From positions 1 to 64,000 of the forward strand of contig JADLDR010000033.1 in NCBI GenBank assembly GCA_020846535.1: DNA of 64,000 nucleotides, in the 5' to 3' direction. Made by a program: the position numbers and the translations under genes. Shown piece after piece: positions 1 to 64,000 of the stretch. The DNA is from Armatimonadota bacterium. Its GTDB lineage: Bacteria; Armatimonadota; JADLDR01. The notes under the pieces were generated by a model. That model worked only from the letters and a program-made list of their open reading frames with translations, made no database searches and had not been told where the DNA came from. Each line of letters starts with the position of its first letter. Position 1 is the stretch's first letter.

Positions 1-297
1 GAGTAGGCTGGCGATTGCGGATGCAGAGAACCGGGGCAGGTGCGAGCCGGGGCCGGAGAGCGGGCTGAAGATCACCCCTGAGCTGGGTTCCCGAAAGAGG
101 TGATTGAGTAAGGAACTCCGGGCGCTCGGATGCGAGCGAACAGGCTCCCGTTACAGAGCCGCGGCATTAAGCCGGAAGGCTCTGTGCCGGCAGAGGCGGC
201 GGCCTGCCGGGCCGGCCGCGAAGCAGGGTGGCACCACGAGAATCAACCCCCTCGTCCCTGGTGGACGAGGGGGTTTTTGCTGCCAGGAGGAGCGGTC
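1..297 (+). promoter_or_regulatory. T-box riboswitch leader, Ile specifier (AUC)
   Basis: The leader of a tRNA-sensing T-box. The T-box sequence AGGGTGGCACCACGAG lies at 225-240, inside the antiterminator, and is followed by an intrinsic terminator. Stem I features are visible at about 20-85: GCAGAGAACCGG, GGTGCGAGCCGG, then GAAG-ATC-ACCCCTGAGCTG. By position the ATC at 71-73 is the specifier codon, so the leader should sense uncharged tRNA-Ile. ileS is encoded downstream at 1525, but an RmlD-like gene and a repeat lie between. The promoter is outside the window. Folding of Stem I was done by eye. Confidence 0.87.
247..278 (+). terminator. T-box intrinsic terminator
   Basis: An 11-bp GC-rich stem (CCCCCTCGTCC / GGACGAGGGGG, 247-257 and 263-273) with a 5-nt loop and five T residues. 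It is the mutually exclusive terminator of the T-box switch and sits immediately before the SD and start of the next gene. Confidence 0.9.
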
Positions 298-1167
298 ATG
301 CGCGTTCTGGTCATCGGAGCAGGCGGGATGCTGGGGAAGGATACGATGCAGGCTCTTTCGGGCCGTCACACCCCTCTGTCCGCCGTTTATACCGGAGGGG
401 AAGGCTATCAGTGCGATATCACGGACACCCGGGCCGTTCAGACGATGATTCGAGAACTCGGCCCGGATGCCGTTGTCCTGTCCGCCGCCTATACCGATGT
501 GGACGGCTGCGAATCCGACCCGGAGAAAGCCTACCGGGTCAATGCTCTGGGGCCGTGGAACGTGGCCTCCGCATGCGCCGCAGAGGATATCCCGCTTGCC
601 TATATCAGCAGCGATTTCGTCTTCGACGGCGAAAAAGGAGAACCCTATACCGAGTGGGATGCCCCGAACCCGCTCGGCCACTACGGGCGCTCCAAGTGGA
701 TGGGAGAACGGCACATCGCGGCCCTGTGCCACCGCTATTTCATCATCCGGACCGCCTGGCTTTTCGGGACGGGCGGCAAGTGCTTTCCGCGAACGATCTT
801 GCGGGCCGCCCGCACAAGGCCGGAACTCAAGGTCGTCTGCGACCAGACCGGTTCCCCCACCTACACGCCTGACCTGGCGAAAGTGATCGTCCATTTGCTG
901 GAAACGCCGCTCTACGGCATCTATCATGCCGCCAACGCCGGGCAATGTTCCTGGCATGAGTTCGCCTGTAAAACGCTGGAGATGGCCGGCCTGCAAGCGG
1001 TTCCGGTCAGGCCCATCCCGTCATCGGAGTGGCCGACTCCCACGCGCCGCCCCGCCTGTTCCGTTCTGCGTTCATTCCACCTGGAGTTGACCGGCCATCC
1101 CCCCTTCCGGCCCTGGGAAGCGGCCCTGGCGGATTTTGTGAGAGCGGTTTTGAAGGAAGAAGGATAG
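298..1167 (+). CDS. rfbD: dTDP-4-dehydrorhamnose reductase-like (RmlD/RfbD)
   Basis: 289-aa NAD(P)-dependent reductase of the RmlD family, expected to reduce dTDP-4-keto-rhamnose to dTDP-rhamnose in the cytoplasm. N-terminal Rossmann motif GAGGMLG (about residues 7-13), the AAYTDVDGCE segment typical of RmlD, the catalytic YGRSK (YxxxK) and a QTGSPTYT segment are all visible. The ATG at 298 is chosen because AGGAGGA lies just upstream; the open frame extends 5' into the T-box and that part is not coding. It is the first gene after the Ile T-box although it is not an aminoacylation or Ile-biosynthesis gene. No other rhamnose genes (rmlA/B/C) are nearby, so the exact substrate is inferred from family only. 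Confidence 0.85.
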   Translation: MRVLVIGAGGMLGKDTMQALSGRHTPLSAVYTGGEGYQCDITDTRAVQTMIRELGPDAVVLSAAYTDVDGCESDPEKAYRVNALGPWNVASACAAEDIPLAYISSDFVFDGEKGEPYTEWDAPNPLGHYGRSKWMGERHIAALCHRYFIIRTAWLFGTGGKCFPRTILRAARTRPELKVVCDQTGSPTYTPDLAKVIVHLLETPLYGIYHAANAGQCSWHEFACKTLEMAGLQAVPVRPIPSSEWPTPTRRPACSVLRSFHLELTGHPPFRPWEAALADFVRAVLKEEG

Positions 1168-1174
1168 TATCGAA

Positions 1175-1474
1175 GGGGCGCACCTGAGTACGCGCCCCAT
1201 CGCGATCCAGATCAGGGTGACTGTCCCGCCGGGGCGGGGTTGGGGACTTGGGGAGACCGTTACCTAACCCCCCCGCCCCCTTCCCGAAACGGGCAGGGGG
1301 AGGAGATGGGGGGGGCAAGCACTGCACCCTCTCTCCCCCTCTCCCCGGAGGCGCTCCGGCGCCTCCCTTGGGTTTCGGGGCGAGGGGCCAGGGGAGAGCG
1401 GTCACCCCTCCCCCAGGAGCGGAGGATCTTTCTCCTTATCTGGATAGCGATGGGGCACACCTGAGTACGCGCCC
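1175..1474. repeat. Family A repeat, copy A1
   Basis: About 300 bp filling the rfbD-ileS gap. A GC-rich core carries imperfect terminal inverted repeats (CCATCGCGATCCAGATCAGG at the left; complement of CTTATCTGGATAGCGATGG at the right). The core is bracketed by two near-identical copies (1175-1198, 1452-1474) of a tag with CACCTGAGTACGCGCCC in common, in direct orientation. The core contains stacked C-rich/G-rich hairpins. Other copies lie at 7379, 34829 and 42592 with different tags. The open frames inside are not credible genes. Confidence 0.85.
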
Positions 1475-1524
1475 TACAAATGCACCATTCCTGCCCCACA
1501 TTATCATTCCTATGAGGAAAAAAT

Positions 1525-4266
1525 ATGGATTATCGCGAAACGCTCAATTTGCCGAAAACCGATTTTCCGATGAAGGCGGACCTGGCCCGCCGGGAGCCGG
1601 AGTTTCAGAAGTTCTGGGAGGAGAACAGGATTTATGAGAAGAGCCTGGAGGCGAACCCGAAGGGGACATTCATCCTCCATGACGGCCCGCCCTATTCCAA
1701 TGGCAATATCCATATGGGCCATGCGCTCAACAAGATTTTGAAAGATATTATCGTCAAATACAAGTCGCTGCAAGGGTATGCCGCCCCTTACGTGCCCGGG
1801 TGGGACAACCACGGGATGCCCATCGAGAACGAGGTGGCGAAGGAGTTCCGCAAGGCGCACAAGACCCCGACCCGCCTGGAGATGCGGAAACGCTGCCGGG
1901 AATACGCCGCCCGCTTCGTGGATATCCAGAGAGAGCAGTTCAAGCGGCTGGGGGTGCTAGGAGACTGGGATAACCCTTATCTCACGATGTCCACCGGCTT
2001 CGAATCCAAGATCATCGAGGTTTTCGGCGAGCTGGCGCAGCAGGGGTTCATCTATCGCGGCCTCAAGACGGTCAACTGGTGCATCTATGACGAGACAGCT
2101 CTGGCCGAGGCGGAGATCGAATACAACCTGAAGGTGTCCCATTCTATCTATGTGCGCTTCCCGCTCAAGTGGGACCCGAAGGGCCTGTTCGATAAGTCTC
2201 TGAACGCCTATACGGTCATCTGGACGACCACGCCCTGGACGATTCCCGCCAACCTTGCGGTGGCGGTGTCCTCCGGCTTCGATTATGTGATGGTCCGCTC
2301 GGGAAACGATGTCTACCTGTTGGCAAAGGCACTCCTGGAAAGCACCATGAAGGCCGCCGGGATTGAAGATTACCGGGTGGTGAAAGAACTGAAAGGAAGC
2401 GACCTGGAGGGGACGGTCTTCAAGCACCCGCTCTTCGACCGGGATTCGGCGCTGATCTTCAGCGGAGACGTGCGCCCGGACGAGGGAACCGGCGTCGTCC
2501 ATACCGCACCGGGACACGGCGAGGAGGACTTCCGCCTGGGACAGCACTACGGGCTGCCGATCCTCTGCCCGGTGGACGCATCGGGCCGCTTTACCGAGGA
2601 GGCCGGGCCGTTCGCCGGGCTGGTGACTCTCAAAGGCGGCGATGAGGCGGTGCTAGAGGCCCTCCGGACATCGGGCCACCTGATGGCCGAAGGCAATGTC
2701 GAGCATAGCTATCCGCACTGCTGGCGCTGTCACAACCCGACCATCTTCCGGGCCACCGTGCAGTGGTTCATGAATATCGACCACAACGGCCATCGGAACC
2801 GCTGCCTGGAGGAAATCCGGAAAGTCAAATGGTTCCCGCCGGAGAGTATCAACCGCATCTCCAGCATGGTCGGCAACCGTCCGGACTGGTGTCTGTCGCG
2901 CCAGCGGTCGTGGGGAGTCGGCATCCCGATCTTCTTCTGCAAATCGTGCGATACCGAGATCATGAGCAAGGAAAGCTGCGATGCGGTGGCCGCCCGCGTC
3001 AGCGAGGAAGGCTCGGATGCCTGGTACGAGCGCCCGGCGGAGGAACTGCTGCCGGAGGGCTTCGCCTGCCCGGAGTGCGGCGGAACGGAATTCACCAAAG
3101 AAACCGATATCCTGGATGTCTGGTTCGACTCCGGCTCCACCTGCCGGGCCGTCCTGGAGACCCGGCCCCACCTGTCCTATCCGGCGGATGTCTACCTGGA
3201 AGGCTCCGACCAGCACCGGGGATGGTTCAACTCGTCCCTGATGGTGGGAACCGGAACGAAAGGGCAGGCTCCTTACCGGCAGGTCATCACCAACGGGTGG
3301 ATGCTAGACGCCCAGGGCCGCACCATGCACAAATCGTGGGGCAACGTCATCTCGCCCCTGGAACTGATCCAGAAGAACGGGGCCGATGTGCTGAGGCTGT
3401 GGGTCTCCTCCACCAATTATTTCGAGGACGTGCGCCTGGGTGACGAAATCATCAAGCGCGTCACCGACGCCTACCGCCGCCTGCGGAACACCTTCCGCTT
3501 CCTGCTGAGCAACCTCTACGATTTCAATCCGTCGCAGGACCGGGTGGCCGCGGAGGATCTGATGGAACTGGATCGGTGGGCCATGCTCCGCTTGCAGCAG
3601 GTGATCGAGCAGGCTGCCGCCGCCTACGAAGGCTACGAGTTCCACCGCGTCTATCATACGGTGCATAACTTCTGCGCGGTAGACCTCAGCGCATTCTATC
3701 TGAATGTCCTGAAAGACCGCCTCTACGCCTCCGCGCCCGCCTCCCGGGAGCGTCGTTCGGCCCAGACCGTCCTTTTCGACCTTTGCAGTGCCTTGGCGCG
3801 CCTGCTGGCTCCGGTCATCAGCCATACGGCGGAGGAGGTCTGGCGCTACCTGCCCGGCGAAAGGACCGAGAGCGTTTTCCTCGCTGATTTCCCGCAGCCG
3901 GACGCTCGCTTTCAGGACGAAGCCCTGGCCGCCCTCTGGGAGCGCATCCGCGAGGCGCGCGATGAAGCCTACCGCGTCCTGGAGGAAGCCCGGCAGAGCG
4001 GCCAGATCGCCCAATCTCTGGAAGCCGCCGTCACCCTGGCCTGCCCGCCCGACCTTTATGAACTTCTAGAACCTTACGCCTCCCAGTTGAGCGAAGTCCT
4101 GATCGTCTCTGGAGCGAATCTTGTCCCGGCCCCGACCCTGGAAGTGACGGTCACCCCTGCTCCCGGCACCAAATGCGAACGCTGCTGGCTCGTCCTTCCC
4201 ACCGTCGGCCAATCCCGAGAGCATCCGGGATTATGCCAGCGGTGCGCGGATGTGGTGGGAAGGTAA
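1525..4266 (+). CDS. ileS: Isoleucyl-tRNA synthetase
   Basis: 913-aa class I synthetase that charges tRNA-Ile and edits Val in the cytoplasm. The HIGH-type motif appears as SNGNIHMGH near residue 60. The KMSKS-type motif appears as the variant MHKSWG near residue 600. A C-terminal zinc finger has CERC and CQRC pairs. Length fits the bacterial family. SD GAGGAAAAAAT precedes the ATG. An Ile-type T-box is 1.25 kb upstream, separated by rfbD and repeat A1. Whether readthrough from the T-box still controls ileS cannot be told from sequence alone; no clear separate promoter was seen in the 50 bp before the start. Confidence 0.97.
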
Positions 4267-4351
4267 GGAGGATTGGGTTGGCTACAGATCCCCCCCAACG
4301 AGGGCCAGCCATACCGTTTATTTGAGAGATTAATCAAAGTACCACACCATG

Positions 4352-4396
4352 CGCTCCCCCCGCCGAAGCCCGGCGGGGGGCCGGGGGGCGGTTGCC
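4352..4396 (+). repeat. Family C hairpin cassette, partial copy
   Basis: CCCCCCGCCGAAGCCCGGCG-type hairpin followed by GGCGGTTGCC. The cassette ends 13 bp before the methyltransferase ATG. The same 3' half appears before pup, pafA and gspG. Confidence 0.75.
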
Positions 4397-4408
4397 AGAG
4401 AAATTACA

Positions 4409-5152
4409 ATGACCAATCAATTCACCCGGGTTGCCCGGATATACGATGCGCTTATGGCCTCGGTTCCATATGAGGCATGGGTCGATTACGTGCTGCGCCT
4501 GATGAAGCAGTTCGAGGGGCAGGGAGGCAGGGCGCTGGATGTGGCCTGCGGAACGGGGAATGTTTCCTTCGCGCTCCATCGGCGCGGGTATCAGGTCGCG
4601 GGGGCGGATGCTTCGGAAGATATGTTGGCCTATGCGCGGGCGAAGGCGGAGGAAAAAAGCATCGATATTCCCTTTTACCATCAGGACATGCGGGCGCTGG
4701 CGCTGGAGGATTCTTTCGATCTGGCGGTCTGCCTCTTCGACAGCCTGAACTACCTGCTGACGGCGGAGGACGTGCAGGCGGTCTGCGCGGGCGTGGCAAA
4801 GCATCTGAACCCGGGCGGGTTGTTCATCTTCGATGTGAATACCCGGTACGCACTGGAGAAAGGCTTTTTCGATCAGAGCAACTTGGACAGCCGGCACGGG
4901 CCGCTTTACGTCTGGAAAAGCACTTTCGACGCCGAGACCCGCATCTGCCAGGTGGCGATGAATTTCATGCCCGACAGCCAGGATCTCGCCAGCCAGTTCC
5001 AGGAAATTCACTGCCAGAAGGCTCATACGGTACTCGAACTGACCGCCGCCCTCCAGAAAGCGGGCCTGAGCGTCCTGGCCGTCTATGATGCCTTCACCAC
5101 CTCCAAGCCCCGCGCCCGCAGCGACCGCCTTCACTTTGTGGCGAGGAAATAA
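4409..5152 (+). CDS. Class I SAM-dependent methyltransferase
   Basis: 247-aa protein with the SAM-binding motif LDVACGTGN near residue 40, an acidic post-I loop (GADASEDML) and a DLAVCLFDSLNYL segment. It belongs to the small UbiE/Methyltransf_25-type family of cytoplasmic methyltransferases; the substrate cannot be inferred. The start at 4409 (MTNQFTRVA) is preferred over the upstream ATG at 4349, because the region before it is a family C repeat and the protein homology begins with FTRVARIYDAL. The SD is weak (AGAGAAA). Confidence 0.82.
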   Translation: MTNQFTRVARIYDALMASVPYEAWVDYVLRLMKQFEGQGGRALDVACGTGNVSFALHRRGYQVAGADASEDMLAYARAKAEEKSIDIPFYHQDMRALALEDSFDLAVCLFDSLNYLLTAEDVQAVCAGVAKHLNPGGLFIFDVNTRYALEKGFFDQSNLDSRHGPLYVWKSTFDAETRICQVAMNFMPDSQDLASQFQEIHCQKAHTVLELTAALQKAGLSVLAVYDAFTTSKPRARSDRLHFVARK

Positions 5153-5183
5153 ACGCGGTAGAGCGTAGGGCGAAAATCCATTG

Positions 5184-7304
5184 ATGAAAAAGTGGCTCTT
5201 TATCCTTCTTCTCGTTGTTCTTACGGGCTGTGGCTCCCGTCCGGTCAACTGGCCCTCAGCGCAGGCGCGGTTTGACGGCTGGGCGCTTGCCACGGACAGC
5301 CCGAAGGGGCATCTGGGGAGCTACCTGGCGAACGGCTTCCTGGGGCTGAGGCTGGGGCCGCTAGGGATCGGGCAGGGGCCTGACGCCGCCCGCTTTCTCT
5401 GCCTGGCCGGGGTCTATGAGCAGGAGAAAATCGCCCGTATCCCCGACTGGAACCGGGTGGATATCTACAACGGCAAGCGGTGGTTCTCGGAAAATGAGAC
5501 GCAGCCCGTTCAGCCCGGGCTCCGGGAAGATGATCGCCCTGTCAGACCCGACCTCCGCGCCTTCTCCCAGACGCTCGATTTGAAGCGAGGGATGCTGACA
5601 ACCTGCTTTACCTGGGAGGCCGACCGGCGGCCTGTGCAGGTGACCTCCGAGATGTTCCTCTCCTGCGCCCGGCCCGGCATCGCCGTAACGCGCTTTACCC
5701 TGGAAACCCCTTCCGACCTGACGCTTCAGGTAAGGTTCTCCCTGGATGCAGGGCAGGCTGCCGGAGAAGTGATACGAGCCGGGCTGAATGCCCGGCAGAT
5801 GCCCGCGATGGTCAGCCGTATCGGGGAAGGGGACGATGCTTCCTTTATAGCCCTGACGCTGGGCGCGCAGTTCGCCCTGGGCGATATCCGGGCGATGTCT
5901 CCGGACGGGGTGGGGGATATGAAAAGGGAAGCCTGGAGCGCCTTTACCCTGAACTGCCGCAAAGGCCATCCGGTGTCGCTGGTGAGAATCGCCAGCATTG
6001 CCGCCGGACAAGAAAACCCGTCCGGAAGAGCCGACCGGGAGATGGATCAGGCCCTTCGCAAAGGCTGGGACCCTCTGAAAGCGGAACACGCCGCCGCCTG
6101 GGGCCGCCTGTGGGAATCCGATATCGAAATCGAAGGCGACGCGGAGGCACAGCAGGCAGTGAGAACGGCTCTGTTCTACCTCTATTCCTCCGCCCGGCCC
6201 GGCTCCCGGCGGAGCCTGCCTCCGATGGGCCTGTCCTCCGACATCTACGCCGGCCATATCTTCTGGGACGCCGAAATCTGGATGTATCCGGTTCTGCTGC
6301 TCCTCCAGCCCGAGATGGCTCTGGACATGTTGCGCTATCGCCTGGACCGCCTGCCCGAAGCCCGTATGCTGGCGAAAAGCCGCGGGTTCCCCGGCGCGGA
6401 CTTCCCCTGGGAGAGCGCGGCATCAGGCAGGGAGACGGCTCCCGCCGAATTCAGCCGGGAGCGCCACGTCACCGCCGGGGTCGCCTGGTCGCTCTGGCGC
6501 TATTTTGAGGCCACCGGCGATAAGAGATGGCTGGCCCGTGAAGCCTGGCCCGCCCTCCGCGATACCGCCGATTTCTGGGCCGCCCGCGCCGAATGGAATC
6601 CGGCCCGCAAACGGTATGAAATCAAAGGTGTCATGACCCCGGACGAAACCGCGGGAACGGTCGACAACAGCGCATGGACGAACGCGATGGCCCAGGCCAA
6701 CCTGCAATGCGCGGCCCGGGCCGCCCGCCTCCTGAACCGCCCCGTCCCATCCCGCTGGCAGGAGGTGGCCGCGAAGCTGTGGATCCCCTTCGACAAGGCC
6801 GCAGGCCACTACCTCGAACACGACCGCTACAGCGGGCAGACCACCAAACAGGCAGACACGGAACTGCTGATCTTTCCCAGGAGGCTACCCATGCCGCGCA
6901 AAGTGCAGGAGGTCACTTTCGATTTCTATGCCGGGAAGGCCAGCAAATACGGCCCGGCCATGACCTCCTCCATTCATACCGTGATCGCCGCCATGCTCGG
7001 CAGGCGGGAGGAAGCCGCCCGCTACTTCGAAGAAAGCTACCGCCCCTTCCTCCGCCCGGCCTTCGATCTCTTCAGCGAGAAGCGCACCACTGATTCGATT
7101 TATTTCCTGACCGGGGCCTCCGGGATGCTCCAGAGCGTCCTCTACGGCTTCGGAGGCCTTTCGGGAGAAGGAGATAGCCTGACAGCCAAGCCACTGCTGC
7201 CTCCCGCCTGGAAGCGGCTGACCATCCGGGGCCTGCACTGGCGGGGCAAACGGTATCAACTGGCAGCGGCAGCGGGCGGAAAAGCGGAATTGAGAAAGTA
7301 TTGA
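5184..7304 (+). CDS. GH65-family lipoprotein (glycosidase/phosphorylase-like)
   Basis: 706-aa exported protein. The N-terminus is a lipoprotein signal (MKKWLFILLLVVLTGC) with lipobox LTGC. The body matches glycoside hydrolase family 65: an N-terminal beta-sandwich, then an (alpha/alpha)6 barrel containing SSDIYAGHIFWDAEIWM and VMTPDETAGTVDNSAWTNA. The Glu of PDE occupies the general-acid position of GH65 kojibiose/maltose phosphorylases and of the related glucosylgalactosylhydroxylysine glucosidases. A cell-surface lipoprotein argues more for a hydrolase than for a cytoplasmic phosphorylase; that is inference. The ATG at 5184 is preferred to the TTG just before it. No sugar transporter is adjacent. 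Confidence 0.85.
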   Translation: MKKWLFILLLVVLTGCGSRPVNWPSAQARFDGWALATDSPKGHLGSYLANGFLGLRLGPLGIGQGPDAARFLCLAGVYEQEKIARIPDWNRVDIYNGKRWFSENETQPVQPGLREDDRPVRPDLRAFSQTLDLKRGMLTTCFTWEADRRPVQVTSEMFLSCARPGIAVTRFTLETPSDLTLQVRFSLDAGQAAGEVIRAGLNARQMPAMVSRIGEGDDASFIALTLGAQFALGDIRAMSPDGVGDMKREAWSAFTLNCRKGHPVSLVRIASIAAGQENPSGRADREMDQALRKGWDPLKAEHAAAWGRLWESDIEIEGDAEAQQAVRTALFYLYSSARPGSRRSLPPMGLSSDIYAGHIFWDAEIWMYPVLLLLQPEMALDMLRYRLDRLPEARMLAKSRGFPGADFPWESAASGRETAPAEFSRERHVTAGVAWSLWRYFEATGDKRWLAREAWPALRDTADFWAARAEWNPARKRYEIKGVMTPDETAGTVDNSAWTNAMAQANLQCAARAARLLNRPVPSRWQEVAAKLWIPFDKAAGHYLEHDRYSGQTTKQADTELLIFPRRLPMPRKVQEVTFDFYAGKASKYGPAMTSSIHTVIAAMLGRREEAARYFEESYRPFLRPAFDLFSEKRTTDSIYFLTGASGMLQSVLYGFGGLSGEGDSLTAKPLLPPAWKRLTIRGLHWRGKRYQLAAAAGGKAELRKY

Positions 7305-7333
7305 TCGTTTGTTCGCTTCGACGCTAAACTAAA

Positions 7334-7738
7334 TTAACCCAAGTTGCTACCCACCCGAATTGCGACCGATGAGGGGTAGGGGCGCGATGCATCGCGCCCC
7401 ATAGCGTCCAGATCAGGGTGACTGTCCCGCCGGGGCGGGGTGCGGGCCTTTGATAGATGGTTACCTAACCCCCCTGCCCCCTTCCCGAAACGGGCAGGGG
7501 GAGGGGATGGGGTGGTCAATGACCGCACACTCTGTCCCCCTCTCCCCGGAGGCGCTCCGGCGCATCCCCTGGGTTGCGGGGGGAGGGGAGAGAGGCAACC
7601 CAGGCCAGGGGAGAGAGGTCACCCCTCCCCCAGGAGCGGAGGATGTTTTCCCTTCTCTGGATCGCTATGGGGCGCGATGCATCGCGCCCCTACCGTGGAA
7701 AATGGGACTGGCCCCGGGCGAGGTGGCAACTTGGATTG
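7334..7738. repeat. Family B repeat (B1) containing nested family A copy
   Basis: Outer element with terminal inverted repeats AACCCAAGTTGCTACC (left, 7336) and the imperfect complement GGTGGCAACTTGGATT (right, to 7736). In the other copy (B2, 20667-20813) the element is only ~147 bp. Here its centre is replaced or interrupted by the complete family A copy A2. Confidence 0.8.
7379..7690. repeat. Family A repeat, copy A2 (nested)
   Basis: About 312 bp. The core has the same inverted ends (TCCAGATCAGG ... CTCTGGAT) as A1. It is bracketed by two identical 22-bp perfect palindromes (GCGCGATGCATCGCGC centre) at 7379-7400 and 7669-7690. It lies inside family B element B1, so it entered later or uses the B centre as its target. 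Confidence 0.85.
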
Positions 7739-7828
7739 AATTATACTTTATAAGGGATATTAATGTATTGATAATCGCCTATCCAATGCGCCCACGGTAG
7801 CTTCTTCTCAACGGAGTTGAACAATTTT

Positions 7829-7957
7829 CTATCGCCTGTATACAGCTAATGATTCTATCATTTCACTGAGAGTTATCCGACCCCTACGCGCTGCCACTCG
7901 GAATTCATTCGCTATTTCATAGTCGAATAGAGAAGGGACGATTAACCGGATCGAACC
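7829..7957 (-). pseudogene. PIN-domain (VapC-type toxin) fragment
   Basis: The last 42 codons of an open frame read IVPSLFDYEIANEFRVAARRG followed by RITLSEMIESL. This is the helix region after the first strand of VapC-type PIN ribonucleases (the 'PSLFDYEVANALRxAxRRG' pattern). The rest of the PIN domain, including the catalytic acidic residues of the C-terminal half, is missing and no antitoxin gene is adjacent. It abuts the truncated 3' end of the secreted gene upstream, so it is debris of a toxin-antitoxin locus. Confidence 0.6.
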
Positions 7958-8924
7958 ATGCTGCCGACCCGGATGCCGAAGATCGATTCCGATGGGGATA
8001 CATTGAGGTCTTCGGGAGGCAGGGGTGGGGCGGCTCCGAATCCTGTATGCGCCCGCTAGGCCGGGCGACCGGCCACTCTCAGGACACCCTCCATATCGTA
8101 ATAGCCACGGCCTGTAAAGGCGATGGTTTGCGGTGGATCGGATCCGTCCGGCGATCCCCGGAAGAGAAGGCGGGCCTCGCGGACACTCCGCCCGGTGCAA
8201 TCCCGCACGCGCACCTCGGCCACGGCGCGGATGCCGGAGGGCAGGCCGGTGGCGCTTACGCGACAGCGCATCGGATCGCCGGGATCGGCCAGATAGCGGT
8301 CGCTATCCAGGATCAACTGTGGCCCGGAATAGGGAACCTGGGGCTTGTAGAGGCTCAGATCGTCCAGGGCGAACCGGCGATCCACGCCTGGCGCGGCGGC
8401 GAAATCGAAATGGATGCCGGTCATGTACTCCCGATTGAAGGTATGGTCGGGGTCTTCCGCTCCCTCCCAACTCCAGGCCATGCCCGAGAACGGCACCGCC
8501 ACCTGCTGCCATTGTCCGGCCATCCGGGGCCGGGGAGACACGGGGCAGCGGTAGCTGAGCCGTTTTTTTTCGGAAACGATGAGATGAAAGGGATGCGGCG
8601 AACCGTCGTCCAGGGAGCGATACCAGAAAGAAACCCCGGCGAAGGCGCTCCAATCCTGCGGCTTGGGAAACGGCCAGGAGAGCCGACCGACACTGTTGCC
8701 CGGTGTGGATGCGGAAACGCGGGCGGTAAGCCGCCTGCGCCCCGCTTGCGCCCCGCCGCCTGTCACCGCAGCCTCCAGGGTGGCGCTTCCCCGGATCGAC
8801 ACGGTATAGGCCGTTCCTTGCTCACGCGATCCGAGGGCAGAGGCGGCAGGATCGGCCCCGCTTCCGCATCCATTCCTGACGGCACGGCCAGGGCCAGCAC
8901 GATGATTGCGAATCGAATAGACAC
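7958..8924 (-). pseudogene. Frameshifted secreted carbohydrate-binding protein remnant
   Basis: Two frames are needed to read this gene. A GTG at 8924, with AAGGAG upstream, opens a signal peptide (MSIRFAIIVLALAVPSG). The mature part continues in another frame after about 8820-8850 (GTAYTVSIRGSATLEAAV). The body looks like a galactose-binding/CBM-type jelly roll (FWYRSLDDG, WQQVAVPFSGM, FALDDLSLY), then an Ig-like segment. A stop at 8056-8058 and a shift to SESIFGIRVGS end it where glycoside hydrolases of this type would begin their catalytic domain. I read it as a truncated glycoside hydrolase; the catalytic domain is absent. Confidence 0.6.
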
Positions 8925-9164
8925 GGCGCTCTCCTTGAAGGCTGATCCGCAGTGGAATTTTCCACTGTGTGCGATTATAACAACGGAGAGGGAGCGGTGT
9001 CAAGCCGAAGCCAGCCGATTGAAAGAGCGGGCTGATTTTCGCATCGCGTATCCCTGTTATTTTTCATTGAGAGAAAGGCAGAATTTCGAGAATCACCGCA
9101 TCTTTATTGATATACGGTTCGTTCAAAGAAATAGATTGGGATTCCATGATGAAGAGGAAAAACT

Positions 9165-9845
9165 ATGAACGAGCGGAATGAGCGTGAAGAGTTTCACCAA
9201 GCCCTCAAGGAACTGGAGCGTCAGCGAGCAGAGGCCCAAAAACGCCTGTCCGAGCAGGAAGCTGCGCGGCTCAGGCGCAAAGGTTTCCGGAAACAATTGT
9301 GGCGTTTGGGAGCGGCGGGAATTATCTTGTTGATGCTTCTCATTCCGCAAAGTCCTGTAAATATTGGCGCAAATTACTTGTTGTCGACCTGGCGACATTC
9401 CGAACTTCGAAAAGGATCGGAGTATCGTCTCCATTATCGCTCGAATGTTGCCCGGCTCAAAGAGATTCGCGACAGGCTTTCCAAAGATTCGGCGAGTTTA
9501 CAAAAATTATGGAAGAATCCTGGCAGCCATTCCGGTCAAGTATGGGCCGCGGCTTTGTTTTCTTCTCTCAGCGATGGGCAGATCGAGGAAATGTGGCGAA
9601 ATAAACGCGCTGCACGAAAGGGCTTACCTGGCCGCAGCCTCCGGCCCGAGCAGTTCCGGCTTCTGGCGCAAATCGTTTCCTCATACAATTCCGAGGAAAC
9701 GAACCGGAAAATTGATCTGGGCGACGCAACTATTCTCTTCGATCCTAACGCATCCTTTACATGGTTTTATACCGATAAGCTAACCGGGGAGGTGATTTCA
9801 GGGGGATGCGGTTATCGTCCTGAAGGATGGATGTCCGGCTCCTGA
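9165..9845 (+). CDS. Coiled-coil membrane protein of unknown function
   Basis: 226 aa. Residues about 1-45 are charged and predicted coiled coil (EEFHQALKELERQRAEAQKR). One hydrophobic span follows (LGAAGIILLMLLIPQ, about 48-62), then a ~160-residue extracytoplasmic or cytoplasmic tail ending in a Gly/Cys-containing segment (SGGCGYRPEGWMSG). SD GAGGAAAAACT precedes the ATG. It is the first gene of the AT-richer island and lies 53 bp before the Tat-targeted Cys-rich gene, in the same direction. I do not recognise a family. A role as partner or anchor of the Cys-rich product is only suggested by position. Confidence 0.65.
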   Translation: MNERNEREEFHQALKELERQRAEAQKRLSEQEAARLRRKGFRKQLWRLGAAGIILLMLLIPQSPVNIGANYLLSTWRHSELRKGSEYRLHYRSNVARLKEIRDRLSKDSASLQKLWKNPGSHSGQVWAAALFSSLSDGQIEEMWRNKRAARKGLPGRSLRPEQFRLLAQIVSSYNSEETNRKIDLGDATILFDPNASFTWFYTDKLTGEVISGGCGYRPEGWMSGS

Positions 9846-9898
9846 GAAGGGGTAGGCGTTCAGCGAACACATCGATATAAGCAATGGGGGAAAATCAC

Positions 9899-10498
9899 AT
9901 GAAAAAACGTGAAAAGAGTGCTCTAAATGATGAAAACTCATCGGTAGACCCAAAGGTAAAAGATGATTCAGAGGCACAGCAAGGAAGCAGCCTAACTCGT
10001 CGAAATTTTCTGGCTCGGAGTTCCGGCTTCTTTGCTGGAGGCGTTTTAGGGTTGCCTCTGCTCAGCACGCTAAACGCAAAGGAAGTTGCCAACCTTGCTA
10101 ACTCGCTGAGTAAGCCTAGCAGAGATCCTGTCATACAATCATGTAATCCCTTTTATTGCGCGACTAGCCATTGCACTGATGACCATTCTTGTAGTGGCTC
10201 AAGCCCATTCGATAATGACTGCACAGGCGGTTTCGCAGGTTGCAGCGCCGACTACGAATGTCATAACGGTTTTTGCACCGGCAATTTCTGTAAAGGAGCA
10301 TATGATTGCGGTTACGAACACTGTGGAGCCTTTCAGACAGGCGACTGTGAAGGGGCTTGGTGTACTGGCGTTCATTGTGATGATTGGTATTGTTATTCGG
10401 GTCATTGTACTAACCCTAAGCAGGTATGTGGAGGGGAGTATTGCTTTAATAAACATGAATGTGACCTACCTGGGGAATATAGCCCTCCTACCTGCTAA
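9899..10498 (+). CDS. Tat-exported 20-Cys protein, putative radical SAM substrate
   Basis: 199 aa. The ATG at 9899 is preferred to 9884 because GGGGGA lies 8 nt before it. Residues about 31-60 form a twin-arginine signal (LTRRNFLARSSGFFAGGVLG, then LPLLSTLNA). The mature C-terminal ~118 residues hold 20 Cys, mostly spaced by four residues (CNPFYC, CHNGFC, CTGNFC, CEGAWC, CTGVHC, CDDWYC, CYSGHC, CGGEYC) and usually preceded by an aromatic residue, His or Asp/Glu. It is followed by a pseudopilin and a radical SAM/SPASM enzyme, the classical layout of a peptide precursor and its maturase. Tat export would let a protein modified and folded in the cytoplasm leave the cell. That it is a modified (RiPP-like) product is inference. 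Confidence 0.75.
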   Translation: MKKREKSALNDENSSVDPKVKDDSEAQQGSSLTRRNFLARSSGFFAGGVLGLPLLSTLNAKEVANLANSLSKPSRDPVIQSCNPFYCATSHCTDDHSCSGSSPFDNDCTGGFAGCSADYECHNGFCTGNFCKGAYDCGYEHCGAFQTGDCEGAWCTGVHCDDWYCYSGHCTNPKQVCGGEYCFNKHECDLPGEYSPPTC

Positions 10499-10520
10499 TC
10501 GTGAATAAAGGAGTAGAGTT

Positions 10521-11096
10521 ATGCATAGAGAGGGTAGTAACGGATTCACCTTAATAGAATTACTGGTAGTAATTGGGATCATCATGATACTCGTGGGATT
10601 GGTCATAGAAACAATGAGTCATGCACGAGAGATGGCCCGCCAAACAACATGCATCAGTAATTTAAGACAGATCGGACAGGCAACAATGATGTACACCCAA
10701 GACTGGGGCGATCTGCCTAATGGTGATAATTGTATTACTGCCCTCTATAATTCTTATACAGGACAAACTCAAGAGATATGGATGTGCCCTGATGATCATC
10801 CGACTCCTCCGGTCAGACCGCCTCAACGCTTCAGCTATGAATATTCATGGTGGTGGGATTGGCAGCGACCGAAAGTGACCAATGCAGAAGCAAAGAGAAA
10901 GTTAGGCTTTACGAATTTTCCGGTCTTTTTTTGTAGTTGGCATACTATAGGGAACGGGACAAGCCAACATCATATGACATATTTTCTGGTTCTCTTTACA
11001 GACGGTAGAGTGGAGCGATTTATTGCGCCTTACCGGAAAGGATGGGGAGCATTATATTCTGGTATATGGCAAAAATACAGACAAACTATAAACTGA
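10521..11096 (+). CDS. Pseudopilin-like protein with prepilin cleavage motif
   Basis: 191 aa. A type IV prepilin/pseudopilin N-terminus (GFTLIELLVVIGIIMILVGL) with a Gly before Phe as the cleavage site and Glu at +5. After the helix come CISNLRQIGQATMMYTQDW and a C-terminal FTDGRVERF. This is the arrangement of the 'prepilin-like, DUF1559/H-x-DG' proteins that are numerous in Armatimonadota and Planctomycetota. It has a SD (AAAGGAG) and lies between the Cys-rich gene and its radical SAM enzyme. It may act with the type II secretion or pilus machinery; its place in this cluster is unexplained. Confidence 0.82.
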   Translation: MHREGSNGFTLIELLVVIGIIMILVGLVIETMSHAREMARQTTCISNLRQIGQATMMYTQDWGDLPNGDNCITALYNSYTGQTQEIWMCPDDHPTPPVRPPQRFSYEYSWWWDWQRPKVTNAEAKRKLGFTNFPVFFCSWHTIGNGTSQHHMTYFLVLFTDGRVERFIAPYRKGWGALYSGIWQKYRQTIN

Positions 11097-11129
11097 AATT
11101 ATTTTAATTTATATATAAAGGAGAGCATA

Positions 11130-13409
11130 ATGCAATTTTCTTTATATCCAGGGACCGGAAGATGCATTGAATGTCAACAACAGTGTAATGGTGAGGGAGG
11201 GAAGTTTATTCATCTTCCTATCTTCTCACCTAAATTGATGGAGGAGAAAGAATTTCGTATTCTACTGGAAGATAAAGCTAAGCCAAAAAAACTTACTTGG
11301 CTAGATGAACGGCGCGTGTTAGATGCAATTGCTGAGAATGTTGAGAAAACGGCTGAGACTCTGCCTCCTATTTCTCACATGGAATTAATGATCTCAGAAG
11401 ATTGCAACTTACGATGCGATTATTGTTTTATATACGAAAAAAATCCCAGCAATATGCCACTCGATATAGCTTTCAGAGCAGTTGATCTATTGCTAGCAGA
11501 ATCTAAACATACACAGGACATAGGCATATTGTTTTTCGGCGGAGAACCAATGCTGGGTTTTGCAGCGATTCAATCTATTATAGAATACTCTAATCAGAAA
11601 GCATTAGAATTACAGAAGAATATAACTTATTCTATGACTACCAATGGAACCTTATTTGATGAGGAGAGAGTCGCTTATCTTAAAAAACATGGTTGCACAC
11701 CTCTATTAAGCTTGGACGGCCCAAAAGAAATACATGACATGCATCGCAAAACGAAGGACCGACAAGGTTCGTTTGATCAAGTAATCAATAATTTACCTAC
11801 ACTTCTGAAATATTTCTCTACAATACAGGTACGGATTACACCTCATCCTGATACTGTTGATAAGTTATATGAAAGTTTCTGCTTTCTATTAGGTCAAGGG
11901 TTGCGTAATTTTATCATCGGACCGGCACACGGGATAAAATGGAGCAGTGAGAGATATGGGATTTTTTTTGAACAGATGGCTCGCATTTTTGACCTGCAAC
12001 GCCAGATTGAGTTTCAAAAGGACCCCATTATTCTAAGCAATTTCCACCCGCGATTTAACCAAGGATGGGGTTGCCGTGCTGGATTTGGCTATATAGCTAT
12101 TGCTGCGGATGGTAATATTTATCCTTGTTCTTATTTTATCGGGCAAAGGGAACTTCGAGATAGAACTTGTATAGGTAATGTTCGAGATGGTATTGACCGT
12201 CCAACTGTACGTGCCGAGTTTATACTCATCAATCAACAAAGACTATCACAATGCCAAGAATGTAACTTACATAACATTTGTAGTGGTGGATGTCCGGGAG
12301 TAAATTTTACATTAACGAATTCACTGGTAACCGCTTCTGAAGTTACCTGTCAGGAGATTCAGACTTTTATACGTCTCTGGAGCTATCCTATTGTATACTT
12401 TGTATCCGGGCAGCGAATAGAATTCGCTGCTAGGGCTCTGGCTATCGTTGATGAGTTATATAAATTGTATCCGGGAATCGATGTACAGTTTGTCTCATAT
12501 GGAAAAGGTGTCGAAGGCTTGAACGGAGAGAGAGCCAAAGTTATTGGTGTAAATATAGCACAAAAACATAATTTTTTTGAGATCATGAAGGATGTTGCGA
12601 ACATTATTCATCAGCAACGACCCTTTCTAGCAATTTGCGATAGTGAGTTTGCGCCACTTCCCGCATTTAAATTCTTCGGTATCCCAACAATATTTATTGC
12701 CAATTGGTTCTCAGGCGCAGATGATTTCACCATGCAGACGCTTTCTTACGCAGATACGATTTTATTTGATGGCTCAAAGGAATTATTTAAAATTCCAGAA
12801 TACCTAATAAACAAGGTAAAATATATAAACCGTCTTCACCGAAACTTTGCTTACTTTAAAGATGATCGAGAACGTGCAAGGGATGAACTCGAACTTGACC
12901 CTCAAGCGACAATTATTTCCGTATTCCCGGAAATTTGGAATGAAAAGATAGTACCGTCTTTTGAACTCGTAATGTCAGCTTTTGATCAGTTACCTAAAGG
13001 TCATCAGTTGCTACTTTGGGTGACAAGTGGAGAAAACGAGATCGTACACTCAACTAATAAAAGCGTGGTTTTCAGACAAAGTGATAAGCTCAATGAGCAT
13101 CTGATAGTCGCTAGCGATTTGGTCATAAGTAAATGTGACTACATGTTGATGCGTGATTTAGAAGCTTTAAATATTCCTGCAATAATCTTAACGTCCGGTT
13201 TTAATACCATCGGAGAATTATACGCCAATAATACTCCAAATTTTCTATCACTTAGCCTGAGAACACTTACTACTGATATGCTCCTAAAGACCATTCAAAA
13301 TGTTTTAGAACGGCCAAAAGTATATCCTTCCAATCCTAGCAATCACTTAGAAGGGATAACCCAGGCCGCCCATGCGATTGCCAGCCTGTTACCTAAATTT
13401 GAAAACTGA
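11130..13409 (+). CDS. Radical SAM/SPASM enzyme fused to GT-B-like domain
   Basis: 759 aa. The radical SAM cluster motif CNLRCDYC (C92, C96, C99), FFGGEP, MTTNGTL and LSLDGP define a peptide-modifying radical SAM domain (about 83-300). A SPASM domain follows with C315, C333, C375, C378, C384, C388 and C407 for auxiliary Fe-S clusters. The N-terminus has a further CIECQQQC. Residues ~420-759 look like a two-lobed GT-B glycosyltransferase of the MurG/UGT type: GQRIEFAARALAIVDEL, RPFLAICDSEFAPLPAFKFF, then ASDLVISKCD and LEALNIPAIIL. I know of no described peptide maturase with this fusion. SD AAAGGAGAG precedes the ATG. It likely modifies the upstream Cys-rich protein; a second, glycosylating step is inferred from the C-terminal domain. 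Confidence 0.85.
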   Translation: MQFSLYPGTGRCIECQQQCNGEGGKFIHLPIFSPKLMEEKEFRILLEDKAKPKKLTWLDERRVLDAIAENVEKTAETLPPISHMELMISEDCNLRCDYCFIYEKNPSNMPLDIAFRAVDLLLAESKHTQDIGILFFGGEPMLGFAAIQSIIEYSNQKALELQKNITYSMTTNGTLFDEERVAYLKKHGCTPLLSLDGPKEIHDMHRKTKDRQGSFDQVINNLPTLLKYFSTIQVRITPHPDTVDKLYESFCFLLGQGLRNFIIGPAHGIKWSSERYGIFFEQMARIFDLQRQIEFQKDPIILSNFHPRFNQGWGCRAGFGYIAIAADGNIYPCSYFIGQRELRDRTCIGNVRDGIDRPTVRAEFILINQQRLSQCQECNLHNICSGGCPGVNFTLTNSLVTASEVTCQEIQTFIRLWSYPIVYFVSGQRIEFAARALAIVDELYKLYPGIDVQFVSYGKGVEGLNGERAKVIGVNIAQKHNFFEIMKDVANIIHQQRPFLAICDSEFAPLPAFKFFGIPTIFIANWFSGADDFTMQTLSYADTILFDGSKELFKIPEYLINKVKYINRLHRNFAYFKDDRERARDELELDPQATIISVFPEIWNEKIVPSFELVMSAFDQLPKGHQLLLWVTSGENEIVHSTNKSVVFRQSDKLNEHLIVASDLVISKCDYMLMRDLEALNIPAIILTSGFNTIGELYANNTPNFLSLSLRTLTTDMLLKTIQNVLERPKVYPSNPSNHLEGITQAAHAIASLLPKFEN

Positions 13410-13474
13410 CCAAATATAAGAGACGCAATGATTTATATTTTTTGACCGTTTCGCTACTTGTAAAGGTTGTGAAT

Positions 13475-14923
13475 TCAGGCTGATGATCGTTCTATAAGCC
13501 ATTGATAAGCATAATTACACTCTTCATATAAGGTACTAGTGAACCAGATGCCACTTTCAATAAGAAATAGTACCAGGTTACATTCTACAGGGTCCGGGAT
13601 ATTGATATCGTAGTGAGCTAAATAAGAGCAGTAATAACAGCCTCCTCCACATATATATCGAGCCCAACATGATTGACAATTCTCTTTTTGCTCAATATAG
13701 GAGCTATAACCGAACTTGATGTCACGTTGTGTGTTAAACCCTTGCCATACATCACCGAGTTTGAAATCATCCATATTAACAAAATTATCGCATGGATAAA
13801 GGCTACCGTCCGGCCCTACGGCAATCATGTCATGAGCGGCTGAGCAACGATAGCCATGTCTCATTCTAATGCGAGCCAAGGGCTTTAGAACAAAGCGACC
13901 AAAATAATCATAATGGTTAATACAGGCTGCCAACGTCTTATTATCACCGGACTGAGCCTTTTCTATTAACCAATTAGCATGCTCCCAATAACCTTTTTTA
14001 AGGGACTCGATGTTCTCTTTTGTAAAGGCAAATGGGCTATCACTAGCAGCCCGCACGGGTCTGATAACCATTGTTGTAAATCCGAGTTGAAGAAGGTGTT
14101 CCGCCACTCTCTGAGGATAAGGGTTTTCAGGTGTCAGCGTTGCGCCACCAGCTATATAGGGAAATAATTCTAGGGTGTGGCGTAGGTTTTGAGTTGCCGC
14201 CTGATATGTGCCTTTACCCTGTGTGTCGATACGCCAAGTATTATGAATATCGGATGGGCCATCTATGCTGTATCCAGAGACGATAATCTCCTTTTTCGCT
14301 AACTCCTGAGCTTTTTCAAGAGTTAAAAGAGTACCGTTAGTTATAATACTCAAAAGCATTTTAATTCCATGATTTTGTTCTAAATACTTTCGATACTCAT
14401 TGGTAAATTCAAGCAGATCCCAGCTTATGAAGGGTTCGCCTCCAGGATTAAACGCTATAGTACCTTGCAGTTTGCTATCATCTAGGTATTCTGCAAACCA
14501 GTCGAGAGACTGCTTTATTGTTTTAAGGGACATGATATTCTTGTTGGTTTTTCGTGCGTTTTTTACAAAGCAATAAGAACAGGATAGATTGCAGGCAAAC
14601 GAGGTATGCAAAAGAAGTATTGAAGGTGAAGGGCTTCTGTCTTTCGGTGGCGGCGGTAGTTTATGCTGATCGAATAACATCAAAAGGGAATCTATATCCG
14701 CAGTAGCCTGTTCAACCTGAACGCGTGAATAATCATCGAGTAGTTGCATGGATGATGATGTTTTTTCTTCTGTAAGGCAAGTGCATATAATAATATAGCC
14801 TAATTCACTGAGAGAAGCAAACAACCCAGAGCAAGCATCAAAAATGAATGCTCGGTTATCTGGAGTCTTAAACGGATGAAGTGAATACGATCTATTAGTG
14901 GAAATGGGGATCATGGCTTTCAT
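13475..14923 (-). CDS. Radical SAM/SPASM peptide maturase
   Basis: 482 aa counted from the ATG at 14923, which has AAAGGGA upstream; the open frame reaches a TTG at 14953. Residues ~1-95 form an N-terminal domain without Cys clusters (SLHPFKTPDNRAFIFDACSG), as in Cys-rich-peptide maturases. The radical SAM motif is CNLSCSYC, followed by FNPGGEP, IITNGTLL and YSIDGPSDIH. The SPASM part has YRCSAAHDMIAVGPDGSLYPC, then CQSCWARYICGGGC and a final C. It is encoded 23 nt after the ECF sigma gene and converges on the radical SAM-GT fusion. Probably the second modifying enzyme for the same Cys-rich substrate; the reaction is unknown. Confidence 0.86.
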   Translation of the reverse strand: MKAMIPISTNRSYSLHPFKTPDNRAFIFDACSGLFASLSELGYIIICTCLTEEKTSSSMQLLDDYSRVQVEQATADIDSLLMLFDQHKLPPPPKDRSPSPSILLLHTSFACNLSCSYCFVKNARKTNKNIMSLKTIKQSLDWFAEYLDDSKLQGTIAFNPGGEPFISWDLLEFTNEYRKYLEQNHGIKMLLSIITNGTLLTLEKAQELAKKEIIVSGYSIDGPSDIHNTWRIDTQGKGTYQAATQNLRHTLELFPYIAGGATLTPENPYPQRVAEHLLQLGFTTMVIRPVRAASDSPFAFTKENIESLKKGYWEHANWLIEKAQSGDNKTLAACINHYDYFGRFVLKPLARIRMRHGYRCSAAHDMIAVGPDGSLYPCDNFVNMDDFKLGDVWQGFNTQRDIKFGYSSYIEQKENCQSCWARYICGGGCYYCSYLAHYDINIPDPVECNLVLFLIESGIWFTSTLYEECNYAYQWLIERSSA

Positions 14924-14946
14924 TGTAACAGATTCCCTTTCTATAT

Positions 14947-15504
14947 TCAGCAATAATAAATTTCATATTGGTTATTATTCCCTTGATATCCATCGAGATG
15001 GGTTTTCATCTGCCGTCTTGAGTGATATAGCCTTTTTTCAACTGTTGTGACCGGTATATGCAATAAACGACTTATCTCGCCGCAGGAGAATCCGTAGATA
15101 TAATGGAGTAGCACGACCGATTTGTTCTGTTCAGATAATGAATTCACGGCCTCGGCAACATCGATTTTCGCCTCCTCTTGATGCCACTCTTCCAGCATAA
15201 TGGATAATCGGCATTCATCGAAACAAAACGGCACATCCTTGCGCTGTCTTTGCCACATTTTACACTCGTTCGCTGCGATAGACAACAGCCATTTCAACAG
15301 ATACCCCGGTACTTTCAACTGATGTAATTTTAAGAAGGCTTTGATAAACGTTTCCTGAGTAATGTCTTCCGCCGCACTGAGGTTTCTGGTTCTGCTATAT
15401 ACAAAAGAGAGAACATAATGATAATGTTTTTCGATAATACAGTCGAATAATTCACTTTGGCCGTTTAAAATATATTTTATTAAATCATTCTCATCGTTAT
15501 CCAT
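14947..15504 (-). CDS. ECF-type RNA polymerase sigma factor
   Basis: 185 aa. Region 2 (LFDCIIEKHYHYVLSFVYSR, then AAEDITQETFIKAF) and region 4 (LSEQNKSVVLLHYIYGFSCG, EISRLLHIPVTTVEKRL) are clear and no extra domains are present, so it is an ECF sigma factor. The start at 15504 is set by CGGAGG six nt before ATG; the frame runs on to 15540. No anti-sigma gene is next to it. It is followed directly by the second radical SAM gene. It is a good candidate for controlling the whole island, including the convergent Cys-rich operon, but no shared promoter motif was verified. Confidence 0.88.
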   Translation of the reverse strand: MDNDENDLIKYILNGQSELFDCIIEKHYHYVLSFVYSRTRNLSAAEDITQETFIKAFLKLHQLKVPGYLLKWLLSIAANECKMWQRQRKDVPFCFDECRLSIMLEEWHQEEAKIDVAEAVNSLSEQNKSVVLLHYIYGFSCGEISRLLHIPVTTVEKRLYHSRRQMKTHLDGYQGNNNQYEIYYC

Positions 15505-15710
15505 CACAAACCTCCGGAACGGTTCTTGCGGTAAATCCATTTAAAGATAAAGGAAGTGATAATCTATTATATCAACCTTGAAATTCATTGTCAACACCCT
15601 TAATCTAATTATTTCGGTGAAAGATTGCTTGTCGAATTCTCACACCCCTATCGGCCCGGTCATCGGCCAATTATCCCATATTGCCGATTATAACCGCCCT
15701 CTTCCCGGTT

Positions 15711-15740
15711 TTGACAACCCAAAGAGACATAGTGTATAAT
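15711..15740 (+). promoter_or_regulatory. Sigma70-type promoter of ppdK
   Basis: A perfect -35 TTGACA (15711-15716) and perfect -10 TATAAT (15735-15740) with an 18-bp spacer, about 100 bp before the ppdK start. The rest of the divergent gap 15505-15840 is AT-rich and should also hold the promoter of the sigma/radical SAM operon on the other strand, which I could not define. Confidence 0.88.
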
Positions 15741-15840
15741 AACGGGGTTCTCAGCCGGAGCTGCCTGGGAGCTAAAGTATGTGTATTATGGAACAAGGCA
15801 TATACAACGCTGAGACCGTTTGCTGAAGGAGGCATCTTTT

Positions 15841-18534
15841 ATGTCGAAGAAGTGGGTGTACCTGTTTGAAGAGGGGAACGCCAAGATGCGGGACCTGCTT
15901 GGCGGCAAGGGCGCGAACCTGGCCGAGATGACCAACATCGGCCTGCCCGTCCCTCCCGGCTTCACCATCACCACCGAAGCCTGCAACGAGTATTCTTCCA
16001 CCGGCGTCTTCCCCGAGGGGATGATGGATCAGGTGCAGGAGCAGCTCGCGAAAGTCGAGGAGAAGATGGGCAAAAAGCTGGGCGACCCTGGCAATCCTCT
16101 TCTGGTGAGTGTCCGCTCCGGCGCGAAATTTTCGATGCCCGGTATGATGGATACCGTTTTGAACCTGGGCCTGAACGAAGAGAGCGTGAAGGGCCTGATC
16201 GCCCTGACCCAGAACGAGCGGTTCGTTTACGACGCCTACCGCCGTTTTATCATGATGTTCTCAGATATCGTTCTCTCCGAGGATACCCCCGAACTCAAGA
16301 AGGGCAACTTCGAGGCCATCTTCGATGAACTGAAGGAAGAGCTGGGCGTCAAGGGCGATACCGAAGTGAACGCCGCCGGGATGAAAGACCTGGTGGGCCG
16401 CTTTAAAGCGTATTTCAAGAAAGTCACCGGCTCCGATTTTCCCACCGACCCGATGGAGCAGCTCAAGCTGGCTATCGAGGCCGTCTTCAAATCCTGGAAC
16501 AACAAGCGCGCTATCGACTACCGCAACTTCCACAAAATCTCCCACACCCTCGGCACCGCGGTCAACGTCCAGACGATGGTTTTCGGCAACATGGGCGACG
16601 ACTCCGGCACGGGCGTGGCTTTCACTCGGGACGTGGCGACCGGCGAGAAGGTCATCTACGGCGAATTCCTGATGAACGCCCAGGGAGAAGATGTGGTGGC
16701 CGGTGTCCGCACCCCGGTCAAGATCGCCGAGCTCGCCAGGCAGAATCAAGCTATCTACGATGAATTCCTCCGGATCGCAAACCTCCTGGAAGACCACTAC
16801 AAGGACGTTCAGGATATCGAGTTCACCATCGAGAAGGGCCGCCTCTTCATCCTCCAGTGCCGCGCCGGGAAGCGCACCGCCGCCGCCGCCGTCAAGATTG
16901 CCGTGGATATGGTGAACGAGGGAACCATCACCAAGGAAACGGCCATCGCCCGCGTCGAGCCTGCCCAGATCAACCAGCTTCTTCTCCCTCGCTTCGACAA
17001 CAAGGACAAGGAAGCTGCCGTCAAGGCGGGCCGCCTGCTGGCGAAGGGCCTGAACGCTTCCCCCGGAGCCGCCACCGGCATAGCCGCCTTCGACGCGGAT
17101 ATCGCCGAGGAGTGGGGGCTGGAAGGCAAGCGCGTCGTGCTGGTCCGCCCTGAAACGAACCCGGACGATGTACACGGGATGCTGGCCTCCAAGGGTATCC
17201 TGACCGCCCGCGGCGGGGCGACCTCCCATGCGGCGGTCGTGGCCCGCGGCCTGGGCCTCCCCTGCGTGGCAGGCTGCGAGACCATCCGGGTCAATGAGGA
17301 ATCTCGCCTCTTCACGGTGGACGGCAAGACCCTGAAAGAGGGAGAGAATATCTCCATCGACGGGACGACCGGCGAGGTGTTCGCCGGCATTATCGCCACC
17401 ATCGAGCCGAACGTCTCCGAAAATATGGAGCTGAGCCAGCTTCTGGCGTGGGCCGATGAACTCAAGACTCTGGGCGTGTGGGCGAACGCGGACTATCCTC
17501 GCGATGCCCGCAAGGCCATCGAGTTCGGGGCGAAGGGGATCGGCCTCTGCCGCACCGAGCACATGTTCATGGAGCAGGAGCGCCTGCCGATAGTCCAGGA
17601 AATGATCCTCGCCGAGACGCCCGAGGCTCGCAAGACCGCACTCGATCAACTGCTGCCCTTCCAGCGGAGCGATTTCAAGGGCATCTTCGAGGCCATGGGT
17701 TCCTATCCGGTGGTCATCCGCCTGATCGACCCGCCGCTGCACGAGTTCCTTCCCAGCCATGACGAGCTTCTCGAAGAAGTTACCCGGCTGGAAGCCACCG
17801 GCGGCGACGCCCAGGAATTGGCCGAAAAGAAGAAGATGCTGGCTGCCGTCAACTCCATGCGGGAATTCAACCCGATGCTGGGGCTTCGCGGCTGCCGCCT
17901 CGGCCTGATGATGCCCGGCATCATCGAGATGCAGGTGCGGGCCATCCTGGAAGCCGCCTGCGAGTGTAAAAAAGCCGGGATCGATGTCCATCCGAAGATC
18001 ATGATCCCCCTCATCGGCCACGTCAATGAGCTGAAGGCCACCCGAAGCTACCTGGAGCCGGTCGCCAAGCAGGTCCAGAAAGAGCAGGGGATCACGGTAG
18101 ACTACAAGTTCGGAACCATGATCGAGATCCCGAGGGCCGCCCTGACCGCCGACGAGGTTGCCAGGGAAGCCGAGTTCTTCTCCTTCGGAACCAACGACCT
18201 GACCCAGACCACCTTCGGCTACTCCCGCGACGACGCCGAGGGCAAGTTCCTCCTCAAATACGTGGAGGATAAGGTTCTGCCAGTCAACCCGTTCCAGACG
18301 CTGGACCGGGACGGCGTGGGCAAGCTGGTGAGCTGGGCCGTGAAAGCCGGTCGGGAAGCCAATCCCGAGCTGGAAGTCGGCATCTGCGGCGAGCACGGCG
18401 GAGACCCGGAGAGCATCCAGTTCTGCCACGAAGTAGGCTTGAACTATGTGAGCTGCTCCCCGTTCCGTGTCCCGATTGCCCGCTTGGCCGCAGCCCAAGC
18501 CGCCATCGCCTCTCAGGGGCCTGCCGATAAATAA
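15841..18534 (+). CDS. ppdK: Pyruvate, phosphate dikinase
   Basis: 897-aa cytoplasmic enzyme interconverting pyruvate + ATP + Pi and PEP + AMP + PPi. The N-terminal ATP-grasp region starts with KWVYLFEEGNAKMRDLLGGK. The swivelling phospho-His domain has GGATSHAAVVARGLG near residue 460. The C-terminal PEP/pyruvate TIM barrel contains GLCRTEHMF and the catalytic-Cys segment VGICGEHGGDP. Full family length. AAGGAGG before the ATG at 15841 fixes the start; an upstream in-frame TTG at 15820 is not needed. Monocistronic: strong promoter upstream and intrinsic terminator downstream. Confidence 0.97.
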   Translation: MSKKWVYLFEEGNAKMRDLLGGKGANLAEMTNIGLPVPPGFTITTEACNEYSSTGVFPEGMMDQVQEQLAKVEEKMGKKLGDPGNPLLVSVRSGAKFSMPGMMDTVLNLGLNEESVKGLIALTQNERFVYDAYRRFIMMFSDIVLSEDTPELKKGNFEAIFDELKEELGVKGDTEVNAAGMKDLVGRFKAYFKKVTGSDFPTDPMEQLKLAIEAVFKSWNNKRAIDYRNFHKISHTLGTAVNVQTMVFGNMGDDSGTGVAFTRDVATGEKVIYGEFLMNAQGEDVVAGVRTPVKIAELARQNQAIYDEFLRIANLLEDHYKDVQDIEFTIEKGRLFILQCRAGKRTAAAAVKIAVDMVNEGTITKETAIARVEPAQINQLLLPRFDNKDKEAAVKAGRLLAKGLNASPGAATGIAAFDADIAEEWGLEGKRVVLVRPETNPDDVHGMLASKGILTARGGATSHAAVVARGLGLPCVAGCETIRVNEESRLFTVDGKTLKEGENISIDGTTGEVFAGIIATIEPNVSENMELSQLLAWADELKTLGVWANADYPRDARKAIEFGAKGIGLCRTEHMFMEQERLPIVQEMILAETPEARKTALDQLLPFQRSDFKGIFEAMGSYPVVIRLIDPPLHEFLPSHDELLEEVTRLEATGGDAQELAEKKKMLAAVNSMREFNPMLGLRGCRLGLMMPGIIEMQVRAILEAACECKKAGIDVHPKIMIPLIGHVNELKATRSYLEPVAKQVQKEQGITVDYKFGTMIEIPRAALTADEVAREAEFFSFGTNDLTQTTFGYSRDDAEGKFLLKYVEDKVLPVNPFQTLDRDGVGKLVSWAVKAGREANPELEVGICGEHGGDPESIQFCHEVGLNYVSCSPFRVPIARLAAAQAAIASQGPADK

Positions 18535-18551
18535 GGCTGTCTGAAAAAACG

Positions 18552-18587
18552 AAGCCCTCATCCTTTTTCAAGGATGAGGGCTTTTTT
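18552..18587 (+). terminator. Intrinsic terminator of ppdK
   Basis: Stem AAGCCCTCATCC / GGATGAGGGCTT with a short loop, followed by TTTTTT. It lies 17 nt after the stop codon. The palindrome could also end transcription of the convergent GH130 cluster. Confidence 0.92.
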
Positions 18588-18690
18588 GCGTTTGACGGTA
18601 GTGGGGCCGCGAGGCAACCCCTATAACGATGTCATTATACGCCTCTTAATGACAGGGAGAGGAAGCCCTGGATATGTTCAGGCAAGCCTG

Positions 18691-19674
18691 TCACACCCGG
18701 GAGTTTTTCTTGATGAAATCGATCAACTCATCCACCTGGGCAAAGGCCAGGCCGGTGACCGTATCCGCCGCGCCGTAATAAACGGCGATGCGCCCGGTGG
18801 CCGCATCGGTGAGGGCGGCGCAGGGGAAGACTACATTGGGCACATCCCCGGCCAGTTCGTAGAGGGCCTGCGGGGAGATGATATAGGGCGAGGTGCGGTA
18901 GATCACCTTCCAGGGCTTTTCGAGATCGAGGAGGGCGGCCCCTGCGCTGTAGACGAAGCCGTTGCAGGAGGTGAGAACGCCATGGTAGATCATCAACCAG
19001 CCTTCGGTGGTCTCGATGGGGATCGGTCCGGCCCCGATTTTCGTCGCCTGCCAGCCGCCGTTCGGGCTCATCACATGGCGGTGCCGGCCCCAGAAGACCA
19101 TATCCGGGCTTTCGCTGTAGAAGATGTCCCCGAAGGGCGTATGCCCATTATCGCTGGGGCGGCTGAACATGGCGAAACGGCCATCGATTTTACGGGGAAA
19201 CATGACGCCGTTCCGGTTGAAGGGCAGGAGGGCGTTTTCCATCTTGTAAAAGCTCTCGAAGTCCCGGGTGTAGGCCACCCCGATGGTCGGGCCATGGTAG
19301 CCGTTGCACCAGGTCACATAATATCTGTCCTCCACCCAGCAGACGCGGGGGTCGTAGCCGTATTCCCAGGCATTGACCTCCGGGTCGTCTCCGATGAAAT
19401 GGATCCGCTTCGGGTCGATCTGCCAGTCGATCCCGTTTTTGCTTTTTCCGGCGTGAAGCTGCATGTACCGCCTTGTGTCGTCGCAGCGGAAGACGCCTGC
19501 GAACTCCCCCTGATAGGGCACGACCGCCGAATTGAAGATGCTGTTCGAGGTGGGGATCAGGTTGCGGGGGATTACCGGGTTTTTGCTGTAGCGCCACATG
19601 ACGCCGAAATAGCCCTCCGGCTTGCCCTCCCACGGGATATTCGGAAGATCCGGGCCAATGATCGTCTTCGGCAT
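18691..19674 (-). CDS. GH130-family glycoside phosphorylase/hydrolase
   Basis: 327 aa. Five-bladed beta-propeller family GH130, which includes mannosyl-glucose and beta-mannooligosaccharide phosphorylases. Family landmarks: [85 protein letters not shown] and VVFPCA. The general-acid Asp lies in the YDPR segment. No signal peptide, so cytoplasmic. GGAG precedes the ATG. It follows a sugar isomerase gene on the same strand, separated by a strong hairpin. Substrate linkage (mannose versus other hexoses) cannot be decided by eye. Confidence 0.9.
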
Positions 19675-19725
19675 AGGTTGCTCCTTGAGTGAAATATGGA
19701 CGATGGATTTTCTCGGGGAGGCAGC

Positions 19726-19764
19726 CCATGAAGAGGGCGACCCACCGGGTCGCCCTCTTCATGG
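19726..19764. terminator. Perfect 18-bp hairpin between isomerase and GH130
   Basis: CCATGAAGAGGGCGACCC and its exact complement separated by three bases. It lies after the stop of the upstream minus-strand gene and ~50 bp before the GH130 start. There is no T-run, so it may be a factor-assisted terminator, an mRNA stabiliser or an attenuator. Confidence 0.65.
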
Positions 19765-19788
19765 TGGATACTGCACGATATCTACCGT

Positions 19789-20643
19789 CTACTTCCGCCC
19801 CAGGATCGAATCCATGGCGCGGGAGGTGTTGTCGATCAGGGCTTCGGGATAGTGCTTGTAGAGAGGGATCATCTCAGCGGTCACGAAGCTGTCGTAGCCG
19901 ACTTCCTGGAGGGCTTTGACCACCTCCGGCCAGTTGACATCGCCAGAGAGGAGATCGACAAAGCCGTCCACAGTGCCGACACTGCGGCGAAAATCCTTGA
20001 AGTGGACCCGCTTGATGCGCTTGCCGAGGCTGCGGATCCAGTGTTCGGGATAGCCGACCAGCATGCAGTTTCCGACATCGAAGTAGGATGCGACCCATTC
20101 GGAGTTAAACTGGTCGATGAAGCCCTTCATCTCCGCCGGGCCGATCAGGAACTTGTTCCAGACGTTCTCCACGCCGATCACCACGCGGGCGGCCCGGGCG
20201 TGAGATTCCAATTTTTCGATGGCCTCTGTCGCCCGCCCGTAGGCTGCCTCAAAATCGACCACCTCGCAGGCCGGGTTGAAGAAGACATCCACCGATCCGG
20301 CCACCACTAGGACGGCATCCAACTCCAGCCATGACGCCACATCGATCAGCTTCCGGGCGATATCCATGGCCCGGCTCCGCAGCTTCGGGTCTCCCGAAGA
20401 AAGGGAGTTGTCCCAGAAGAGGCCGCAGGCCACTGAAGAAAGCCGGATGCCCTCGTCGCAGGCCATCTGCACGATTTTCTTGGCGGACGCCTCAGTGGTC
20501 TCCAGGCTTACATCGCCCGTCTCGGACAGGCAGACTTCCAGCGCCTCGAACCCGGCCTTCTTCGCCTCCATCAGCGCCTCCGAAACCGACTTGGCCCCTT
20601 CCAGGCCGCCGGGAAACGACCAGTAGCTTATACTTTTGATCAT
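19789..20643 (-). CDS. Sugar phosphate isomerase/epimerase (TIM barrel)
   Basis: 284 aa of the xylose-isomerase-like AP-endonuclease-2 superfamily (IolE/IolI, tagatose-3-epimerase, UlaE types). Visible landmarks: FEALEVCLSETGD, MACDEGIRLSSVACGLFWDN, VIGVENVWNKFL, the metal-site run VASYFDVGNCMLVG, and RVHFKDFRR. These supply the Glu/Asp/His metal ligands of the family. SD AGGAG six nt before the ATG. Family members interconvert keto-sugars, and the MocA-type dehydrogenase upstream on the same strand suggests a joint oxidation/isomerisation route. The substrate is unknown. Confidence 0.88.
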   Translation of the reverse strand: MIKSISYWSFPGGLEGAKSVSEALMEAKKAGFEALEVCLSETGDVSLETTEASAKKIVQMACDEGIRLSSVACGLFWDNSLSSGDPKLRSRAMDIARKLIDVASWLELDAVLVVAGSVDVFFNPACEVVDFEAAYGRATEAIEKLESHARAARVVIGVENVWNKFLIGPAEMKGFIDQFNSEWVASYFDVGNCMLVGYPEHWIRSLGKRIKRVHFKDFRRSVGTVDGFVDLLSGDVNWPEVVKALQEVGYDSFVTAEMIPLYKHYPEALIDNTSRAMDSILGRK

Positions 20644-20666
20644 GAGATTCTCCTTTTTGATAGATA

Positions 20667-20813
20667 TTAACCCAGGTTGCTACCTGCCCGAATCGAGGTC
20701 TTTGAGGGGTAGGGGCGCGATTCATCGCGCCCTGCCAGGCCGTGGGGGGCGATGAATCGCGCCCCTACCGCGGAAAACAATACCCAGACCGGGCCAGGTA
20801 GCAACTTGGGTTA
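20667..20813. repeat. Family B repeat, copy B2
   Basis: About 147 bp with terminal inverted repeats (TAACCCAGGTTGCTACC at the left; complement of GGTAGCAACTTGGGTTA at the right). The centre carries two ~21-bp palindromic tags (20712-20732 and 20744-20764, core GCGATTCATCGC/GCGATGAATCGC) separated by 11 bases. It is the empty counterpart of B1, without a family A core between the tags. Confidence 0.82.
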
Positions 20814-20833
20814 GGTATTAGAGCAACCCCTAA

Positions 20834-20950
20834 AGGCAACCGCCCCCGCCAGACTTCGATGGGGGAGTCAGCCTTGGGGGCTTTGATACATCTTCCAAGG
20901 GCATGCACGATCTCAGCCCCTCGAAGCCTGGTGGGTTGGGGGGGTGCTTT
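20834..20950 (-). repeat. Family C repeat, full-length copy
   Basis: On the minus strand it reads AAAAGCACCCCCCCAACC, a CCAGGCTTCGAGG hairpin, a variable middle, a CCCCCATCGAAGTCTGGCGG hairpin and GGCGGTTGCC. The same order is seen at 56671-56797. With B2 it fills the 320-bp gap between the isomerase and MocA genes. Confidence 0.75.
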
Positions 20951-20963
20951 TGAGCAATTTTCC

Positions 20964-21947
20964 TTACACTCCTTTTGCTTGGGCGATTTCTTGCAGGCTG
21001 ACGGCGAGAGACTGACGGGAGGATTCCGGAGTGACGGTTTTGAGGGGTTGGCCGCTTTCCAGGCAGTCCACGAAGTATTTGATCTCCCAGTAATAGCCGC
21101 CCATATCGGAAATGTTGCCTCCCAGATCGGCGGCTGAGATGGTCTCGATTTTGGGCTGGAAGGGTTCTTTGCCATTCTCGTAGACGGTGAGAGGGCCGCC
21201 GTCCCAGAGGATGGCCCCGTTCTCGAAGGCGGCCCGGAAGGCCATCTTGAAGGGGAAATCGGCGGGAAAATCCCAGCCGCCCTCCAGGTGAGCCACCACC
21301 TTGCCGAAGGTCATCGTGGTGTACATGTGATTCAGGCCGTGGGCGCTGACGACGCCCCGGGCATAAATGGTGTCAGGCTGGCCCAGCAGGTAGAGGATGA
21401 AGTCGGTGTCGTGGATGTGGAGGTCGAGGGCCGCCGCGCCGGACCGAGCCTCATCGATGTTCCAGTCTTCCCAGCCCCAGCCGGGAAGCGGGCTGACCCG
21501 GGTGAGGTTGATGGAAAGCATAGGGCCTAATTTCTTATTGTCCACATAATCCTTGAGAACCATATATTCGGGCCAGAAGCGGATACAGTGGGCGATCATC
21601 AGTTGGACGCCGCTCGAACGGGCCGCCTCGATCATCCGGTCGGCCTCCTCCAGATTCATCGCCATCGGCTTTTCGCACAGCACGCTACACCCGGCCTTCG
21701 TCGCCTCGACCGCGGCATCGGCGTGGAGGTAGGTGGGCAGGCAGATATCCACCATATCCAGCTTTTCGGCAGCAAGCATCCGGGCCAGACTGTCGTATGC
21801 TTTGGCCGAATGCTGACCGGCCAGTTCCGAGGCCGCCTCCGGCCTGATGTCCGCCACCGCCACAAGCTGGGCGTTAGGCAGGGTGTCATAGACATTGGCA
21901 TGCATCTTGCCCATGAAGCCGCAGCCGAGAATGCCTACTTTAATCAT
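20964..21947 (-). CDS. Gfo/Idh/MocA-family oxidoreductase
   Basis: 327 aa. An N-terminal Rossmann fold (KVGILGCGFMGKMHANVY), the CEKPMAMN segment with the family's catalytic-type Lys in EKP, and a C-terminal alpha/beta substrate domain including AALDLHIHDTDFILYLLGQP. It should oxidise or reduce a sugar or cyclitol with NAD(P) in the cytoplasm. The ATG at 21947 with AGGAG at 8 nt is preferred to the GTG at 21956. It lies after the DUF6785-like gene and before the isomerase on the same strand, consistent with a carbohydrate pathway. The substrate is unknown. Confidence 0.9.
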   Translation of the reverse strand: MIKVGILGCGFMGKMHANVYDTLPNAQLVAVADIRPEAASELAGQHSAKAYDSLARMLAAEKLDMVDICLPTYLHADAAVEATKAGCSVLCEKPMAMNLEEADRMIEAARSSGVQLMIAHCIRFWPEYMVLKDYVDNKKLGPMLSINLTRVSPLPGWGWEDWNIDEARSGAAALDLHIHDTDFILYLLGQPDTIYARGVVSAHGLNHMYTTMTFGKVVAHLEGGWDFPADFPFKMAFRAAFENGAILWDGGPLTVYENGKEPFQPKIETISAADLGGNISDMGGYYWEIKYFVDCLESGQPLKTVTPESSRQSLAVSLQEIAQAKGV

Positions 21948-22022
21948 GGCAAACACTCCTTTGCTCTTGCGTTATTTCACAATCCTCTTTTTCTGTTCGG
22001 CCTGCGCGTGAATTTTCCTTTT

Positions 22023-24041
22023 TCAGTCCCCGAAGATGATATGGTAGGCATTGGCCGCCTCTTTGGTGAGGGAGAGGGCGAAGACGGGCCAGAAGATGCC
22101 GCCGATAAGGAAGTGGCCGACAGCGATGCCCAGAAAAAGAGGGATGCCCTGCCTGTAGAGGCGCAAGCCGCCGAAGCGGATGGCGATGGCCTTGCACAGC
22201 CAGGCAACGAAGATCGCGAACCAGCAGGTGGGGCTGTCCCCGGCGGAATTGGCGATGAGGAAGCCCAGGGGATGGAACGGGCTGGCGAACCATCGCCCGC
22301 GCAGCCAGGCCAGCCCTGAGGCAAAGAGGAAGCCTCCCAGGGAGGCAACCAGGGGCGGCGTTTCGCGGGCGGGTGGCATCTGGAGGCGGGAGTGCATTTT
22401 GGTGTAGTCCTGCCTGGCCCATTCCTCGCGGGCCTCCCCGATCCCTCCGGCAGAAGGGGTCAGGTTGCTCCCCTGGGCGTAATAGGCGGACAGGTGTACC
22501 CAGTAGGCGGCTCCCAGGCCCACCACAAAGGCGATGAGGAGGGCGATGAAGAGCGTCCTGAAAGGGATGCGGCTCTCCTGCCCCAGCTTCACGCTGTCCA
22601 GGGAATAGGCGGCCTGCTCCATGGGATCGTCGTTTTGAGACACCCAGTTGAAGGAGGAAAAGAGAACCAGCGATCCGACGCCACCCCATTGCAGGGCCGT
22701 AGGAAAAGAGATGGCGTTCAGGATCAGGTCTTTCGGCAGGCCGTAGGGGTGGATGAACTGGAAGGGAATCCCCGATTCGGCGCGGATGCGGGCGTAAACC
22801 AGGGTGATGAGGCCGATCAGCGCAAAGAAGGGGACAGCCAGCCGGAGAGAGAAACCCGCCGCATAGCAGAAGCCCAACACGAAGACGACGCTGCCCGCCA
22901 ACCCCGCCCAGGCCCATCGCTCGGTGGGATTGCCCTTTCCTTTTGCGAAGGACTGGCGGAGGCTCTCCCGGAGGGTGCGCCGCAGGCCCCAGAGGAGGAA
23001 CAGGCCGACCGCAATATACCCCCCTGCGCTCTGCTCCTGGCTGAAGGGAAAGCCTGGGGCATCGTAACCGGCAGCCGTGCCCCCCACGGCGATCAGACGG
23101 TTGAGAAGGTAGAAGAACCAGACGGAAAAGCTGATCTCCAGAGGCATGAAATACCCGATGCCGATGGCCTCCAGGAAGAAAAAGATGCTCACGGCCCCGA
23201 AGGGCGACCAGGGCCGGTTCGGAAAGTAAGTGTTGAGCGAATAGCTGAACGCGATGTTGGGCATGCTCGGATAGAGGATGTGCAGGATGTTGATGATGTT
23301 GTACGCCGCCGCCAGCCCGAACCCGATCAGGAAGAGGGCGCGCCTGCTGCGCCGGGGGCCGAAGGAAGACCAGTCGCCCGATGTGAGGGTGAGGGGAATC
23401 GTCAGCAGCGGGAAGGACAGCTTTTCGTGCCGGATCCACTGCTTCTGCACCAGGGTGACCGCGCAGAAAACGCCGATGAAGGCGATGATGAAAAAGAGGC
23501 TCCACCAGAAGAGGGGAACCGTCCAGGCGTGCCAGGGGATGCCGGAGGTGGTGCCTTCGTAATAATCGAGGATGGCTTTCGGGTCGCGAGGGGCGTACCA
23601 GGCGGGCAGATGCCGGGCGTATTCCCCCAGGCCCATCGAGGCCAGGCGGCTGTCCGGGCGGCCCCAGTACTGGAGGGCGATGAGGTGGGGCAGGAAGGCC
23701 CGCACATGGTACAGCCCGCTCAGGATGACCGAGAGAGTGAGCATCGCATAGATGAGCAGGATCTGGGCGCGGCTCGGGGTCAGGCGGGGATAGCGGCGGC
23801 CCAGCAGGGGGCGGAGGAGGCTCAGGGCCATCAGCACGGCCAGAGCGGGCAGCGGGGGGACGCCGGTGCTGATGTACTGGCCTGTGACCAGTTCCACATA
23901 CCGGATGGCTGCCGCAATCGAGAGAATGCAGAGAACGCCGATCAGGATGGCGATGGCGGCGCTGCGGGGCAGCAGCGCGCTGCCCGCGGGCCGGTCGCTT
24001 CCTGCCCGGAGGGAGGGTGAGGAGGTACGAGCAGGCTTCAT
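22023..24041 (-). CDS. DUF6785-like polytopic membrane protein
   Basis: 672 aa with about a dozen hydrophobic spans (for example AIAILIGVLCILSIAAAI, ILLIYAMLTLSVILSGLYH, LFFIIAFIGVFCAVTLVQ, PFFALIGLITLVYARI). The pattern of long cytoplasmic and periplasmic loops with YWGRPDSR and an AESGIPFQF segment matches the large integral membrane family annotated DUF6785/DUF6784, abundant in Armatimonadota, Planctomycetota and Lentisphaerota and distantly transporter-like. It starts 3 bp after the stop of the ceramidase-like gene, so the two are translationally coupled. A substrate-uptake role is plausible but unproven. Confidence 0.75.
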   Translation of the reverse strand: MKPARTSSPSLRAGSDRPAGSALLPRSAAIAILIGVLCILSIAAAIRYVELVTGQYISTGVPPLPALAVLMALSLLRPLLGRRYPRLTPSRAQILLIYAMLTLSVILSGLYHVRAFLPHLIALQYWGRPDSRLASMGLGEYARHLPAWYAPRDPKAILDYYEGTTSGIPWHAWTVPLFWWSLFFIIAFIGVFCAVTLVQKQWIRHEKLSFPLLTIPLTLTSGDWSSFGPRRSRRALFLIGFGLAAAYNIINILHILYPSMPNIAFSYSLNTYFPNRPWSPFGAVSIFFFLEAIGIGYFMPLEISFSVWFFYLLNRLIAVGGTAAGYDAPGFPFSQEQSAGGYIAVGLFLLWGLRRTLRESLRQSFAKGKGNPTERWAWAGLAGSVVFVLGFCYAAGFSLRLAVPFFALIGLITLVYARIRAESGIPFQFIHPYGLPKDLILNAISFPTALQWGGVGSLVLFSSFNWVSQNDDPMEQAAYSLDSVKLGQESRIPFRTLFIALLIAFVVGLGAAYWVHLSAYYAQGSNLTPSAGGIGEAREEWARQDYTKMHSRLQMPPARETPPLVASLGGFLFASGLAWLRGRWFASPFHPLGFLIANSAGDSPTCWFAIFVAWLCKAIAIRFGGLRLYRQGIPLFLGIAVGHFLIGGIFWPVFALSLTKEAANAYHIIFGD

Positions 24042-24044
24042 GCG

Positions 24045-25349
24045 CTACTTCGATACCTCGACAGCCAGGCGATGGACAGCTGCGGCGATCCGGCCCTCCG
24101 TATCGGGCGACCAGCGGTCGGCGGGGAGGCTGTATTCCCAGAGATACTCGCTCTCATAGCCGCCCTCCTCCCAGACGCGGCGGGAGGGGATATAGGCTGT
24201 CATATCGTGCGCGTAGCCCCCGACCCAGGTGTCGGGGCCGTATGCGGCCTTGAAGCGCAGGGCGTAATCCACCACGGCCTCCGCCCCGAGGTTGATCCAG
24301 AGCCGGTCTCCCATGCGCCAGACCTGCACGGCATAATCGTGCCCTGTGGTAAAGGGCTGGCCGGACTGGAGCCACTCCTCCATCCGCCTGCCCCACCGCC
24401 TGCGGATGACATTTTCCGAAAGCCGGGCCTCCCGGATCTCTTCCGGGGTGGGATTCCGGTCGAAGTCCAGGCGTACGAACTCGAAGGCAGCCAGAAGCTC
24501 CGGGGCGACCGGGCGCAGCGGATTGGCAAGCGCCTCCTTGACGGCGGAGGCAAGCATCAGGCCGTACCGCTCGCAGAATCGCAGCTCCTGGCGTGGCATC
24601 GGGTTCTGGTCTCCCCCACAGCCGGTCCAGAACATGGCCTGAGCGCCCGGATAGGCCGCTTCCAGTTCGACCTGCGCGTAGCCCGGGTAGTCCCCGCACC
24701 ATTCGTAATCGGCCAGGGTGGTGGGGTGGCAGGCATACCCGAAAACGACCGCGAGCGGCTTTCCGGCTTCATTCTCGGCCAGGAGGACGGGCACACTGTA
24801 GTCCGAGGGGCCGTTCAAGGGAATCCCCTCGGCCCGCATCCGCTCGGAATCGGCCTCGGCGTTGTTGCGCCGGTTGCCCGCGAAATCCGTTTCGCCTTCA
24901 CCTGCCCGGAGGCGGGCCGGGGCCATCCGCCCCAGGGCTTCCCCGATAGTCTCAAGGATCTGCCCTTCCAGCCGGAGGGTGTATTCGGCGATCAAAGCAG
25001 GCTGCTCCGGGGTCAGAGGGTAGTAGTCGGGCAGGGAATCGGCGATCACCGGGCCGTTGTGATTATGGGAGGCGGTCAGCAGAACCCGGGAGCGATCCAG
25101 CCCGAACCGCGCCAGGCATTCGGCGCACAGCCGGTCGTACATGCCCTTCGAAAATCCCAGGAGGTCGCTTGTCAGCAGGACGGCGCGGCGGCCTATTGCG
25201 TCTTCCAGGGCCAGGGCTTTGATCCAGAGATCGTGTCGCTTTCCCTCCGCGGGCCGGGTGCGAATCCCGTAACCGGCCAGCCAGAGGGGCTTATCCGGGG
25301 TGACGGCCGCCCGGGCGGTCCCGGCTTTCCAGAGATATAATGCGTTCAT
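24045..25349 (-). CDS. Neutral/alkaline non-lysosomal ceramidase-like hydrolase
   Basis: 434 aa. N-terminal half of the neutral ceramidase family: KAGTARAAVTPDKPLWLAGYG, a DLLGF segment, TASHNHNGP (a zinc-ligand His region) and FGYACHPTTLADYEWCGDYPG (second His and catalytic region), then FWTGCGGDQNP. The usual C-terminal Ig-like domain is missing, as in many bacterial paralogues that probably do not act on ceramide. The start at 25349 (AAGGA upstream) is preferred to 25457. No signal peptide is evident with that start. First gene of the minus-strand cluster with the DUF6785-like membrane protein. Confidence 0.85.
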   Translation of the reverse strand: MNALYLWKAGTARAAVTPDKPLWLAGYGIRTRPAEGKRHDLWIKALALEDAIGRRAVLLTSDLLGFSKGMYDRLCAECLARFGLDRSRVLLTASHNHNGPVIADSLPDYYPLTPEQPALIAEYTLRLEGQILETIGEALGRMAPARLRAGEGETDFAGNRRNNAEADSERMRAEGIPLNGPSDYSVPVLLAENEAGKPLAVVFGYACHPTTLADYEWCGDYPGYAQVELEAAYPGAQAMFWTGCGGDQNPMPRQELRFCERYGLMLASAVKEALANPLRPVAPELLAAFEFVRLDFDRNPTPEEIREARLSENVIRRRWGRRMEEWLQSGQPFTTGHDYAVQVWRMGDRLWINLGAEAVVDYALRFKAAYGPDTWVGGYAHDMTAYIPSRRVWEEGGYESEYLWEYSLPADRWSPDTEGRIAAAVHRLAVEVSK

Positions 25350-25434
25350 AGGATTTGTCCTTGATGAGATAGCCAAAAGAATATGAACGGAACTGATGCC
25401 TGGCCCTACGATAAGTGCAAAGTCGATGCAGTCT

Positions 25435-25534
25435 GCGAGAGCGAAGCGACGTGGCAATCTCCAGCGTCACAAATGTACGCGAAGGCGATGTCCGTTGGCG
25501 TGACGCTGGAGATTGCCGCGGGCTTCACTCTCGC
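25435..25534. repeat. 100-bp inverted repeat
   Basis: Two ~35-bp arms (25435-25470 and 25500-25534) that are near-perfect complements: GTGGCAATCTCCAGCGTCAC against GTGACGCTGGAGATTGCC, extended by GCGAGAGCGAAGC/GGCTTCACTCTCGC. A 29-base loop separates them. It lies between two divergently transcribed genes, and the 330-bp gap shows nothing else. It resembles dispersed hairpin repeats found in many uncultured-bacterium genomes; family not identified. Confidence 0.8.
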
Positions 25535-25679
25535 AATGACATGGGCAAGGTCAATCCAGCAAAAGTCCTGATATATTCTCCCTATTCTCCGCTCCTCCCC
25601 CCATTCCTCCTGAAATGAAGGAATCCCCCTCTTTGCCCCGAACCTTACAGGCAAGAATCACGATTGTTCGGAGGCAACT

Positions 25680-26603
25680 ATGGGAAGACTGGAAGGGAAG
25701 ATCGCCGTGGTGACCGGAGCCAGCCGGGGAATCGGGGAGGGGATCGCCCGGCTGTTCGCGCAGGAGGGGGCGAAGATGCTGCTGGCGGCCCGCACGGGGG
25801 AACGGCTGATGAGCCTGGCTGCGGAGATCGAGGCTGCGGGAGGCGAGGCTTATCCTCTGGTGACCGACGTATCGGTGACGGAGGACGTCCGGCGGATGAT
25901 CGAGACGTGCGCTGAAAGGTTCGGCGGGCTGGATGTGCTGGTGAACAATGCGGGGATCCCTTCCTTCTCCCGGACAATGGATGCCGACGACCTGGAGCAG
26001 GAATACGACCGCCTGATGGATACCAATCTCAAGAGCGTGTGGATGGGGATTCATTACGGGCTGCCCCATTTCAGAGCCAAGGGCGGCGGGTCGGTCATCA
26101 ATATTGCCTCCGTTCACAGCATCGCCAGCGGAGGGCATATGTCGGCCTACGCCGCCAGCAAGGGCGGGATGGTGGGCGGAACGCACGCCCTGGCGGTGGA
26201 ACTGGCTCCCCTCCTTATCCGCGTGAACTGCATCTCCCCGGGGACGATCTGGCTGAACGAGCCGGAGGAGTGGCTTCAGAAGCGGCTGGGGCCGGAGCTT
26301 TATCAGGAATTCAAGGATAGGTTCGGCGATTGGGAAGTCCGATCCCGCCAGCTCAAGCAGCCCCTTCCTGTGGCGGGCCGTCCGGTGGATGTGGCCTACT
26401 GCGCCGTCTACCTGGCCTCCGACGAATCCCGCTTCTGCACCGGGGGCAATTACGTGGTGGACGGGGGGATGACAGCCATGCTGGGCGACCCCTATCTCGT
26501 TCATCCCGGTATGTACGAACTCCTCCAGGGCGAGCGGGAGGTCCGGGCCTGGATCGCCGAAGCCCGCAAGCGGGCGGAAGCCTCCAAAGAGGAAGACGGA
26601 TGA
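25680..26603 (+). CDS. SDR-family NAD(P)-dependent oxidoreductase
   Basis: 307 aa classical short-chain dehydrogenase. Cofactor motif GASRGIG (about 14-20), NNAG near residue 89, catalytic Ser in NIASVHS, YAASK (YxxxK), and the C-terminal GGNYVVDGGMTAMLGD. A C-terminal extension of ~45 residues (VHPGMYELLQGEREVRAWIA onward) is longer than usual. SD GGAGGCAACT precedes the ATG. It overlaps the next gene by ATGA, so they form an operon. The substrate is unknown; context suggests sugars. Confidence 0.92.
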   Translation: MGRLEGKIAVVTGASRGIGEGIARLFAQEGAKMLLAARTGERLMSLAAEIEAAGGEAYPLVTDVSVTEDVRRMIETCAERFGGLDVLVNNAGIPSFSRTMDADDLEQEYDRLMDTNLKSVWMGIHYGLPHFRAKGGGSVINIASVHSIASGGHMSAYAASKGGMVGGTHALAVELAPLLIRVNCISPGTIWLNEPEEWLQKRLGPELYQEFKDRFGDWEVRSRQLKQPLPVAGRPVDVAYCAVYLASDESRFCTGGNYVVDGGMTAMLGDPYLVHPGMYELLQGEREVRAWIAEARKRAEASKEEDG

Positions 26604-26986
26604 GCGTTTCGCCCTGGGCCGAATCGGTAACGCTTGCCTCGCCTGACGGAAAGCAGACGGCCTGCATCGCCCGGACAGACGAGATCGCGATGGGCGCTCC
26701 CACTTCTGGAGAACTGCATCTGTCCGGCGGCCTCCAGTTTCCGTCAGGCAATTCGTCCATCGTCTGGTCGGAGGATTCTCTCTATCTGGCTGCCTCCCAG
26801 TGGGCTGCTCGCAGGGATCAGAGGCTGCTGATCGTCCGGGTTCCCGACCGCCAGTTCCGGTATGCGCCTGAAGTCTACCGGGTGCTGGAACTGCAATCCT
26901 TCTCCGGCGGGATCGTGCGCGGCATCGATTCACCTGTCTATATGCCCGCGCCGGTGGCCGTCGATATCCGCCGGATCGAATGGTAG
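26600..26986 (+). CDS. Small conserved-looking protein, unknown function
   Basis: 128 aa starting in the ATGA overlap with the SDR stop codon, so translation is coupled. No signal peptide or membrane span. The sequence alternates short beta-strand-like segments (SVTLASPDGKQTACIA, GELHLSGGLQFPSGNSSIVW, QRLLIVRVPDRQFRYAP). This looks like one or two blades of a propeller or an anti-parallel sheet protein. I do not recognise the family. Confidence 0.6.
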   Translation: MSVSPWAESVTLASPDGKQTACIARTDEIAMGAPTSGELHLSGGLQFPSGNSSIVWSEDSLYLAASQWAARRDQRLLIVRVPDRQFRYAPEVYRVLELQSFSGGIVRGIDSPVYMPAPVAVDIRRIEW

Positions 26987-27210
26987 GCAGAGATGGTTCC
27001 GCTCTCAAGCCGTAACCGAAAACCTCCCTGTTCCGTTGATAATGTAAGGGACAAACACAGGAGATGTTGTGAAGTCCAGGGCGAGTCGAGAAGATAGATG
27101 ATTATGCCGAAAATAGGGATGGACGCGGCATCGGTTTAGCGATAGGAGGAATGTAGTAAAGCCGATACGCAGCCCTTGCCGGAAGGCCGGCAGAAAGGAG
27201 CATAAGCGAC

Positions 27211-28206
27211 ATGCCAGCGACATTGCTAGGGATTGGCTTCGGGTTTGTGGCATGGTTTTTGGTGCGGTATCTGGTGGCCGGCATCTATACGGTCGACCAG
27301 AACGAGCGGGCGGTCAAGACGGTGTGGGGGAAGGCGCAGCGCCTGGAGGACGCCACCACCCTCGACGACCCTATTGCGGATACCCTGCGGACCGAGGAGC
27401 GCGAGCGATACCGCTACCCACAGGTGCAGGTCATCCAGCCGGGCGGGCCATATTTCAAGTGGCCGTGGGAGCGGGTTTACAAGGTTTCCATCGCCACCCA
27501 GACAGTGAATATGGCTTTTGATCCGGAAGAGCCTCATGCCAACCAGGGGGGCACGATGCTGGAGGCCGTGACGAAAGACCAGCTCAATGTCGGGCTGACG
27601 GGCCAGATCCGGTATCGCATTTCGGATCGCAACCTCTATGCCTACCTGTTCGGGGTCAAGCAGCCCTTCGTGCATGTGATGGGCTATTTCATCTCCGTCC
27701 TGCGCGAAAGGATCGCCAATTTCGAGGCTCCGGCAGTCGGCAGCGATCCGGATCGGGTGGGGCAGATCGATGTCAACCTGGTGGCCGGTATCTCTATCAA
27801 CGACCTTCGGAAGAACCTTCGCGACCTGAACGAGCATATGGAACGGGAGTGCGCCTCCTCGGTGGCCCGCTATGGCATGACCCTGGACGCTTCTCTCATC
27901 ACCGGGATCGATCCGCCGCCGGAGGTGGAGTCCGCGCTGGCGGCCATCAATACGGCTCATAACACGGTCTCTTCGGAGATCAGTCTGGCCCAGGCGACCG
28001 CCGATCAGAAGATCGTGCAGTCCAGGCGGGCCGTGGAGATCGAGACTTTGAAAGCCCAGGCGGAAGTGGAGCCTCTCGTCTCGCTTGCAGAGCAGCTTTC
28101 CGCCCTGAAAGCCAGCGGGCCGGAGGTGCTGGGAGCTTATCTCCGCAATATCAAGATCGGGCTGCTCCAGTCGGTCAAGAGGGCCTTTATGGAGGTGAGG
28201 AAATGA
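27211..28206 (+). CDS. SPFH/band-7 (HflK/stomatin-like) membrane protein 1
   Basis: 331 aa. A single N-terminal hydrophobic span (LLGIGFGFVAWFLVRYLV) followed by a band-7 domain (YTVDQNERAVKTVWGK, QVIQPGGPYFKWPWERVYKV, LNVGLTGQIRYRISD). A helical region rich in Ala/Glu follows (SLAQATADQKIVQSRRAVEI, then LKAQAEVE), as in prohibitin/HflK oligomers. Such proteins form membrane scaffolds or modulate membrane proteases. SD AAAGGAG. The stop overlaps the next SPFH gene by 4 nt, so the pair is probably a hetero-oligomer. Confidence 0.88.
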   Translation: MPATLLGIGFGFVAWFLVRYLVAGIYTVDQNERAVKTVWGKAQRLEDATTLDDPIADTLRTEERERYRYPQVQVIQPGGPYFKWPWERVYKVSIATQTVNMAFDPEEPHANQGGTMLEAVTKDQLNVGLTGQIRYRISDRNLYAYLFGVKQPFVHVMGYFISVLRERIANFEAPAVGSDPDRVGQIDVNLVAGISINDLRKNLRDLNEHMERECASSVARYGMTLDASLITGIDPPPEVESALAAINTAHNTVSSEISLAQATADQKIVQSRRAVEIETLKAQAEVEPLVSLAEQLSALKASGPEVLGAYLRNIKIGLLQSVKRAFMEVRK

Positions 28207-29147
28207 GCGAGTTCTTTTCCAGCATGGTATTCAGCTTCATCGCCTTTCTGATCGGGATGCCGATCCTGGGGGCCATTGCCCGCGGGCTGGGGGTCTACAC
28301 CATCGTCGAGGAAGGCCGGTGCCATGTTTACGTGCTGTTCGGGAAGGTGGTCTCGATCCTGGAGGAGCCTGGACTCTATTTTCTCTGGGCGCGTCTGGGG
28401 CCGAGGGCCATGCTGATCCCCTGGTTCGGGCGCTGCCATGTGGTGGATATGCGGCTCGATCAGCGGTATCTGAGAAGTCAGGCCGTCAACTCCGAGGAAG
28501 GCGCTCCCATGGGGATCGGCATCTGGTATGAGATGTTCATCAGCGATCCCATCGCCTATCTTTTCAAGAACGCGGATCCACAGGGGTCGCTGGCTGCCAA
28601 TGTGAGCAATGCGGTGGTGCGGTGCCTGAGCAATATGCCGCTCGCCAATATGATGGAAAATCGGCACGGCATGAGCCAGGCGGTCCGGGCGGAGGTCTCC
28701 CCCAAATCGAAGGAGTGGGGATACAGCCTGGGATCGGTCTATATCCGCAAAGTCCATTTCCGGGACAGCGGCATGATCCGCCAGATCGAGGAAAAGGTGG
28801 TGAACCGGCTGCGGCAGGTGACCGCCGCCATCCGGCAGGACGGGGCCAACCAGGTCAGCATCATCACCAGCACGGCGGAGCGCCAGGCAGCCATCGAGTT
28901 CGCCAAGGCGCAGGCCATCCGCCCTTCCATCGTGGGGGCCGCCCTGCAAAAGATCGTCCAGGATCGGGAGGTAGCCGGGGCGCTTTTTGAAGTACTCGAA
29001 ACCGAAAAGCTGCTTCACAGCGGAGCCACTGTAACCCTCCTGCCCAAAGAGGACGGCCTGATGAGCAGGCTCCTGGCCGCCACCGAGCCGGACCGGGCGC
29101 TCCCGCCGCCCGCCTCGCCCAAAGAGGAAGGGAAAGGCCCGAATTAA
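28203..29147 (+). CDS. SPFH/band-7 membrane protein 2
   Basis: 314 aa. N-terminal hydrophobic span (MVFSFIAFLIGMPILGAI), then a band-7 domain (YTIVEEGRCHVYVLFGKVVS, EEPGLYFLW, AMLIPWFGRCHVVDMRL) and a helical region (IRQIEEKVVNRLRQVTAAI, QAAIEFAKAQAI). The start is in the ATGA overlap with the preceding SPFH gene. The two resemble an HflK/HflC-type pair, but no FtsH is nearby. The C-terminus is Pro-rich and probably cytoplasmic or flexible. Confidence 0.87.
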   Translation: MSEFFSSMVFSFIAFLIGMPILGAIARGLGVYTIVEEGRCHVYVLFGKVVSILEEPGLYFLWARLGPRAMLIPWFGRCHVVDMRLDQRYLRSQAVNSEEGAPMGIGIWYEMFISDPIAYLFKNADPQGSLAANVSNAVVRCLSNMPLANMMENRHGMSQAVRAEVSPKSKEWGYSLGSVYIRKVHFRDSGMIRQIEEKVVNRLRQVTAAIRQDGANQVSIITSTAERQAAIEFAKAQAIRPSIVGAALQKIVQDREVAGALFEVLETEKLLHSGATVTLLPKEDGLMSRLLAATEPDRALPPPASPKEEGKGPN

Positions 29148-29187
29148 TGAACAGCCCCTTTCCGGTGATGGAAAGGGGCTGTTCATT
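29146..29187. terminator. Bidirectional hairpin between convergent genes
   Basis: AATGAACAGCCCCTTTCC and its exact complement with a 6-base loop, right after the second SPFH gene and overlapping the 3' end of the opposing broken gene. No T-run. Confidence 0.7.
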
Positions 29188-29189
29188 GC

Positions 29190-29884
29190 CTACATCTTTC
29201 TCTTATACGCGACGCCCGCCCAGGTGTGCGGGCCGAAGCTTCCGATCTTGAACATGAGGCCGGAGCGCGGCGGCATATAATAGAGGAGGGCGGCGATAGT
29301 GTCGTGCCCTTCGTGCTGCATGACGGAATCGAATTCGGGCGTAAAGAGGAATTGCAGCCCGCCGAAGATACCATCGTGCCGCCGCTTGCCCAGCAGCGAC
29401 CAGTCCTCCGCTCCCAGGCTCAGGTGCAGGCGCACCAGGGGAGGCTTGCGCGTGCCGCGGATGAACGGGATCGTTTTGGCGGCGGACAGGGCATAAGACA
29501 CTTTCTTGCTCCTGCCGCGCAGGTCGACGCGAGACAGCGGCGAGTTCTTGATCGTCGGCTAGCCGGTGAAGTTCCGGACGGTCACCACCAGGTCGGGATT
29601 CTGAACGGTCTGGGACATCACCTTGCAGGAGGCGGCCAGGACGACCGAGGTTTCGTTGCGGTCAATCGAGCAGCGGTGGATATCCAGTTCGATCTTATCG
29701 GTTAATCCGAGATAGATTGTTTGCTATTGCACAAACTGCGGCGCAGGCTTTTTTGCTCCAGATAGTAGATGGCGACATCGAACTCTTTGGCCTTGAGATG
29801 GTTGGCGGCAGGCATGGTTCCGAGATCCGCGGCCATCAGCGGCGCTGCCAGGAGCAGGATCAGGGCAATCAGGAGAAAACGCAT
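29190..29884 (-). pseudogene. Broken secreted protein gene (frameshift and in-frame TAG)
   Basis: The pieces read as one protein. A signal peptide (MRFLLIALILLLAAPLMA) starts at 29884 with GAGAGGTG upstream. After LEQKSLRRSLCNSKQ near 29725 the frame changes. The next piece (TIYLGLTDKIELDIHRCSID through VVTVRNFTG) reaches a TAG at about 29561, after which the same frame continues (PTIKNSPLSRVDLRGRSKK) to 29190 with a C-terminal domain (RLHLSLGAEDW, GSFGPHTWAG). No family is recognised. One frameshift plus one stop indicate decay, or two sequencing errors. TAG rather than TGA excludes selenocysteine. Confidence 0.7.
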
Positions 29885-30013
29885 CGATTCACCTCTCCGT
29901 GCCTCTGGCCTGTCCCCCATGCAAGGCGAAGCGATAAGAGCCGTGCGCTCTTATCGCTCCACCCTATCGACCAAACAGGCTTAATGTTTTGGATCGAAGA
30001 GAAATATCCGTCT

Positions 30014-31270
30014 TCAGCCCGTCTGCTTGCCGAAATTTTTAATGCTCATCTGTCTGCCGCCCTGACAGGCTGACTTATGGGCGACGATGCCCGGAACCGT
30101 ATAGGCCAGGGCTTCTTCCAGGCTGATGGCAGGCTCCCGGCCATGTCGGAGGGCGTCCACGAACTCATGGGTGAGGAACGGCTCCGCCCCGTCGTGGCCG
30201 ACGTACATCCGCATCGGTTCGGGAAGCTCGGTCTGCCACCACTCCGGGATAGTGTAAGGCTCGAACTCGGCGGCGGCGCGGGTGAAGCCGGCGCTGTCCT
30301 TTTCCATCACCCCGCTGGCCCGGCGAATGACTGCCCCTGTTCCGTTGGGATGAGGTTCGAAGAAACTCATTTTGCTGCCGTACCACTGGGCGCGTTCCGT
30401 CCCGACGAACGCGCCGCGCCAGTAGACGGCCACCCGGAAGGCGTGGCCCCGGTCGGTCTTGAAAAGAGCCGTCTCGCTCCAGAACTCGTTTTTGTAGGGA
30501 TTGCCTTTCATGATGGGATCTCCGTCTTTCCAGCCGATGCAGGTCACCTCCACCAGCCTCTCCCCCGTCAGACCCACCAGGAAGGCGGTGCAGTGGGTGG
30601 GGTAGAGCATCGGCGGGAAGGCCCAGCGCCAGGTGTGCGTCCCGTCCGCCTCCTGCCAGAGCGCGTACTCCATCCCGGCGTGGTGGTATTCGGCCTCAGT
30701 GTAGTAGAGGTCTCCGAATTTGCCCTCCTTATAGAACCAGCGGGCAGAGATCATGGCCTGGTGGTAGTAGCTCGTTTCGGCCATCATATAGGTCATACCG
30801 GTGACCTTCTGCGTCTCCCAAAGCTCCTCCGCCTGCTCCATGCTGATGGCGGCAGGCACGGCGGAGATGACATGCTTGCCCGCCTTCATGCAGGCGCAGG
30901 CATGGCGCACATGGTCGGGAGCGCCCGTGAAGACCGCCACCGCATCCACCGATTGATCCCTGATCAGTTCCTCCAGGGAAGGATAGATGTTGTCACACCT
31001 GTAAACGTCCCGCAACACCTTCCTGCGGTCTTCCCGCAGGTCGCTGACCGCCTGCACCACGCAGCCCGGGTCCAGGTGCCACTGAAACGCCGCCCCGAAC
31101 CCGCCCCCGACGATGCCCATCCTTACCCGCCTATCCGCCTTTCCCCCACTGCCCGTCTGCGCTGTCGACAGCGCAGGGGCGATCATCGCTCCTGCCATGG
31201 CTAAACCTCCTTGTTTCAACAGTTCTCTGCGTGAAATTCCGGCAGAATCGCTTTTCGAGCGAGCCTGCAT
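30014..31270 (-). CDS. Tat-exported Gfo/Idh/MocA-family oxidoreductase
   Basis: 418 aa. A twin-arginine signal at the N-terminus (ISRRELLKQGGLAMAGAM) marks export in folded form with its NAD(P) bound. The Rossmann motif GIVGGGFGAAFQWHL follows, then SVDAVAVFTGAPDHVRHACA and KAGKHVISAVPAA, where the usual EKP reads AVP, so the canonical Lys is absent or displaced. The C-terminal half is the substrate domain. AGGAGG precedes the ATG and lies inside the end of the FRG fragment upstream. This Tat-MocA type is common in Planctomycetota- and Armatimonadota-like genomes; substrates are mostly unknown sugars. Confidence 0.88.
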   Translation of the reverse strand: MQARSKSDSAGISRRELLKQGGLAMAGAMIAPALSTAQTGSGGKADRRVRMGIVGGGFGAAFQWHLDPGCVVQAVSDLREDRRKVLRDVYRCDNIYPSLEELIRDQSVDAVAVFTGAPDHVRHACACMKAGKHVISAVPAAISMEQAEELWETQKVTGMTYMMAETSYYHQAMISARWFYKEGKFGDLYYTEAEYHHAGMEYALWQEADGTHTWRWAFPPMLYPTHCTAFLVGLTGERLVEVTCIGWKDGDPIMKGNPYKNEFWSETALFKTDRGHAFRVAVYWRGAFVGTERAQWYGSKMSFFEPHPNGTGAVIRRASGVMEKDSAGFTRAAAEFEPYTIPEWWQTELPEPMRMYVGHDGAEPFLTHEFVDALRHGREPAISLEEALAYTVPGIVAHKSACQGGRQMSIKNFGKQTG

Positions 31271-31275
31271 AGAGG

Positions 31276-31497
31276 CTACCTCCTTCTCAATGTATCATGC
31301 CGCCTCGGCCATGCGCTCAGGAGGAGTTGGCCCTCCGGTTCCAGGGAGGAACCTTTCAGCCGCGAAAGGCCGGTGGTGAGATCGAAACGGGTGTCCGGCA
31401 GCCCCCGGAAGGCGAAATTGGAGCGGAACCGCCCGATCTCCTCGTTCCAGGGTTCCGCATAAAGCTGATTCTGAAGCTCGTTCCAGCTACCGACCAT
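31276..31497 (-). pseudogene. FRG-domain fragment
   Basis: 73 codons. WNELQNQLYAEPWNEEIGRF followed by FAFRGLPDTRFDLTTGLSRL is the N-terminal signature of the FRG domain (named for its Phe-Arg-Gly motif), found in phage- and defence-associated proteins of ~250 aa. Here the frame ends shortly after (LLLSAWPRRHDTLRRR), so three-quarters of the domain is gone. The end supplies the SD of the next gene. The 185 bp upstream (31498-31682) hold no gene. Confidence 0.65.
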
Positions 31498-31682
31498 GAT
31501 ATCGTTCCGTTTCCCTTGCTCTATGCCTATACATTCCGGGCGCTCGCCTGTACCATGACACCGCCCCTATCGATGCAGCCTGCGATGAGCGCAAGCGGCG
31601 CAGCCATCTCGCAATAGGAGATATGTGATTGCTCCGCTTCCCTCGCAGACTGCATCGATGTGATTGAAACAGGACGTCCGGG

Positions 31683-32315
31683 CTAAAACTCCGGCGCGTA
31701 TTCCGCCGGCATCTCCCTCCAGACGACCTGGCGGATAACGAGGCGGCGAGCCTGGATCATGCTCGAATACGCCTCGAAGCCGACCAGTCCGTAGCGGGTG
31801 TAATCGATGGGGTCGGGATCGGTCATCTCGATGATCAGGCGGCCATCGATGAAAAGGAAAAGATGCCCCTCCGCGCTGCCGGTCAGAAGGCGGTAGATTC
31901 GCCCCGGTTCGAAGGGGAAGAGGGAGGTAGTCGCATTCAGGCGGTATTCGGGCGATTTCTCGAAGCCCGCCTTGCCCTCCCACCATCCCTGAAGCCCCAT
32001 GACGTAGGCCGTCCCGCGCTCCTTCTTTTCGTCATCCCAACTGCCGTTCCAGAAGCAGTCGATATCATGGGTGGAGGGCAGCACGGTGCGGGCCTCGAAC
32101 TCCATACAGACATTCCCGAAAAAGCTCTCCCGCGATGTGATGATCCCCCCGCTGTTGTCCGGGTTGCGCCCGACCAGCCATTCGCCCTCTATCCACCATT
32201 CGGCGGAGCGGACCAGCCAGTCCTTCTCCAGGCTGCCGCTGTCAAACGGCCTATCGAACAGCACCGGCGATTTCGCCAGATCGATGGCCTTTTTGGTGAT
32301 GAGCAGTTCAGACAA
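31683..32315 (-). CDS. LamG/DUF1961-like jelly-roll protein
   Basis: 210 aa. Beta-rich sequence with a concanavalin-like pattern: LEKDWLVRSAEWWIEGEWLV, NVCMEFEARTVLPSTHDIDC, PGRIYRLLTGSAEGHLFLFI and YGLVGFEAYSS. This matches the DUF1080/DUF1961 class of putative carbohydrate-binding or hydrolysing proteins. It starts with TTG at 32315 and has AGGAGG at 5 nt. No signal peptide, so probably cytoplasmic. It lies upstream of the Tat-MocA gene on the same strand. Function is inferred from fold only. Confidence 0.75.
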   Translation of the reverse strand: MSELLITKKAIDLAKSPVLFDRPFDSGSLEKDWLVRSAEWWIEGEWLVGRNPDNSGGIITSRESFFGNVCMEFEARTVLPSTHDIDCFWNGSWDDEKKERGTAYVMGLQGWWEGKAGFEKSPEYRLNATTSLFPFEPGRIYRLLTGSAEGHLFLFIDGRLIIEMTDPDPIDYTRYGLVGFEAYSSMIQARRLVIRQVVWREMPAEYAPEF

Positions 32316-32470
32316 GGTATCCTCCTGATAGATGATCAGCCTTTCTCATCATGTTTCGGGGCGGGCGGTTCGTTTCCTGCCTCCGGCCCGGAGGGGAAAA
32401 CAAGGGGAAATCGTGATATAATAAAGAGGCAAATCGCTAAACGTGAAGGCTTCGTCCTGAAGAGGTGTCT

Positions 32471-34720
32471 ATGAACAAGCAGATGTCCGTCTTCTTTCTC
32501 CTGCTGGCTCTCCTGGCTCCCGCCCGGGCCGATCAACGGGATATCGATCAACTGCTCAAGGGCGTGCGGGAAATCGTGGCTCCCGGCTGCGGGGTGGGGC
32601 CGGTGGCGGTGTTCGGGCCGAAGGCGTTTCCGGTGGTGACCGGGGCCAACGGCAAGAACCGGCTGCCCGTGCTGGCCGCGACCCGGTACGGCAGGGGGCG
32701 CGTGGCGCTGGCAGGCCACGAGGGGCTTTACGGCTCCGCCGACCGGGCTGACCAGCGCCAGTTGATCCTCAATACCGCCGGGTGGCTGGCAGGCGGCCAT
32801 AAGAAGCCGGTGCGCGTTTTACTGGTGGACCACCGGCAGACGGCCCCGGTGCTGGAGGCGGCGGGATTCATGGTAACTGTTGCCGATATCGGCGACCTTT
32901 CCGCCCGCCTGAAGGAAACCGATGTACTCTTCATCAGCGGCCACCACTTCACCCCGAAGGAGCGGATCGGCTTGCTGGAGGAGGTGGCCCGCTTCATCGA
33001 GCGGGGCGGGGGGTATTTCGACGGGATCCCCGGCTGGGGCTGGCAGCAGCTCAACGGCAGCCTCTCCCTGGCAGGCGATTTCGGGGGCAACCGGCTGACC
33101 GCCCGGATGGGCCTGGCGATTGCTGACGGCTGGATGGATCCGACCGGCAAGGAAGGCTGGCTCGCGGACCGCTCCGGCCTGCTCCTCAGCCATGCCGGGG
33201 CCGCCCTGGATGCCCTGGAAAAGCACGTCTCAGGCCAGCGCCAGTTGAGCCGGGAGGAACTGGCCCAGGTCTCCCATACCCTAACCAATGCCAGCGGAAG
33301 CGTTCCCGTCGAGGACAGGCTGCTCCTGCCCCGGCTCCACGCCCTGATCGCCAGAAATGCGGCCAGCGCGCTTCCTTCGCCTCAGACCCCGGTGGGCATC
33401 GATAATCCTCTGGGCCGGATCGCCTGCGTCACCGAAAATATCCGGATGCGCCGCGCCCCGATAGAGCATCTCAAGGCGCACCCTGCGGCAGCCGCCTTTC
33501 CCGGCGCGGTTTCCCCGGAGGCGGCGCGGGTTTCGGAAGCATTGGTGATCGATACCGCCGTTCCCGACTGGCACAGCATCGGCCTCTATGCCGCCCCGGG
33601 CGAAGTGATCGAAATCAGCCTCCCGGAAAGCGCCGCCACAGCCGGGCTGGGGGTGAGGATCGGGAGCCATACCGATACGATCTGGCATCTGGAACAGTGG
33701 CAGAGGTTCCCTGAAATCAGTTGCGCTATCGAGTTGAAAAATCCGGTCACCCGTTTCGGAAGCCCCTTCGGAGGGATCGTCTATATCACCGTGCCGCAGG
33801 GATGCAGGCTGGGCCGCATTGAGGTTGTCGTCAAGGGGGCGGTGCGGATGCCGCTTTTCGTGCAGGGCAAGACCCCGATCCACCTCTGGCGCACGAAGAT
33901 TCGCGCCTATCCCGCGCCCTGGGCGGAACTGGCGACCGACAAGATCATCCTGACCGTCCCGGCCTCCGTCGTCCGCTCCCTGGAGGACCCGGAATCGCTG
34001 ATGGCGGTCTGGGACGGCGGCATGGACGCCATCGCCGATCTGGCCGCCCTGCCCCGGGATCGCGAGCGGCCCGAACGGATTTGCAGCGACCAGCAGATCA
34101 GCGCAGGCTATATGCACTCCGGCTACCCGATCATGACCTTCCTGGACGTTCCGCCCGTCATGGCGGACCGCGATAAAATGGCGTCAGGCGGGGCGAAATC
34201 CTGCTGGGGCTTCTGGCACGAACTCGGTCACAACCACCAGAGCGGCCACTGGACGTTCGAGGGAACGGGGGAGACCACCAACAACCTCTTCAGCCTCTAC
34301 TGCTGCGAGCGGGTCAGCAACGAGCCGGTCGCCCGGAGCGCCTGGCTCGATCCCGCCGAACGGAGCAAGGGTGTTCAGCAGTATTTCGCCGAGGGTGCCC
34401 GGTTCGAGAAATGGCAGGCCGACCCGGGCCTGTCGCTCATGTTCTACGCCCAGCTTCAGCAGGCGTTCGGCTGGGGCGCGTTCCGGCGGGTCTTCGCCGC
34501 CTATCGCGCCGCCCGCCCGGAAGAACTCCCCCGGAGCGACGCCGAAAAGCGCGACCAGTTCCTGGTGCGCTTCTCCCGCGAGACGGGCCGCAATCTCGGC
34601 CCCTTCTTCACCGCCTGGGGCATCCCCACCTCCGACCCGGCCCGGAAGAGCATCGAAGCCCTTCCCCTGTGGCAGCCGAAAGATTTTCAGAAGGGGATTC
34701 CCTTCGAGATGGGGGAGTAG
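32471..34720 (+). CDS. Secreted M60/TCAF-like metallopeptidase
   Basis: 749 aa with an N-terminal signal peptide (MNKQMSVFFLLLALLAPARA). The N-terminal ~230 residues resemble a glutamine-amidotransferase-like domain (VRVLLVDHRQTAPVLEAAGF, DVLFISGHHF). A beta-sandwich linker follows (about 330-470). The C-terminal catalytic domain has HELGHNHQSGHW near residue 582, followed by EGTGETTNNLF: the HExxH-plus-Glu gluzincin signature of peptidase M60. This order matches the TCAF/enhancin-like family, whose members cleave glycoproteins. The ATG at 32471 follows AGAGGTG. A TATAAT at 32417-32422 may be its -10. Confidence 0.85.
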   Translation: MNKQMSVFFLLLALLAPARADQRDIDQLLKGVREIVAPGCGVGPVAVFGPKAFPVVTGANGKNRLPVLAATRYGRGRVALAGHEGLYGSADRADQRQLILNTAGWLAGGHKKPVRVLLVDHRQTAPVLEAAGFMVTVADIGDLSARLKETDVLFISGHHFTPKERIGLLEEVARFIERGGGYFDGIPGWGWQQLNGSLSLAGDFGGNRLTARMGLAIADGWMDPTGKEGWLADRSGLLLSHAGAALDALEKHVSGQRQLSREELAQVSHTLTNASGSVPVEDRLLLPRLHALIARNAASALPSPQTPVGIDNPLGRIACVTENIRMRRAPIEHLKAHPAAAAFPGAVSPEAARVSEALVIDTAVPDWHSIGLYAAPGEVIEISLPESAATAGLGVRIGSHTDTIWHLEQWQRFPEISCAIELKNPVTRFGSPFGGIVYITVPQGCRLGRIEVVVKGAVRMPLFVQGKTPIHLWRTKIRAYPAPWAELATDKIILTVPASVVRSLEDPESLMAVWDGGMDAIADLAALPRDRERPERICSDQQISAGYMHSGYPIMTFLDVPPVMADRDKMASGGAKSCWGFWHELGHNHQSGHWTFEGTGETTNNLFSLYCCERVSNEPVARSAWLDPAERSKGVQQYFAEGARFEKWQADPGLSLMFYAQLQQAFGWGAFRRVFAAYRAARPEELPRSDAEKRDQFLVRFSRETGRNLGPFFTAWGIPTSDPARKSIEALPLWQPKDFQKGIPFEMGE

Positions 34721-34828
34721 GAGGAACAATATCTTATAGGCACCTCGAATAAAACATCGCATATGGGGTAGGCCGCTCCTGCAGGGGCGATCCTTGCGAC
34801 CGTCCTGTTGTCTCCCGCGCCTTGTGCA

Positions 34829-35124
34829 GGGCGAACGCAAGGTTCGCCCCATCGCGATCCAGATCAGGGTGACTGTCCCGCCGGGGCGGGGTGCGGGCCT
34901 CTGTTCGACCGTTACCTAACCCCCCGGCCCCCTTCCCGAAACGGGAAGGGGGAGTGGATGGGGGGGGCAATGACCGCACTATCTGTCCCCCTCTCCCCGT
35001 TTCGGGGAGAGGGGTTAGGGGAGAGAGGTCACCCGGGCCAGGGGAGAGAGGTCACCCATCCCCCAGGAGCGGAGGATGTTTCCCCTTCTCTGGATCGCTA
35101 TGGGGCGAACCTTGCGTTCGCCCC
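34829..35124. repeat. Family A repeat, copy A3
   Basis: About 296 bp with the same core ends as A1/A2 (ATCGCGATCCAGATCAGG ... TCTGGATCGCTATGG). The tags are GGGCGAACGCAAGGTTCGCC-type at 34829-34850 and GGGCGAACCTTGCGTTCGCC-type at 35102-35124. They are inverted relative to each other (loop GCAAG versus CTTGC), unlike A1 and A4 where the tags are direct. Confidence 0.85.
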
Positions 35125-35595
35125 TACGCCTGGTAGCAAAAGAAACCCGGCTCCCTTACTCCAAAGGAACGCTTAATGACGAAAAAAAGACTGCCGACAA
35201 TGGCAGCCTCTTGAGATTTGCGACCGGCGGCCCCGGGTTATTGAAAGCGCACAGCCCTGTTTCCTATGGATAGAGATGAAGTCCCTGTGTCGCTTCGCCG
35301 GATGCGACATCTCCGGTCGGTCGTTGTAGCGAGATTCCTGTCGGCCTGATGCCTCGTGCCTTCGAAAAAACAGGCCATGCGCTCGCTTTTTGCGGAGATT
35401 CCTCCCGATTGCCCGCGATGTCTGCGGCGTGTTTGTCTTCCCCCGGATCCTATCGCCCGGGGTGCAGCTCACCTGTATATTCCACAGCCGATTCCGATTT
35501 CCTTCTTGAATGCCGGAAGTTGTTGAAACTTTTTTCAAGAACATGCCCGCCTGTTCCGCCTGCGGGCCGGGCCGGATGGCTTCGCTTCCCTTGCC
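35125..35595. other. Non-coding gap before the proteasome operon
   Basis: No credible gene on either strand; the short frames have no SD or family match. Composition is mixed. The region lies between repeat A3 and the arc promoter. Confidence 0.6.
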
Positions 35596-35624
35596 TTGAC
35601 ACCCTGGACGGATTCAGGTACAAT
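35596..35624 (+). promoter_or_regulatory. Sigma70-type promoter of the proteasome operon
   Basis: TTGACA at 35596-35601 and TACAAT at 35619-35624 with a 17-bp spacer, about 80 bp before the arc start. The upstream extension of the arc reading frame runs through this promoter and so is not coding. Confidence 0.82.
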
Positions 35625-35703
35625 TAAAGCTGTCAAGAACTTCTATACCGACCGACTTCTGATAGGAGATGACTGGGCTTGCGAAAGCCTGTTGGGAGGG
35701 GGC

Positions 35704-37464
35704 GTGAGCAGAAAAGATAGAGACATGAAGGGGCGTCAGCCTGAAGACAGATGGGGCGACGACCGCGCGGACCGGATTTTGGGGTTCGAGGAGGAGGCCG
35801 AGGAGGAATTTAACCCCCAGGCTTCCCTGAGAGCCATGGCGGTGCTGGACGATATCCTGCGCCGGACCCCGCGAGAAGACCCGCGCCTGCCCTACCTGCT
35901 CCTTTTGCGCCAGCAGCTCGAACTGGACGAGCAGCACTTGCAGGAGGCGCAAAAGCTGATCGCCGAATATGAAGAAGCTTACAACAAATTGACCTCGCCC
36001 GCCAACCGGATCGGCGTCTTTTTGGGGTCCCCGGAGGAAGGGATCGCCAACATCGCCCTCGGTGACGGCGAATTTTACTCCAATATAGATCCCAAACTGG
36101 ATGTTTCCGGCTTCAAAGTCGGGACCCGCGTCAAGGTCAATGAGGCGTATGCCGTTGTAGGCGATCTGGGCTACCATCCGGGCGGTCCCATCGTAAAGGT
36201 GGGCGACGTTCTGGAGGGGGCCCGGGTCCGGGTCGGGATGGACACCCCCGGCTCGCAGGGCCGGGTGGTCATGCGCTCCTCCGATCTGCTCGAATCGCCG
36301 CTCAAGGCAGGCGACGAGGTGAGGATGGAGCCCAACTTCAAGGTGGCCCTGGAGCATTTTCCGACCAAGGATGCCCGCGATTACTACCTGGAATCCGTTC
36401 CGGAAATCCCCTGGAGCAAGGTCGGGGGGCAGGAAGAGGCGATTGCGGTCATCAAGGACGCCATCGAACTGCCGTTGCTGCACCCGGAGCTTTACGCTCG
36501 CTTCGAGAAGAGGCCCCTGAAGGGCATCCTTCTCTACGGCCCTCCGGGGTGCGGCAAGACGCTCATCGGAAAGGCCACCGCCTACAATCTGACCCAGGAA
36601 TACCGGCAGCGCACTAACCGCGATGTCCGGGAATACTTCATGCTCATCAACGGGCCGAAGATTCTGAACATGTGGCTGGGCGAGACGGAGCGGATGGTGC
36701 GCGAAATCTTCGCCACCGCGCGCGAAAAAGCCAGCGAGGGCCACTTGGTCTTCATCTTCATCGATGAGGCCGAATCCATTCTACGCACGCGAAGCTCCGG
36801 ACGCTACCTGAATATCTCCAATACGGTGGTCCCGCAGTTTTCCGCCGAGATGGACGGCCTGGTGGCGCTGGAGAATGTGGTGGTGATGCTCACCTCCAAC
36901 CGCCCGGACTACATCGACCCGGCCATCCTGAGGCCGGAGCGCATCGACCGGAAGGTAAAAGTGGGACGGCCCGACCGCAGGGCGGCCCGGGATATCCTTT
37001 CCATCTACCTTCACCCGAATATCCCGCTGGACAACGAACTGGTTTCCACCCACGGCAACGACCCGGACGCGGCCCGCAGCCACCTGATCGATACTCTGGT
37101 CGGGGCGCTCTTTGCCCGTACCCCGGAAACCGAATTCCTGGAAGTGCAGCTCCGCAATGGCGGGTCGGAAACCCTCTACTGGAAGGATCTGGTCAGCGGG
37201 GCGCTGCTGATGTCCATCGTGGAACGCTCCAAAGATTATGCCATCAAGCGTTCCATCGAGATGAACTCCAAAAACGAAGGCATCAATATGGACGACTTGG
37301 ATCGCGCGCTGAGGGTGGAGTATAAGGAAAACGAGATCTTCCCCAAGACAGATACGGCGGAGGACTGGCTGAAGCTCCTCGACTACGATCCGGAAAACGT
37401 GGTCAATATTCGCCCTATCCGCCCCGACAAGGCGCAGGCCCAGATCCGCAAGAACATCATCTGA
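35704..37464 (+). CDS. arc: Proteasomal ATPase ARC/Mpa
   Basis: 586-aa AAA ring ATPase that recognises pupylated proteins, unfolds them and feeds them to the 20S core. N-terminal coiled coil (LRQQLELDEQHLQEAQKLIA), the Pup-binding element; an OB region; Walker A GPPGCGKT near residue 279, Walker B FIFIDEAES near 350, and an RPERIDRK second-region segment. The GTG at 35704, with GGGAGG before it, is chosen since the longer frame crosses the promoter. The C-terminus (AQAQIRKNII) lacks the Gln-Tyr-Leu tail by which actinobacterial Mpa docks onto the 20S core. First gene of arc-dop-pup-prcB-prcA-pafA. Confidence 0.95.
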   Translation: MSRKDRDMKGRQPEDRWGDDRADRILGFEEEAEEEFNPQASLRAMAVLDDILRRTPREDPRLPYLLLLRQQLELDEQHLQEAQKLIAEYEEAYNKLTSPANRIGVFLGSPEEGIANIALGDGEFYSNIDPKLDVSGFKVGTRVKVNEAYAVVGDLGYHPGGPIVKVGDVLEGARVRVGMDTPGSQGRVVMRSSDLLESPLKAGDEVRMEPNFKVALEHFPTKDARDYYLESVPEIPWSKVGGQEEAIAVIKDAIELPLLHPELYARFEKRPLKGILLYGPPGCGKTLIGKATAYNLTQEYRQRTNRDVREYFMLINGPKILNMWLGETERMVREIFATAREKASEGHLVFIFIDEAESILRTRSSGRYLNISNTVVPQFSAEMDGLVALENVVVMLTSNRPDYIDPAILRPERIDRKVKVGRPDRRAARDILSIYLHPNIPLDNELVSTHGNDPDAARSHLIDTLVGALFARTPETEFLEVQLRNGGSETLYWKDLVSGALLMSIVERSKDYAIKRSIEMNSKNEGINMDDLDRALRVEYKENEIFPKTDTAEDWLKLLDYDPENVVNIRPIRPDKAQAQIRKNII

Positions 37465-37470
37465 GGCGCA

Positions 37471-37493
37471 GGGGCCGGTCGGAAACCGGCCCC
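37471..37493 (+). promoter_or_regulatory. Intra-operon hairpin between arc and dop
   Basis: GGGGCCGGT / ACCGGCCCC with a 5-base loop directly after the arc stop and 21 bp before dop. No T-run; it may set mRNA stability or partial attenuation within the operon. Confidence 0.55.
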
Positions 37494-37513
37494 TCATCTT
37501 CTTGAGGCACAGG

Positions 37514-39031
37514 ATGCATCGTCTTTTTGGCATCGAAACCGAATACGGGATTTTTGTGGAAGGGCGCGAGGCGTCCGACCTGGTGGCCGAGTCGATGAAT
37601 GTGGTTCGAAGTTACCCGCGCATTCATGCGACCGCCTGGGATTATAAGGACGAAGACCCCAGGCGCGACATGCGCGGCTTCCGGGTGGACCAGCTTTCCA
37701 GCAATCCGGAGGACGCCCGGTTCGACAGGCCGGAGCAGGCGCAACTGCCCCGCGACCAGGAGCGCAGCGACCGCGTTCTGCAGAACGGCGCTCGCCTTTA
37801 CAACGACCACGGCCACCCGGAATACGCCACCCCCGAATGCCGTTCGTTGAAGCAATTGGCGGCCCACGACCGGGCGGGAGAGCGGATTGTTCTGGAGTGC
37901 GCCCGGAGGCGTTCGTCCGCCGGCCGCATCGTCTCCCTGTATAAAAACAACACCGATTACCACGGCAGCTCTTACGGCTGCCACGAGGGCTACCTGATGA
38001 AGCGGGATGTGCCCTTCGACAACATCATGGCGGTGGCCCTGCCCTTCCTGGTCACCCGCCAGATTTACGCCGGGGCCGGAAAGGTAGGGGTGGAACAGAA
38101 GAACTCGTTCGATCTGGATGCGCCCTACCAGATTTCCCAGCGGGCCGATTTCTTCTCGGTGGAGGCCAGCGTGGACACTCTCCATAACCGCCCCATCGTC
38201 AATACCCGCGATGAGCCTCACGCCACATCCCGCCACTACCGCCGCTTTCACGTCATTGTCGGGGACGCCAACCTCTCGGAATACGCCACCGCCATGAAAG
38301 TGGGAACTACGGCCCTGATGCTCTCGTTAGTAGAATCAGGGTGGACGCCTCCGCTCCGGCTTAAAAATCCGGTGCTGGCGATCAAGCAGATCTCTCGCGA
38401 TCAGTCCCTTTTATGGCATGTCGACCTGGATGACAATCGCTCCATCCGGGCGGTCGATATCCAGCGGCTCTACCGGGAGGAGGCGGCCCGGCGCTTCCGC
38501 GGCGAAGACGATGAGACGGACTGGGCGCTGAGCGAGTGGGAACGGCTCCTGGATGCGCTCGAATCCGACCCGATGGCCCTTGCCGACCGGCTCGACTGGG
38601 TCGCCAAACGCGCCCTTCTGGAATCCTTTATCGCCTCCGAAGGGCTGTCCTGGGAGGATCCGCTCATCCAGAGCCTCGACCTGGAATATTCCAATGTCGA
38701 CCCGGACCAGGGCCTCTATCACGGACTGGAACAGTCGGGCGAAATGCTCCGCCTTCTTTCCGATGAGGACATCGAGGAGGCGGTGGCCCATCCCCCCGCT
38801 GACACCCGGGCCTTCATTCGCGGCGAAAGCGTCCGCCGTTTTGCGGCCTCGATAGCCGCTATCGGCTGGGGAAAAGTGATCTTCAAAACCGAAGGTCACT
38901 TGACGGGCCTCAACCTGAACCCCCTGGTCGACGGCCAGGTGGCGGCCCTGAACCGCAATCTCTGCGCCGCAGAAGACATCCGCCAGTTCGCGGCCATGGT
39001 CAAGGAAGGGGCGAAAGGAGACTCCCCGTAA
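37514..39031 (+). CDS. dop: Depupylase/deamidase of Pup (Dop)
   Basis: 505 aa of the carboxylate-amine-ligase (glutamine synthetase-like) fold. It starts with FGIETEYG; the Dop-specific ATAWDYKDEDPRRDMRGF segment distinguishes it from PafA. ARLYNDHGHPEYATPE contains D98, equivalent to the catalytic Asp. C-terminal RGESVRRFAASIAAIGWGKV matches Dop, not PafA. The ATG at 37514 fits the conserved start. In Actinobacteria Dop deamidates Pup-Gln and removes Pup from substrates; here Pup already ends in Glu, so depupylation should be its only needed activity. Confidence 0.95.
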   Translation: MHRLFGIETEYGIFVEGREASDLVAESMNVVRSYPRIHATAWDYKDEDPRRDMRGFRVDQLSSNPEDARFDRPEQAQLPRDQERSDRVLQNGARLYNDHGHPEYATPECRSLKQLAAHDRAGERIVLECARRRSSAGRIVSLYKNNTDYHGSSYGCHEGYLMKRDVPFDNIMAVALPFLVTRQIYAGAGKVGVEQKNSFDLDAPYQISQRADFFSVEASVDTLHNRPIVNTRDEPHATSRHYRRFHVIVGDANLSEYATAMKVGTTALMLSLVESGWTPPLRLKNPVLAIKQISRDQSLLWHVDLDDNRSIRAVDIQRLYREEAARRFRGEDDETDWALSEWERLLDALESDPMALADRLDWVAKRALLESFIASEGLSWEDPLIQSLDLEYSNVDPDQGLYHGLEQSGEMLRLLSDEDIEEAVAHPPADTRAFIRGESVRRFAASIAAIGWGKVIFKTEGHLTGLNLNPLVDGQVAALNRNLCAAEDIRQFAAMVKEGAKGDSP

Positions 39032-39086
39032 CGGGGCTAAAAACCGGAGTTCTTTCAACTGATCTCGAAGCATTCCAGCATCCACG

Positions 39087-39119
39087 CCTCCGCCGAAGCC
39101 GGGCGGGGGGCGGTTGCCT
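39087..39119 (+). repeat. Family C hairpin cassette, partial copy before pup
   Basis: CTCCGCCGAAGCCGGGCGGG hairpin then GGCGGTTGCC, ending 39 bp before the pup ATG, in the same orientation as the gene. Confidence 0.7.
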
Positions 39120-39157
39120 CCCCTCATAAACCCATCACCCACACAAAGGAGGACGAT

Positions 39158-39352
39158 ATGAAAACCCTACAGGCCGATGAGCGATTGCAGCGTCCCGCAC
39201 CGGCGGAGCCGTGGCGGAAGGAAGGCGGGGGCGGAGATGACGGCCCCGCCAGGCCGAATGTGCGGCGGCCCGAATCCAACGATCTGCTGAAGCGGATGAA
39301 GCGGGTGGACCCCAACCAGGCGAAGCGGTATCGCCAGCGCAGCGGCGAGTAA
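39158..39352 (+). CDS. pup: Pup/UBact ubiquitin-like modifier
   Basis: 64 aa, disordered and charged, as Pup proteins are. The C-terminal half holds the conserved ARC-binding helix (NDLLKRMKRVDPNQAKRYRQ) and it ends RSGE. The last Glu is the residue PafA joins to substrate lysines, so no prior deamidation is required. The usual Gly-Gly before it is Ser-Gly. This matches the UBact type reported from Armatimonadota, Nitrospirota and other non-actinobacterial phyla. Strong SD AGGAGGACGAT before the ATG. It lies between dop and prcB, 3 bp before the latter. Confidence 0.95.
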   Translation: MKTLQADERLQRPAPAEPWRKEGGGGDDGPARPNVRRPESNDLLKRMKRVDPNQAKRYRQRSGE

Positions 39353-39355
39353 CCC

Positions 39356-40129
39356 ATGAGCGGCGACTTCCGGCAATTGCTGGAGAAAAACGGGCATTCT
39401 CTGACAGCCAGCCTCCCCGAACTCAAATCGGGAGCGCCGGTTCCGGCGCTGGACACCCAGGGAACGACCGTTCTGGCGATCAAATACAGGGGCGGCGTGC
39501 TGAATGTCGGCGACCGGCGGGCTACGGCAGCGACGGCCATCATGTACGACCGGGCGGAGAAGGTCTTTGCCCTGGACGACCACACGCTGATCTCGGTGGC
39601 CGGTTCCTACGCTCGCGCGCTGGAGGTGGTCAAATACCTACAGCATTCCTTCAAATACTATTCCCGCACCCAGCTTCAGCCGATGAGCCTGGACGGGAAA
39701 CTGAGCGAGGTGTCCCGCGTTCTGGTGGGCAATCTTACGGCTGCCTTGCAGGGAATCGGGCTGTTTATCCCGATCCTGAGCGCCTACGATCCGGCACCAG
39801 AGGGCGGGCGCATCTTTCTCTATGACGGCATGGGAGCGCGCTTCGAGGCTGAGGAGTTCGGGGCCGCAGGCTCCGGCTCCGAGCGCATCCGCGGCTCTTT
39901 CGATTACATCCTGAAAACGAAGGGCCGCTTTCGCGATCGGCCCCTGGAGGAATCTTTGCAGGAAGCCCTGGTTCTGCTCGATATCGCCGCCGACCTGGAC
40001 AGCGCCACCAGCGGCTTGAGCAAGATCCCGCCGATGGCCCGCACCGTGTCGGCGCAGGGGGTACAGACCCTTTCCGAAGAGATGATCCGCTCCGCCATCG
40101 AACGGGCGCGGGGCCGACTGGAGGCATAG
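39356..40129 (+). CDS. prcB: 20S proteasome beta subunit
   Basis: 257 aa. A 36-residue propeptide ends at Gly36; cleavage would expose Thr37 (QGTTVLAIKY). Counting from it, Asp17 (VGDRR) and Lys33 (AEKV) are in the expected catalytic positions. The remaining beta-fold matches PrcB, the N-terminal threonine peptidase of the bacterial proteasome, with an ALVLLDIAADLDSAT helix segment near the C-terminus. Begins 3 bp after pup and abuts prcA. Confidence 0.96.
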   Translation: MSGDFRQLLEKNGHSLTASLPELKSGAPVPALDTQGTTVLAIKYRGGVLNVGDRRATAATAIMYDRAEKVFALDDHTLISVAGSYARALEVVKYLQHSFKYYSRTQLQPMSLDGKLSEVSRVLVGNLTAALQGIGLFIPILSAYDPAPEGGRIFLYDGMGARFEAEEFGAAGSGSERIRGSFDYILKTKGRFRDRPLEESLQEALVLLDIAADLDSATSGLSKIPPMARTVSAQGVQTLSEEMIRSAIERARGRLEA

Positions 40130-40906
40130 ATGGTTTATACCCCCTACGACTGGAACCAGAATCTGCGACATCGGAACGAATACGTCGAAGATCGCCTGCG
40201 CGACGGCAGCCCGGTGGTCGCCATCTCCTTCGATGAGGGGATTTTGCTTCTCACGATCCGCAAGACACAGCGCAAGGTCTTCGAACTCTACGACCGGCTG
40301 ATGTTTTCCGCTGTCGGCAACCAGGCCGATATCGAGGCCATCCGTATCGCCGCCATCGACTTCGCGCACCAGGAGGGCTTCATCCGAAGCCCGGACGATG
40401 TGACCATCCAGCGGCTGGTGGGCTTCGCCATCAGCCCTGCCATCAAGAATCTCTATAGCGACCAATTCAGGACGCCTCTGGTGCTTCGCGCCCTCTTTGC
40501 GGAACTGGGGCACGCGCCGGAGGAAGACCTCTACTACACCCTCAACTACGACGGCGAGTTTCTCTCCTCCTACCGCTTCGGGGTGGTAGGCGGCAGCGAG
40601 AAGGCGGAAGAGCGGATGGTGGAACGGCTGCAAAAGGACGGCATGCCTTCCCTGGAGGACGCGATGCGGGCCGCCCTGAAAGCCTGGGCCGACGGCAGGC
40701 GCACCGCCATGCACTCCGACCTTGAAGACGATGCCGACCTCAGCCCGGAGGAGATCGAGGCCAAGCTCTCCGATTTTCTGAAAGAAGCCCTCAAAGCCGG
40801 TCAGGTGGAAGCGGCCATCCTGGAGCGTAATTCCTCTCGCGAAAGCAAATTCCGCCTCCTCGGAGCTTCCGAACTGGAACCCCATCTGGCGGCCTATAGG
40901 GGATAA
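40130..40906 (+). CDS. prcA: 20S proteasome alpha subunit
   Basis: 258 aa. The outer, non-catalytic ring subunit. Family segments: PYDWNQNLRHRNEYVEDRL at the gating N-terminus, RKVFELYDRLMFSAVGNQAD, ELGHAPEEDLYYTLNYDGEF. No catalytic Thr. It begins directly after the prcB stop codon (TAG-ATG), so the two are made together. The C-terminal acidic helix (DDADLSPEEIEAKLSDFLKE) is longer than in archaeal alpha subunits. Confidence 0.94.
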   Translation: MVYTPYDWNQNLRHRNEYVEDRLRDGSPVVAISFDEGILLLTIRKTQRKVFELYDRLMFSAVGNQADIEAIRIAAIDFAHQEGFIRSPDDVTIQRLVGFAISPAIKNLYSDQFRTPLVLRALFAELGHAPEEDLYYTLNYDGEFLSSYRFGVVGGSEKAEERMVERLQKDGMPSLEDAMRAALKAWADGRRTAMHSDLEDDADLSPEEIEAKLSDFLKEALKAGQVEAAILERNSSRESKFRLLGASELEPHLAAYRG

Positions 40907-40990
40907 GAGGGATTGACCCAGTGCAGACCCTTATCCCCCTTATTTAGGGGGAATGCCTGCATTCTCTCGGAAAATCTATCAAACTACCCC

Positions 40991-41039
40991 AAGGGCCGCT
41001 CACCCGCCGAAGTCTGGCGGGGGCTGGGGGGCGGTTGTC
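40991..41039 (+). repeat. Family C hairpin cassette, partial copy before pafA
   Basis: GGGCCGCTCACCCGCCGAAG, then GTCTGGCGGGGGCTGGGGGG and CGGTTGTC, ending 36 bp before the pafA ATG, same orientation. Confidence 0.7.
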
Positions 41040-41074
41040 TGTCCATTTCCCGCCATTTCATGAAGCGAGGTGAT

Positions 41075-42547
41075 ATGGAACAGCGCATCATCGGGATCGA
41101 AACGGAATTCGGGTGCATGATCCGGAGCAGCGGGGCCGGGACCGCGGAGCGCGTGGTGGAGGCGGTGAAGGATCACGCCTTCTACAAGCAGAGGCTGGGA
41201 ACCATCGATCTTCATGCGCGGGATTATGCCTTCGAACCGGCGCGTTCCGGCGGTTTTCTGCTGAACGGTGGCAGGCTCTACATCGATGCAGTGGGCGACC
41301 ATGAGGAATACGCCACCCCGGAATGCACGCGCTTTCTCGATGTGGTGGCCTACCACAAGGCAGGCTTGCTCCTGCTCCAAAGCATCCTGGACGACCTGGA
41401 CCTGACCGACAAGGTGAGTTTCCACAACAACAGCGTGGATCACTTCGGGGGCCACACTTTTGGCTGCCACGAGAATTATCTGGTCGATCTGGAGCATTAC
41501 TACTGGCGGGAATCGCTGGCCCTGCTGCTGCCCTTCCTGGTGACCCGCCAGATCTACGCCGGTGTGGGCCGGGTCGGGGGGCACAAGCTCAATTACAACG
41601 ATTTCCGCAACAACATCATGGATGTCGGCGACCATGAGGTCGATTACGTCTGGGTTTCCAACTTCTACGGGGTGGAGATCGATAAATCGGTGGATTTCCA
41701 GCTCTCCCAGCGGGCAGACCATATCGTGAATGCCGTTTCCTCCCGCGTGCGCTTCAACCGGGCCATCATCAACCCCAAGCAGGACAGCTATTATAACTTT
41801 TCCAACCGCCAGCGCCTCCATATCCTGTACGGCGAGGCCAATATGTGCGAGTACGCCACCTTCCTGAAGGTGGGAACTACCTCTCTGGTACTCGATCTGA
41901 TCGAGATGGGCTGCCTGCCGCGGGAGGTGGAGATCGCCGAGCCGGTTCATAACCTGAAGGCCATCTCCCGCGATTCCTCCTGGCGCTGGCCCGTGCGCCG
42001 GAAGGACGGCACCACCATCGGCGCGGTCGATCTCCAGCGGATCTACCTGAAATACGCCAAAGAATACCTGACCGGCAAGGACGAACAGACCGACCGGGTA
42101 CTCGTCGAGTGGGAGAATACCTTGAACCTGCTCGAATCCGACCCGATGGCCCTCGCTGACCGGCTGGACTGGGTCGCCAAACGCAAGCTCTATGAGGAGT
42201 ACATCGAATCCGAGGGCGTCTCCTGGCAGGACGATATCCTCCAGAGCCTTGACCTGGAATACCACAACATCAACCCGCGGGACAGCCTCTATTTCGGCCT
42301 GGAGGAAATGGAAGCTGTCCAGCGGATTGTCCCCGAGGAGACGCTCCAGGCCGCCGTCCGGACTCCGCCTGACAACACCCGCGCCCGCGGCAGGAGCTAT
42401 GTTATCCAGAAGCTCCTGGAAAGCAAATCGCGCCGCTATGTGGTGGACTGGGATTTCGTCTATGTGGACGAAAAACGCCAGCTTCCCCTGAAAGACCCCT
42501 TCGAAACTTACCAGGAAGAAGCCGCCCGCTTTGCGCGGAGTTTGTAG
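41075..42547 (+). CDS. pafA: Pup-protein ligase PafA
   Basis: 490 aa of the same fold as Dop but of the ligase branch. RIIGIETEFG opens the ATP site; GGRLYIDAVGDHEEYATPE contains D71, equivalent to the catalytic Asp. The Dop-specific loop is lacking. The C-terminal RRYVVDWDFVYVDEKRQLPL, then KDPFETYQEEAARF matches the PafA C-terminal domain. It forms the isopeptide bond between Pup's terminal Glu and substrate lysines. The ATG at 41075 with GAGGTGAT upstream is chosen; the frame extends 5' through a family C repeat. It closes the operon. Confidence 0.95.
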   Translation: MEQRIIGIETEFGCMIRSSGAGTAERVVEAVKDHAFYKQRLGTIDLHARDYAFEPARSGGFLLNGGRLYIDAVGDHEEYATPECTRFLDVVAYHKAGLLLLQSILDDLDLTDKVSFHNNSVDHFGGHTFGCHENYLVDLEHYYWRESLALLLPFLVTRQIYAGVGRVGGHKLNYNDFRNNIMDVGDHEVDYVWVSNFYGVEIDKSVDFQLSQRADHIVNAVSSRVRFNRAIINPKQDSYYNFSNRQRLHILYGEANMCEYATFLKVGTTSLVLDLIEMGCLPREVEIAEPVHNLKAISRDSSWRWPVRRKDGTTIGAVDLQRIYLKYAKEYLTGKDEQTDRVLVEWENTLNLLESDPMALADRLDWVAKRKLYEEYIESEGVSWQDDILQSLDLEYHNINPRDSLYFGLEEMEAVQRIVPEETLQAAVRTPPDNTRARGRSYVIQKLLESKSRRYVVDWDFVYVDEKRQLPLKDPFETYQEEAARFARSL

Positions 42548-42591
42548 ATATCCAGGGCTGTCACATGCGAATATGTGCGGGGTGAGCGGTA

Positions 42592-42885
42592 GCCCATTCA
42601 CCATCGATCCCCATAGCGATCCAGATCAGGATGCCTGTTATGCAGGGGCGAGGTACGGGACTTTGAGAGATGGTTACCTAACCCCCCGGCCCCCTGCCCG
42701 AAACGGGAAGGGGGAGTGGATGGCATCGTCAAGCACCATAGAGTCTCCCCCTCTCCCCGGAGGCGCTCCGGCGCATCCCCTGGGTTTCGGGGAGAGGGGC
42801 CAGGGGAGAGAGGTCACCCCGCCTCCACGAACGGAGGATCTTTTACCTGATCTGGATAGCTATGGCCCATTCACCATCGATCCCC
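42592..42885. repeat. Family A repeat, copy A4
   Basis: About 294 bp filling the gap after pafA. Core ends AGCGATCCAGATCAGG and the complement of CTGATCTGGATAGCTATGG. The tag (CCCATTCACCATCGATCCCC) is repeated directly at 42592-42612 and 42865-42885 and is not a clean palindrome, unlike A2. Its right end touches the stop codon of the opposing GH140 remnant. Confidence 0.83.
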
Positions 42886-44325
42886 TATTGCCTCTCCTTA
42901 CCGCCCGGTCCGGTCTTCACCAGAAGCAGGGCATCCAGCCAGCCTGCCGGAAGCGCCAGAGATTGTTCCGTTTCCGGCTGCCAATCGCCGATGGCCGTTT
43001 TCTTGCCGGTCTGAGGATCGACCCAGGAGGCACGGGCGGGACCGGCCAAGCCTTTCAGCCGGAAGGTTGCAGGGGCCATGTCGGATAAATAAGCCAGAAG
43101 GCAGTCGCCCTTCACGGAGCGCATGGCTGCCGGGTGTCGGCTGCCGGAAAGAAGATCCGGGGCCGGTTCCATCTCCCACCATCGGAGCGATTTGTAGAAG
43201 CAAACCAGCGCGGAAAGGCGCTTCGCTCCCGGTGAATGGAGAGCGGTTTTCCAGTCCTCAATTCCTTCCTCGCGGTAAGAGCCGAAATTCCAGGTATCGG
43301 TGTTGCCGTAGGTGTGGTGCCAGGTAGGACCAGCAGGCTTGCTGACGGATTTTGAGGGCATTGATGGGCCAGATGGAATACTGCGCCCCGTCTTCATAAG
43401 AACCCTCGCCAAGTCCTGTCGGCTTGGCAGGGGAGAGGGCATAATCCTGGCTGATCTTCGGGTAGATGCCCTCTTCCTGTCCCCAGACCTGGATCATGTT
43501 GAAATCGAGCCAGGGAGCCTGATGAAGCGACTGGGAAGAAGAATTGTTTCCCGTTGATGTGGTAGGTCATCAGCGCCCGCCCGTAGTCTTCGGAGCCGGA
43601 CATCCCGACCGCTATCCCGCGGGCCACCGTATTCCCGACAGCCCGCTTCTCTTCCGTGTCGGGAGTATTGTCTCCTCCCAGAATCCAGAGAAGATGGGAC
43701 TGGTGGCGGTAGCGCCTGCTGAGAAAGAGGCCATAGCTTTCCGCATTCCGGGGCGTCATATATTTATAGCCGTCCCCATTGTAGCCTACGAACAGAGGCA
43801 GTAATCCGAGGATCAGCCCGTGCGCCCTGGCCCGGCTGATGATATAATCCGCATGATCCCAGTAGTCATAATCGGACTGGTTCCGGGGAGACTGCCCGGG
43901 TTCGATAACCGGGCGGGACGGGTTGCCTTCCAGGAAAGCTTTGTCACCGTAGGCATTGGGAATCAGCGTTCCCCCGACCCGTTCTTCTCCCATCACGATA
44001 GCCGCCTGGATGATCGTGAAGCCCTGGCGGGCGCGGGTTTTCAGATAGAGGCCCGCCTCCTCGCGGGTCGGTATCTGGAATAGAAGCCAGGCGGTATCCC
44101 CCAGCCAGAAGAAAGGCTTCCCGTTTCGTTGTGCCAGATAGCGCCCGTTCGCGCTGACGCGCAGGGAGGAACCTGCCCGCTGGGAGGCGCTCCCTTGTCC
44201 GGCCTGCGCGGGCAGGTCAGGATTCCTCCCGCCAGACAAACCATCATGAGCATGAGGAGGCACAGTAGAAAGCCGCGATGTGTTTGCACAGAATCCGTAA
44301 AAGCGAACGGTGCCAATGGCAACAT
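42885..44325 (-). pseudogene. GH140/DUF4038-type glycosidase, three frameshifts
   Basis: A secreted glycosidase broken into four frame segments. The signal peptide (THRGFLLCLLMLMMVCLAGG) starts near 44325. Near 44200 the frame changes to SSLRVSANGRYLAQRNGKPF onward, with LGDTAWLLF and the DUF4038/apiosidase-type barrel (RQGFTIIQAAIVM, WILGGDNTPD). Near 43545, after HINGKQ, another shift gives SSSQSLHQAPWLDFNMIQVW. Near 43335, after ACWSYLA, a third gives WHHTYGNTDTWNFGSY, and the gene ends with the usual C-terminal jelly roll. Each shift falls inside an otherwise well-conserved motif, so it is recent decay or a run of assembly errors. Confidence 0.78.
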
Positions 44326-44427
44326 GGTTTCCCTCCCGAACCTCGACATGTGGCTGCTATTCGCGGTTTGGGTGGGATTTTCTTTGGGAAGCGCATGATC
44401 TGGCTGTAAGCCGGGCGGTAGCTTTGC

Positions 44428-45414
44428 TTATGGCGATGAGCGGTCTTTCCCATCGGGCTTTGCCAGAAAATAAGCCGCATTGTTCGTGGGGAAGTCCCTT
44501 CCTGCCATTCGATAGGGCTGCTCGGAATCCGGTCGGTAGCCCGGAGGATTGAGGACGATGAAGCGGGCATCGGGATCGGAGTCGTAACCGGATGCGCTCG
44601 CAACGGGACAGGCGAATCGAAAGCTGTTTTTTGCCATATAGACCTGATAGAACTCATCATAGGAGGCACAGGGAATCCCGCCGCAGAACATCGGGGCTGC
44701 CATCTCTCTGGCGATGGGGCGCATGGCTGGAGCCTTGCCTGTACGGAATATTGATCGGGCCTCCAGGATGTTCAAAATGGTCCCGTCCGCGCCCATAAAA
44801 AAGGTATTATGAGACGGATCGACGCTGAGCCATTTCCCGAGCGAGCGGGCGTAAACAAGGACGATCACATGGCAGTCTCCGTCGTATGCAGCGGGCAGGC
44901 AGGTGATATAGCGGGCGAAGAAACCCATCGACAGAAAGGCCTCATCGAGGACGATGGCCTTCAGCGCACAATTGACTGGCTGCCCGAAGCGAAGGATCGT
45001 CAGGGCGTCGCGCTTGGCAGGGCCAGGAGAGCCGCCGTCATATTCCATGGCATCATAGGCCCATTGCAGAAGCTTCAGGATGGTGTCGAGTTCTGAAAGA
45101 CCGGCGCACATTCGCGCCAGCCCGTAGTCTTCGCGTAGTTCAGCCAGAGACGGCGCTTCGGGTGGCATATACGACCATGGCGGCAGCTTTTCATCCTCAG
45201 CGGCGCTGGCTGGAAAGCCGGGATAGCCCGCCAGGGCGGATATGTAAGGCGTAGTGTTCAGATCCACGGAGCTTTCTCCTCGAGGAATGCGAAGATATCG
45301 TAGGGGGCTTCGGTTGGCCGAAATAGAAAGGCAGAGACGAACCTTGCTGTCCGTCTCGGAGAACCGGCATCCGGCAATCAGGGTGATCTCAAGCTCACCT
45401 TCGATCAAGCCCAT
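44428..45414 (-). CDS. Transglutaminase-like cysteine-protease-fold protein
   Basis: 328 aa. The core holds a Cys-His-Asp arrangement of the transglutaminase superfamily: Cys in PVNCALKAIVLDEAFLSMGF, His in YDGDCHVIVLVY and Asp in KWLSVDPSHN. No signal peptide or membrane span is visible. The N-terminal ~60 residues are beta-rich. No clear SD was found before the ATG at 45414. It lies after the PPK2 gene on the same strand, with ~20 bp between them. Such proteins may be peptidases or cross-linkers; the substrate is unknown. Confidence 0.75.
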   Translation of the reverse strand: MGLIEGELEITLIAGCRFSETDSKVRLCLSISANRSPLRYLRIPRGESSVDLNTTPYISALAGYPGFPASAAEDEKLPPWSYMPPEAPSLAELREDYGLARMCAGLSELDTILKLLQWAYDAMEYDGGSPGPAKRDALTILRFGQPVNCALKAIVLDEAFLSMGFFARYITCLPAAYDGDCHVIVLVYARSLGKWLSVDPSHNTFFMGADGTILNILEARSIFRTGKAPAMRPIAREMAAPMFCGGIPCASYDEFYQVYMAKNSFRFACPVASASGYDSDPDARFIVLNPPGYRPDSEQPYRMAGRDFPTNNAAYFLAKPDGKDRSSP

Positions 45415-45435
45415 CGGGTAGTAATGCCAGACTGC

Positions 45436-46287
45436 TTATCGCGCCTTTGGCACATCGCCATAATAGTCCGGCACCAGTGAATGCGCCCGGCGCGGCGGAC
45501 GGTGGTAATTTTGGTCTTCGGGCGGGCGAGGGATGAGCCGGATCGGGTCCGGGACGGCATCCTCGTAGGGGATGTGTTCGAGAATGTGGCGGATGCAGTT
45601 CAGCCTGGCCCGCCGCTTGTCATCGGCTTCTACCTGATACCATCGGGCTTCCGGGATGTCCGTATGCTCGAACATCAGGTCCTTGGCTTTAGAGAAGTCC
45701 ACCCATTTGGCACGGGCCTGAATATCGATGTCGCTGAGCTTCCACCGCTTCAGCGGGTTCCGGGCGCGTTCCTGGAAGCGGCGCTCCTGCTCCGAATCGC
45801 TGACCGACAGCCAGTATTTGAGAAGGAGGATTCCGGAGCGCACCAGCATCCGCTCGAACTCAGGACAGGAGGCCAGGAACTCCCAGTATTCCTCATTGGT
45901 GCAGAACCCCATCACCCGCTCGACCACCGCCCGGTTGTACCAGCTCCGGTCAAAGACAAGAATCTCGCCCGCCGCCGGCAGATGGGCCACGTACCGCTGG
46001 AAGTACCACTGCGTGCGCTCCACATCCGAGGGCTTGGCGAGGGCCACCAGGCGGATTCCGCGGGGGTTGAGGGGCTCGATGATCCGCTTGATCACCCCGC
46101 CCTTCCCGGCAGCGTCCCTGCCCTCAAAGCACAGCGCCACCCGGCAGCCGGATTGCTTCACCCAATACTGCATTTTCACCAGCTCGGTATGCAGCCGGGC
46201 CAGCTCGCTTTTATAGAAGCTGCCGTCCAGCCACGGTTCGGCGTGTTTGCAGCCGTCTTCATGTTCCTTTTTATGCCGCTTCTCCAT
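45436..46287 (-). CDS. ppk2: Polyphosphate kinase 2
   Basis: 283-aa cytoplasmic P-loop kinase that moves phosphate between polyphosphate and nucleotides. Walker A region CFEGRDAAGKGGVIKRI, Walker B/lid ILVFDRSWYNRAVVERVMGF, and the lid helix ERRFQERARNPLKRWKLS are typical of PPK2 class I. The ATG at 46287 (MEKRHKKEH) is preferred to 46305, since GGAGAGGTG lies just upstream. It is a single-domain enzyme; whether it prefers ADP or GDP is not decidable by eye. Confidence 0.95.
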   Translation of the reverse strand: MEKRHKKEHEDGCKHAEPWLDGSFYKSELARLHTELVKMQYWVKQSGCRVALCFEGRDAAGKGGVIKRIIEPLNPRGIRLVALAKPSDVERTQWYFQRYVAHLPAAGEILVFDRSWYNRAVVERVMGFCTNEEYWEFLASCPEFERMLVRSGILLLKYWLSVSDSEQERRFQERARNPLKRWKLSDIDIQARAKWVDFSKAKDLMFEHTDIPEARWYQVEADDKRRARLNCIRHILEHIPYEDAVPDPIRLIPRPPEDQNYHRPPRRAHSLVPDYYGDVPKAR

Positions 46288-46378
46288 TGCCAACACCTCT
46301 CCCATAATGCGGCGGAAGATATGCGAAAGATCCGTTGACAGAGATTTATTGTTATTATGGAAGATGCCGGGCGGCTCT

Positions 46379-47380
46379 TTACTGCCTGGCGGGGTCGATT
46401 CCCCAGCAGGATTTCGTGATGCGCTCCCAGCGTTTCAGCAGGGAACGGCGGTCGCCCCTGTCCCAGAGGATGACGCCTTCCTGCACGGCGCGGCCTCCGG
46501 GCGCGAGTTCCGCTATAGTCCTGGATTCGCTATGGATGCAGCGCAGGATGGGGTCGTTGTTGTTGAACAGGTGCTTGAAATTCCGCTGCCCGATTCCCAC
46601 TGATCCGGCCCTGCTGAATCCCTCGACAATGATCAGGGGATGATCGGCCTCTTCGCGAAGCTGGGCGGATGGGAAGTCCGTGTATTTGATGATCGCCCGT
46701 TCCGGCCTTGATCCGTGGCGGACAAAAATAGCCCGCCGGGGATCGGGGGACTCCTGCCGATCTTCCAGGTCGGTTGTCCGCCAGCGCCCGTCGAGTTTGG
46801 CCCAGATGCGCTCCCCGAAGATGGAGATGAACTGCGGCGCATCCACCAGATGAAAACAGGTCTGCGTGTCCAGCCCGCGCAGCGTTTCACTGGAGGTGTT
46901 ATGAAAGGCGCGGGTGATCCAGAGGCAGTTGTTCTGCGGGTCGGGGGTCAGCGTTGCGGTAAGCTCGAAGCGTTCGAGGGCAATCCGCCAGGCCATCGCC
47001 CCGTCGGCATTCAGCGACCACTTCTGCGTGATGTCGCCCTCGGAGTTCCAGTTATACCAGGCCAGCCGCTGGCCCTCGTAAACCGTTTCGGGAAGCCACA
47101 GGCTGAAGCGGTTGCCGGGAAAGTCGCGATGCTGGATGGTCAGGGTGGTGACAGGCCGGGGCCGGTGCGCTTCATAAGGCCGATCCACGGCCCGGATGGT
47201 GAAAACCGAATCCCGATAGAGCAGCGTCGGCTCCGAGCCGATAGTGCGTGGCTCTTTAGGCAGGGCCGGAAGGCTCTCAGCGCACACCGAGACAGCCGAT
47301 TTCGCCAGAAAGCCGATCCCGGCCAGAAGAAACACCCCGGCCCAGGGGATTCGCCATGAACAACCGGATTTATCCGCCAT
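46379..47380 (-). CDS. Secreted beta-rich protein, unknown function
   Basis: 333 aa. N-terminal signal peptide or anchor (WAGVFLLAGIGFLAKSAVSV). The rest alternates strands with aromatic and polar residues (VTTLTIQHRDFPGNRFSLWL, AMAWRIALERFELTATLTPD, LDTQTCFHLVDAPQF), resembling galactose-mutarotase-like or DUF-type periplasmic sandwich proteins. It ends in a helical segment (RRSLLKRWERITKSCWGID). No catalytic motif recognised. No SD of note; the upstream 200 bp (47381-47585) contain no gene. Confidence 0.6.
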   Translation of the reverse strand: MADKSGCSWRIPWAGVFLLAGIGFLAKSAVSVCAESLPALPKEPRTIGSEPTLLYRDSVFTIRAVDRPYEAHRPRPVTTLTIQHRDFPGNRFSLWLPETVYEGQRLAWYNWNSEGDITQKWSLNADGAMAWRIALERFELTATLTPDPQNNCLWITRAFHNTSSETLRGLDTQTCFHLVDAPQFISIFGERIWAKLDGRWRTTDLEDRQESPDPRRAIFVRHGSRPERAIIKYTDFPSAQLREEADHPLIIVEGFSRAGSVGIGQRNFKHLFNNNDPILRCIHSESRTIAELAPGGRAVQEGVILWDRGDRRSLLKRWERITKSCWGIDPARQ

Positions 47381-47585
47381 TGTAGGGGCCTTTCGTTAAG
47401 GTAGTTGGGCGGCTCATCGGGTCACTCCATCGATACCAGGATAAGGAATGTTCGCATGGGATCTGGAGCCGGGCCGTAAACGACCCATCCGATGGCAACC
47501 GCTGCCAAGATCTTATCTTGATGCTATGGGGCGGGCTGTCCGACAATCTCTCCCCTCCTAATAACGTTCAGCCCGGTGGCCCTGT

Positions 47586-47954
47586 TCAGGGATGGTATTT
47601 CGTCGGATCAATGCCGTAGGAATGGATCAGTATCTTATCCATCGCTTCGAGCATCCAGTCGATGGCCCCTTCGGTATCGAGCCAGAGGATGCCAGAGTGG
47701 AAAACGTAATGGATCGCCTCGCTGGCGTCACCGAAGCCTATCTGGGACGGCGGGCGTTTGGGCAGGGGTTCCTGACCCAGCAGATACACCGGAACGTAGG
47801 GATGGGCCTCCAGGGCGTTTTTGAGATGATGGTTGGATTTTCGCCCGACCCCGTGCCTCCGGAAGAGCCAGAGGGCCTGATCGTAAAGCCTGGAAGCGGC
47901 GGCATCCTGGCAGTAGCTTTTGAAGAGCTTCTCCAGGGCCGCATGATCTTCCAC
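47586..47954 (-). pseudogene. C-terminal fragment of a TPR/SEC-C-type protein
   Basis: 122 aa from a GTG. The pattern LYDQALWLFRRHG, NALEAHPYVPVYLLGQEPLP, IGFGDASEAIHYVF and a final W/D-rich stretch is the C-terminal third of proteins with tetratricopeptide and SEC-C regions ('NPYVPPYLLG ... IGFGDExEAI'). The N-terminal two-thirds are absent, and no alternative frame upstream supplies them. It may still be translated (GGAG at 8 nt) but looks like a truncated remnant. Confidence 0.55.
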
Positions 47955-48092
47955 ATCATTTTCTCCATAGCCCGCGGATTCATCATCATGGGCGAGCCTC
48001 CTGCCGGCGGTTTGGGCGCGACGCCGCGTTTTCTATGGGGCGGATTGCGTTGCATGAGGAAGCTCCTTATAAAAATCTGCTGAAGCTGCCGG

Positions 48093-49130
48093 CTACGGAT
48101 TGACCACGGCCTTCAGTCCGGCCCGGCTCTCGGCAGCCTGAAAAGCCGGTAGGATATCGTCGAGCGGGAAGCGGTGGGTGATCAGTTCTTTGGCCCGGAT
48201 GTGGCCCGATGCCAGGAGCGCCAGGGCTGCCCGGTGCTGGCGGGGGATCGCCCCGTGGCAGCCGTGCAGGTAGGCTTCCTTGTAGTGGAGCAGGTTGCTG
48301 TCCACCTCGATTTTTCGCGTTCCTTTGGGCAGCCCTCCGAAGAGGTTGACGCGGCCCCGGAAGCGGACCATCTCCATCGCCTGCTCCTGAGCCTCCGGGG
48401 ATCCGCAGGCGGTCAGGACGATATCCGCGCCCTCCCCGCCGGTTTCCTCCCGCACCCGCTCCGCCGGGTCTTCGTCCTGGCTGGAAATGACCGCATCGGC
48501 CCCGAAGCGCCGGGCCATCTCCAGCCGCCCGCGGGAACGCTGGACGATCAACACTTTGGTGGCCCCGAACGATTTTGCAAGCTGAGCCAGCATCAGGCCA
48601 ATCGGCCCGGCCCCGATAACCACAATGCTCTCGCCCGCCTGGAAGTGGGAGGTTTCCAGCCCGTTGATGCAGCAGGCTAGCGGCTCGGCGAGGGCGGCCT
48701 CGTCCCACCCCAGGGAATCGGGGATAGGGTTTACCGCGCCGTGCCGGACCGTGAGAGAGTTGATCGGCAGGTATTCGGCGAAGCCGCCGGGGAACTGGTA
48801 GCCGATGGCGTAATTGATGGGGCAACAGTTGCCGATGCCGCGCTTGCAGAACTCGCATTCCCCGCAGGCCACATCGCCCGCCGTGGCGATCCGGTCGCCG
48901 ACCTCGAATCCGGCCAAGCCTTCACCGACCTCCACCACCTCTCCGGAGACCTCGTGACCCACCACCTGCGGAAACATCACGCGCGGGCTGCCGTAATGAA
49001 AGATGCGGATATCCGAGCCGCAGATCGTGCAGGCCCGCACCCGCAGCACAAGGCCCCCCGGCTCCGCGCGAGGCGTCTCCACCTCGCGCACCGTCATCTT
49101 CTCGATCCCTTCCAGCACTGCCGCTTTCAT
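48093..49130 (-). CDS. Zinc-dependent medium-chain alcohol/polyol dehydrogenase
   Basis: 345 aa. Catalytic-zinc segment ICGSDIR and GHEVSGEVVEVG; the structural-zinc loop CGECEFCKRGIGNCC has four Cys; the Rossmann motif is VVIGAGPIGLMLAQLAKSFG. These mark a sorbitol/threonine-dehydrogenase-like enzyme. The start at 49130 (MKAAVLEG) is preferred to 49187. A ~105-bp sequence lying 47 bp upstream also precedes the HisD-family gene next door. Expected to oxidise a secondary alcohol of a sugar, polyol or related metabolite with NAD. Confidence 0.9.
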   Translation of the reverse strand: MKAAVLEGIEKMTVREVETPRAEPGGLVLRVRACTICGSDIRIFHYGSPRVMFPQVVGHEVSGEVVEVGEGLAGFEVGDRIATAGDVACGECEFCKRGIGNCCPINYAIGYQFPGGFAEYLPINSLTVRHGAVNPIPDSLGWDEAALAEPLACCINGLETSHFQAGESIVVIGAGPIGLMLAQLAKSFGATKVLIVQRSRGRLEMARRFGADAVISSQDEDPAERVREETGGEGADIVLTACGSPEAQEQAMEMVRFRGRVNLFGGLPKGTRKIEVDSNLLHYKEAYLHGCHGAIPRQHRAALALLASGHIRAKELITHRFPLDDILPAFQAAESRAGLKAVVNP

Positions 49131-49176
49131 ATCGGATCGGTTTCTCCTATTCTGCCAAATCTTCATGTGAAACATC

Positions 49177-49281
49177 GCCAGGCTCAATCCCTGCGGCTGC
49201 TCAGGCAGCGATTCCCTACCGGGTCACGTTCGCGCCTGAAGGCTCTGTCCGAGCCGACTGCGGTGCGCAATACGGGTCGCC
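49177..49281 (-). repeat. 105-bp direct repeat, copy 1
   Basis: AATCCCTGCGGCTGCTCAGG through CGCGCCTGAAGGCTCTGTCC and GAGCCGACTGCGGTGCGCAA. It is nearly identical to 50680-50786 and in the same orientation. It sits 47 bp upstream of the dehydrogenase start. Confidence 0.88.
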
Positions 49282-49345
49282 ACGAAGATACAGTGCTTGG
49301 GGATGGGCAACGGACACGGATCGGTGTTTCGCAGGAACAAACCGG

Positions 49346-50617
49346 TCAGCCCTGATCATAACGTCCTATCCTGACTCTGGCGGTGATTCCGTGTGCCAGC
49401 ATATTCTCCAGAATGCACTGCCGTTCCGTCACCTCGCCCACCTCCCGGCTGGCCTCCGGCGTCATGCGCTGATAGGTGCAGGTCTTCAGGAACTTGCCGA
49501 CCCAGACGCCCCCCGTGTAGCGCGCGGCCCGGCTGGTCGGGAGGATGTGGTTGGTGCCGATGGTTTTGTCGCCATAAGCGACCGTGGTCTCCTCTCCGAT
49601 GAACAGAGAGCCGTAGTTCGTCAGATGCTGGTGAAAGTAGCCCGGGTCTTGCACATGCAGCTCCAGGTGTTCCGGCGCATAGTCGTCGCTTAAGCGCACC
49701 GCTTCTTCCTGGCTTTCCGCCACACACACGCGGCCCTGGCCGCCCCAGGACAGGACCGCGATGTCTCGGGTCGGCAGCATACGCAACTGCTGCTCGACCT
49801 CGGCGATAGCCTTCCGGGCGAAGTCTTCGCTGAAGCAGATCAGGCAGAGACCGCTGTTGGGATCGTGTTCGGCCTGGCCCAACAGATCGCAGGCCACCAG
49901 CGCGGGATCCGCGCCTTCGTCGGCGATGACCAGGATTTCCGTGGGCCCCGCCAACAGATCGATCCCGCACCGGCCAAAGAGCTGGCGCTTCGCCTCGACG
50001 ACATACTGGTTGCCGGCACCGCAGAGGAGATCCACCGGCTGCGCCTCCCCGATCCCGAAAGCCATCATCGCCAGGGCCGGGACCCCGCCCAGGACAAAGA
50101 TGCGATCCGCCCCTGCTTTCTTGATGGCGTTGATCGTCGCGGGGTAATACCCCTGGCCCTTTACCGGCGGCGTGCAGGCCACCACCGTTCTCACGCCCGC
50201 CACTTTCGCCGGAATAATGCTCATCTGCGCCGAACCGAACATCGGATACCGGCCGCCGGGAATATAGGCACCGACCGCGTTCACCGGGATATGCCTGTGC
50301 CCCAGGATCACGCCCGGCCGGATCTCCACTTCCAGAGGTTTGAGCGTCTCGAACTGAGCGGTGGCGAAGGCCCGGACATTGGCCTGGCAGTAATCGGTAT
50401 CCTGGATGGCTTGCTCGGGCAGAGAGGCGATGGCCTGTTCGACCTGTTCATCGCTTAATTCGAAGCTGTCGGGATTCCATGCGTCGAACCGGGCGCTATA
50501 CCGGCGAATCGCCTCCATCCCGTTCTGTTCCATATCCTTGAGCATTTCGGAAACTACCTGCGCCGTATTCGCATCCTGTTCCAAAAGCCTGTGTCCGCCG
50601 TCTTTGATCAGCTTCAT
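49346..50617 (-). CDS. HisD-family dehydrogenase (HpsN-like branch)
   Basis: 423 aa of the histidinol dehydrogenase superfamily, a zinc enzyme that oxidises an alcohol through the aldehyde to the acid with NAD. Landmarks: IPGGRYPMFGSAQMSIIPAK, CGAGNQYVVEAKRQLFG, DLLAGPTEILVIAD, LGQAEHDPNSG and TIGTNHILPTSRAARYTGGV. The last segment reads ARYTGGVWVGKFLK where histidine-biosynthetic HisD has a Gly/Ser-rich ARFSSPLG type. That is typical of catabolic HisD paralogues such as dihydroxypropanesulfonate dehydrogenase. No his genes are nearby. Paired with the zinc dehydrogenase next to it. Substrate uncertain. Confidence 0.85.
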   Translation of the reverse strand: MKLIKDGGHRLLEQDANTAQVVSEMLKDMEQNGMEAIRRYSARFDAWNPDSFELSDEQVEQAIASLPEQAIQDTDYCQANVRAFATAQFETLKPLEVEIRPGVILGHRHIPVNAVGAYIPGGRYPMFGSAQMSIIPAKVAGVRTVVACTPPVKGQGYYPATINAIKKAGADRIFVLGGVPALAMMAFGIGEAQPVDLLCGAGNQYVVEAKRQLFGRCGIDLLAGPTEILVIADEGADPALVACDLLGQAEHDPNSGLCLICFSEDFARKAIAEVEQQLRMLPTRDIAVLSWGGQGRVCVAESQEEAVRLSDDYAPEHLELHVQDPGYFHQHLTNYGSLFIGEETTVAYGDKTIGTNHILPTSRAARYTGGVWVGKFLKTCTYQRMTPEASREVGEVTERQCILENMLAHGITARVRIGRYDQG

Positions 50618-50679
50618 CCATCTCTCCTTATCGATCCTGGATGGCCCCTTTGAAATGCGGCATCCCTTTGTAACACGCC

Positions 50680-50786
50680 GCCAGGGCGCAATCCCTGCGG
50701 CTGCTCAGGCAACGTTTCCCCCACCGGGTCACGTTCGCGCCTGAAGGCTCTGTCCGAGCCGACTGCGGTGCGCAATACAGGTCGCC
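50680..50786 (-). repeat. 105-bp direct repeat, copy 2
   Basis: Second copy of the sequence at 49177-49281, 63 bp upstream of the HisD-family start. The two copies differ at only a few positions. Confidence 0.88.
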
Positions 50787-51156
50787 GCATTGTGGACGCG
50801 GTCGAGCGATAGCCCGCAGGTGCAGGCCTCCCAGCACGCGCTTGTAGGAGCGGGCGAAGGAGGGGTGCGTCCGCCAGCACGGCAGACGAGTCAGCAGGAG
50901 AGACTGGCTTCGCAATGCATGCGCCGTTATTCCCTATATTGGCCTGACGCGCGGAAAATCCTTCTTGTGGGGTGCTGGCGTTCCAGCCCTATAGCAATCC
51001 AGATAAGGTTTTGGAGAGTTCGGGCATTGAAAATCTCGTCTATGTGGCATGAGACGGCAGCCCTCTATCCCGGAAAAGGAAATTCTGAGTTCGCATCGAA
51101 TTGTAACTATCCGCGCTGCTCGAATGCGCCCCTGTCTCCGGTAAAGGAGGTATCCG
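50787..51156. other. Non-coding gap with a solo family A end
   Basis: No gene is seen. At 50987-51010 the run CCCTATAGCAATCCAGATAAGG matches one inverted end of family A without a core or tag, so it may be a remnant. A SD (AAAGGAGG) precedes the next gene. Confidence 0.5.
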
Positions 51157-52296
51157 ATGCGATGCAAACCATGGCTCGCCGTGTTCGCATGCCTGCTGGG
51201 CTGCGGGCTGCCGCCTGCGCTCCGGGCCGATGAAAAGGCTGACGCCTTGCTGAAAGAGATGCAGGACACCCTCAAGGCGGCTCAGACCTTTTCGGCGAAA
51301 TCGTCCGTGAAGGTGGAAAGCAAAGAACAAAAGGTCGTTATGCAGCACGATATGACGATGCAGCTGAAGAGGCCGAACCTGTTGCGGCTGGAAGTGAAGA
51401 TGAGGAACGACGGCGATAACAGCCGGACGATGGTGTCCGATGGGAAAAACCTCTGGATGCTCATGCAGCCCGAGAACCAGTATCAGAAGATGGCTACGCC
51501 GCCCGAGGGCCGGATGCTGGACGGCTCTCTCATGATGCCGGTCGGATTTTTCGATCCCCAGACATTGACCATGTTTGGGCCGGAGAAGAAAACGCGCTTC
51601 GTCGGCTCCCAGACAGTGGACGATAAAGAGTATACGGTCATCGAAATTACCACTGAGCAGCCCACCCCCATCAAGGCCAATCTCTTTGTAGGGGCGGACA
51701 AACTGCTCCACCGGGCTGAAATGAATATCGGCCCGGACGGGAACATGAAATATGTGATCGAGTATGCCGATATCAAGATCGGAGAGGAAACTTCCGATTC
51801 CGCATTCGCCTTCAAGCCCCCGGCAGGTGCCAAGGCAGCCAAAAGCCCGGAGGATGACCTCCTGGCCGTCGGAAGGAAAGCGCCTTCCTTCAAGCTGCCT
51901 GCCCCTTCCGGCAAGACGATCACTCTGGAGAACACGCTGAAGGGCAAGAAGGCGGTGCTGGTCAATTTCTGGTTCCATGGGTGAGGGGCCTGCCGTGAGG
52001 AGTTGCCTCACCTTCAAACCCTTTACAAGCAGTACAAAGCCAAGGGATTCGATATGATCGCCATCAACTACGGCGATTCGCGCAAGGAAATTCTCGACTA
52101 TGCCCGCAAGAGCGGCTTCACCTTCAAGATGGCGATGGGCGAAAAACAAGGAAAGAACACGGTGTTCAGCCGATACGGGGTGCAGGCGTATCCTACCAAC
52201 TACCTGCTGAACGGCAAGGGCAAGATCGTCTTCCGCTCGGTCGGCTTCGATGAGGCGGGCCTCAAGGCCGCTTTGATAAAAATGGGCATCAAATAA
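51157..52296 (+). CDS. DUF2092/LolA-like + TlpA-like redoxin, candidate selenoprotein
   Basis: 379 codons if UGA at 51982-51984 is read as Sec. A signal peptide (MRCKPWLAVFACLLGCGLPP) is followed by a DUF2092/LolA-like lipid-binding domain (about 25-225; KRPNLLRLEVK, SDGKNLWMLMQPENQYQ), then a TlpA/AhpC-TSA-type thioredoxin fold (VGRKAPSFKLPAPSGKTI). The fold's active-site segment reads NFWFHG-U-GACREELPHLQ, where relatives have NFW..xCxxCREE: UGA replaces exactly the first Cys of CxxC (U276, C279). Downstream the frame stays open and well conserved (YGVQAYPTNYLLNGKGKIV). A hairpin follows the UGA. A chance nonsense mutation is the alternative. SD AAAGGAGG precedes the ATG. Confidence 0.82.
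51995..52011 (+). promoter_or_regulatory. SECIS-like hairpin
   Basis: GTGAGG / CCTCAC, a 6-bp stem with the loop AGTTG. The loop begins 16 nt after the UGA and has a G in its second position. This agrees with the bacterial SECIS pattern (apical loop 16-37 nt after UGA, G among the first two loop bases). By-eye fold only. Confidence 0.6.
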
Positions 52297-52310
52297 AGGG
52301 AGACCTGATA

Positions 52311-53447
52311 TTGGAGCAGATCAGACTCTACCGCACTCCTGAATACCAGGATTGCATGAAGATCCACCTGGGGATCTCGGAGACAAAGATCGATATCAGC
52401 CGGCTCTGGGCACCGACCTACCGGATGCGGATCGGGTCGGCGGAGGTGAAAATGGGCGGCATCGCCGGGGTCGGGACGGATGACGACTGCCGGTTGCGCG
52501 GCTATTCGCGTCTGGTGATGGAGGAATCTACCCGCTACTTCAACGAAACCGGCCACGATATCGCTGTCCTCTTCGGAATCCCCGATTTCTACCACCGCTT
52601 CGGCTACGCGCCTGCGCTCGTATCCTCGGCCATGGTCGTCAGCGTGAAGGATGCGCTTCTCTCCCTGGCCGGAACGCGCATCCCGGCCCATACGCTCCGC
52701 CCGATGGTGGAAGAGGACAGGGCAGGCATCCTTGATATCTACCATGCCGACACGGCTCATAGATCGGGATGCCTGGTGCGCTCTCCCGAAGAATGGAAGG
52801 GCTTTTCCAAGGGAACCTCCTATGAGTGCGGGTCCCGCCCTCTTGTCCTCGAAGGGGATTCAGACGGGCTGCTGGGGTACATCGTTTTCGATGAGGTCGA
52901 AAACGAGTGCCGGATCGGGGAGGTCGGCGGCAGGTCGCCGGCCATCTACCCCGCGCTGCTGAAGGCGATGGCGGAACAGGCCCAGCAAAAAGGAGCGCCC
53001 TCATTTATCCTCAGGTTGCCCCTGGATCATCCCTTCATCTTCTTCTGCCGCCGCTGCGGGGGAGAATCGAGTTCCTACTGGCATCGCAACGCCGAGGGGA
53101 TGGCGCGGCTGATCAACCTGGAATCCCTGATGACCAAGCTGACGGGCCTCTTCACCCATCGCCTGCGCGGTTTTCCGCTCCCGATTGCGCCGCTGGCATT
53201 CCGCACCGACCTGGGAACTGTAACCCTGACCTTCCGGGATGGCCAGGCCGGGGTGGGCCCGCAGGCATCCTCGTCCTTGACGGTATCGATTCCGCAGATG
53301 CGCCTGGCTCAATGGGTCATGGGCTATCGCGCGGTGGCGGATGTAATCCTTGATGAAGGTGTGGATGCGCCTGAAGAAGCTGTGCCGTTGCTGAAAGCCC
53401 TCTTCCCGCCCGGAACCCCGTGGATGCCTATGACAGACTGGTTTTAA
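52311..53447 (+). CDS. GNAT acetyltransferase, Eis-like
   Basis: 378 aa from a TTG with AAGGGAG upstream. An N-terminal GNAT domain (GGIAGVGTDDDCRLRGYSRL, then FGIPDFYHRFGYAPALVSS) is followed by a second GNAT-like domain (LRPMVEEDRAGILDIYHADT) and a C-terminal SCP2-like domain (LTLTFRDGQAGVG). This three-domain order matches Eis-type N-acetyltransferases. The usual C-terminal carboxylate is represented by DWF at the end. Substrates of Eis relatives are amines, including aminoglycosides and peptides; none is indicated here. Follows the redoxin gene by 14 bp, so probably co-transcribed. Confidence 0.82.
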   Translation: MEQIRLYRTPEYQDCMKIHLGISETKIDISRLWAPTYRMRIGSAEVKMGGIAGVGTDDDCRLRGYSRLVMEESTRYFNETGHDIAVLFGIPDFYHRFGYAPALVSSAMVVSVKDALLSLAGTRIPAHTLRPMVEEDRAGILDIYHADTAHRSGCLVRSPEEWKGFSKGTSYECGSRPLVLEGDSDGLLGYIVFDEVENECRIGEVGGRSPAIYPALLKAMAEQAQQKGAPSFILRLPLDHPFIFFCRRCGGESSSYWHRNAEGMARLINLESLMTKLTGLFTHRLRGFPLPIAPLAFRTDLGTVTLTFRDGQAGVGPQASSSLTVSIPQMRLAQWVMGYRAVADVILDEGVDAPEEAVPLLKALFPPGTPWMPMTDWF

Positions 53448-53453
53448 GGGGGA

Positions 53454-53498
53454 TTGGTCTGGATGGAGCGCACGGCAGTGCGCCCCATCCAGATGCCA
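53454..53498. repeat. Family A-like tag between inverted ends
   Basis: A palindromic tag (GAGCGCACGGCAGTGCGCCC) is flanked on both sides by short family A end sequences pointing inward (CTGGATGG and CCATCCAGAT). It looks like a tag left without a core. The rest of 53448-53711 shows no gene. Confidence 0.6.
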
Positions 53499-53711
53499 TG
53501 CGAAAGTCCTGATCAAATGCAGGAGCCGGGAGGTCGGTTGTTTTTTTCCATCCCCCGTAACCAATTGCCTGAAATCGCGTCTAATACGCTGTTAGGGTGT
53601 GTTTTTTCTCACAAAGACGAAATAGCGGCCCGGTCGCCGGGCTTCGGCCCTCAAGATTTGCCTATAAATTGCTATGATTGGTTATGGCAACCAATTTCAA
53701 GGAATTACACA

Positions 53712-55409
53712 ATGGATATACTCCCGCAAACCTCGTTAGGCGAAATCCTGGCCTCCAGAGGCTATATCACGCCGGAGCAGTTGCAGCAGGGCTTGGTGGA
53801 GCAGAAGCGCACGGGCAAGCGCATCGGGGAGACTCTGGTGAGTCTGGGGTATCTGAGGGAATCTGAGATGCTCTCCTGCCTGGCGGAGCGGATGGGGCTG
53901 CCCCTGGTGAACCTCGCCGACCGGGTCGTCGATCCGGCGGTGCTGGGGCGGGTTCCGAGCGAATTCGCGCTCAGCCATCATGTGCTGCCTCTTGCCAGCA
54001 GCGACCATACCCTCACGGTCGCCATCGCGGACCCGCTCGATCTGGACGCCCTGGACGATTTGCAGCTTCTGACCGATGGGGCGGTGGAGCCGGTCCTGGC
54101 AAGTCCTTCGGAGATCCGGCGGGCTATCGAGCAGTTCTACATGACGAAAATGATGCAGGATATCTCCGAGCAGGATGTGGAGATCCTGTCCGAGGAAGGG
54201 TACGAGATCGCGGACTTACAGCGCATGGCTCGCGAGGAACTGGTGATCCAACTGGTCAATATCACCCTCCAGCAGGCCATCCAGGACAGAGCCACCGATA
54301 TCCACATAGAGCCTTTCGAGAAAGAGCTTCGGATCCGCTACCGGATCGATGGCGTTTTGCAGGAAGTGTCCTCCCCGCCCAAGCGGTTGCACCCGGCCAT
54401 CGTTTCCCGCATTAAGATTTTGAGCGACATGAACATCGCCGAAAGGCGACTGCCGCAGGACGGACGGATGCGCCTCCGGTCGGGAGGCAGGCAGATCGAC
54501 CTGCGCGTTTCCACCATCCCGACCCTGTTCGGGGAATCGGTGGTCATGCGCCTTCTCGACCGCGCGACGGCGTTGTTGGGGCTGGAAGACCTGGGGATGC
54601 GAGCGGAATCGCTGGACCGCTTCCGCCGGCTCATCCGCATGCCGCACGGGATTATCCTGGTGACCGGCCCGACAGGAAGCGGCAAGACCACCTCTCTCAA
54701 CGCCGCCCTGATCGAAATCTACTCCCCGGAAAAGAAGATCATCACCATCGAAGACCCGGTGGAATACCAGTTGAACGGTGTCAACCAGATCCAGGTCCGC
54801 CCCAATATCGGACTGTCGTTCGCCTCGGGTCTGCGCCATATCGTGCGCCAGGACCCGGATATCATCATGGTCGGGGAGATTCGCGACTCGGAGACGGTCG
54901 ATATCGCCATCCATGCGGCCCTGACCGGCCACCTGGTCTTTTCTACCCTGCACACCAACGATGCAGCCGGGGCCATCAGCCGCCTGCTCGATATGGGGGC
55001 CGAGCCGTACCTGGTGGCCTCCTCACTGATCGGGGTGGTGGCCCAGCGACTGGTTCGTCTGAACTGCCCGCGCTGCTCCGCGCCGGTGCAGGAGCCTTTC
55101 GAAGCCCTTCAGGAGGCGGGGATCTCCCCGCTGGAGGCTGAAGGCGCGAGGCTGATGGCGGGTCAAAAGTGTGAGGAGTGCAAATACACCGGCTACCGCG
55201 GCAGAAGCGGCCTCTTCGAGATGCTGGTCATCGATGACGCGCTGCGCCAGATGGTGATGGCCCGCAAGCCTTCTCTGGAGATCCGCCAGTACGGCATCCA
55301 GCAGGGGATGTCCACACTTCTTATGGAGGGCCGGGAGCGCATCCTGACCGGCAAAACCACTCTCCAGGAAGTCCTGCGCGTCTGCCAGCGGGAGGAGTTC
55401 GATGTCTGA
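53712..55409 (+). CDS. gspE: Type II secretion/pilus ATPase GspE
   Basis: 565-aa hexameric ATPase that powers pseudopilus assembly at the inner membrane. N-terminal MshEN-type domains (LGEILASRGYITPEQLQQGL), Walker A GPTGSGKT, an Asp box (EDPVEYQLNGVNQIQ), Walker B VGEIRDSET, and a zinc site with CPRC and CEEC pairs. The ATG at 53712 is chosen; the frame runs on to 53454 through a repeat tag. First gene of the T2SS operon; overlaps gspF by 8 bp. Confidence 0.95.
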   Translation: MDILPQTSLGEILASRGYITPEQLQQGLVEQKRTGKRIGETLVSLGYLRESEMLSCLAERMGLPLVNLADRVVDPAVLGRVPSEFALSHHVLPLASSDHTLTVAIADPLDLDALDDLQLLTDGAVEPVLASPSEIRRAIEQFYMTKMMQDISEQDVEILSEEGYEIADLQRMAREELVIQLVNITLQQAIQDRATDIHIEPFEKELRIRYRIDGVLQEVSSPPKRLHPAIVSRIKILSDMNIAERRLPQDGRMRLRSGGRQIDLRVSTIPTLFGESVVMRLLDRATALLGLEDLGMRAESLDRFRRLIRMPHGIILVTGPTGSGKTTSLNAALIEIYSPEKKIITIEDPVEYQLNGVNQIQVRPNIGLSFASGLRHIVRQDPDIIMVGEIRDSETVDIAIHAALTGHLVFSTLHTNDAAGAISRLLDMGAEPYLVASSLIGVVAQRLVRLNCPRCSAPVQEPFEALQEAGISPLEAEGARLMAGQKCEECKYTGYRGRSGLFEMLVIDDALRQMVMARKPSLEIRQYGIQQGMSTLLMEGRERILTGKTTLQEVLRVCQREEFDV

Positions 55410-56646
55410 GTTCCGCTACCGGGCACTGGACCAGAGCGGCAAATCCGTTGCCGGAACGATCCAGGCTGCCGACCCGGCGGAGGTGGTGGCTCGCATCCGC
55501 GAGACGGGCTGCTTCCCGGTGGAAGTGGCGGCTGAGGCCGCTTACGGGAACGGGAGCCAGCCGCCCGCGGGCGGGTTGTCCCTGACGCTGCCGGGCAAGG
55601 CGGGCAGGAAGCGCATGTCCCGCCTGGAGGTAGCTATCTTTACGCGCCAGTTGGCGGATATGCTGGGGGCCGGGCTGGTGGTGGACCGGGCCTTTACGGT
55701 GCTGATCGAGCAGGCCCCTCACGCCCGGGCGCGGGAGATTTTCGAGAGCATCCAAACCGACCTGCGCTCCGGCAAGCCGCTCTCGGAATCGCTGGCCTCA
55801 TCCGATCAAGGCTTCCCTCCGCTCTATGTGAATATGGTGCGGGCCGGAGAGATTAGCGGCCAGCTCGATGGGGTACTGGCCCGCCTGTCCGATTTTCTGG
55901 AAAAGGAGCAGGTGCGGCGAAGTCAGGTTATATCCGCCCTCACCTATCCGGCGATCCTGATCTCTGTGGCGGTGCTGGCCGTCACCTTTCTGCTGACCTT
56001 CGTGATTCCCAGGCTGCAAGGCGTCTTCCAGGAGATGGGTGCGGCCCTGCCGCTCCCGACAGTGATTCTTCTCTCCGTGACCGGGTTCGTCGCCCGGCAC
56101 GGATGGGCGCTCCTGCTGGGGGGGGCGGTTATCGGGCTTGCCTTGCACCGCTATATCCGGACGCCCGCCGGTCGAACGGCTTACGACCGCCTGCGGCTCC
56201 GGCTGCCCGCCCTGGGGCCTGTGGCGCGGAAAGTGGTTTCCTCTCGCTTCGCCCGGACGCTGGGAACTCTCCTTACCGGAGGGGTTCCCATCCTGGAAGC
56301 CCTGAGCATCTGCCAGGATGCGGTCGGGAATGTCGTCATGGCGGAGGCGGTCGCTTCGGTGAGAAGGCAGGTACAGCAGGGAGAGAGCATCGCCGGCGCG
56401 ATGCAGGAAAGCGGAGCCTTCCTGCCGGTGCTGACCCACATGACCGCCGTGGGAGAGGAAACGGGCAGCCTGCCCGCCCTCCTCATCCGCTCCGCCGACA
56501 GCCTGGATTTCGAGATCGACAGCACCATCCGCCGCCTGACGACACTTCTGGAGCCGGTCATCGTCCTGGCGATGGGAGCCTTCGTCGGCTCCATCGTCCT
56601 ATCTATCCTCCTCCCCATCTTCCAGGCGAATGTGATGGTAAAATGA
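55402..56646 (+). CDS. gspF: Type II secretion inner-membrane platform protein GspF
   Basis: 414 aa. Two repeated T2SSF domains: the first around SRLEVAIFTRQLADMLGAGL, the second around FARTLGTLLTGGVPILEALS. Three hydrophobic spans (ILISVAVLAVTFLLTFVI; WALLLGGAVIGLALH; VIVLAMGAFVGSIVLSIL). The protein links the ATPase to the pseudopilins. Start overlaps the gspE stop, so they are translationally coupled. Confidence 0.95.
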   Translation: MSEFRYRALDQSGKSVAGTIQAADPAEVVARIRETGCFPVEVAAEAAYGNGSQPPAGGLSLTLPGKAGRKRMSRLEVAIFTRQLADMLGAGLVVDRAFTVLIEQAPHARAREIFESIQTDLRSGKPLSESLASSDQGFPPLYVNMVRAGEISGQLDGVLARLSDFLEKEQVRRSQVISALTYPAILISVAVLAVTFLLTFVIPRLQGVFQEMGAALPLPTVILLSVTGFVARHGWALLLGGAVIGLALHRYIRTPAGRTAYDRLRLRLPALGPVARKVVSSRFARTLGTLLTGGVPILEALSICQDAVGNVVMAEAVASVRRQVQQGESIAGAMQESGAFLPVLTHMTAVGEETGSLPALLIRSADSLDFEIDSTIRRLTTLLEPVIVLAMGAFVGSIVLSILLPIFQANVMVK

Positions 56647-56670
56647 TAGGAATAAGACGCCGGAAAAAGC

Positions 56671-56797
56671 GGGAAAGCACCCCCCCAACCCCCCGGCTTC
56701 GGGGGGGCTTAGACTGTGCGGTCCTTTGGTACTCTCTCAAAGCCTCTCAAGGCCGCTCCCCCCGCCGAAGCCCGGCGGGGGCTGGGGAGGCGGTTGG
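56671..56797 (+). repeat. Family C repeat, full-length copy before gspG
   Basis: GGGAAAGCACCCCCCCAACC, hairpin CCCGGCTTCGGGG, variable middle, hairpin CCCCCGCCGAAGCCCGGCGG, then GGCGGTTGGC. It ends 39 bp before the gspG ATG and separates gspF from gspG. Confidence 0.78.
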
Positions 56798-56835
56798 CTT
56801 TAAGCTGGGGGCGGTTGAACCCATAAGGAGGCTAT

Positions 56836-57315
56836 ATGCACCCTCGTCATCTCAAAACCGAATCGAAGCGCCGTCCGCTGGGAGGGCATTCGGGGTTTAC
56901 GTTGATCGAACTTCTGGTGGTCATTATCATTTTGGCGATTCTGGCGGCGGTCGTCATTCCCCGGGTGGTGGGGAGGACCGAGGATGCGCGTCGGGCGAAG
57001 GCACTGACCGATATCGAGAATCTGGGAACGGCCCTGAATGTCTATTTTGCCGATAACGGGCGCTACCCCACCACCGAACAGGGCCTGAGAGCCTTGCGCG
57101 AACAGCCTACCTCCGCGCCGCAGCCGAGGGTGTGGAACGGCCCCTATATCGAAAAACCTGTGCCTAACGACCCGTGGGGAAGCCCTTATGCCTATACCAG
57201 CCCCGGCCAGCATAATCCCACTGGCTTCGACCTCATTTCCTACGGAGCCGACGGCCAGCCCGGAGGCTCCGGCAATGACAGCGATCTGAATAACTGGGAA
57301 TCCAAGGGGAGTTGA
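56836..57315 (+). CDS. gspG: Major pseudopilin GspG
   Basis: 159 aa. Prepilin motif GHSGFTLIELLVVIIILAIL with cleavage before Phe and Glu at +5, then the GspG-specific KALTDIENLGTALNVYFADN, NGRYPTTEQGLRAL, WNGPYIEK and NDPWGSPYAY segments and a C-terminal calcium-site-like loop (GADGQPGGSGNDSDLNNW). It forms the shaft of the secretion pseudopilus after cleavage by a prepilin peptidase not encoded in this window. Confidence 0.96.
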   Translation: MHPRHLKTESKRRPLGGHSGFTLIELLVVIIILAILAAVVIPRVVGRTEDARRAKALTDIENLGTALNVYFADNGRYPTTEQGLRALREQPTSAPQPRVWNGPYIEKPVPNDPWGSPYAYTSPGQHNPTGFDLISYGADGQPGGSGNDSDLNNWESKGS

Positions 57316-57322
57316 TGGGAGG

Positions 57323-57865
57323 ATGGGGCGCGGAGAGCAAAACATTCTTATAACGCGCCGGTCCGGCTTTACCCTGATCGAACTGGCTGTGGTGATTCTG
57401 ATCATCGTGGTCGTGTCCTCGATGGTGATTCCGTCCTTCAACGGGTTCTACCGGGAGGAACGCTTCCGGCATCAGGGGCGAGTGCTGATGTCCTTTCTCC
57501 TCCAGGCTCGTCAGGAGGCGGCGGAAAGGGAGGAAATCGTCACCGTGCAGTATAATCCTTATGCACGCCAGCTTTTCATGCTGGGCGAACCGGGCGGTTT
57601 CCCTGACGGCGAAACCGGCCCGCCGCCACTGGGCCGGACGCGCGCTCTGCCCGATGATATCGTCCTGGCCGTCCGGAGCCGGGCGCAGGGCCGGGAGGAC
57701 GGGCCGGATCGCCCGCACGTTCTGCGGTTCTATCCGGACGGCCATTCCGACGGAGGCGCTCTCTTGCTCCGGCACGAGACAGGCCGCCTGCTGTCTGTGG
57801 CGGTTACGCCCAACACGGGCCGCGCTCACCTGATCGATGCGGACAGGGGAGCGGAGATCAACTGA
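57323..57865 (+). CDS. gspH: Minor pseudopilin GspH
   Basis: 180 aa. Prepilin N-terminus RSGFTLIELAVVILIIVVVS, followed by the GspH region (EERFRHQGRVLMSFLLQARQ) and a beta-rich globular C-terminus (RPHVLRFYPDGHSDGGALLL). Starts 7 bp after gspG. Confidence 0.88.
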   Translation: MGRGEQNILITRRSGFTLIELAVVILIIVVVSSMVIPSFNGFYREERFRHQGRVLMSFLLQARQEAAEREEIVTVQYNPYARQLFMLGEPGGFPDGETGPPPLGRTRALPDDIVLAVRSRAQGREDGPDRPHVLRFYPDGHSDGGALLLRHETGRLLSVAVTPNTGRAHLIDADRGAEIN

Positions 57866-57866
57866 A

Positions 57867-58283
57867 ATGCGACGCCAGCAGGGGTTCACCCTGATCGAAA
57901 TGATTGTGGCGACCATGCTGCTCGTGCTGGGGGCGGTCGCGGCTCTCGCCTGCTACAGCACAGGCTTGAGGGCCACCCGGGCGGCGGAGGATTATACGAT
58001 GGCCCGCCTCCTGGCCCAGCAAAAGCTTTCGGAATTGGAGGCCGCCGACCCGGCCCGGCTTTTGCAGGCGGGCGCGGCACAGCAGGGTGTTTTCGGCCCG
58101 CAGGCCCCTGATTTTAGATGGCAGGCCCGCATTTTGAAAACAGATATCCCGCGCCTTTACCGGGCGCAGCTTACCCTGTTCTGGGGCGAGCCGGGCCGCG
58201 AGCGCCGGGCCGAATTCGAGACCTTTCTACTCTCCGCACGCAGCCAGAACGATGAAAAGAGCGCCGGAAATTCAAGAGAATAG
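57867..58283 (+). CDS. gspI: Minor pseudopilin GspI
   Basis: 138 aa. Prepilin N-terminus QQGFTLIEMIVATMLLVLG, then ATRAAEDYTMARLLAQQKLS. The ATG at 57867, just after the gspH stop with GGGAGCGGAG upstream, is preferred over 57837. It overlaps the gspJ start by 32 bp. Confidence 0.88.
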   Translation: MRRQQGFTLIEMIVATMLLVLGAVAALACYSTGLRATRAAEDYTMARLLAQQKLSELEAADPARLLQAGAAQQGVFGPQAPDFRWQARILKTDIPRLYRAQLTLFWGEPGRERRAEFETFLLSARSQNDEKSAGNSRE

Positions 58284-59187
58284 GGTTCGACATCCTTTCA
58301 GGCTGGCCGGGAACGGTGGGTTTACCCTGCTGGAGGTTCTGGTGGCCCTGATCATCCTGAGCCTGGTGTCGGCGGCGCTGGCTTTCTCGCTCAGGACGGC
58401 CCTGGACGCTGGTTCCAGGGCGCGACAGATGGCGGACCGGCTTCAGGAAGTGCGGATCGTTTTCGCGGCCATGGAGCGGGACCTGCGAGCCGCCTATCTG
58501 GTCGGCAAGCCCGCGCAGCCGCCTTCGGAGAATGCGCCGCCGGTTGTGCCGGAAGCATCCAACCAGCCGGAGGGCAGCGCCAACGCTCCTGCCGTTCCCG
58601 CACAACCGCAGGAGAGGCCGGAGGCGGAACCTTCCACCTGGTTTGTCGGGGAGCCGGGCGCGGGCGGCGCGGCGACTTCCGCGGCGCGGCTTGGCTTTAC
58701 GGCGCTGTCTCATCGGACGTCATTCGGGGAGAGCCCGGAGGCGCAGCCCCAGGCCGATCTCTGCGCTGTAGAATATACGCTCGGTACGGAAAAATCTACC
58801 GGGAGGTACGGGCTGCTGCGGCGGGAACGGGTTCCGCCGCAGATTACCTCGGCGCAGGGCGTTCGGGAGCAGTTGATCTCCGACAGGGTGGCCGATATTC
58901 GCTTCCGCTACGACGATGGCGAGGAGTGGCGGGCCGACTGGAATACAGACACCGGGGAATCGAAACTGCCTGCAAGGGTGGAAGTGACCCTCACCTTTGT
59001 CTTCCCGGGCAGCGGACGAACGGTGCGCTATCAGACGGCCCTGCCCCTGCTGGGAGAGGCGGATGCGCCCGATATACCCGACGCTCCCGCCGCCGAAAAT
59101 ACGCCTGCCGCCAATACGCCGCCTGCGGAGAACGCTCCCCAGGAAGGCAATATGCCGCCTGCCGCCAACACACCGGTCGGCCCGTGA
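58252..59187 (+). CDS. gspJ: Minor pseudopilin GspJ with Pro/Ala-rich linkers
   Basis: 311 aa. Prepilin N-terminus NGGFTLLEVLVALIILSLVS and the GspJ segment LQEVRIVFAAMERDLRAAYL. A ~60-residue Pro/Ala/Glu-rich insert follows (residues ~85-130), then the globular domain (ISDRVADIRFRYDDGEEWRA) and a second Pro/Asn-rich tail (PAAENTPAANTPPAENAP onward). The two low-complexity stretches make it longer than the usual ~200 aa. Confidence 0.85.
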   Translation: MKRAPEIQENRVRHPFRLAGNGGFTLLEVLVALIILSLVSAALAFSLRTALDAGSRARQMADRLQEVRIVFAAMERDLRAAYLVGKPAQPPSENAPPVVPEASNQPEGSANAPAVPAQPQERPEAEPSTWFVGEPGAGGAATSAARLGFTALSHRTSFGESPEAQPQADLCAVEYTLGTEKSTGRYGLLRRERVPPQITSAQGVREQLISDRVADIRFRYDDGEEWRADWNTDTGESKLPARVEVTLTFVFPGSGRTVRYQTALPLLGEADAPDIPDAPAAENTPAANTPPAENAPQEGNMPPAANTPVGP

Positions 59188-59202
59188 GGGAAGGAGAGGG
59201 GA

Positions 59203-59580
59203 ATGCGTTCCGATGACGCCTCGCCGAATGTCGTTCTGGCGGTGGTGGCCGGGTTGGAAATCCTGATCATGCTGGCCGTGCTGTCGGTGCTGCTGCCCCG
59301 GTTTGCGGCGGTCTACCAGCAGATCGGAGGGGCGCAGGCGTGGTGGTATCCGCTGGCCTTCTTCCTGAAGCGATTTCTCGGGCTGACCTGGGTGCTGGGG
59401 CTGGCGGCGGTCGGCGCGCTGATCCTGCGGGCCTCGCAGGACGAGAGCGAGTGGATGCGCCATGGATTGCAACTCTTCTGTTTTCTGCTGGGACTGCTCA
59501 TCCCGCTGACGATTTTCGCGCTTTTCCAGCCGATGGTCGGGAGTATTCATGAACTCGGCAATTTCGAGCAGGACATGTGA
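59203..59580 (+). CDS. Small polytopic membrane protein in T2SS operon
   Basis: 125 aa with about three hydrophobic spans (VVLAVVAGLEILIMLAVLSV, WVLGLAAVGALILRA, LFCFLLGLLIPLTIFALFQ). The segment LPRFAAVYQQIGGAQAWWYP recalls the loop that precedes the last helix pair in GspF (LPRLQGVFQEMGAALPLPT), so it may be a shortened GspF-like paralogue. Overlaps gspK by 32 bp. No known T2SS gene occupies this place. Confidence 0.65.
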   Translation: MRSDDASPNVVLAVVAGLEILIMLAVLSVLLPRFAAVYQQIGGAQAWWYPLAFFLKRFLGLTWVLGLAAVGALILRASQDESEWMRHGLQLFCFLLGLLIPLTIFALFQPMVGSIHELGNFEQDM

Positions 59581-60889
59581 CCCTCCGGCTGCCTTCCGGA
59601 ATCGCAAGGGGCAGGCGCTGGTGATGGCGATCTTCGTGGTTGCCATCCTGACCGCCGGGGCGGTGGCCTTCTCGCAGATGGTGCGGACAGACCTGAAGGC
59701 AGCCCGCAGCGACCTGGACACCTTCCGCCGCCAGATCGCCTTCCGGGGCGGGATGCGCTACGCGATGGCGGTTCTGGAAAGCGACGGCTCGGGGACGGAT
59801 TCGGCGAAAAGCGGATGGGCGCGGCTGGGGCGGGACGAGAAGTGGCTGCCCCTGAGGGATGCCTTTTTTCGGGTTCAGGTGCGGGACGCTTCCGCCTGCC
59901 TGAACATCAACACCGCCACCGCGGAAGAGATGCGGCGGCTGGGATTGGAAGAAAGCGTCGTCGATGCGCTGATCGATTGGCGCGATGCGGACGACGACCC
60001 TTCCCCGCAGGGCGCGGAGTCTTCTTACTATGAATCGCTGCCGGTGCCGTACCGCGCTAAAAACGGCTATTTCGATACGGCGGAAGAGCTGCTCCTGGTG
60101 AAAGGCGTCACGCCCGATCTGCTCTACCGGGGTGTGGGGCTCAGGCGGGCAGAGCAGGCCGGGCAAGATGGTTCCCTGCTTGATCTGCTCACCCCCCGCT
60201 CCGGCGAGGAGAACGTCACCGCAGACGGCAAGCCCCGGATCGATATCAATAAAGCGGCGGCGTGGGAGATGCAGGAAAAATCGGAAGGGGCGGTCTCCGA
60301 GCAGGCGGCCTCCGCCATCGAGAAATACCGCCGGGAGAAGGGGCAGTTCAAGACACTCGGAGACCTTTTCAAAGTAACCGATATCCCGCAGCCGGAGATC
60401 ATCAGGCTGCTCGATTGGCTCTCTCTTTCCGATAAGCCGGTTTTGGAAGGCCGGGTCAATATCAATACCGCCTCTCCGGAAGTCCTGAAAGCGGTCCTGA
60501 ATATCCCTGAGGAGGCGCTTCGGGCCGTCCTGAAGCGGAGGGAAGAGAATCCGTTCCGTTCGCCGGGCGAAGCCGCCGAACTGCTGAACGCAGCCCAGCC
60601 CGCCCAGCCCGGCCCGCAGGACGAAGCCTCCGCCCCGCAGCCGAACGCCCTGGACGGGTTGGCGACCAAATCGGCCTACTTCTACATCCGCCTGCTCGTC
60701 CGGGCCGAGGGCAGCCAGGCGGTCCGCGGGGCCTGGGCGCTGGTCAAACGCGCTCAGGGACGGGTGAAGGCGCTTCAGTGGCGCGAAGTCGACCGGTCCC
60801 CGGGCTGGGGCGGCTGGCAGTGGGGGCCGCCTGAAGGCAAATATCCGAGCGAAACGAACCGGCCCGGACTACCGGGCATGGGCGGATAA
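59549..60889 (+). CDS. gspK: Pseudopilin GspK
   Basis: 446 aa. Hydrophobic N-terminal helix (KGQALVMAIFVVAILTAGAV) without the Glu at +5, as GspK has. Helix-hairpin-helix-like repeats with LNINTATAEEMRRLGLEESV and VNINTASPEVLKAVLNI, and the DALIDWRDADDDPSPQGAES insertion. GspK caps the pseudopilus tip with GspI and GspJ. A long C-terminal extension after ~330 is Ala/Pro-rich. Confidence 0.9.
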   Translation: MNSAISSRTCDPPAAFRNRKGQALVMAIFVVAILTAGAVAFSQMVRTDLKAARSDLDTFRRQIAFRGGMRYAMAVLESDGSGTDSAKSGWARLGRDEKWLPLRDAFFRVQVRDASACLNINTATAEEMRRLGLEESVVDALIDWRDADDDPSPQGAESSYYESLPVPYRAKNGYFDTAEELLLVKGVTPDLLYRGVGLRRAEQAGQDGSLLDLLTPRSGEENVTADGKPRIDINKAAAWEMQEKSEGAVSEQAASAIEKYRREKGQFKTLGDLFKVTDIPQPEIIRLLDWLSLSDKPVLEGRVNINTASPEVLKAVLNIPEEALRAVLKRREENPFRSPGEAAELLNAAQPAQPGPQDEASAPQPNALDGLATKSAYFYIRLLVRAEGSQAVRGAWALVKRAQGRVKALQWREVDRSPGWGGWQWGPPEGKYPSETNRPGLPGMGG

Positions 60890-60900
60890 GGAGACTGTCA

Positions 60901-62508
60901 ATGAGGCTGTTTGCGCCCCTGGATGGACGCCGCGCGGTGGCGGTGGACATCGGGGCCAGCGCGGTCAAGGTGGCGGAGGCGGAGCGCGGGCCGGACGGAC
61001 CGGTCATCCTGCGGAGCGGATGGAAGGCGCTGCCCGGCCCCCTCAGCCTGGAGCTGATGGGCGACCGGGCCAGAGAAATCGCTCCGGTCGTGCGCCAGGC
61101 CCTGGCGGAAGCGGGCATCCGGACAGGCGAGGCGGTTTGCGCCCTGCCGCGGCTCCTCACCACGTCCCGCATCATTCGTCTCCCGGCAGCCTCCCGGGAA
61201 GAGATCGCCAGGATGCTCTCCTTCGAAGCGCAGCAGTATGTGCCATTCCCGCTTTCCGAGGTGCTGCTGGCCCATGAAGTGCTGTTCGAGGGCGACGCGT
61301 TTTCGATGGCGGAAGTGCTGCTGGTGGCCGCTCGCAAGACTCTGGTGGAGAATTACCACATCCTTTTCGCGGAGGCTGGTCTGGAACTGAAGGGGCTGGG
61401 CGTCAATGCGCTGGGGCTGTGGGCGCTGGGGGCGCGTTTCACCCGGAAGAACCAGCACGATGAAGTCAAGCTGATCATCGATATCGGGGCCGCCAGCACC
61501 GATCTTGTCGTCCTGACCGGAAAGCAGCCGCTTTTCCTCCGAAGCCTGTCCTTCGGCAGCGAAGCCCTGACAGTCGCCATCCGGGAGGACAGGGGGCTGT
61601 CGTCCGAAGAGGCCGAATCCCTGAAGCTTTCGGGCGGGCTGTCATTCCGGAACGATGAGGCCATGCCGCAGGCCAACCGCTGGCTGGCCCGGCTTGCGGG
61701 AGAGATCCGCAGATCCCTGCTGTCCTTTGCCACGGAGCGCAACCTTTCGGTAGAGACGGCCTATCTCTGCGGCGGAGGGGCCGGGCTGGAAGGGCTGCCC
61801 CGCTGCCTCTGCGAGATGCTCGATATGCAGGTGCTGTTCCTTGCCACCCGTCAGACCCAGGTGGAAGGCATTCCATCCGATCCCCGGCTGACGACGGCGG
61901 CGGGGATTGCGGTCAGGGCGGTGGAGGATGATTGGCCTTCGATCAACTTCGCTCACGGGAAAGCGGCGGGCAGGAACGAGGCCGAAAAGCGGTTTCCCGC
62001 TCCCTTCCGGTGGGCGGCGGCGCTGATCCTGATAGCTGTACTGTCAGCCGCATTCCTCCTTTCCGGACAGGTGGAGGAGAGAATGCAGATCAGCAAGCAG
62101 ATCGAATCCGCCCGGAAGACCGCGCAGGTGCAGAGCCAGGCGGTCGGCAATCTCCGCACCCGGCAGGGAACCCTTCAGAGCCGCGTCCGGGTACTCGGGG
62201 CCAGTACCCGGACGCAGACCCCGTGGCTTGATGTTGTCAAAGAGATCAACGACCGTTTCCCGCCCAACCTGTGGCTGGAGGAAATCGCCCTGGAGCGCGG
62301 CAAGCCGATCACACTGAGGGGCCTTTCGCCGGAGGACGGGGCCGTTTCCAACCTGCTTTCCGCCCTGGGGAACTCGCCCCGACTGAGCGATGTCCGCTTG
62401 AGCTACCTCAGCCGGTCTCAGTCCTCGGGGAAATTCCAGTACCGGTTCCTGGTCAACTGCTTGTGGGGCAAGCCCCCGCCTATCCAGCGATTCGTGCAGG
62501 AACCATAG
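60901..62508 (+). CDS. GspL/PilM-PilN-like assembly protein
   Basis: 535 aa. The first ~340 residues are an actin-like PilM/GspL cytoplasmic domain (VAVDIGASAVKVAEAE, IARMLSFEAQQYVPFPLSEV, LIIDIGAASTDLVVLTGKQP, YLCGGGAGLEGLPRCL). A transmembrane helix (AAALILIAVLSAAFLLSGQ, about 365-383) and a PilN-like periplasmic ferredoxin-like region follow (EINDRFPPNLWLEEIALERG). It is thus a fused PilM-PilN arranged like GspL. It anchors the ATPase to the membrane complex. Confidence 0.85.
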   Translation: MRLFAPLDGRRAVAVDIGASAVKVAEAERGPDGPVILRSGWKALPGPLSLELMGDRAREIAPVVRQALAEAGIRTGEAVCALPRLLTTSRIIRLPAASREEIARMLSFEAQQYVPFPLSEVLLAHEVLFEGDAFSMAEVLLVAARKTLVENYHILFAEAGLELKGLGVNALGLWALGARFTRKNQHDEVKLIIDIGAASTDLVVLTGKQPLFLRSLSFGSEALTVAIREDRGLSSEEAESLKLSGGLSFRNDEAMPQANRWLARLAGEIRRSLLSFATERNLSVETAYLCGGGAGLEGLPRCLCEMLDMQVLFLATRQTQVEGIPSDPRLTTAAGIAVRAVEDDWPSINFAHGKAAGRNEAEKRFPAPFRWAAALILIAVLSAAFLLSGQVEERMQISKQIESARKTAQVQSQAVGNLRTRQGTLQSRVRVLGASTRTQTPWLDVVKEINDRFPPNLWLEEIALERGKPITLRGLSPEDGAVSNLLSALGNSPRLSDVRLSYLSRSQSSGKFQYRFLVNCLWGKPPPIQRFVQEP

Positions 62509-62511
62509 AAT

Positions 62512-63177
62512 ATGATGAAAATATCCAGGCGCGAGCGCGTTATGATCCTGGTGGCGGTGGTTGCGGTGGCGGGTGTGGGCATCGACTGGCTCATCAGCCA
62601 GCCTGTGGTGGCTCCTCTTCTGGAGGGCAACCTGAAGGCCCGCCTGGCGGCAGAGGAGGCGAAAGGCCGCAAATACGCAACCGAAGCTGACCTTCTCCGG
62701 AAGGATATACGCCGCCTGGAGAGGCGCGTGAAAACCATGACCGCCTCGCAGCCGCCTCATAAGATCCTGCCTGTCGCCATGAAGGCGGTGCAGTCAGTGG
62801 CCCGGAGTTCCGGGGTTGTCCTGTCCGAGATCCGCCCGCTCCGGCAGGAGGAAGAGGACGGGTGGGTCCGGCTTCCTATCGAACTCAGGCTTCAGGAGAG
62901 GTTTCCGAAGGTGATCGCCTTTTTGTATGCCCTGGAGTCGCCCGCCCGGAAAATGGCGGTGCGGAAGGTCCGCCTGGCCTCCGGCGACGGCAAATCCGAC
63001 CGCGTGGATGTCCAGGTGCAGATCGAAGTGATCGCCGCAGCGGAGGGAGGGAACGAAGTTGAAACACCAGGCGCGAGCGACGCTGGTGGGAGTCGCACTG
63101 CTGAGCATGACAGCGGGAGCGTTCATGCGCTTTCAGGCAGCCTCAAGCTCACCCGCGGAGCCTTCGAAAAAGCCTGA
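62512..63177 (+). CDS. GspM/PilO-like assembly protein
   Basis: 221 aa. A single N-terminal span (VMILVAVVAVAGVGIDWLI), a coiled-coil segment (AAEEAKGRKYATEADLLRKD), then a PilO-like domain (VVLSEIRPLRQEEEDGWVRL, FPKVIAFLYALESPARKMAV). The C-terminal ~40 residues beyond VIAAAEGG overlap the next gene by 119 bp in another frame and are probably unstructured. Confidence 0.8.
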   Translation: MMKISRRERVMILVAVVAVAGVGIDWLISQPVVAPLLEGNLKARLAAEEAKGRKYATEADLLRKDIRRLERRVKTMTASQPPHKILPVAMKAVQSVARSSGVVLSEIRPLRQEEEDGWVRLPIELRLQERFPKVIAFLYALESPARKMAVRKVRLASGDGKSDRVDVQVQIEVIAAAEGGNEVETPGASDAGGSRTAEHDSGSVHALSGSLKLTRGAFEKA

Positions 63178-63889
63178 CCTGCCTCCCGCCCGGGCGAAGA
63201 GCAGCGTCAGGAAACCAGAAAAGGCCGCTCCCCGCAGCAGGCCCGCGCCTGCCCGCGTGGCGTCTTCCGGAAAGCCGTTTTCGTATTACGATTCTATCGT
63301 GAGGCGCAACCTGTTCATGCCTCCGGCGGCGTTCCGTAATGCCGGGCCGAAGGTGGTCATCCGGCAGCGGGCCAATGTGCCTCTGTCACCCATCAAGCCG
63401 CCGGTTCTTCCGCCCGCCCCGGTGAACCTGTTCGCCGGGTGGGTCTATTCAGGCACGGTCACTATCGGCGGGGCGACCTACGCGCTGGTCGAAAACGCCG
63501 GCAGCAAAGAGGGCCTTTATCTCAAAAAGGGCGACAACTGGATGGGTGCGGTGGTCACTTCAATCGCTCCCGCTATGCTGACCCTGAGCGTCGGGGGGCG
63601 CATGACTCCGATCCCCAAGTCGGACACTTTCAACGCCACTCCGCTGAATTCCCCGGCAGGAGCCGGGCAGCCCGGCCAGCCGGGAGTGCCGGGAGCGCCT
63701 CCAGGCGGCCCTGGAATGCCCCCCGCGGGGCCGGGCATGACGCCGGGCCAGCCGGGGATGCCCGGAATGCCGGGCGGCCAACCCGGAATGGGCGGCCCTG
63801 GCCCGATCCCGCCCGTGGGAATGAACAATCCCGGAGCCGCGCCTGTTCGGATCCATACCACTGCCCGCGTCCGGAGAAATGGCGCATAG
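63059..63889 (+). CDS. GspC/PilP-like protein with collagen-like tail
   Basis: 276 aa from a TTG with GGAGGGAGG upstream. An N-terminal helix (TLVGVALLSMTAGAFMRFQA), a Lys/Pro/Ala-rich linker and the GspC/PilP signature YYDSIVRRNLFMPP. A beta domain (LFAGWVYSGTVTIGGATYAL, YLKKGDNWMGAVVTSIAP) follows. The last ~70 residues are Gly-Pro-rich, many as Gly-x-Pro triplets (GQPGQPGVPGAPPGGPGMP). GspC links the inner-membrane platform to the secretin GspD, which would be expected just beyond the window. Confidence 0.75.
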   Translation: MKHQARATLVGVALLSMTAGAFMRFQAASSSPAEPSKKPDLPPARAKSSVRKPEKAAPRSRPAPARVASSGKPFSYYDSIVRRNLFMPPAAFRNAGPKVVIRQRANVPLSPIKPPVLPPAPVNLFAGWVYSGTVTIGGATYALVENAGSKEGLYLKKGDNWMGAVVTSIAPAMLTLSVGGRMTPIPKSDTFNATPLNSPAGAGQPGQPGVPGAPPGGPGMPPAGPGMTPGQPGMPGMPGGQPGMGGPGPIPPVGMNNPGAAPVRIHTTARVRRNGA

Positions 63890-63940
63890 CGTTAGCGAGA
63901 TACATGAACTCTCTGGCCTCCTGCTGAAGCGAGAAGGGGA

Positions 63941-64000
63941 GAAAAGCACCTCCCAACCCCCCCGGCTTCGGGGGGACTTAGACTATGTGGGATCTTGGCA
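63941..64000 (+). repeat. Family C repeat, truncated by window end
   Basis: GAAAAGCACCTCCCAACCCC and the CCCCGGCTTCGGGG hairpin followed by ACTTAGACTATG, matching the first half of the copy at 56671. Confidence 0.72.

Follow-up and report, generated by a model that had tools for sequence, protein, structure and literature searches.

In this report we describe a gene cassette which, from sequence comparison, recurs across one bacterial phylum and fits no described family, and whose product is probably a Cys-rich protein that is covalently cross-linked and exported, by a chemistry that is inferred only. The original prediction of an undescribed peptide-modification cassette is supported. No Pfam or NCBIfam model matched the candidate substrate above cut-off, and a literature search found no paper on it.

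The cassette lies in the window, the whole 64,000-nt stretch of Armatimonadota DNA that was analysed. As had been predicted, the block at 9-16 kb is AT-rich (GC 0.38-0.49 versus about 0.61 elsewhere) and holds six named genes, whose ORFs were located at, or a few bases from, the limits first proposed for them. The island begins at 9165 as expected, and its end had to be moved from 15504 to about 15540. The forward strand carries a membrane protein termed memP (9165..9845; 226 aa), the Tat-signal Cys-rich candidate substrate (9884..10498; 204 aa), a DUF1559-type pseudopilin (10521..11096; 191 aa; PF07596 5e-11, PF07963 2e-5) and the fusion protein rSAM1 (11130..13409; 759 aa; PF04055 8e-19, SPASM 3e-5). 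The reverse strand carries a second radical SAM/SPASM protein, rSAM2 (13475..14953; 492 aa; PF04055 5e-13, SPASM 3e-4), and an ECF sigma factor (14947..15540; Sigma70_r2 1e-10, r4_2 7e-13) that overlaps the rSAM2 start. This pair is preceded on the same strand by a promoter-like site (15566..15594), a perfect sigma-70-type TTGACA-17-TATAAT with an extended -10, which is a pattern match only. Searches for Rfam families and tRNA genes across the window gave no matches. Direct repeats (D3; 8956-8981 and 15669-15694, 73%) were considered as insertion marks and found unconvincing, as they overlap promoter-like sites. To judge from gene order, the grouping is more than chance, because a second family within the phylum shows the same order (L025). 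It is common to G000 and G046:C86 at only 26-42% identity, and G074 also has substrate, pseudopilin, rSAM1 and rSAM2.

The predicted Tat-signal protein with 20 Cys was found exactly so. Its twin-arginine motif TRRNFL (9995..10012, forward strand), of the S/T-R-R-x-F-L type and accompanied by a hydrophobic stretch, is unchanged at R39, R40 and F42 throughout the substrate alignment and recurs in six further substrates; TatC is encoded in the genome. The TIGR01409 model gave the window substrate only 11.9 bits, under its cut-off of 16.7. The motif is an established feature and the leader qualifies for Tat routing on its sequence, while export itself is inferred. The Cys-rich core (10142..10495, forward strand) consists of C-x3-[FYWH]-(x)-C units with aromatic enrichment around Cys: F, Y, W or H stands at +4 for 15 of the 20 Cys (4.3 expected, p 0.0002) and at -1 for 10 (4.6 expected, p 0.0028). 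The dense CxxxxC pattern first described survives only in part. Successive Cys are mostly 5 or 6 residues apart, but what the substrates have in common is that an aromatic residue stands shortly before Cys, and CxxxxC as such is not the shared feature. For the widespread substrate type, F, Y or W stands at -2 for 105 of 146 Cys, versus 23.3 +/- 4.2 after shuffling, and five substrates found later also show aromatic-x-Cys enrichment (p 0.0005-0.0015), which those Cys-rich proteins that were tested from rSAM1-free genomes do not show. Four long substrates share 23 gapless units; 21 of these conserve the aromatic residue, 21 conserve the Cys and none conserves the middle residue, compared with 25 conserved columns out of the other 159. 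Conservation of the aromatic-(x)-Cys units is therefore an observation, and the F-x-C unit is retained where unit-to-unit spacing varies. The substrates range from 138 to 437 aa with up to 36 Cys, and that of G074 has 157 aa. A phylum search with the window substrate alone returned marginal matches only, and AlphaFold2 on a long substrate gave no usable model (pLDDT 29.6).

We then considered the linkage between enzyme and substrate in the phylum. The rSAM1 clade (support 100/99) occurs in 10 of 291 genomes, and a Cys-rich neighbour accompanies all 12 of its loci with readable flanks, bearing a Tat signal in 11; the six sister-clade loci have no such neighbour. A Cys-rich peptide without a Tat signal was seen in G057. 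Conversely, aromatic-x-Cys substrates were found in rSAM1-carrying genomes with the single exception of G135, where no rSAM1 was detected. The original prediction would have been refuted by enzymes consistently found without a Cys-rich substrate, or by the substrate found mainly without them, and it passed on both counts. Gene linkage and clade specificity are thus well supported by the genomes compared, whereas action of the enzyme on the Cys-rich protein is an inference. Exported Cys-rich proteins are often disulfide-bonded, and the core could on that ground be a disulfide-bonded or metal-binding exported protein, with the radical SAM enzymes acting elsewhere, for instance on the pseudopilin or a different neighbour. 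Next to rSAM1 there is indeed also a gene for a pseudopilin or propeller protein, and the cross-link modification has no measured support. We nevertheless regard this explanation as unlikely, as the companion between substrate and rSAM1 varies (a DUF1559 pseudopilin, at the equivalent position in L025, L067, L024 and others, or in some loci a propeller protein) while a Cys-rich protein is a constant neighbour of the rSAM1 clade, as the F-x-C unit is kept despite its variable spacing, and as the relatives of the enzyme act on Cys-rich peptides.

In order to place the enzymes, we compared them with known families. Both rSAM1 and rSAM2 match PF04055 and PF13186, as expected of radical SAM/SPASM proteins. 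The radical SAM/SPASM part of rSAM1 (11130..12398, forward strand) has CxxxCxxC at residue 92 and a complete set of SPASM cysteines, and these cysteines are invariant in all 11 rSAM1 sequences aligned. With the PapB model NF047865, rSAM1 scored 255.4 bits in the window, 262.3 in G161 and 244.8 in G194, with a cut-off of 340; none of the NCBIfam equivalogs listed was matched above its cut-off. A scan of named genomes with rSAM1 gave two remote loci only. An alternative chemistry is a three-residue cyclophane, in which rSAM1 would bond the beta carbon of a Cys to the aromatic ring two residues ahead of it and leave a free thiol for metal binding or later disulfides. This is unlikely in our view, since rSAM1 scores far higher on the thioether-forming families (PapB 255, SCIFF 178 bits) than on the cyclophane-forming ones (YhhB 97, FxsB 79, GrrM 73 bits). 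The -1 and -2 forms of the motif fit no single split in the rSAM1 tree, and their two changes on the tree were matched by 20 and 33 of 500 shuffles, so that covariation of enzyme clade and spacing is only modestly above shuffles. The predicted radical SAM-GT fusion holds as far as the C-terminal domain (12408..13406, forward strand) is GT28-related (26% identity, E 1e-21, to G043 and G079 proteins that match PF04101), but its catalytic motifs are lost. Intact GxGH and donor-site GGH(S/T) motifs of GT28 were not met in this domain, where the alignment (A9) has GQRIEF for the expected GSGMGH and KCDYMLMRD for GGHSTLWE. Judged by these residues, the domain is probably inactive. AlphaFold2 gave no usable fold for it (pLDDT 39.7).

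The remaining genes are less constant. rSAM2 is SCIFF/PapB-like with an N-terminal domain, and its profile aligned, almost from end to end, with 5wgg, a SCIFF maturase. Two different maturases, as predicted, are present in the window, but this is not the rule: besides the window cassette, those of G046 and G074 contain rSAM2, G057 has a relative, and elsewhere rSAM1 stands alone. The membrane protein has a charged N-terminus that is probably coiled, one hydrophobic segment at about residue 49 and then a mostly polar domain; Pfam and NCBIfam searches gave nothing above chance for it. It is present in only 2 of 291 genomes, both cassette carriers, with a homologue at the equivalent position in L025 (BLASTP E 3e-7 in a single comparison). 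The idea that memP is an anti-sigma factor was dropped as too weak, resting on a degenerate copy beside a sigma gene in G046:C43 (L123). By their distribution, rSAM2, the sigma factor and the membrane protein are optional cassette parts. A RiPP antimicrobial or signalling system, in which mobile, polymorphic cassettes would yield a core that is cut from its leader to act as a toxin or signal peptide released from the precursor, would suit several of these features: the AT-rich and apparently acquired block, the tandem, multiplied and decaying copies in G046 and G074, the several substrate genes of G072, the enzymes' kinship with RiPP maturases and the Rhs genes adjoining rSAM2 homologues. It accords poorly with substrates of up to about 430 aa and 36 Cys that bear a Tat signal instead of a short leader, and no peptidase/ABC exporter or immunity gene was recognised in the cassettes. 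We consider such a system quite unlikely.

Our preferred reading remains an exported protein cross-linked within the cell. The precursor would comprise a twin-arginine leader and, behind it, a core in which aromatic-(x)-Cys units are repeated. PapB-like rSAM1 is inferred to abstract hydrogen and install intramolecular bonds at these units while the protein is still in the cytoplasm. The homology of rSAM1 makes a thioether the most likely bond, joining the Cys sulfur to a non-alpha carbon in some residue close by, for which the aromatic partner is the natural choice; the bond type is likewise inferred, and chemically a carbon bond between aromatic residue and Cys, spanning three residues, is the other option. 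Where present, rSAM2 may add a second modification or present the substrate via its N-terminal domain. Tat transports folded proteins, and the folded, cross-linked product would leave by this route, an order of events that we infer. The partner gene product, pseudopilin or propeller, probably positions it at the cell surface, again by inference. Counting against this reading are the lack of the PapB core motif, the sub-cut-off scores of rSAM1, the mixed -1 and -2 spacing, the G135 substrate and the G057 peptide. In its furthest form, which is possible but doubtful, this would be protein-scale radical cross-linking, with up to about 30 units closed into small rings and a Tat-exported rod or sheet mounted on the surface by the pseudopilin or propeller. 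The cassette matches no described family and therefore may add new protein-hardening chemistry. If this is true, radical SAM cross-linking would no longer be limited to short RiPP peptides but would reach exported proteins longer than 400 residues, each with some 30 bonds; the bonds would be made in the reducing cytoplasm and the product passed through a folded-protein exporter; surface proteins would be hardened without disulfides; and enzyme chemists would gain a new substrate signature (Aro-x-Cys or Aro-Cys) with several natural enzyme-substrate pairs.

Among known systems, the PapA/PapB ranthipeptides resemble the cassette in their repeated Cys units and several bonds per substrate, and no maturase family scores higher than PapB for rSAM1 and its relatives (245-262 bits, under the cut-off). 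The PapB core motif is defined as Cys-x3-Asp/Glu, and the transposed Asp-Cys order is rejected (PMC9413430). That motif is not met here, with D/E at +4 only 0.7-0.9 times background in both substrate types, and unlike PapA the substrate is a Tat-signal protein of aromatic-(x)-Cys units. SCIFF/ScfB (TIGR03974) shares a Cys-rich target and gives the best NCBIfam score of rSAM2 (198.3 bits; rSAM1 177.6), short of its cut-off of 425; the six-Cys SCIFF peptide was not found in the cassette and is carried by L162 and L163, both outside the phylum. QhpD offers a precedent, being a radical SAM enzyme by which a protein subunit is cross-linked in the cytoplasm ahead of its export (PMC7876137). QhpD (TIGR03906, cut-off 453) is the best NCBIfam match of the G074 rSAM2 at 213.5 bits, and the window rSAM1 (171.3) and rSAM2 (161) also miss the cut-off; QhpC differs in leaving by an ABC exporter and carrying Cys-to-Asp/Glu bonds, and no quinone or haem subunit genes were recognised at the cassette. 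His-Xaa-Ser systems likewise combine a single repeat-type substrate with two radical SAM enzymes. Membership fails because HxsB (TIGR03978, cut-off 370) gave only 99.1 and 89.5 bits in the window, in line with the predicted unlikeness of gene set and motif; here the repeat is aromatic-(x)-Cys and a second enzyme is not always there. Established motifs for radical SAM cyclophanes include Aro-Xaa-Asn and Aro-Asn (PMC9062424), and these triceptide systems too have repeats with aromatic and partner two (or one) residues apart, whereas here the partner is Cys, the enzyme is nearest to thioether formers and the substrate is much larger and Tat-routed. Cys-every-fifth peptides, on which a literature search found no paper, recall the many successive Cys five residues apart in the window, but most relatives of the window substrate have variable spacing, and the CefB model (NF038107, cut-off 600) gave 101.7 and 79.1 bits. 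Collectively, the families closest to the cassette enzymes are thioether formers, PapB (PMC9413430) and SCIFF, and the cassette belongs among the radical SAM-modified RiPP and protein systems as a new form.

Our analysis confirmed the original prediction of two radical SAM/SPASM enzymes and an ECF sigma factor beside a 20-Cys protein with a Tat signal in an AT-richer block: six linked genes lie within it (~9165-15540 of the window). On the + strand are a membrane protein (memP), the Tat-signal protein with 20 Cys (the candidate substrate), a pseudopilin, and rSAM1, a radical SAM/SPASM enzyme with a fused GT28-derived domain; convergently, the - strand encodes the ECF sigma factor and then a second radical SAM/SPASM enzyme, rSAM2. 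Radical SAM and SPASM cysteines are present in both enzymes. Neither memP nor the Cys-rich protein reached the cut-off of any Pfam or NCBIfam family, and the sole match of the latter was the general Tat-signal model (11.9 bits vs 16.7). By pattern matching, a perfect sigma-70-type promoter-like site was found in front of the sigma/rSAM2 pair, and none directly before memP on the + strand. It is plausible, by inference only, that sigma and rSAM2 have housekeeping expression and that the sigma factor then drives the substrate operon. An imperfect 26-nt direct repeat (73%) flanks the island (8956-8981 and 15669-15694) and overlaps promoter-like sites.

A search of relatives with rSAM2 led to locus L025 (contig 86 of genome G046). 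This genome belongs to the same phylum but to another family, and at the locus memP, a Tat Cys-rich protein, a pseudopilin, rSAM1 and rSAM2 occur in the same order as in the window. Identities are low (rSAM1 42%, substrate ~30%, memP 26%), and this rSAM1 is without the C-terminal GT-like domain. G074:C32 encodes the substrate, pseudopilin, rSAM1, rSAM2 and a separate family-2 glycosyltransferase, while G046:C76 holds a tandem pair of cassettes, one with frameshifts. memP was detected in just 2 of 291 genomes, both of which have the cassette.

Several further arrangements were observed. In G046, a decayed memP copy (L123 6822-8693, -) is accompanied by a sigma-like gene and by genes for a DUF1573 protein and for a Cys-rich protein whose N-terminus is Sec-like; in G057, an FGE-sulfatase-type protein (L027 7363-8163, +) lies between rSAM2-like and rSAM1-like genes. 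In G074 and G046, a small, acidic, conserved protein is encoded ahead of the substrate gene (L067 12717-13046, L193 537-866 and L024 ~3080-3400, all -); it has 109 aa in L067 and L193, and the L067 copy had no Pfam match. rSAM2 homologues or fragments adjoin Rhs core ends (L068 6415-9801, L069 5957-9112, L070 6707-7707), and in G074 the Rhs tips are Cys-rich.

Profile searches and a tree defined an rSAM1 clade (support 100/99) in 10 genomes: G000 (the window's own), G008, G046, G057, G072, G074, G088, G161, G189 and G194. Near-full-length members scored >480 bits and the G189 contig-end fragment, assigned by score only, 411, against <=266 for the next matches outside the clade. Among the 397 genomes searched, ~291 of them from the phylum, no member was found outside the phylum. 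A SCIFF-type peptide adjoins the enzyme in two of the nearest loci outside the phylum (L162, L163). The predicted association of enzyme and Cys-rich Tat protein held: a Cys-rich protein lies beside rSAM1 at 12 of the 12 clade loci with readable flanks (the window, G046:C86, two at G046:C76, G074:C32, G161, G088, G194:C178, G194:C137, G072:C375, G072:C451 and G057) but at none of six sister-clade loci. All of these neighbours except that of G057 carry a Tat signal; contig G072:C451 includes only the substrate's start, and three more clade loci are truncated by contig ends (G008:C35, G189:C624, G074:C66).

We assessed residue enrichment by shuffling all other residues around fixed Cys positions. 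In the widespread substrate type, F/Y/W stands at -2 in 105 of 146 Cys (81 of these Phe; shuffled mean 23.3, sd 4.2). The window protein has F/Y/W/H at +4 in 15 of 20 Cys (expected 4.3, p 0.0002), which means that the following Cys comes immediately, or almost immediately, after an aromatic residue or His. Aromatic enrichment was repeated (p 0.0005-0.0015) in substrates found later by a leader-and-core profile (G046:C13, G074:C170, G072:C4, G072:C330, G135:C28), and was absent from tested Cys-rich proteins of the rSAM1-free genomes G051, G054 and G078. Because the later-found proteins are homologues, retrieved by a profile covering part of the core, they are only a partial hold-out. Four long substrates share 23 gapless units, of which 21 conserve the aromatic residue, 21 conserve the Cys and none conserves the middle residue. 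Enrichment and conservation together thus indicate, at the level of sequence, that the unit is aromatic-(x)-Cys (aromatic at -1 or -2), present in ~5 to 30 repeats whose linkers vary. The leaders have in common R-R-x-F, followed by a segment resembling LFGxxGFDAVAxxVLxR. In G072, several aromatic-x-Cys proteins of ~400 residues lie on separate contigs (L194 3477-4679, L195 1996-3279, L119 10408-11700), apparently served by few maturases.

The predicted radical SAM-GT fusion stood as to homology, since the GT-like domain is homologous to a 352-aa protein matching GT28 (PF04101, 1.6e-17), but not as to intact motifs: GxGH and GGHST are replaced. We read the domain, which is absent from every other rSAM1 protein read, as putatively non-catalytic, either a relic or a domain for binding. 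The substrates fitted no model of NCBIfam (June 2026) or Pfam, rSAM1 was under the cut-off of all maturase families shown, and in the open-licence literature no paper was found that connects radical SAM precursor peptides to export by the twin-arginine route. A second, different pair was also seen (L074 4758-5528, +; L075 10229-10840, -), in which Tat-signal proteins with ~25 Cys in C-[DN]-x-C repeats adjoin a QhpD/Nif11-like SPASM enzyme. In an out-of-phylum genome, a CTLN-[QK]-P-x-G-K-G-A-G repeat peptide (L160 4508-4768, +) lies immediately ahead of a PapB-like radical SAM enzyme.

The nearest families of rSAM1 are the PapB and SCIFF maturases, which form thioethers (PMC9413430). The PapB core motif is C-x3-D/E, whereas the cassette units show no Asp/Glu enrichment at that position; this makes the aromatic residue the likeliest bond partner, or at minimum a recognition element, although this function is inferred. 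Recognised cyclophane motifs include Aro-Xaa-Asn and Aro-Asn (PMC9062424), which makes a C-C bond in place of the thioether the main chemical rival. Whichever bond is formed, we infer that rSAM1 would cross-link the substrate units before export. Tat exports folded proteins, which fits a product cross-linked beforehand; TatC is encoded in the window's genome, and the product may leave by this route. The gene between substrate and rSAM1 encodes a pseudopilin or, in G072 and G194, a propeller protein, which suggests that the product may be placed at the surface. rSAM2 aligns over nearly its full length with the SCIFF maturase 5wgg, including an N-terminal part missing from rSAM1, and may serve in leader binding or a second modification. 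A precedent for the proposed action of rSAM1 is QhpD, whose cross-linking of a protein subunit takes place in the cytoplasm, ahead of export (PMC7876137). Collectively, we file the cassette among the radical SAM-modified RiPP/protein systems, as a variant not yet described.

Follow-up and report, generated by a model that had tools for sequence, protein, structure and literature searches.

A very probable selenocysteine-containing redoxin with a fused LolA-like domain in an Armatimonadota genome

We have analysed a stretch of 64,000 nucleotides (the window) from a metagenome-assembled genome of the phylum Armatimonadota, in which one gene on the forward strand, at 51157-52296, very probably incorporates selenocysteine (Sec) at an in-frame UGA codon, to judge by its sequence and that of its relatives. 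Proteins of this kind are found again in related bacteria, and we therefore take the gene to encode a genuine selenoprotein whose general type is known; that Sec is inserted and that the product works as a redoxin we regard as nearly certain. The features of the gene are as follows.

51143-51150, forward strand: AAAGGAGG, a strong ribosome-binding site 6 nt 5' of the ATG, read directly in the sequence.
51157-52296, forward strand: selenoprotein coding sequence, 379 aa with Sec at residue 276 and stop TAA, from translation with the TGA read through and from full-length TGA or Cys homologues.
51157-51228, forward strand: probable signal peptide, residues 1-24 (...PPALRA/DEK), assigned by eye.
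51238-51837, forward strand: DUF2092 / LolA-like domain, residues 28-227 (PF09865 at 61.3 bits, PF03548 at 26 bits; LolA chains are among the PDB sequence and fold matches).
51868-52254, forward strand: Redoxin / ResA-TlpA-like thioredoxin domain, residues 238-366 (PF00578 at 76.1 bits, PF08534 at 73.3 bits; ResA and DsbE-like structures at Z 19-21).
51982-51984, forward strand: UGA codon, very probably Sec 276, position 1 of the UxxC, from the sequence and the column alignment.
51991-51993, forward strand: resolving Cys 279 of the UxxC, invariant in alignment A1.
51995-52011, forward strand: bacterial SECIS hairpin GTGAGG-AGTTG-CCTCAC, from folding, homologue comparison and covariation.
52192-52194, forward strand: proline 346 (AYPTN), invariant in alignment A1.

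The original prediction had placed the UGA in one continuous frame, behind a DUF2092/LolA-like domain and ahead of the remainder of a thioredoxin fold, at the first position of its redox motif. The frame indeed contains exactly one TGA (context NFWFHG-U-GAC-REE), the Pfam domains lie before and after it as described, with the AhpC-TSA/Redoxin match (residues 238-366) running across the codon, and the motif U276-G-A-C279 is the UxxC of a ResA/TlpA-type domain. The Pfam scores are well above their cut-offs (PF00578, 76.1 against 26; PF08534, 73.3 against 26.6; PF09865, 61.3 against 21.2). Alignment A1 is invariant at columns 276, 279 and 346 (U shown as C), that is, at the CxxC/UxxC pair and at the fold proline, which we take to be the cis-Pro position of the thioredoxin fold. 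The N-terminus is of low confidence in the structure model, and an ADEKADALL-like start following the putative signal peptide is conserved in homologues. Downstream of the UGA the codons are intact for 103 residues (104 when the UGA is included, as had been counted), and the decay of the 3' part that would have spoken against a selenoprotein was looked for and not found, as identity to the 12 other members of A1 is 41-58% after the TGA vs 19-32% in the N-terminal domain, and the GC content of the three codon positions resembles that of coding DNA both before the TGA (0.56/0.39/0.76) and after it (0.50/0.36/0.77).

A standard ORF caller gives two genes here, 51157-51984 and 52003-52296 (with a TTG start), the mis-annotation that had been foreseen. 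It could accordingly be argued that the UGA ends a 275-residue protein, the 3' part being either a separate small gene (51985-52296) or the far side of a regulated stop with occasional Cys or Trp read-through. The genome does use TGA as a stop: the 41 long non-overlapping frames of the window end in TGA (19), TAA (11) or TAG (11), in a crude list that includes one antisense frame of the selenoprotein gene, ending in TAG, and UGA is therefore not reassigned wholesale. However, the cut would fall inside the redoxin fold, between the active-site strand and helix, the second ORF would be left without the UxxC, and the Cys homologues are single continuous proteins, so that we find the two-gene reading scarcely credible. 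The antisense open frame opposite the gene (51040-52149, 369 codons) has no Pfam match and is probably a shadow of high-GC coding. The downstream neighbour, in the same direction at 52311-53447, encodes a GNAT acetyltransferase with an SCP2-type domain. When the whole window was scanned, 57 TGAs were preceded by 80 open codons and followed by 60, and a strict hairpin rule left 3 of these; the two further candidates, at 59214 on the forward and 55800 on the reverse strand, resemble shadow frames (judged by eye only) and were set aside.

The second element expected of a bacterial selenoprotein gene is the SECIS hairpin, and a 6-bp stem with loop AGTTG, beginning its loop 16 nt after the UGA, had been proposed. 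It is present at 51995-52011, with 10 nt between the UGA and the stem, and among homologues it is conserved only in those with TGA. The bSECIS model, in the part of a 2026 review that sets it out (PMC13188914), has a loop of 3-9 nt, a stem of 4-16 bp, a G in the first two loop positions, a spacing of 16-37 nt and an energy of -7.5 or lower. The hairpin obeys every one of these rules as given there, with a loop of 5 nt, a stem of 6 bp, G at loop position 2, a spacing of 16 nt and a folding energy of -7.7 to -8.8 kcal/mol. The folding of the single sequence is not significant (z -0.7 to -1.8), and with such weak z-scores we dropped the energy of the lone sequence as evidence. When the UGA and upstream bases are included, the preferred fold is a competing helix in which the UGA itself is paired and which a ribosome standing at the UGA would be expected to melt.

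The comparison of homologues is much more telling. All six pairs are found at the exact offset in 28 of the 32 distinct Sec rows vs none of the 98 Cys rows, the latter reaching at most 5 of 6 pairs. The Sec rows that fall short are L094 and L096 (5 pairs each), L031b (4, counted by eye from the bases) and L024 (0, with its own hairpin at +25). This final count takes in L031b; the covariation and synonymous-coding analyses used 31 Sec rows. Under free synonymous coding, only 0.58 of the 31 would be expected to have all six pairs, and for the peptide of the window gene itself the probability of the hairpin is 0.0053 under the codon use of the window, where CGT makes up 7% of Arg and CCT 15% of Pro codons. 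Paired cells amount to 95.7% in the 31 rows, vs 82.0 when shuffled and no more than 65.1 when slid, and the covariation score is 0.382, vs 0.161 and at most 0.149 respectively; the Sec rows are kin, hence these shuffle comparisons are not probabilities. Compensatory double changes occur at 4 of the 6 pairs, with 25 cells changed on both sides, and further pair types are not above the shuffles (6 vs 7.7). Alignment columns 17 and 27, for example, pair as A-U in 16 of the 31 rows, C-G in 12 and U-A in 2, the Pro codon changing together with the codon that lies two residues past the UxxC. As the hairpin overlies the codons for R-E/A-E-F/L-P-H directly 3' of the UxxC, RNA structure and peptide are bound together. 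As far as sequences can decide it, the contrast between TGA and Cys homologues and the covariation settle the question, and we consider the hairpin to be real.

These homologues come from a phylum-wide search in which 65 of 291 genomes matched at E <= 1e-20, and the relatives compared are at their nearest members of the same phylum. At column 276, where the prediction had asked for Cys or UGA, the 131 distinct alignable loci have TGA (31), Cys as TGC or TGT (98) or Asn (2, L021 and L025, kept out of both the Sec and the Cys counts); 12 identical loci had been removed. A further TGA copy, L031b, brings the distinct TGA loci to 32, the window gene among them, and the in-frame UGA thus falls where the homologues have Cys. 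The named loci, the best 80 of 104, come from a search with peptide patterns in which CREEFPHLQ-like peptides are favoured, which biases the peptide but not the choice of codon. Several relatives are identical to named Armatimonadota MAG copies (Armatimonadaceae, Chthonomonas, Abditibacteriaceae), from which we take the phylum to be Armatimonadota, and the Actinomycetota label on L083, L085 and L093 is probably a mislabelling. In another homologue of the N-terminal part (L070, G064:C4) there is an in-frame TAG and the alignment ends at residue 241; it cannot be aligned at column 276 and is outside the Sec and Cys counts.

One could still suspect a nonsense mutation or an assembly error that turned the Cys codon of an ordinary redoxin gene into TGA, as TGA is one base away from the TGC and TGT of the Cys homologues and the assembly is a fragmented MAG. 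Against this, 31 further distinct loci share the TGA at this column, and they belong to several genera and, going by their record labels, to no fewer than three phyla; the hairpin accompanies TGA and not Cys, the downstream region is conserved and coding-like, and the full set of sel genes is present. We judge such an accident extremely improbable, and the selenoprotein reading is the one followed below.

Ten full-length TGA proteins have the same layout (the window protein, L057, L058, L060, L029, L061, L062, L083, L043 and L031b). Six of them (the window protein, L057, L058, L029, L083 and L043) give a Pfam match to DUF2092 or LolA; the other four have an N-terminal part of similar length that reaches no Pfam family. 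Cys versions with this layout include L028, L059, L030 and L063. Genome G006 (locus L031 on C469) has two adjacent paralogues that differ at column 276, one with Sec (FYGUTACKAEF), the other with Cys (FHGCPPCRAEF). Planctomycetota and Acidobacteriota records (L094-L111) contain Sec redoxins that are more distant but have a hairpin of this kind, and the five with a long N-terminus that were scanned for domains (e.g., L094, L103, L107 and L111) have other or no recognised domains there. A quick-method tree of 70 rows (the 32 Sec rows and Cys rows with an alignment score > 200) needs 18 Sec/Cys changes, only 3 of which are forced by starred branches; most forks are weak and we make no claim about the number of switches. 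The Cys homologue L059 retains 5 of the 6 hairpin pairs, and SelB was not found in its genome (78% complete). Five or more pairs arise in 8 of the 128 synonymous codings of its peptide, and that it is a fossil of a Sec-to-Cys change is only suggested by these data.

All four genes of the Sec machinery, whose search had been proposed as a check, are in the same assembly. The tRNA-Sec (selC), on C153, scores 72.1 bits (cut-off 47), with ARAGORN in agreement and anticodon TCA, the next Rfam match being a tRNA-Ser. SelB (C39, 370 bits, cut-off 242), SelA (C167, 526 bits, cut-off 268) and SelD (C237, 358 bits, cut-off 125) complete the set. The SelD gene has itself an in-frame TGA early in the protein, in the motif SAG-U-ASK (L161:1484-1560), a position at which Sec is known in SelD. 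The assembly is a fragmented MAG (6.14 Mb in 253 contigs, completeness 96.05, contamination 8.38%), which raises the question of whether the sel genes and the window share an organism. By tetranucleotide profile, the four sel contigs correlate with the window at r 0.84-0.87, other sampled contigs at 0.69-0.91 and foreign loci at 0.22-0.61, but the latter are shorter and the window's own 7-kb pieces reach only 0.58-0.75, so that this match, confounded by length, lends weak support to a single organism. Across the 65 strong-match genomes, SelB exceeds its cut-off in 16 of the 17 with a strong TGA match (TGA column checked in 15, all but G086 and G138) vs 26 of the 48 without (Fisher p 0.003). 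The one exception is genome G106, 88% complete, in which the hairpin of the TGA homologue is perfect and SelB was not found. Among the 48, G020 gives TGA matches that are weaker, and no SelB reaches the threshold there, for which incompleteness (it is 88% complete) is the one explanation at hand.

The genome contains at least six candidate selenoproteins, namely the window gene, SelD and four redoxins. One of the latter, L020:262-2016 (in the region G000:C12:39149-39559), has an in-frame TGA in the motif STYULSC and the same kind of hairpin, and its frame runs on into an ArsP_1-type permease (PF03773, 177.6 bits), a Sec redoxin-permease fusion; a CcdA/DsbD_TM gene lies ca. 3 kb away on C12. 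The other three (L017, L024 and L026, on C119, C214 and C86 of the genome, G000) have TGA at position 1 of the UxxC.

With regard to the function, we used an AlphaFold2 model built from a 13-sequence alignment with U entered as C (pLDDT 86.0, pTM 0.67), which has LolA and ResA folds. The N-terminal domain matches LolA structures with Foldseek E values of 1e-13 to 1e-10 and aligns to 4mxt with a VIA-align Z of 18.1 over residues 24-231, and its profile match to LolA chains covers residues 34-226. It shares its fold with the outer-membrane lipoprotein carrier LolA (PF03548, TIGR00547) but differs in being fused to a redoxin and in its low identity (15-19%). As it scores 43.9 bits against the LolA equivalog TIGR00547, under the curated cut-off of 112, it is to be called a LolA-like fold and not LolA. 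The C-terminal domain model aligns with DsbE/ResA structures at Z 19-21 and with AhpE/Bcp-type peroxiredoxins at Z 17-19. ResA (NF002854; PDB 1st9 and 4nmu) provides the best PDB sequence matches and is among the best fold matches of this domain, yet it has Cys in place of Sec and lacks the LolA-like domain; the score for the ResA subfamily NF002854, 83.6 bits, is below the curated cut-off of 170. The NCBIfam WAxxUGC selenoprotein family (NF041054) gives only 26.7 bits, under a cut-off of 300, and the motif here is UGAC, not UGC.

We propose that SelB, carrying selenocysteyl-tRNA-Sec, would bind the hairpin, which lies 11-27 nt past the UGA, and that, as conservation and the presence of all four sel genes suggest, Sec would be inserted at position 276 to give a single protein of 379 residues. 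The probable signal peptide would direct it across the membrane, and the mature protein would consist of a LolA/DUF2092-type half-barrel followed by the ResA/TlpA-type redoxin. Towards extracytoplasmic substrates the UxxC could then serve as a fast reductase of the thiol-disulfide (or selenenyl-sulfide) type, re-reduced most likely via DsbD/CcdA proteins; the genome encodes two DsbD_TM proteins (on C91 and C12), which are putative donors. Our guess is that the LolA-like part probably serves to dock the redoxin on a partner that is hydrophobic or lipidated. Altogether, the most likely reading is that of a periplasmic or extracytoplasmic Sec thiol-disulfide reductase, fed by DsbD/CcdA and docked by its LolA-like domain, with export, donor and substrate all being predictions; taken by itself, a disulfide-reductase role seems likely to us.

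A different role for the same selenoprotein would be that of a peroxidase, similar to peroxiredoxins, acting on lipid or lipoprotein hydroperoxides presented by the LolA-like cavity. LolA is a carrier of lipidated proteins, and its fold is that of the N-terminal domain; AhpC-TSA is the best Pfam match, and the alignments with AhpE and Bcp point in the same direction. We consider this role rather unlikely, since the arrangement is UxxC and reductases of the ResA/DsbE type match best in both structure and sequence. A bolder reading would be a Sec-based, lipid-associated envelope redox repair protein, in which the half-barrel would hold an oxidised lipid or lipoprotein for the tethered UxxC redoxin to reduce, in a family specific to Armatimonadota lineages with repeated switching between Sec and Cys; as a whole this is decidedly doubtful.

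The selenoprotein reading of the original prediction has held, but the kind of protein is not new. A thiol-disulfide isomerase-like selenoprotein (cd02966, TlpA-like) with UxxC was described from the Sargasso Sea (Zhang et al., 2005; PMC1088965) and is listed in a table of the 2026 review (PMC13188914). It has in common with the window protein the redoxin/TlpA-like domain, Sec at position 1 of the UxxC and the Cys partner; in the accessible portions of both sources the redoxin domain alone defines this family, with no mention of a LolA/DUF2092 domain. The redoxin family selenoprotein PF08534 of the same review table has the same Pfam domain and motif, and no fusion is named in that part of the review. 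Fusions of Sec thioredoxin-fold domains with other domains are known from the GOS set (Zhang and Gladyshev, 2008; PMC2398784), the partners in the portion available being a PP2C phosphatase, a distant secretin N domain and unknown domains, none of them named LolA or DUF2092. Armatimonadota does not occur in the 2026 review (PMC13188914). In a literature search that left most subscription papers outside, we found no published report of DUF2092 together with a redoxin or a selenoprotein, and no match for Armatimonadota or Chthonomonas with selenocysteine. As far as the listed records go, Armatimonadetes with selenoprotein matched only work on Planctomycetes genomes, and the matches listed for LolA with selenoprotein are unrelated by title. 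The extra domain is unusual, as had been said of the fusion, but the fusion is not unique, as the ten full-length Sec forms attest.

What was known already is thus the Sec redoxin with UxxC, and what is added here is the fused LolA/DUF2092 layout and the phylum. Such a family would be missed because a standard ORF listing cuts the gene in two at the UGA. The finding adds to the Sec thioredoxin-fold proteins a Sec redoxin that is probably targeted to the envelope and carries a domain of the lipoprotein-carrier type, and its Sec and Cys versions, found side by side, are a natural set in which to ask what Sec buys.
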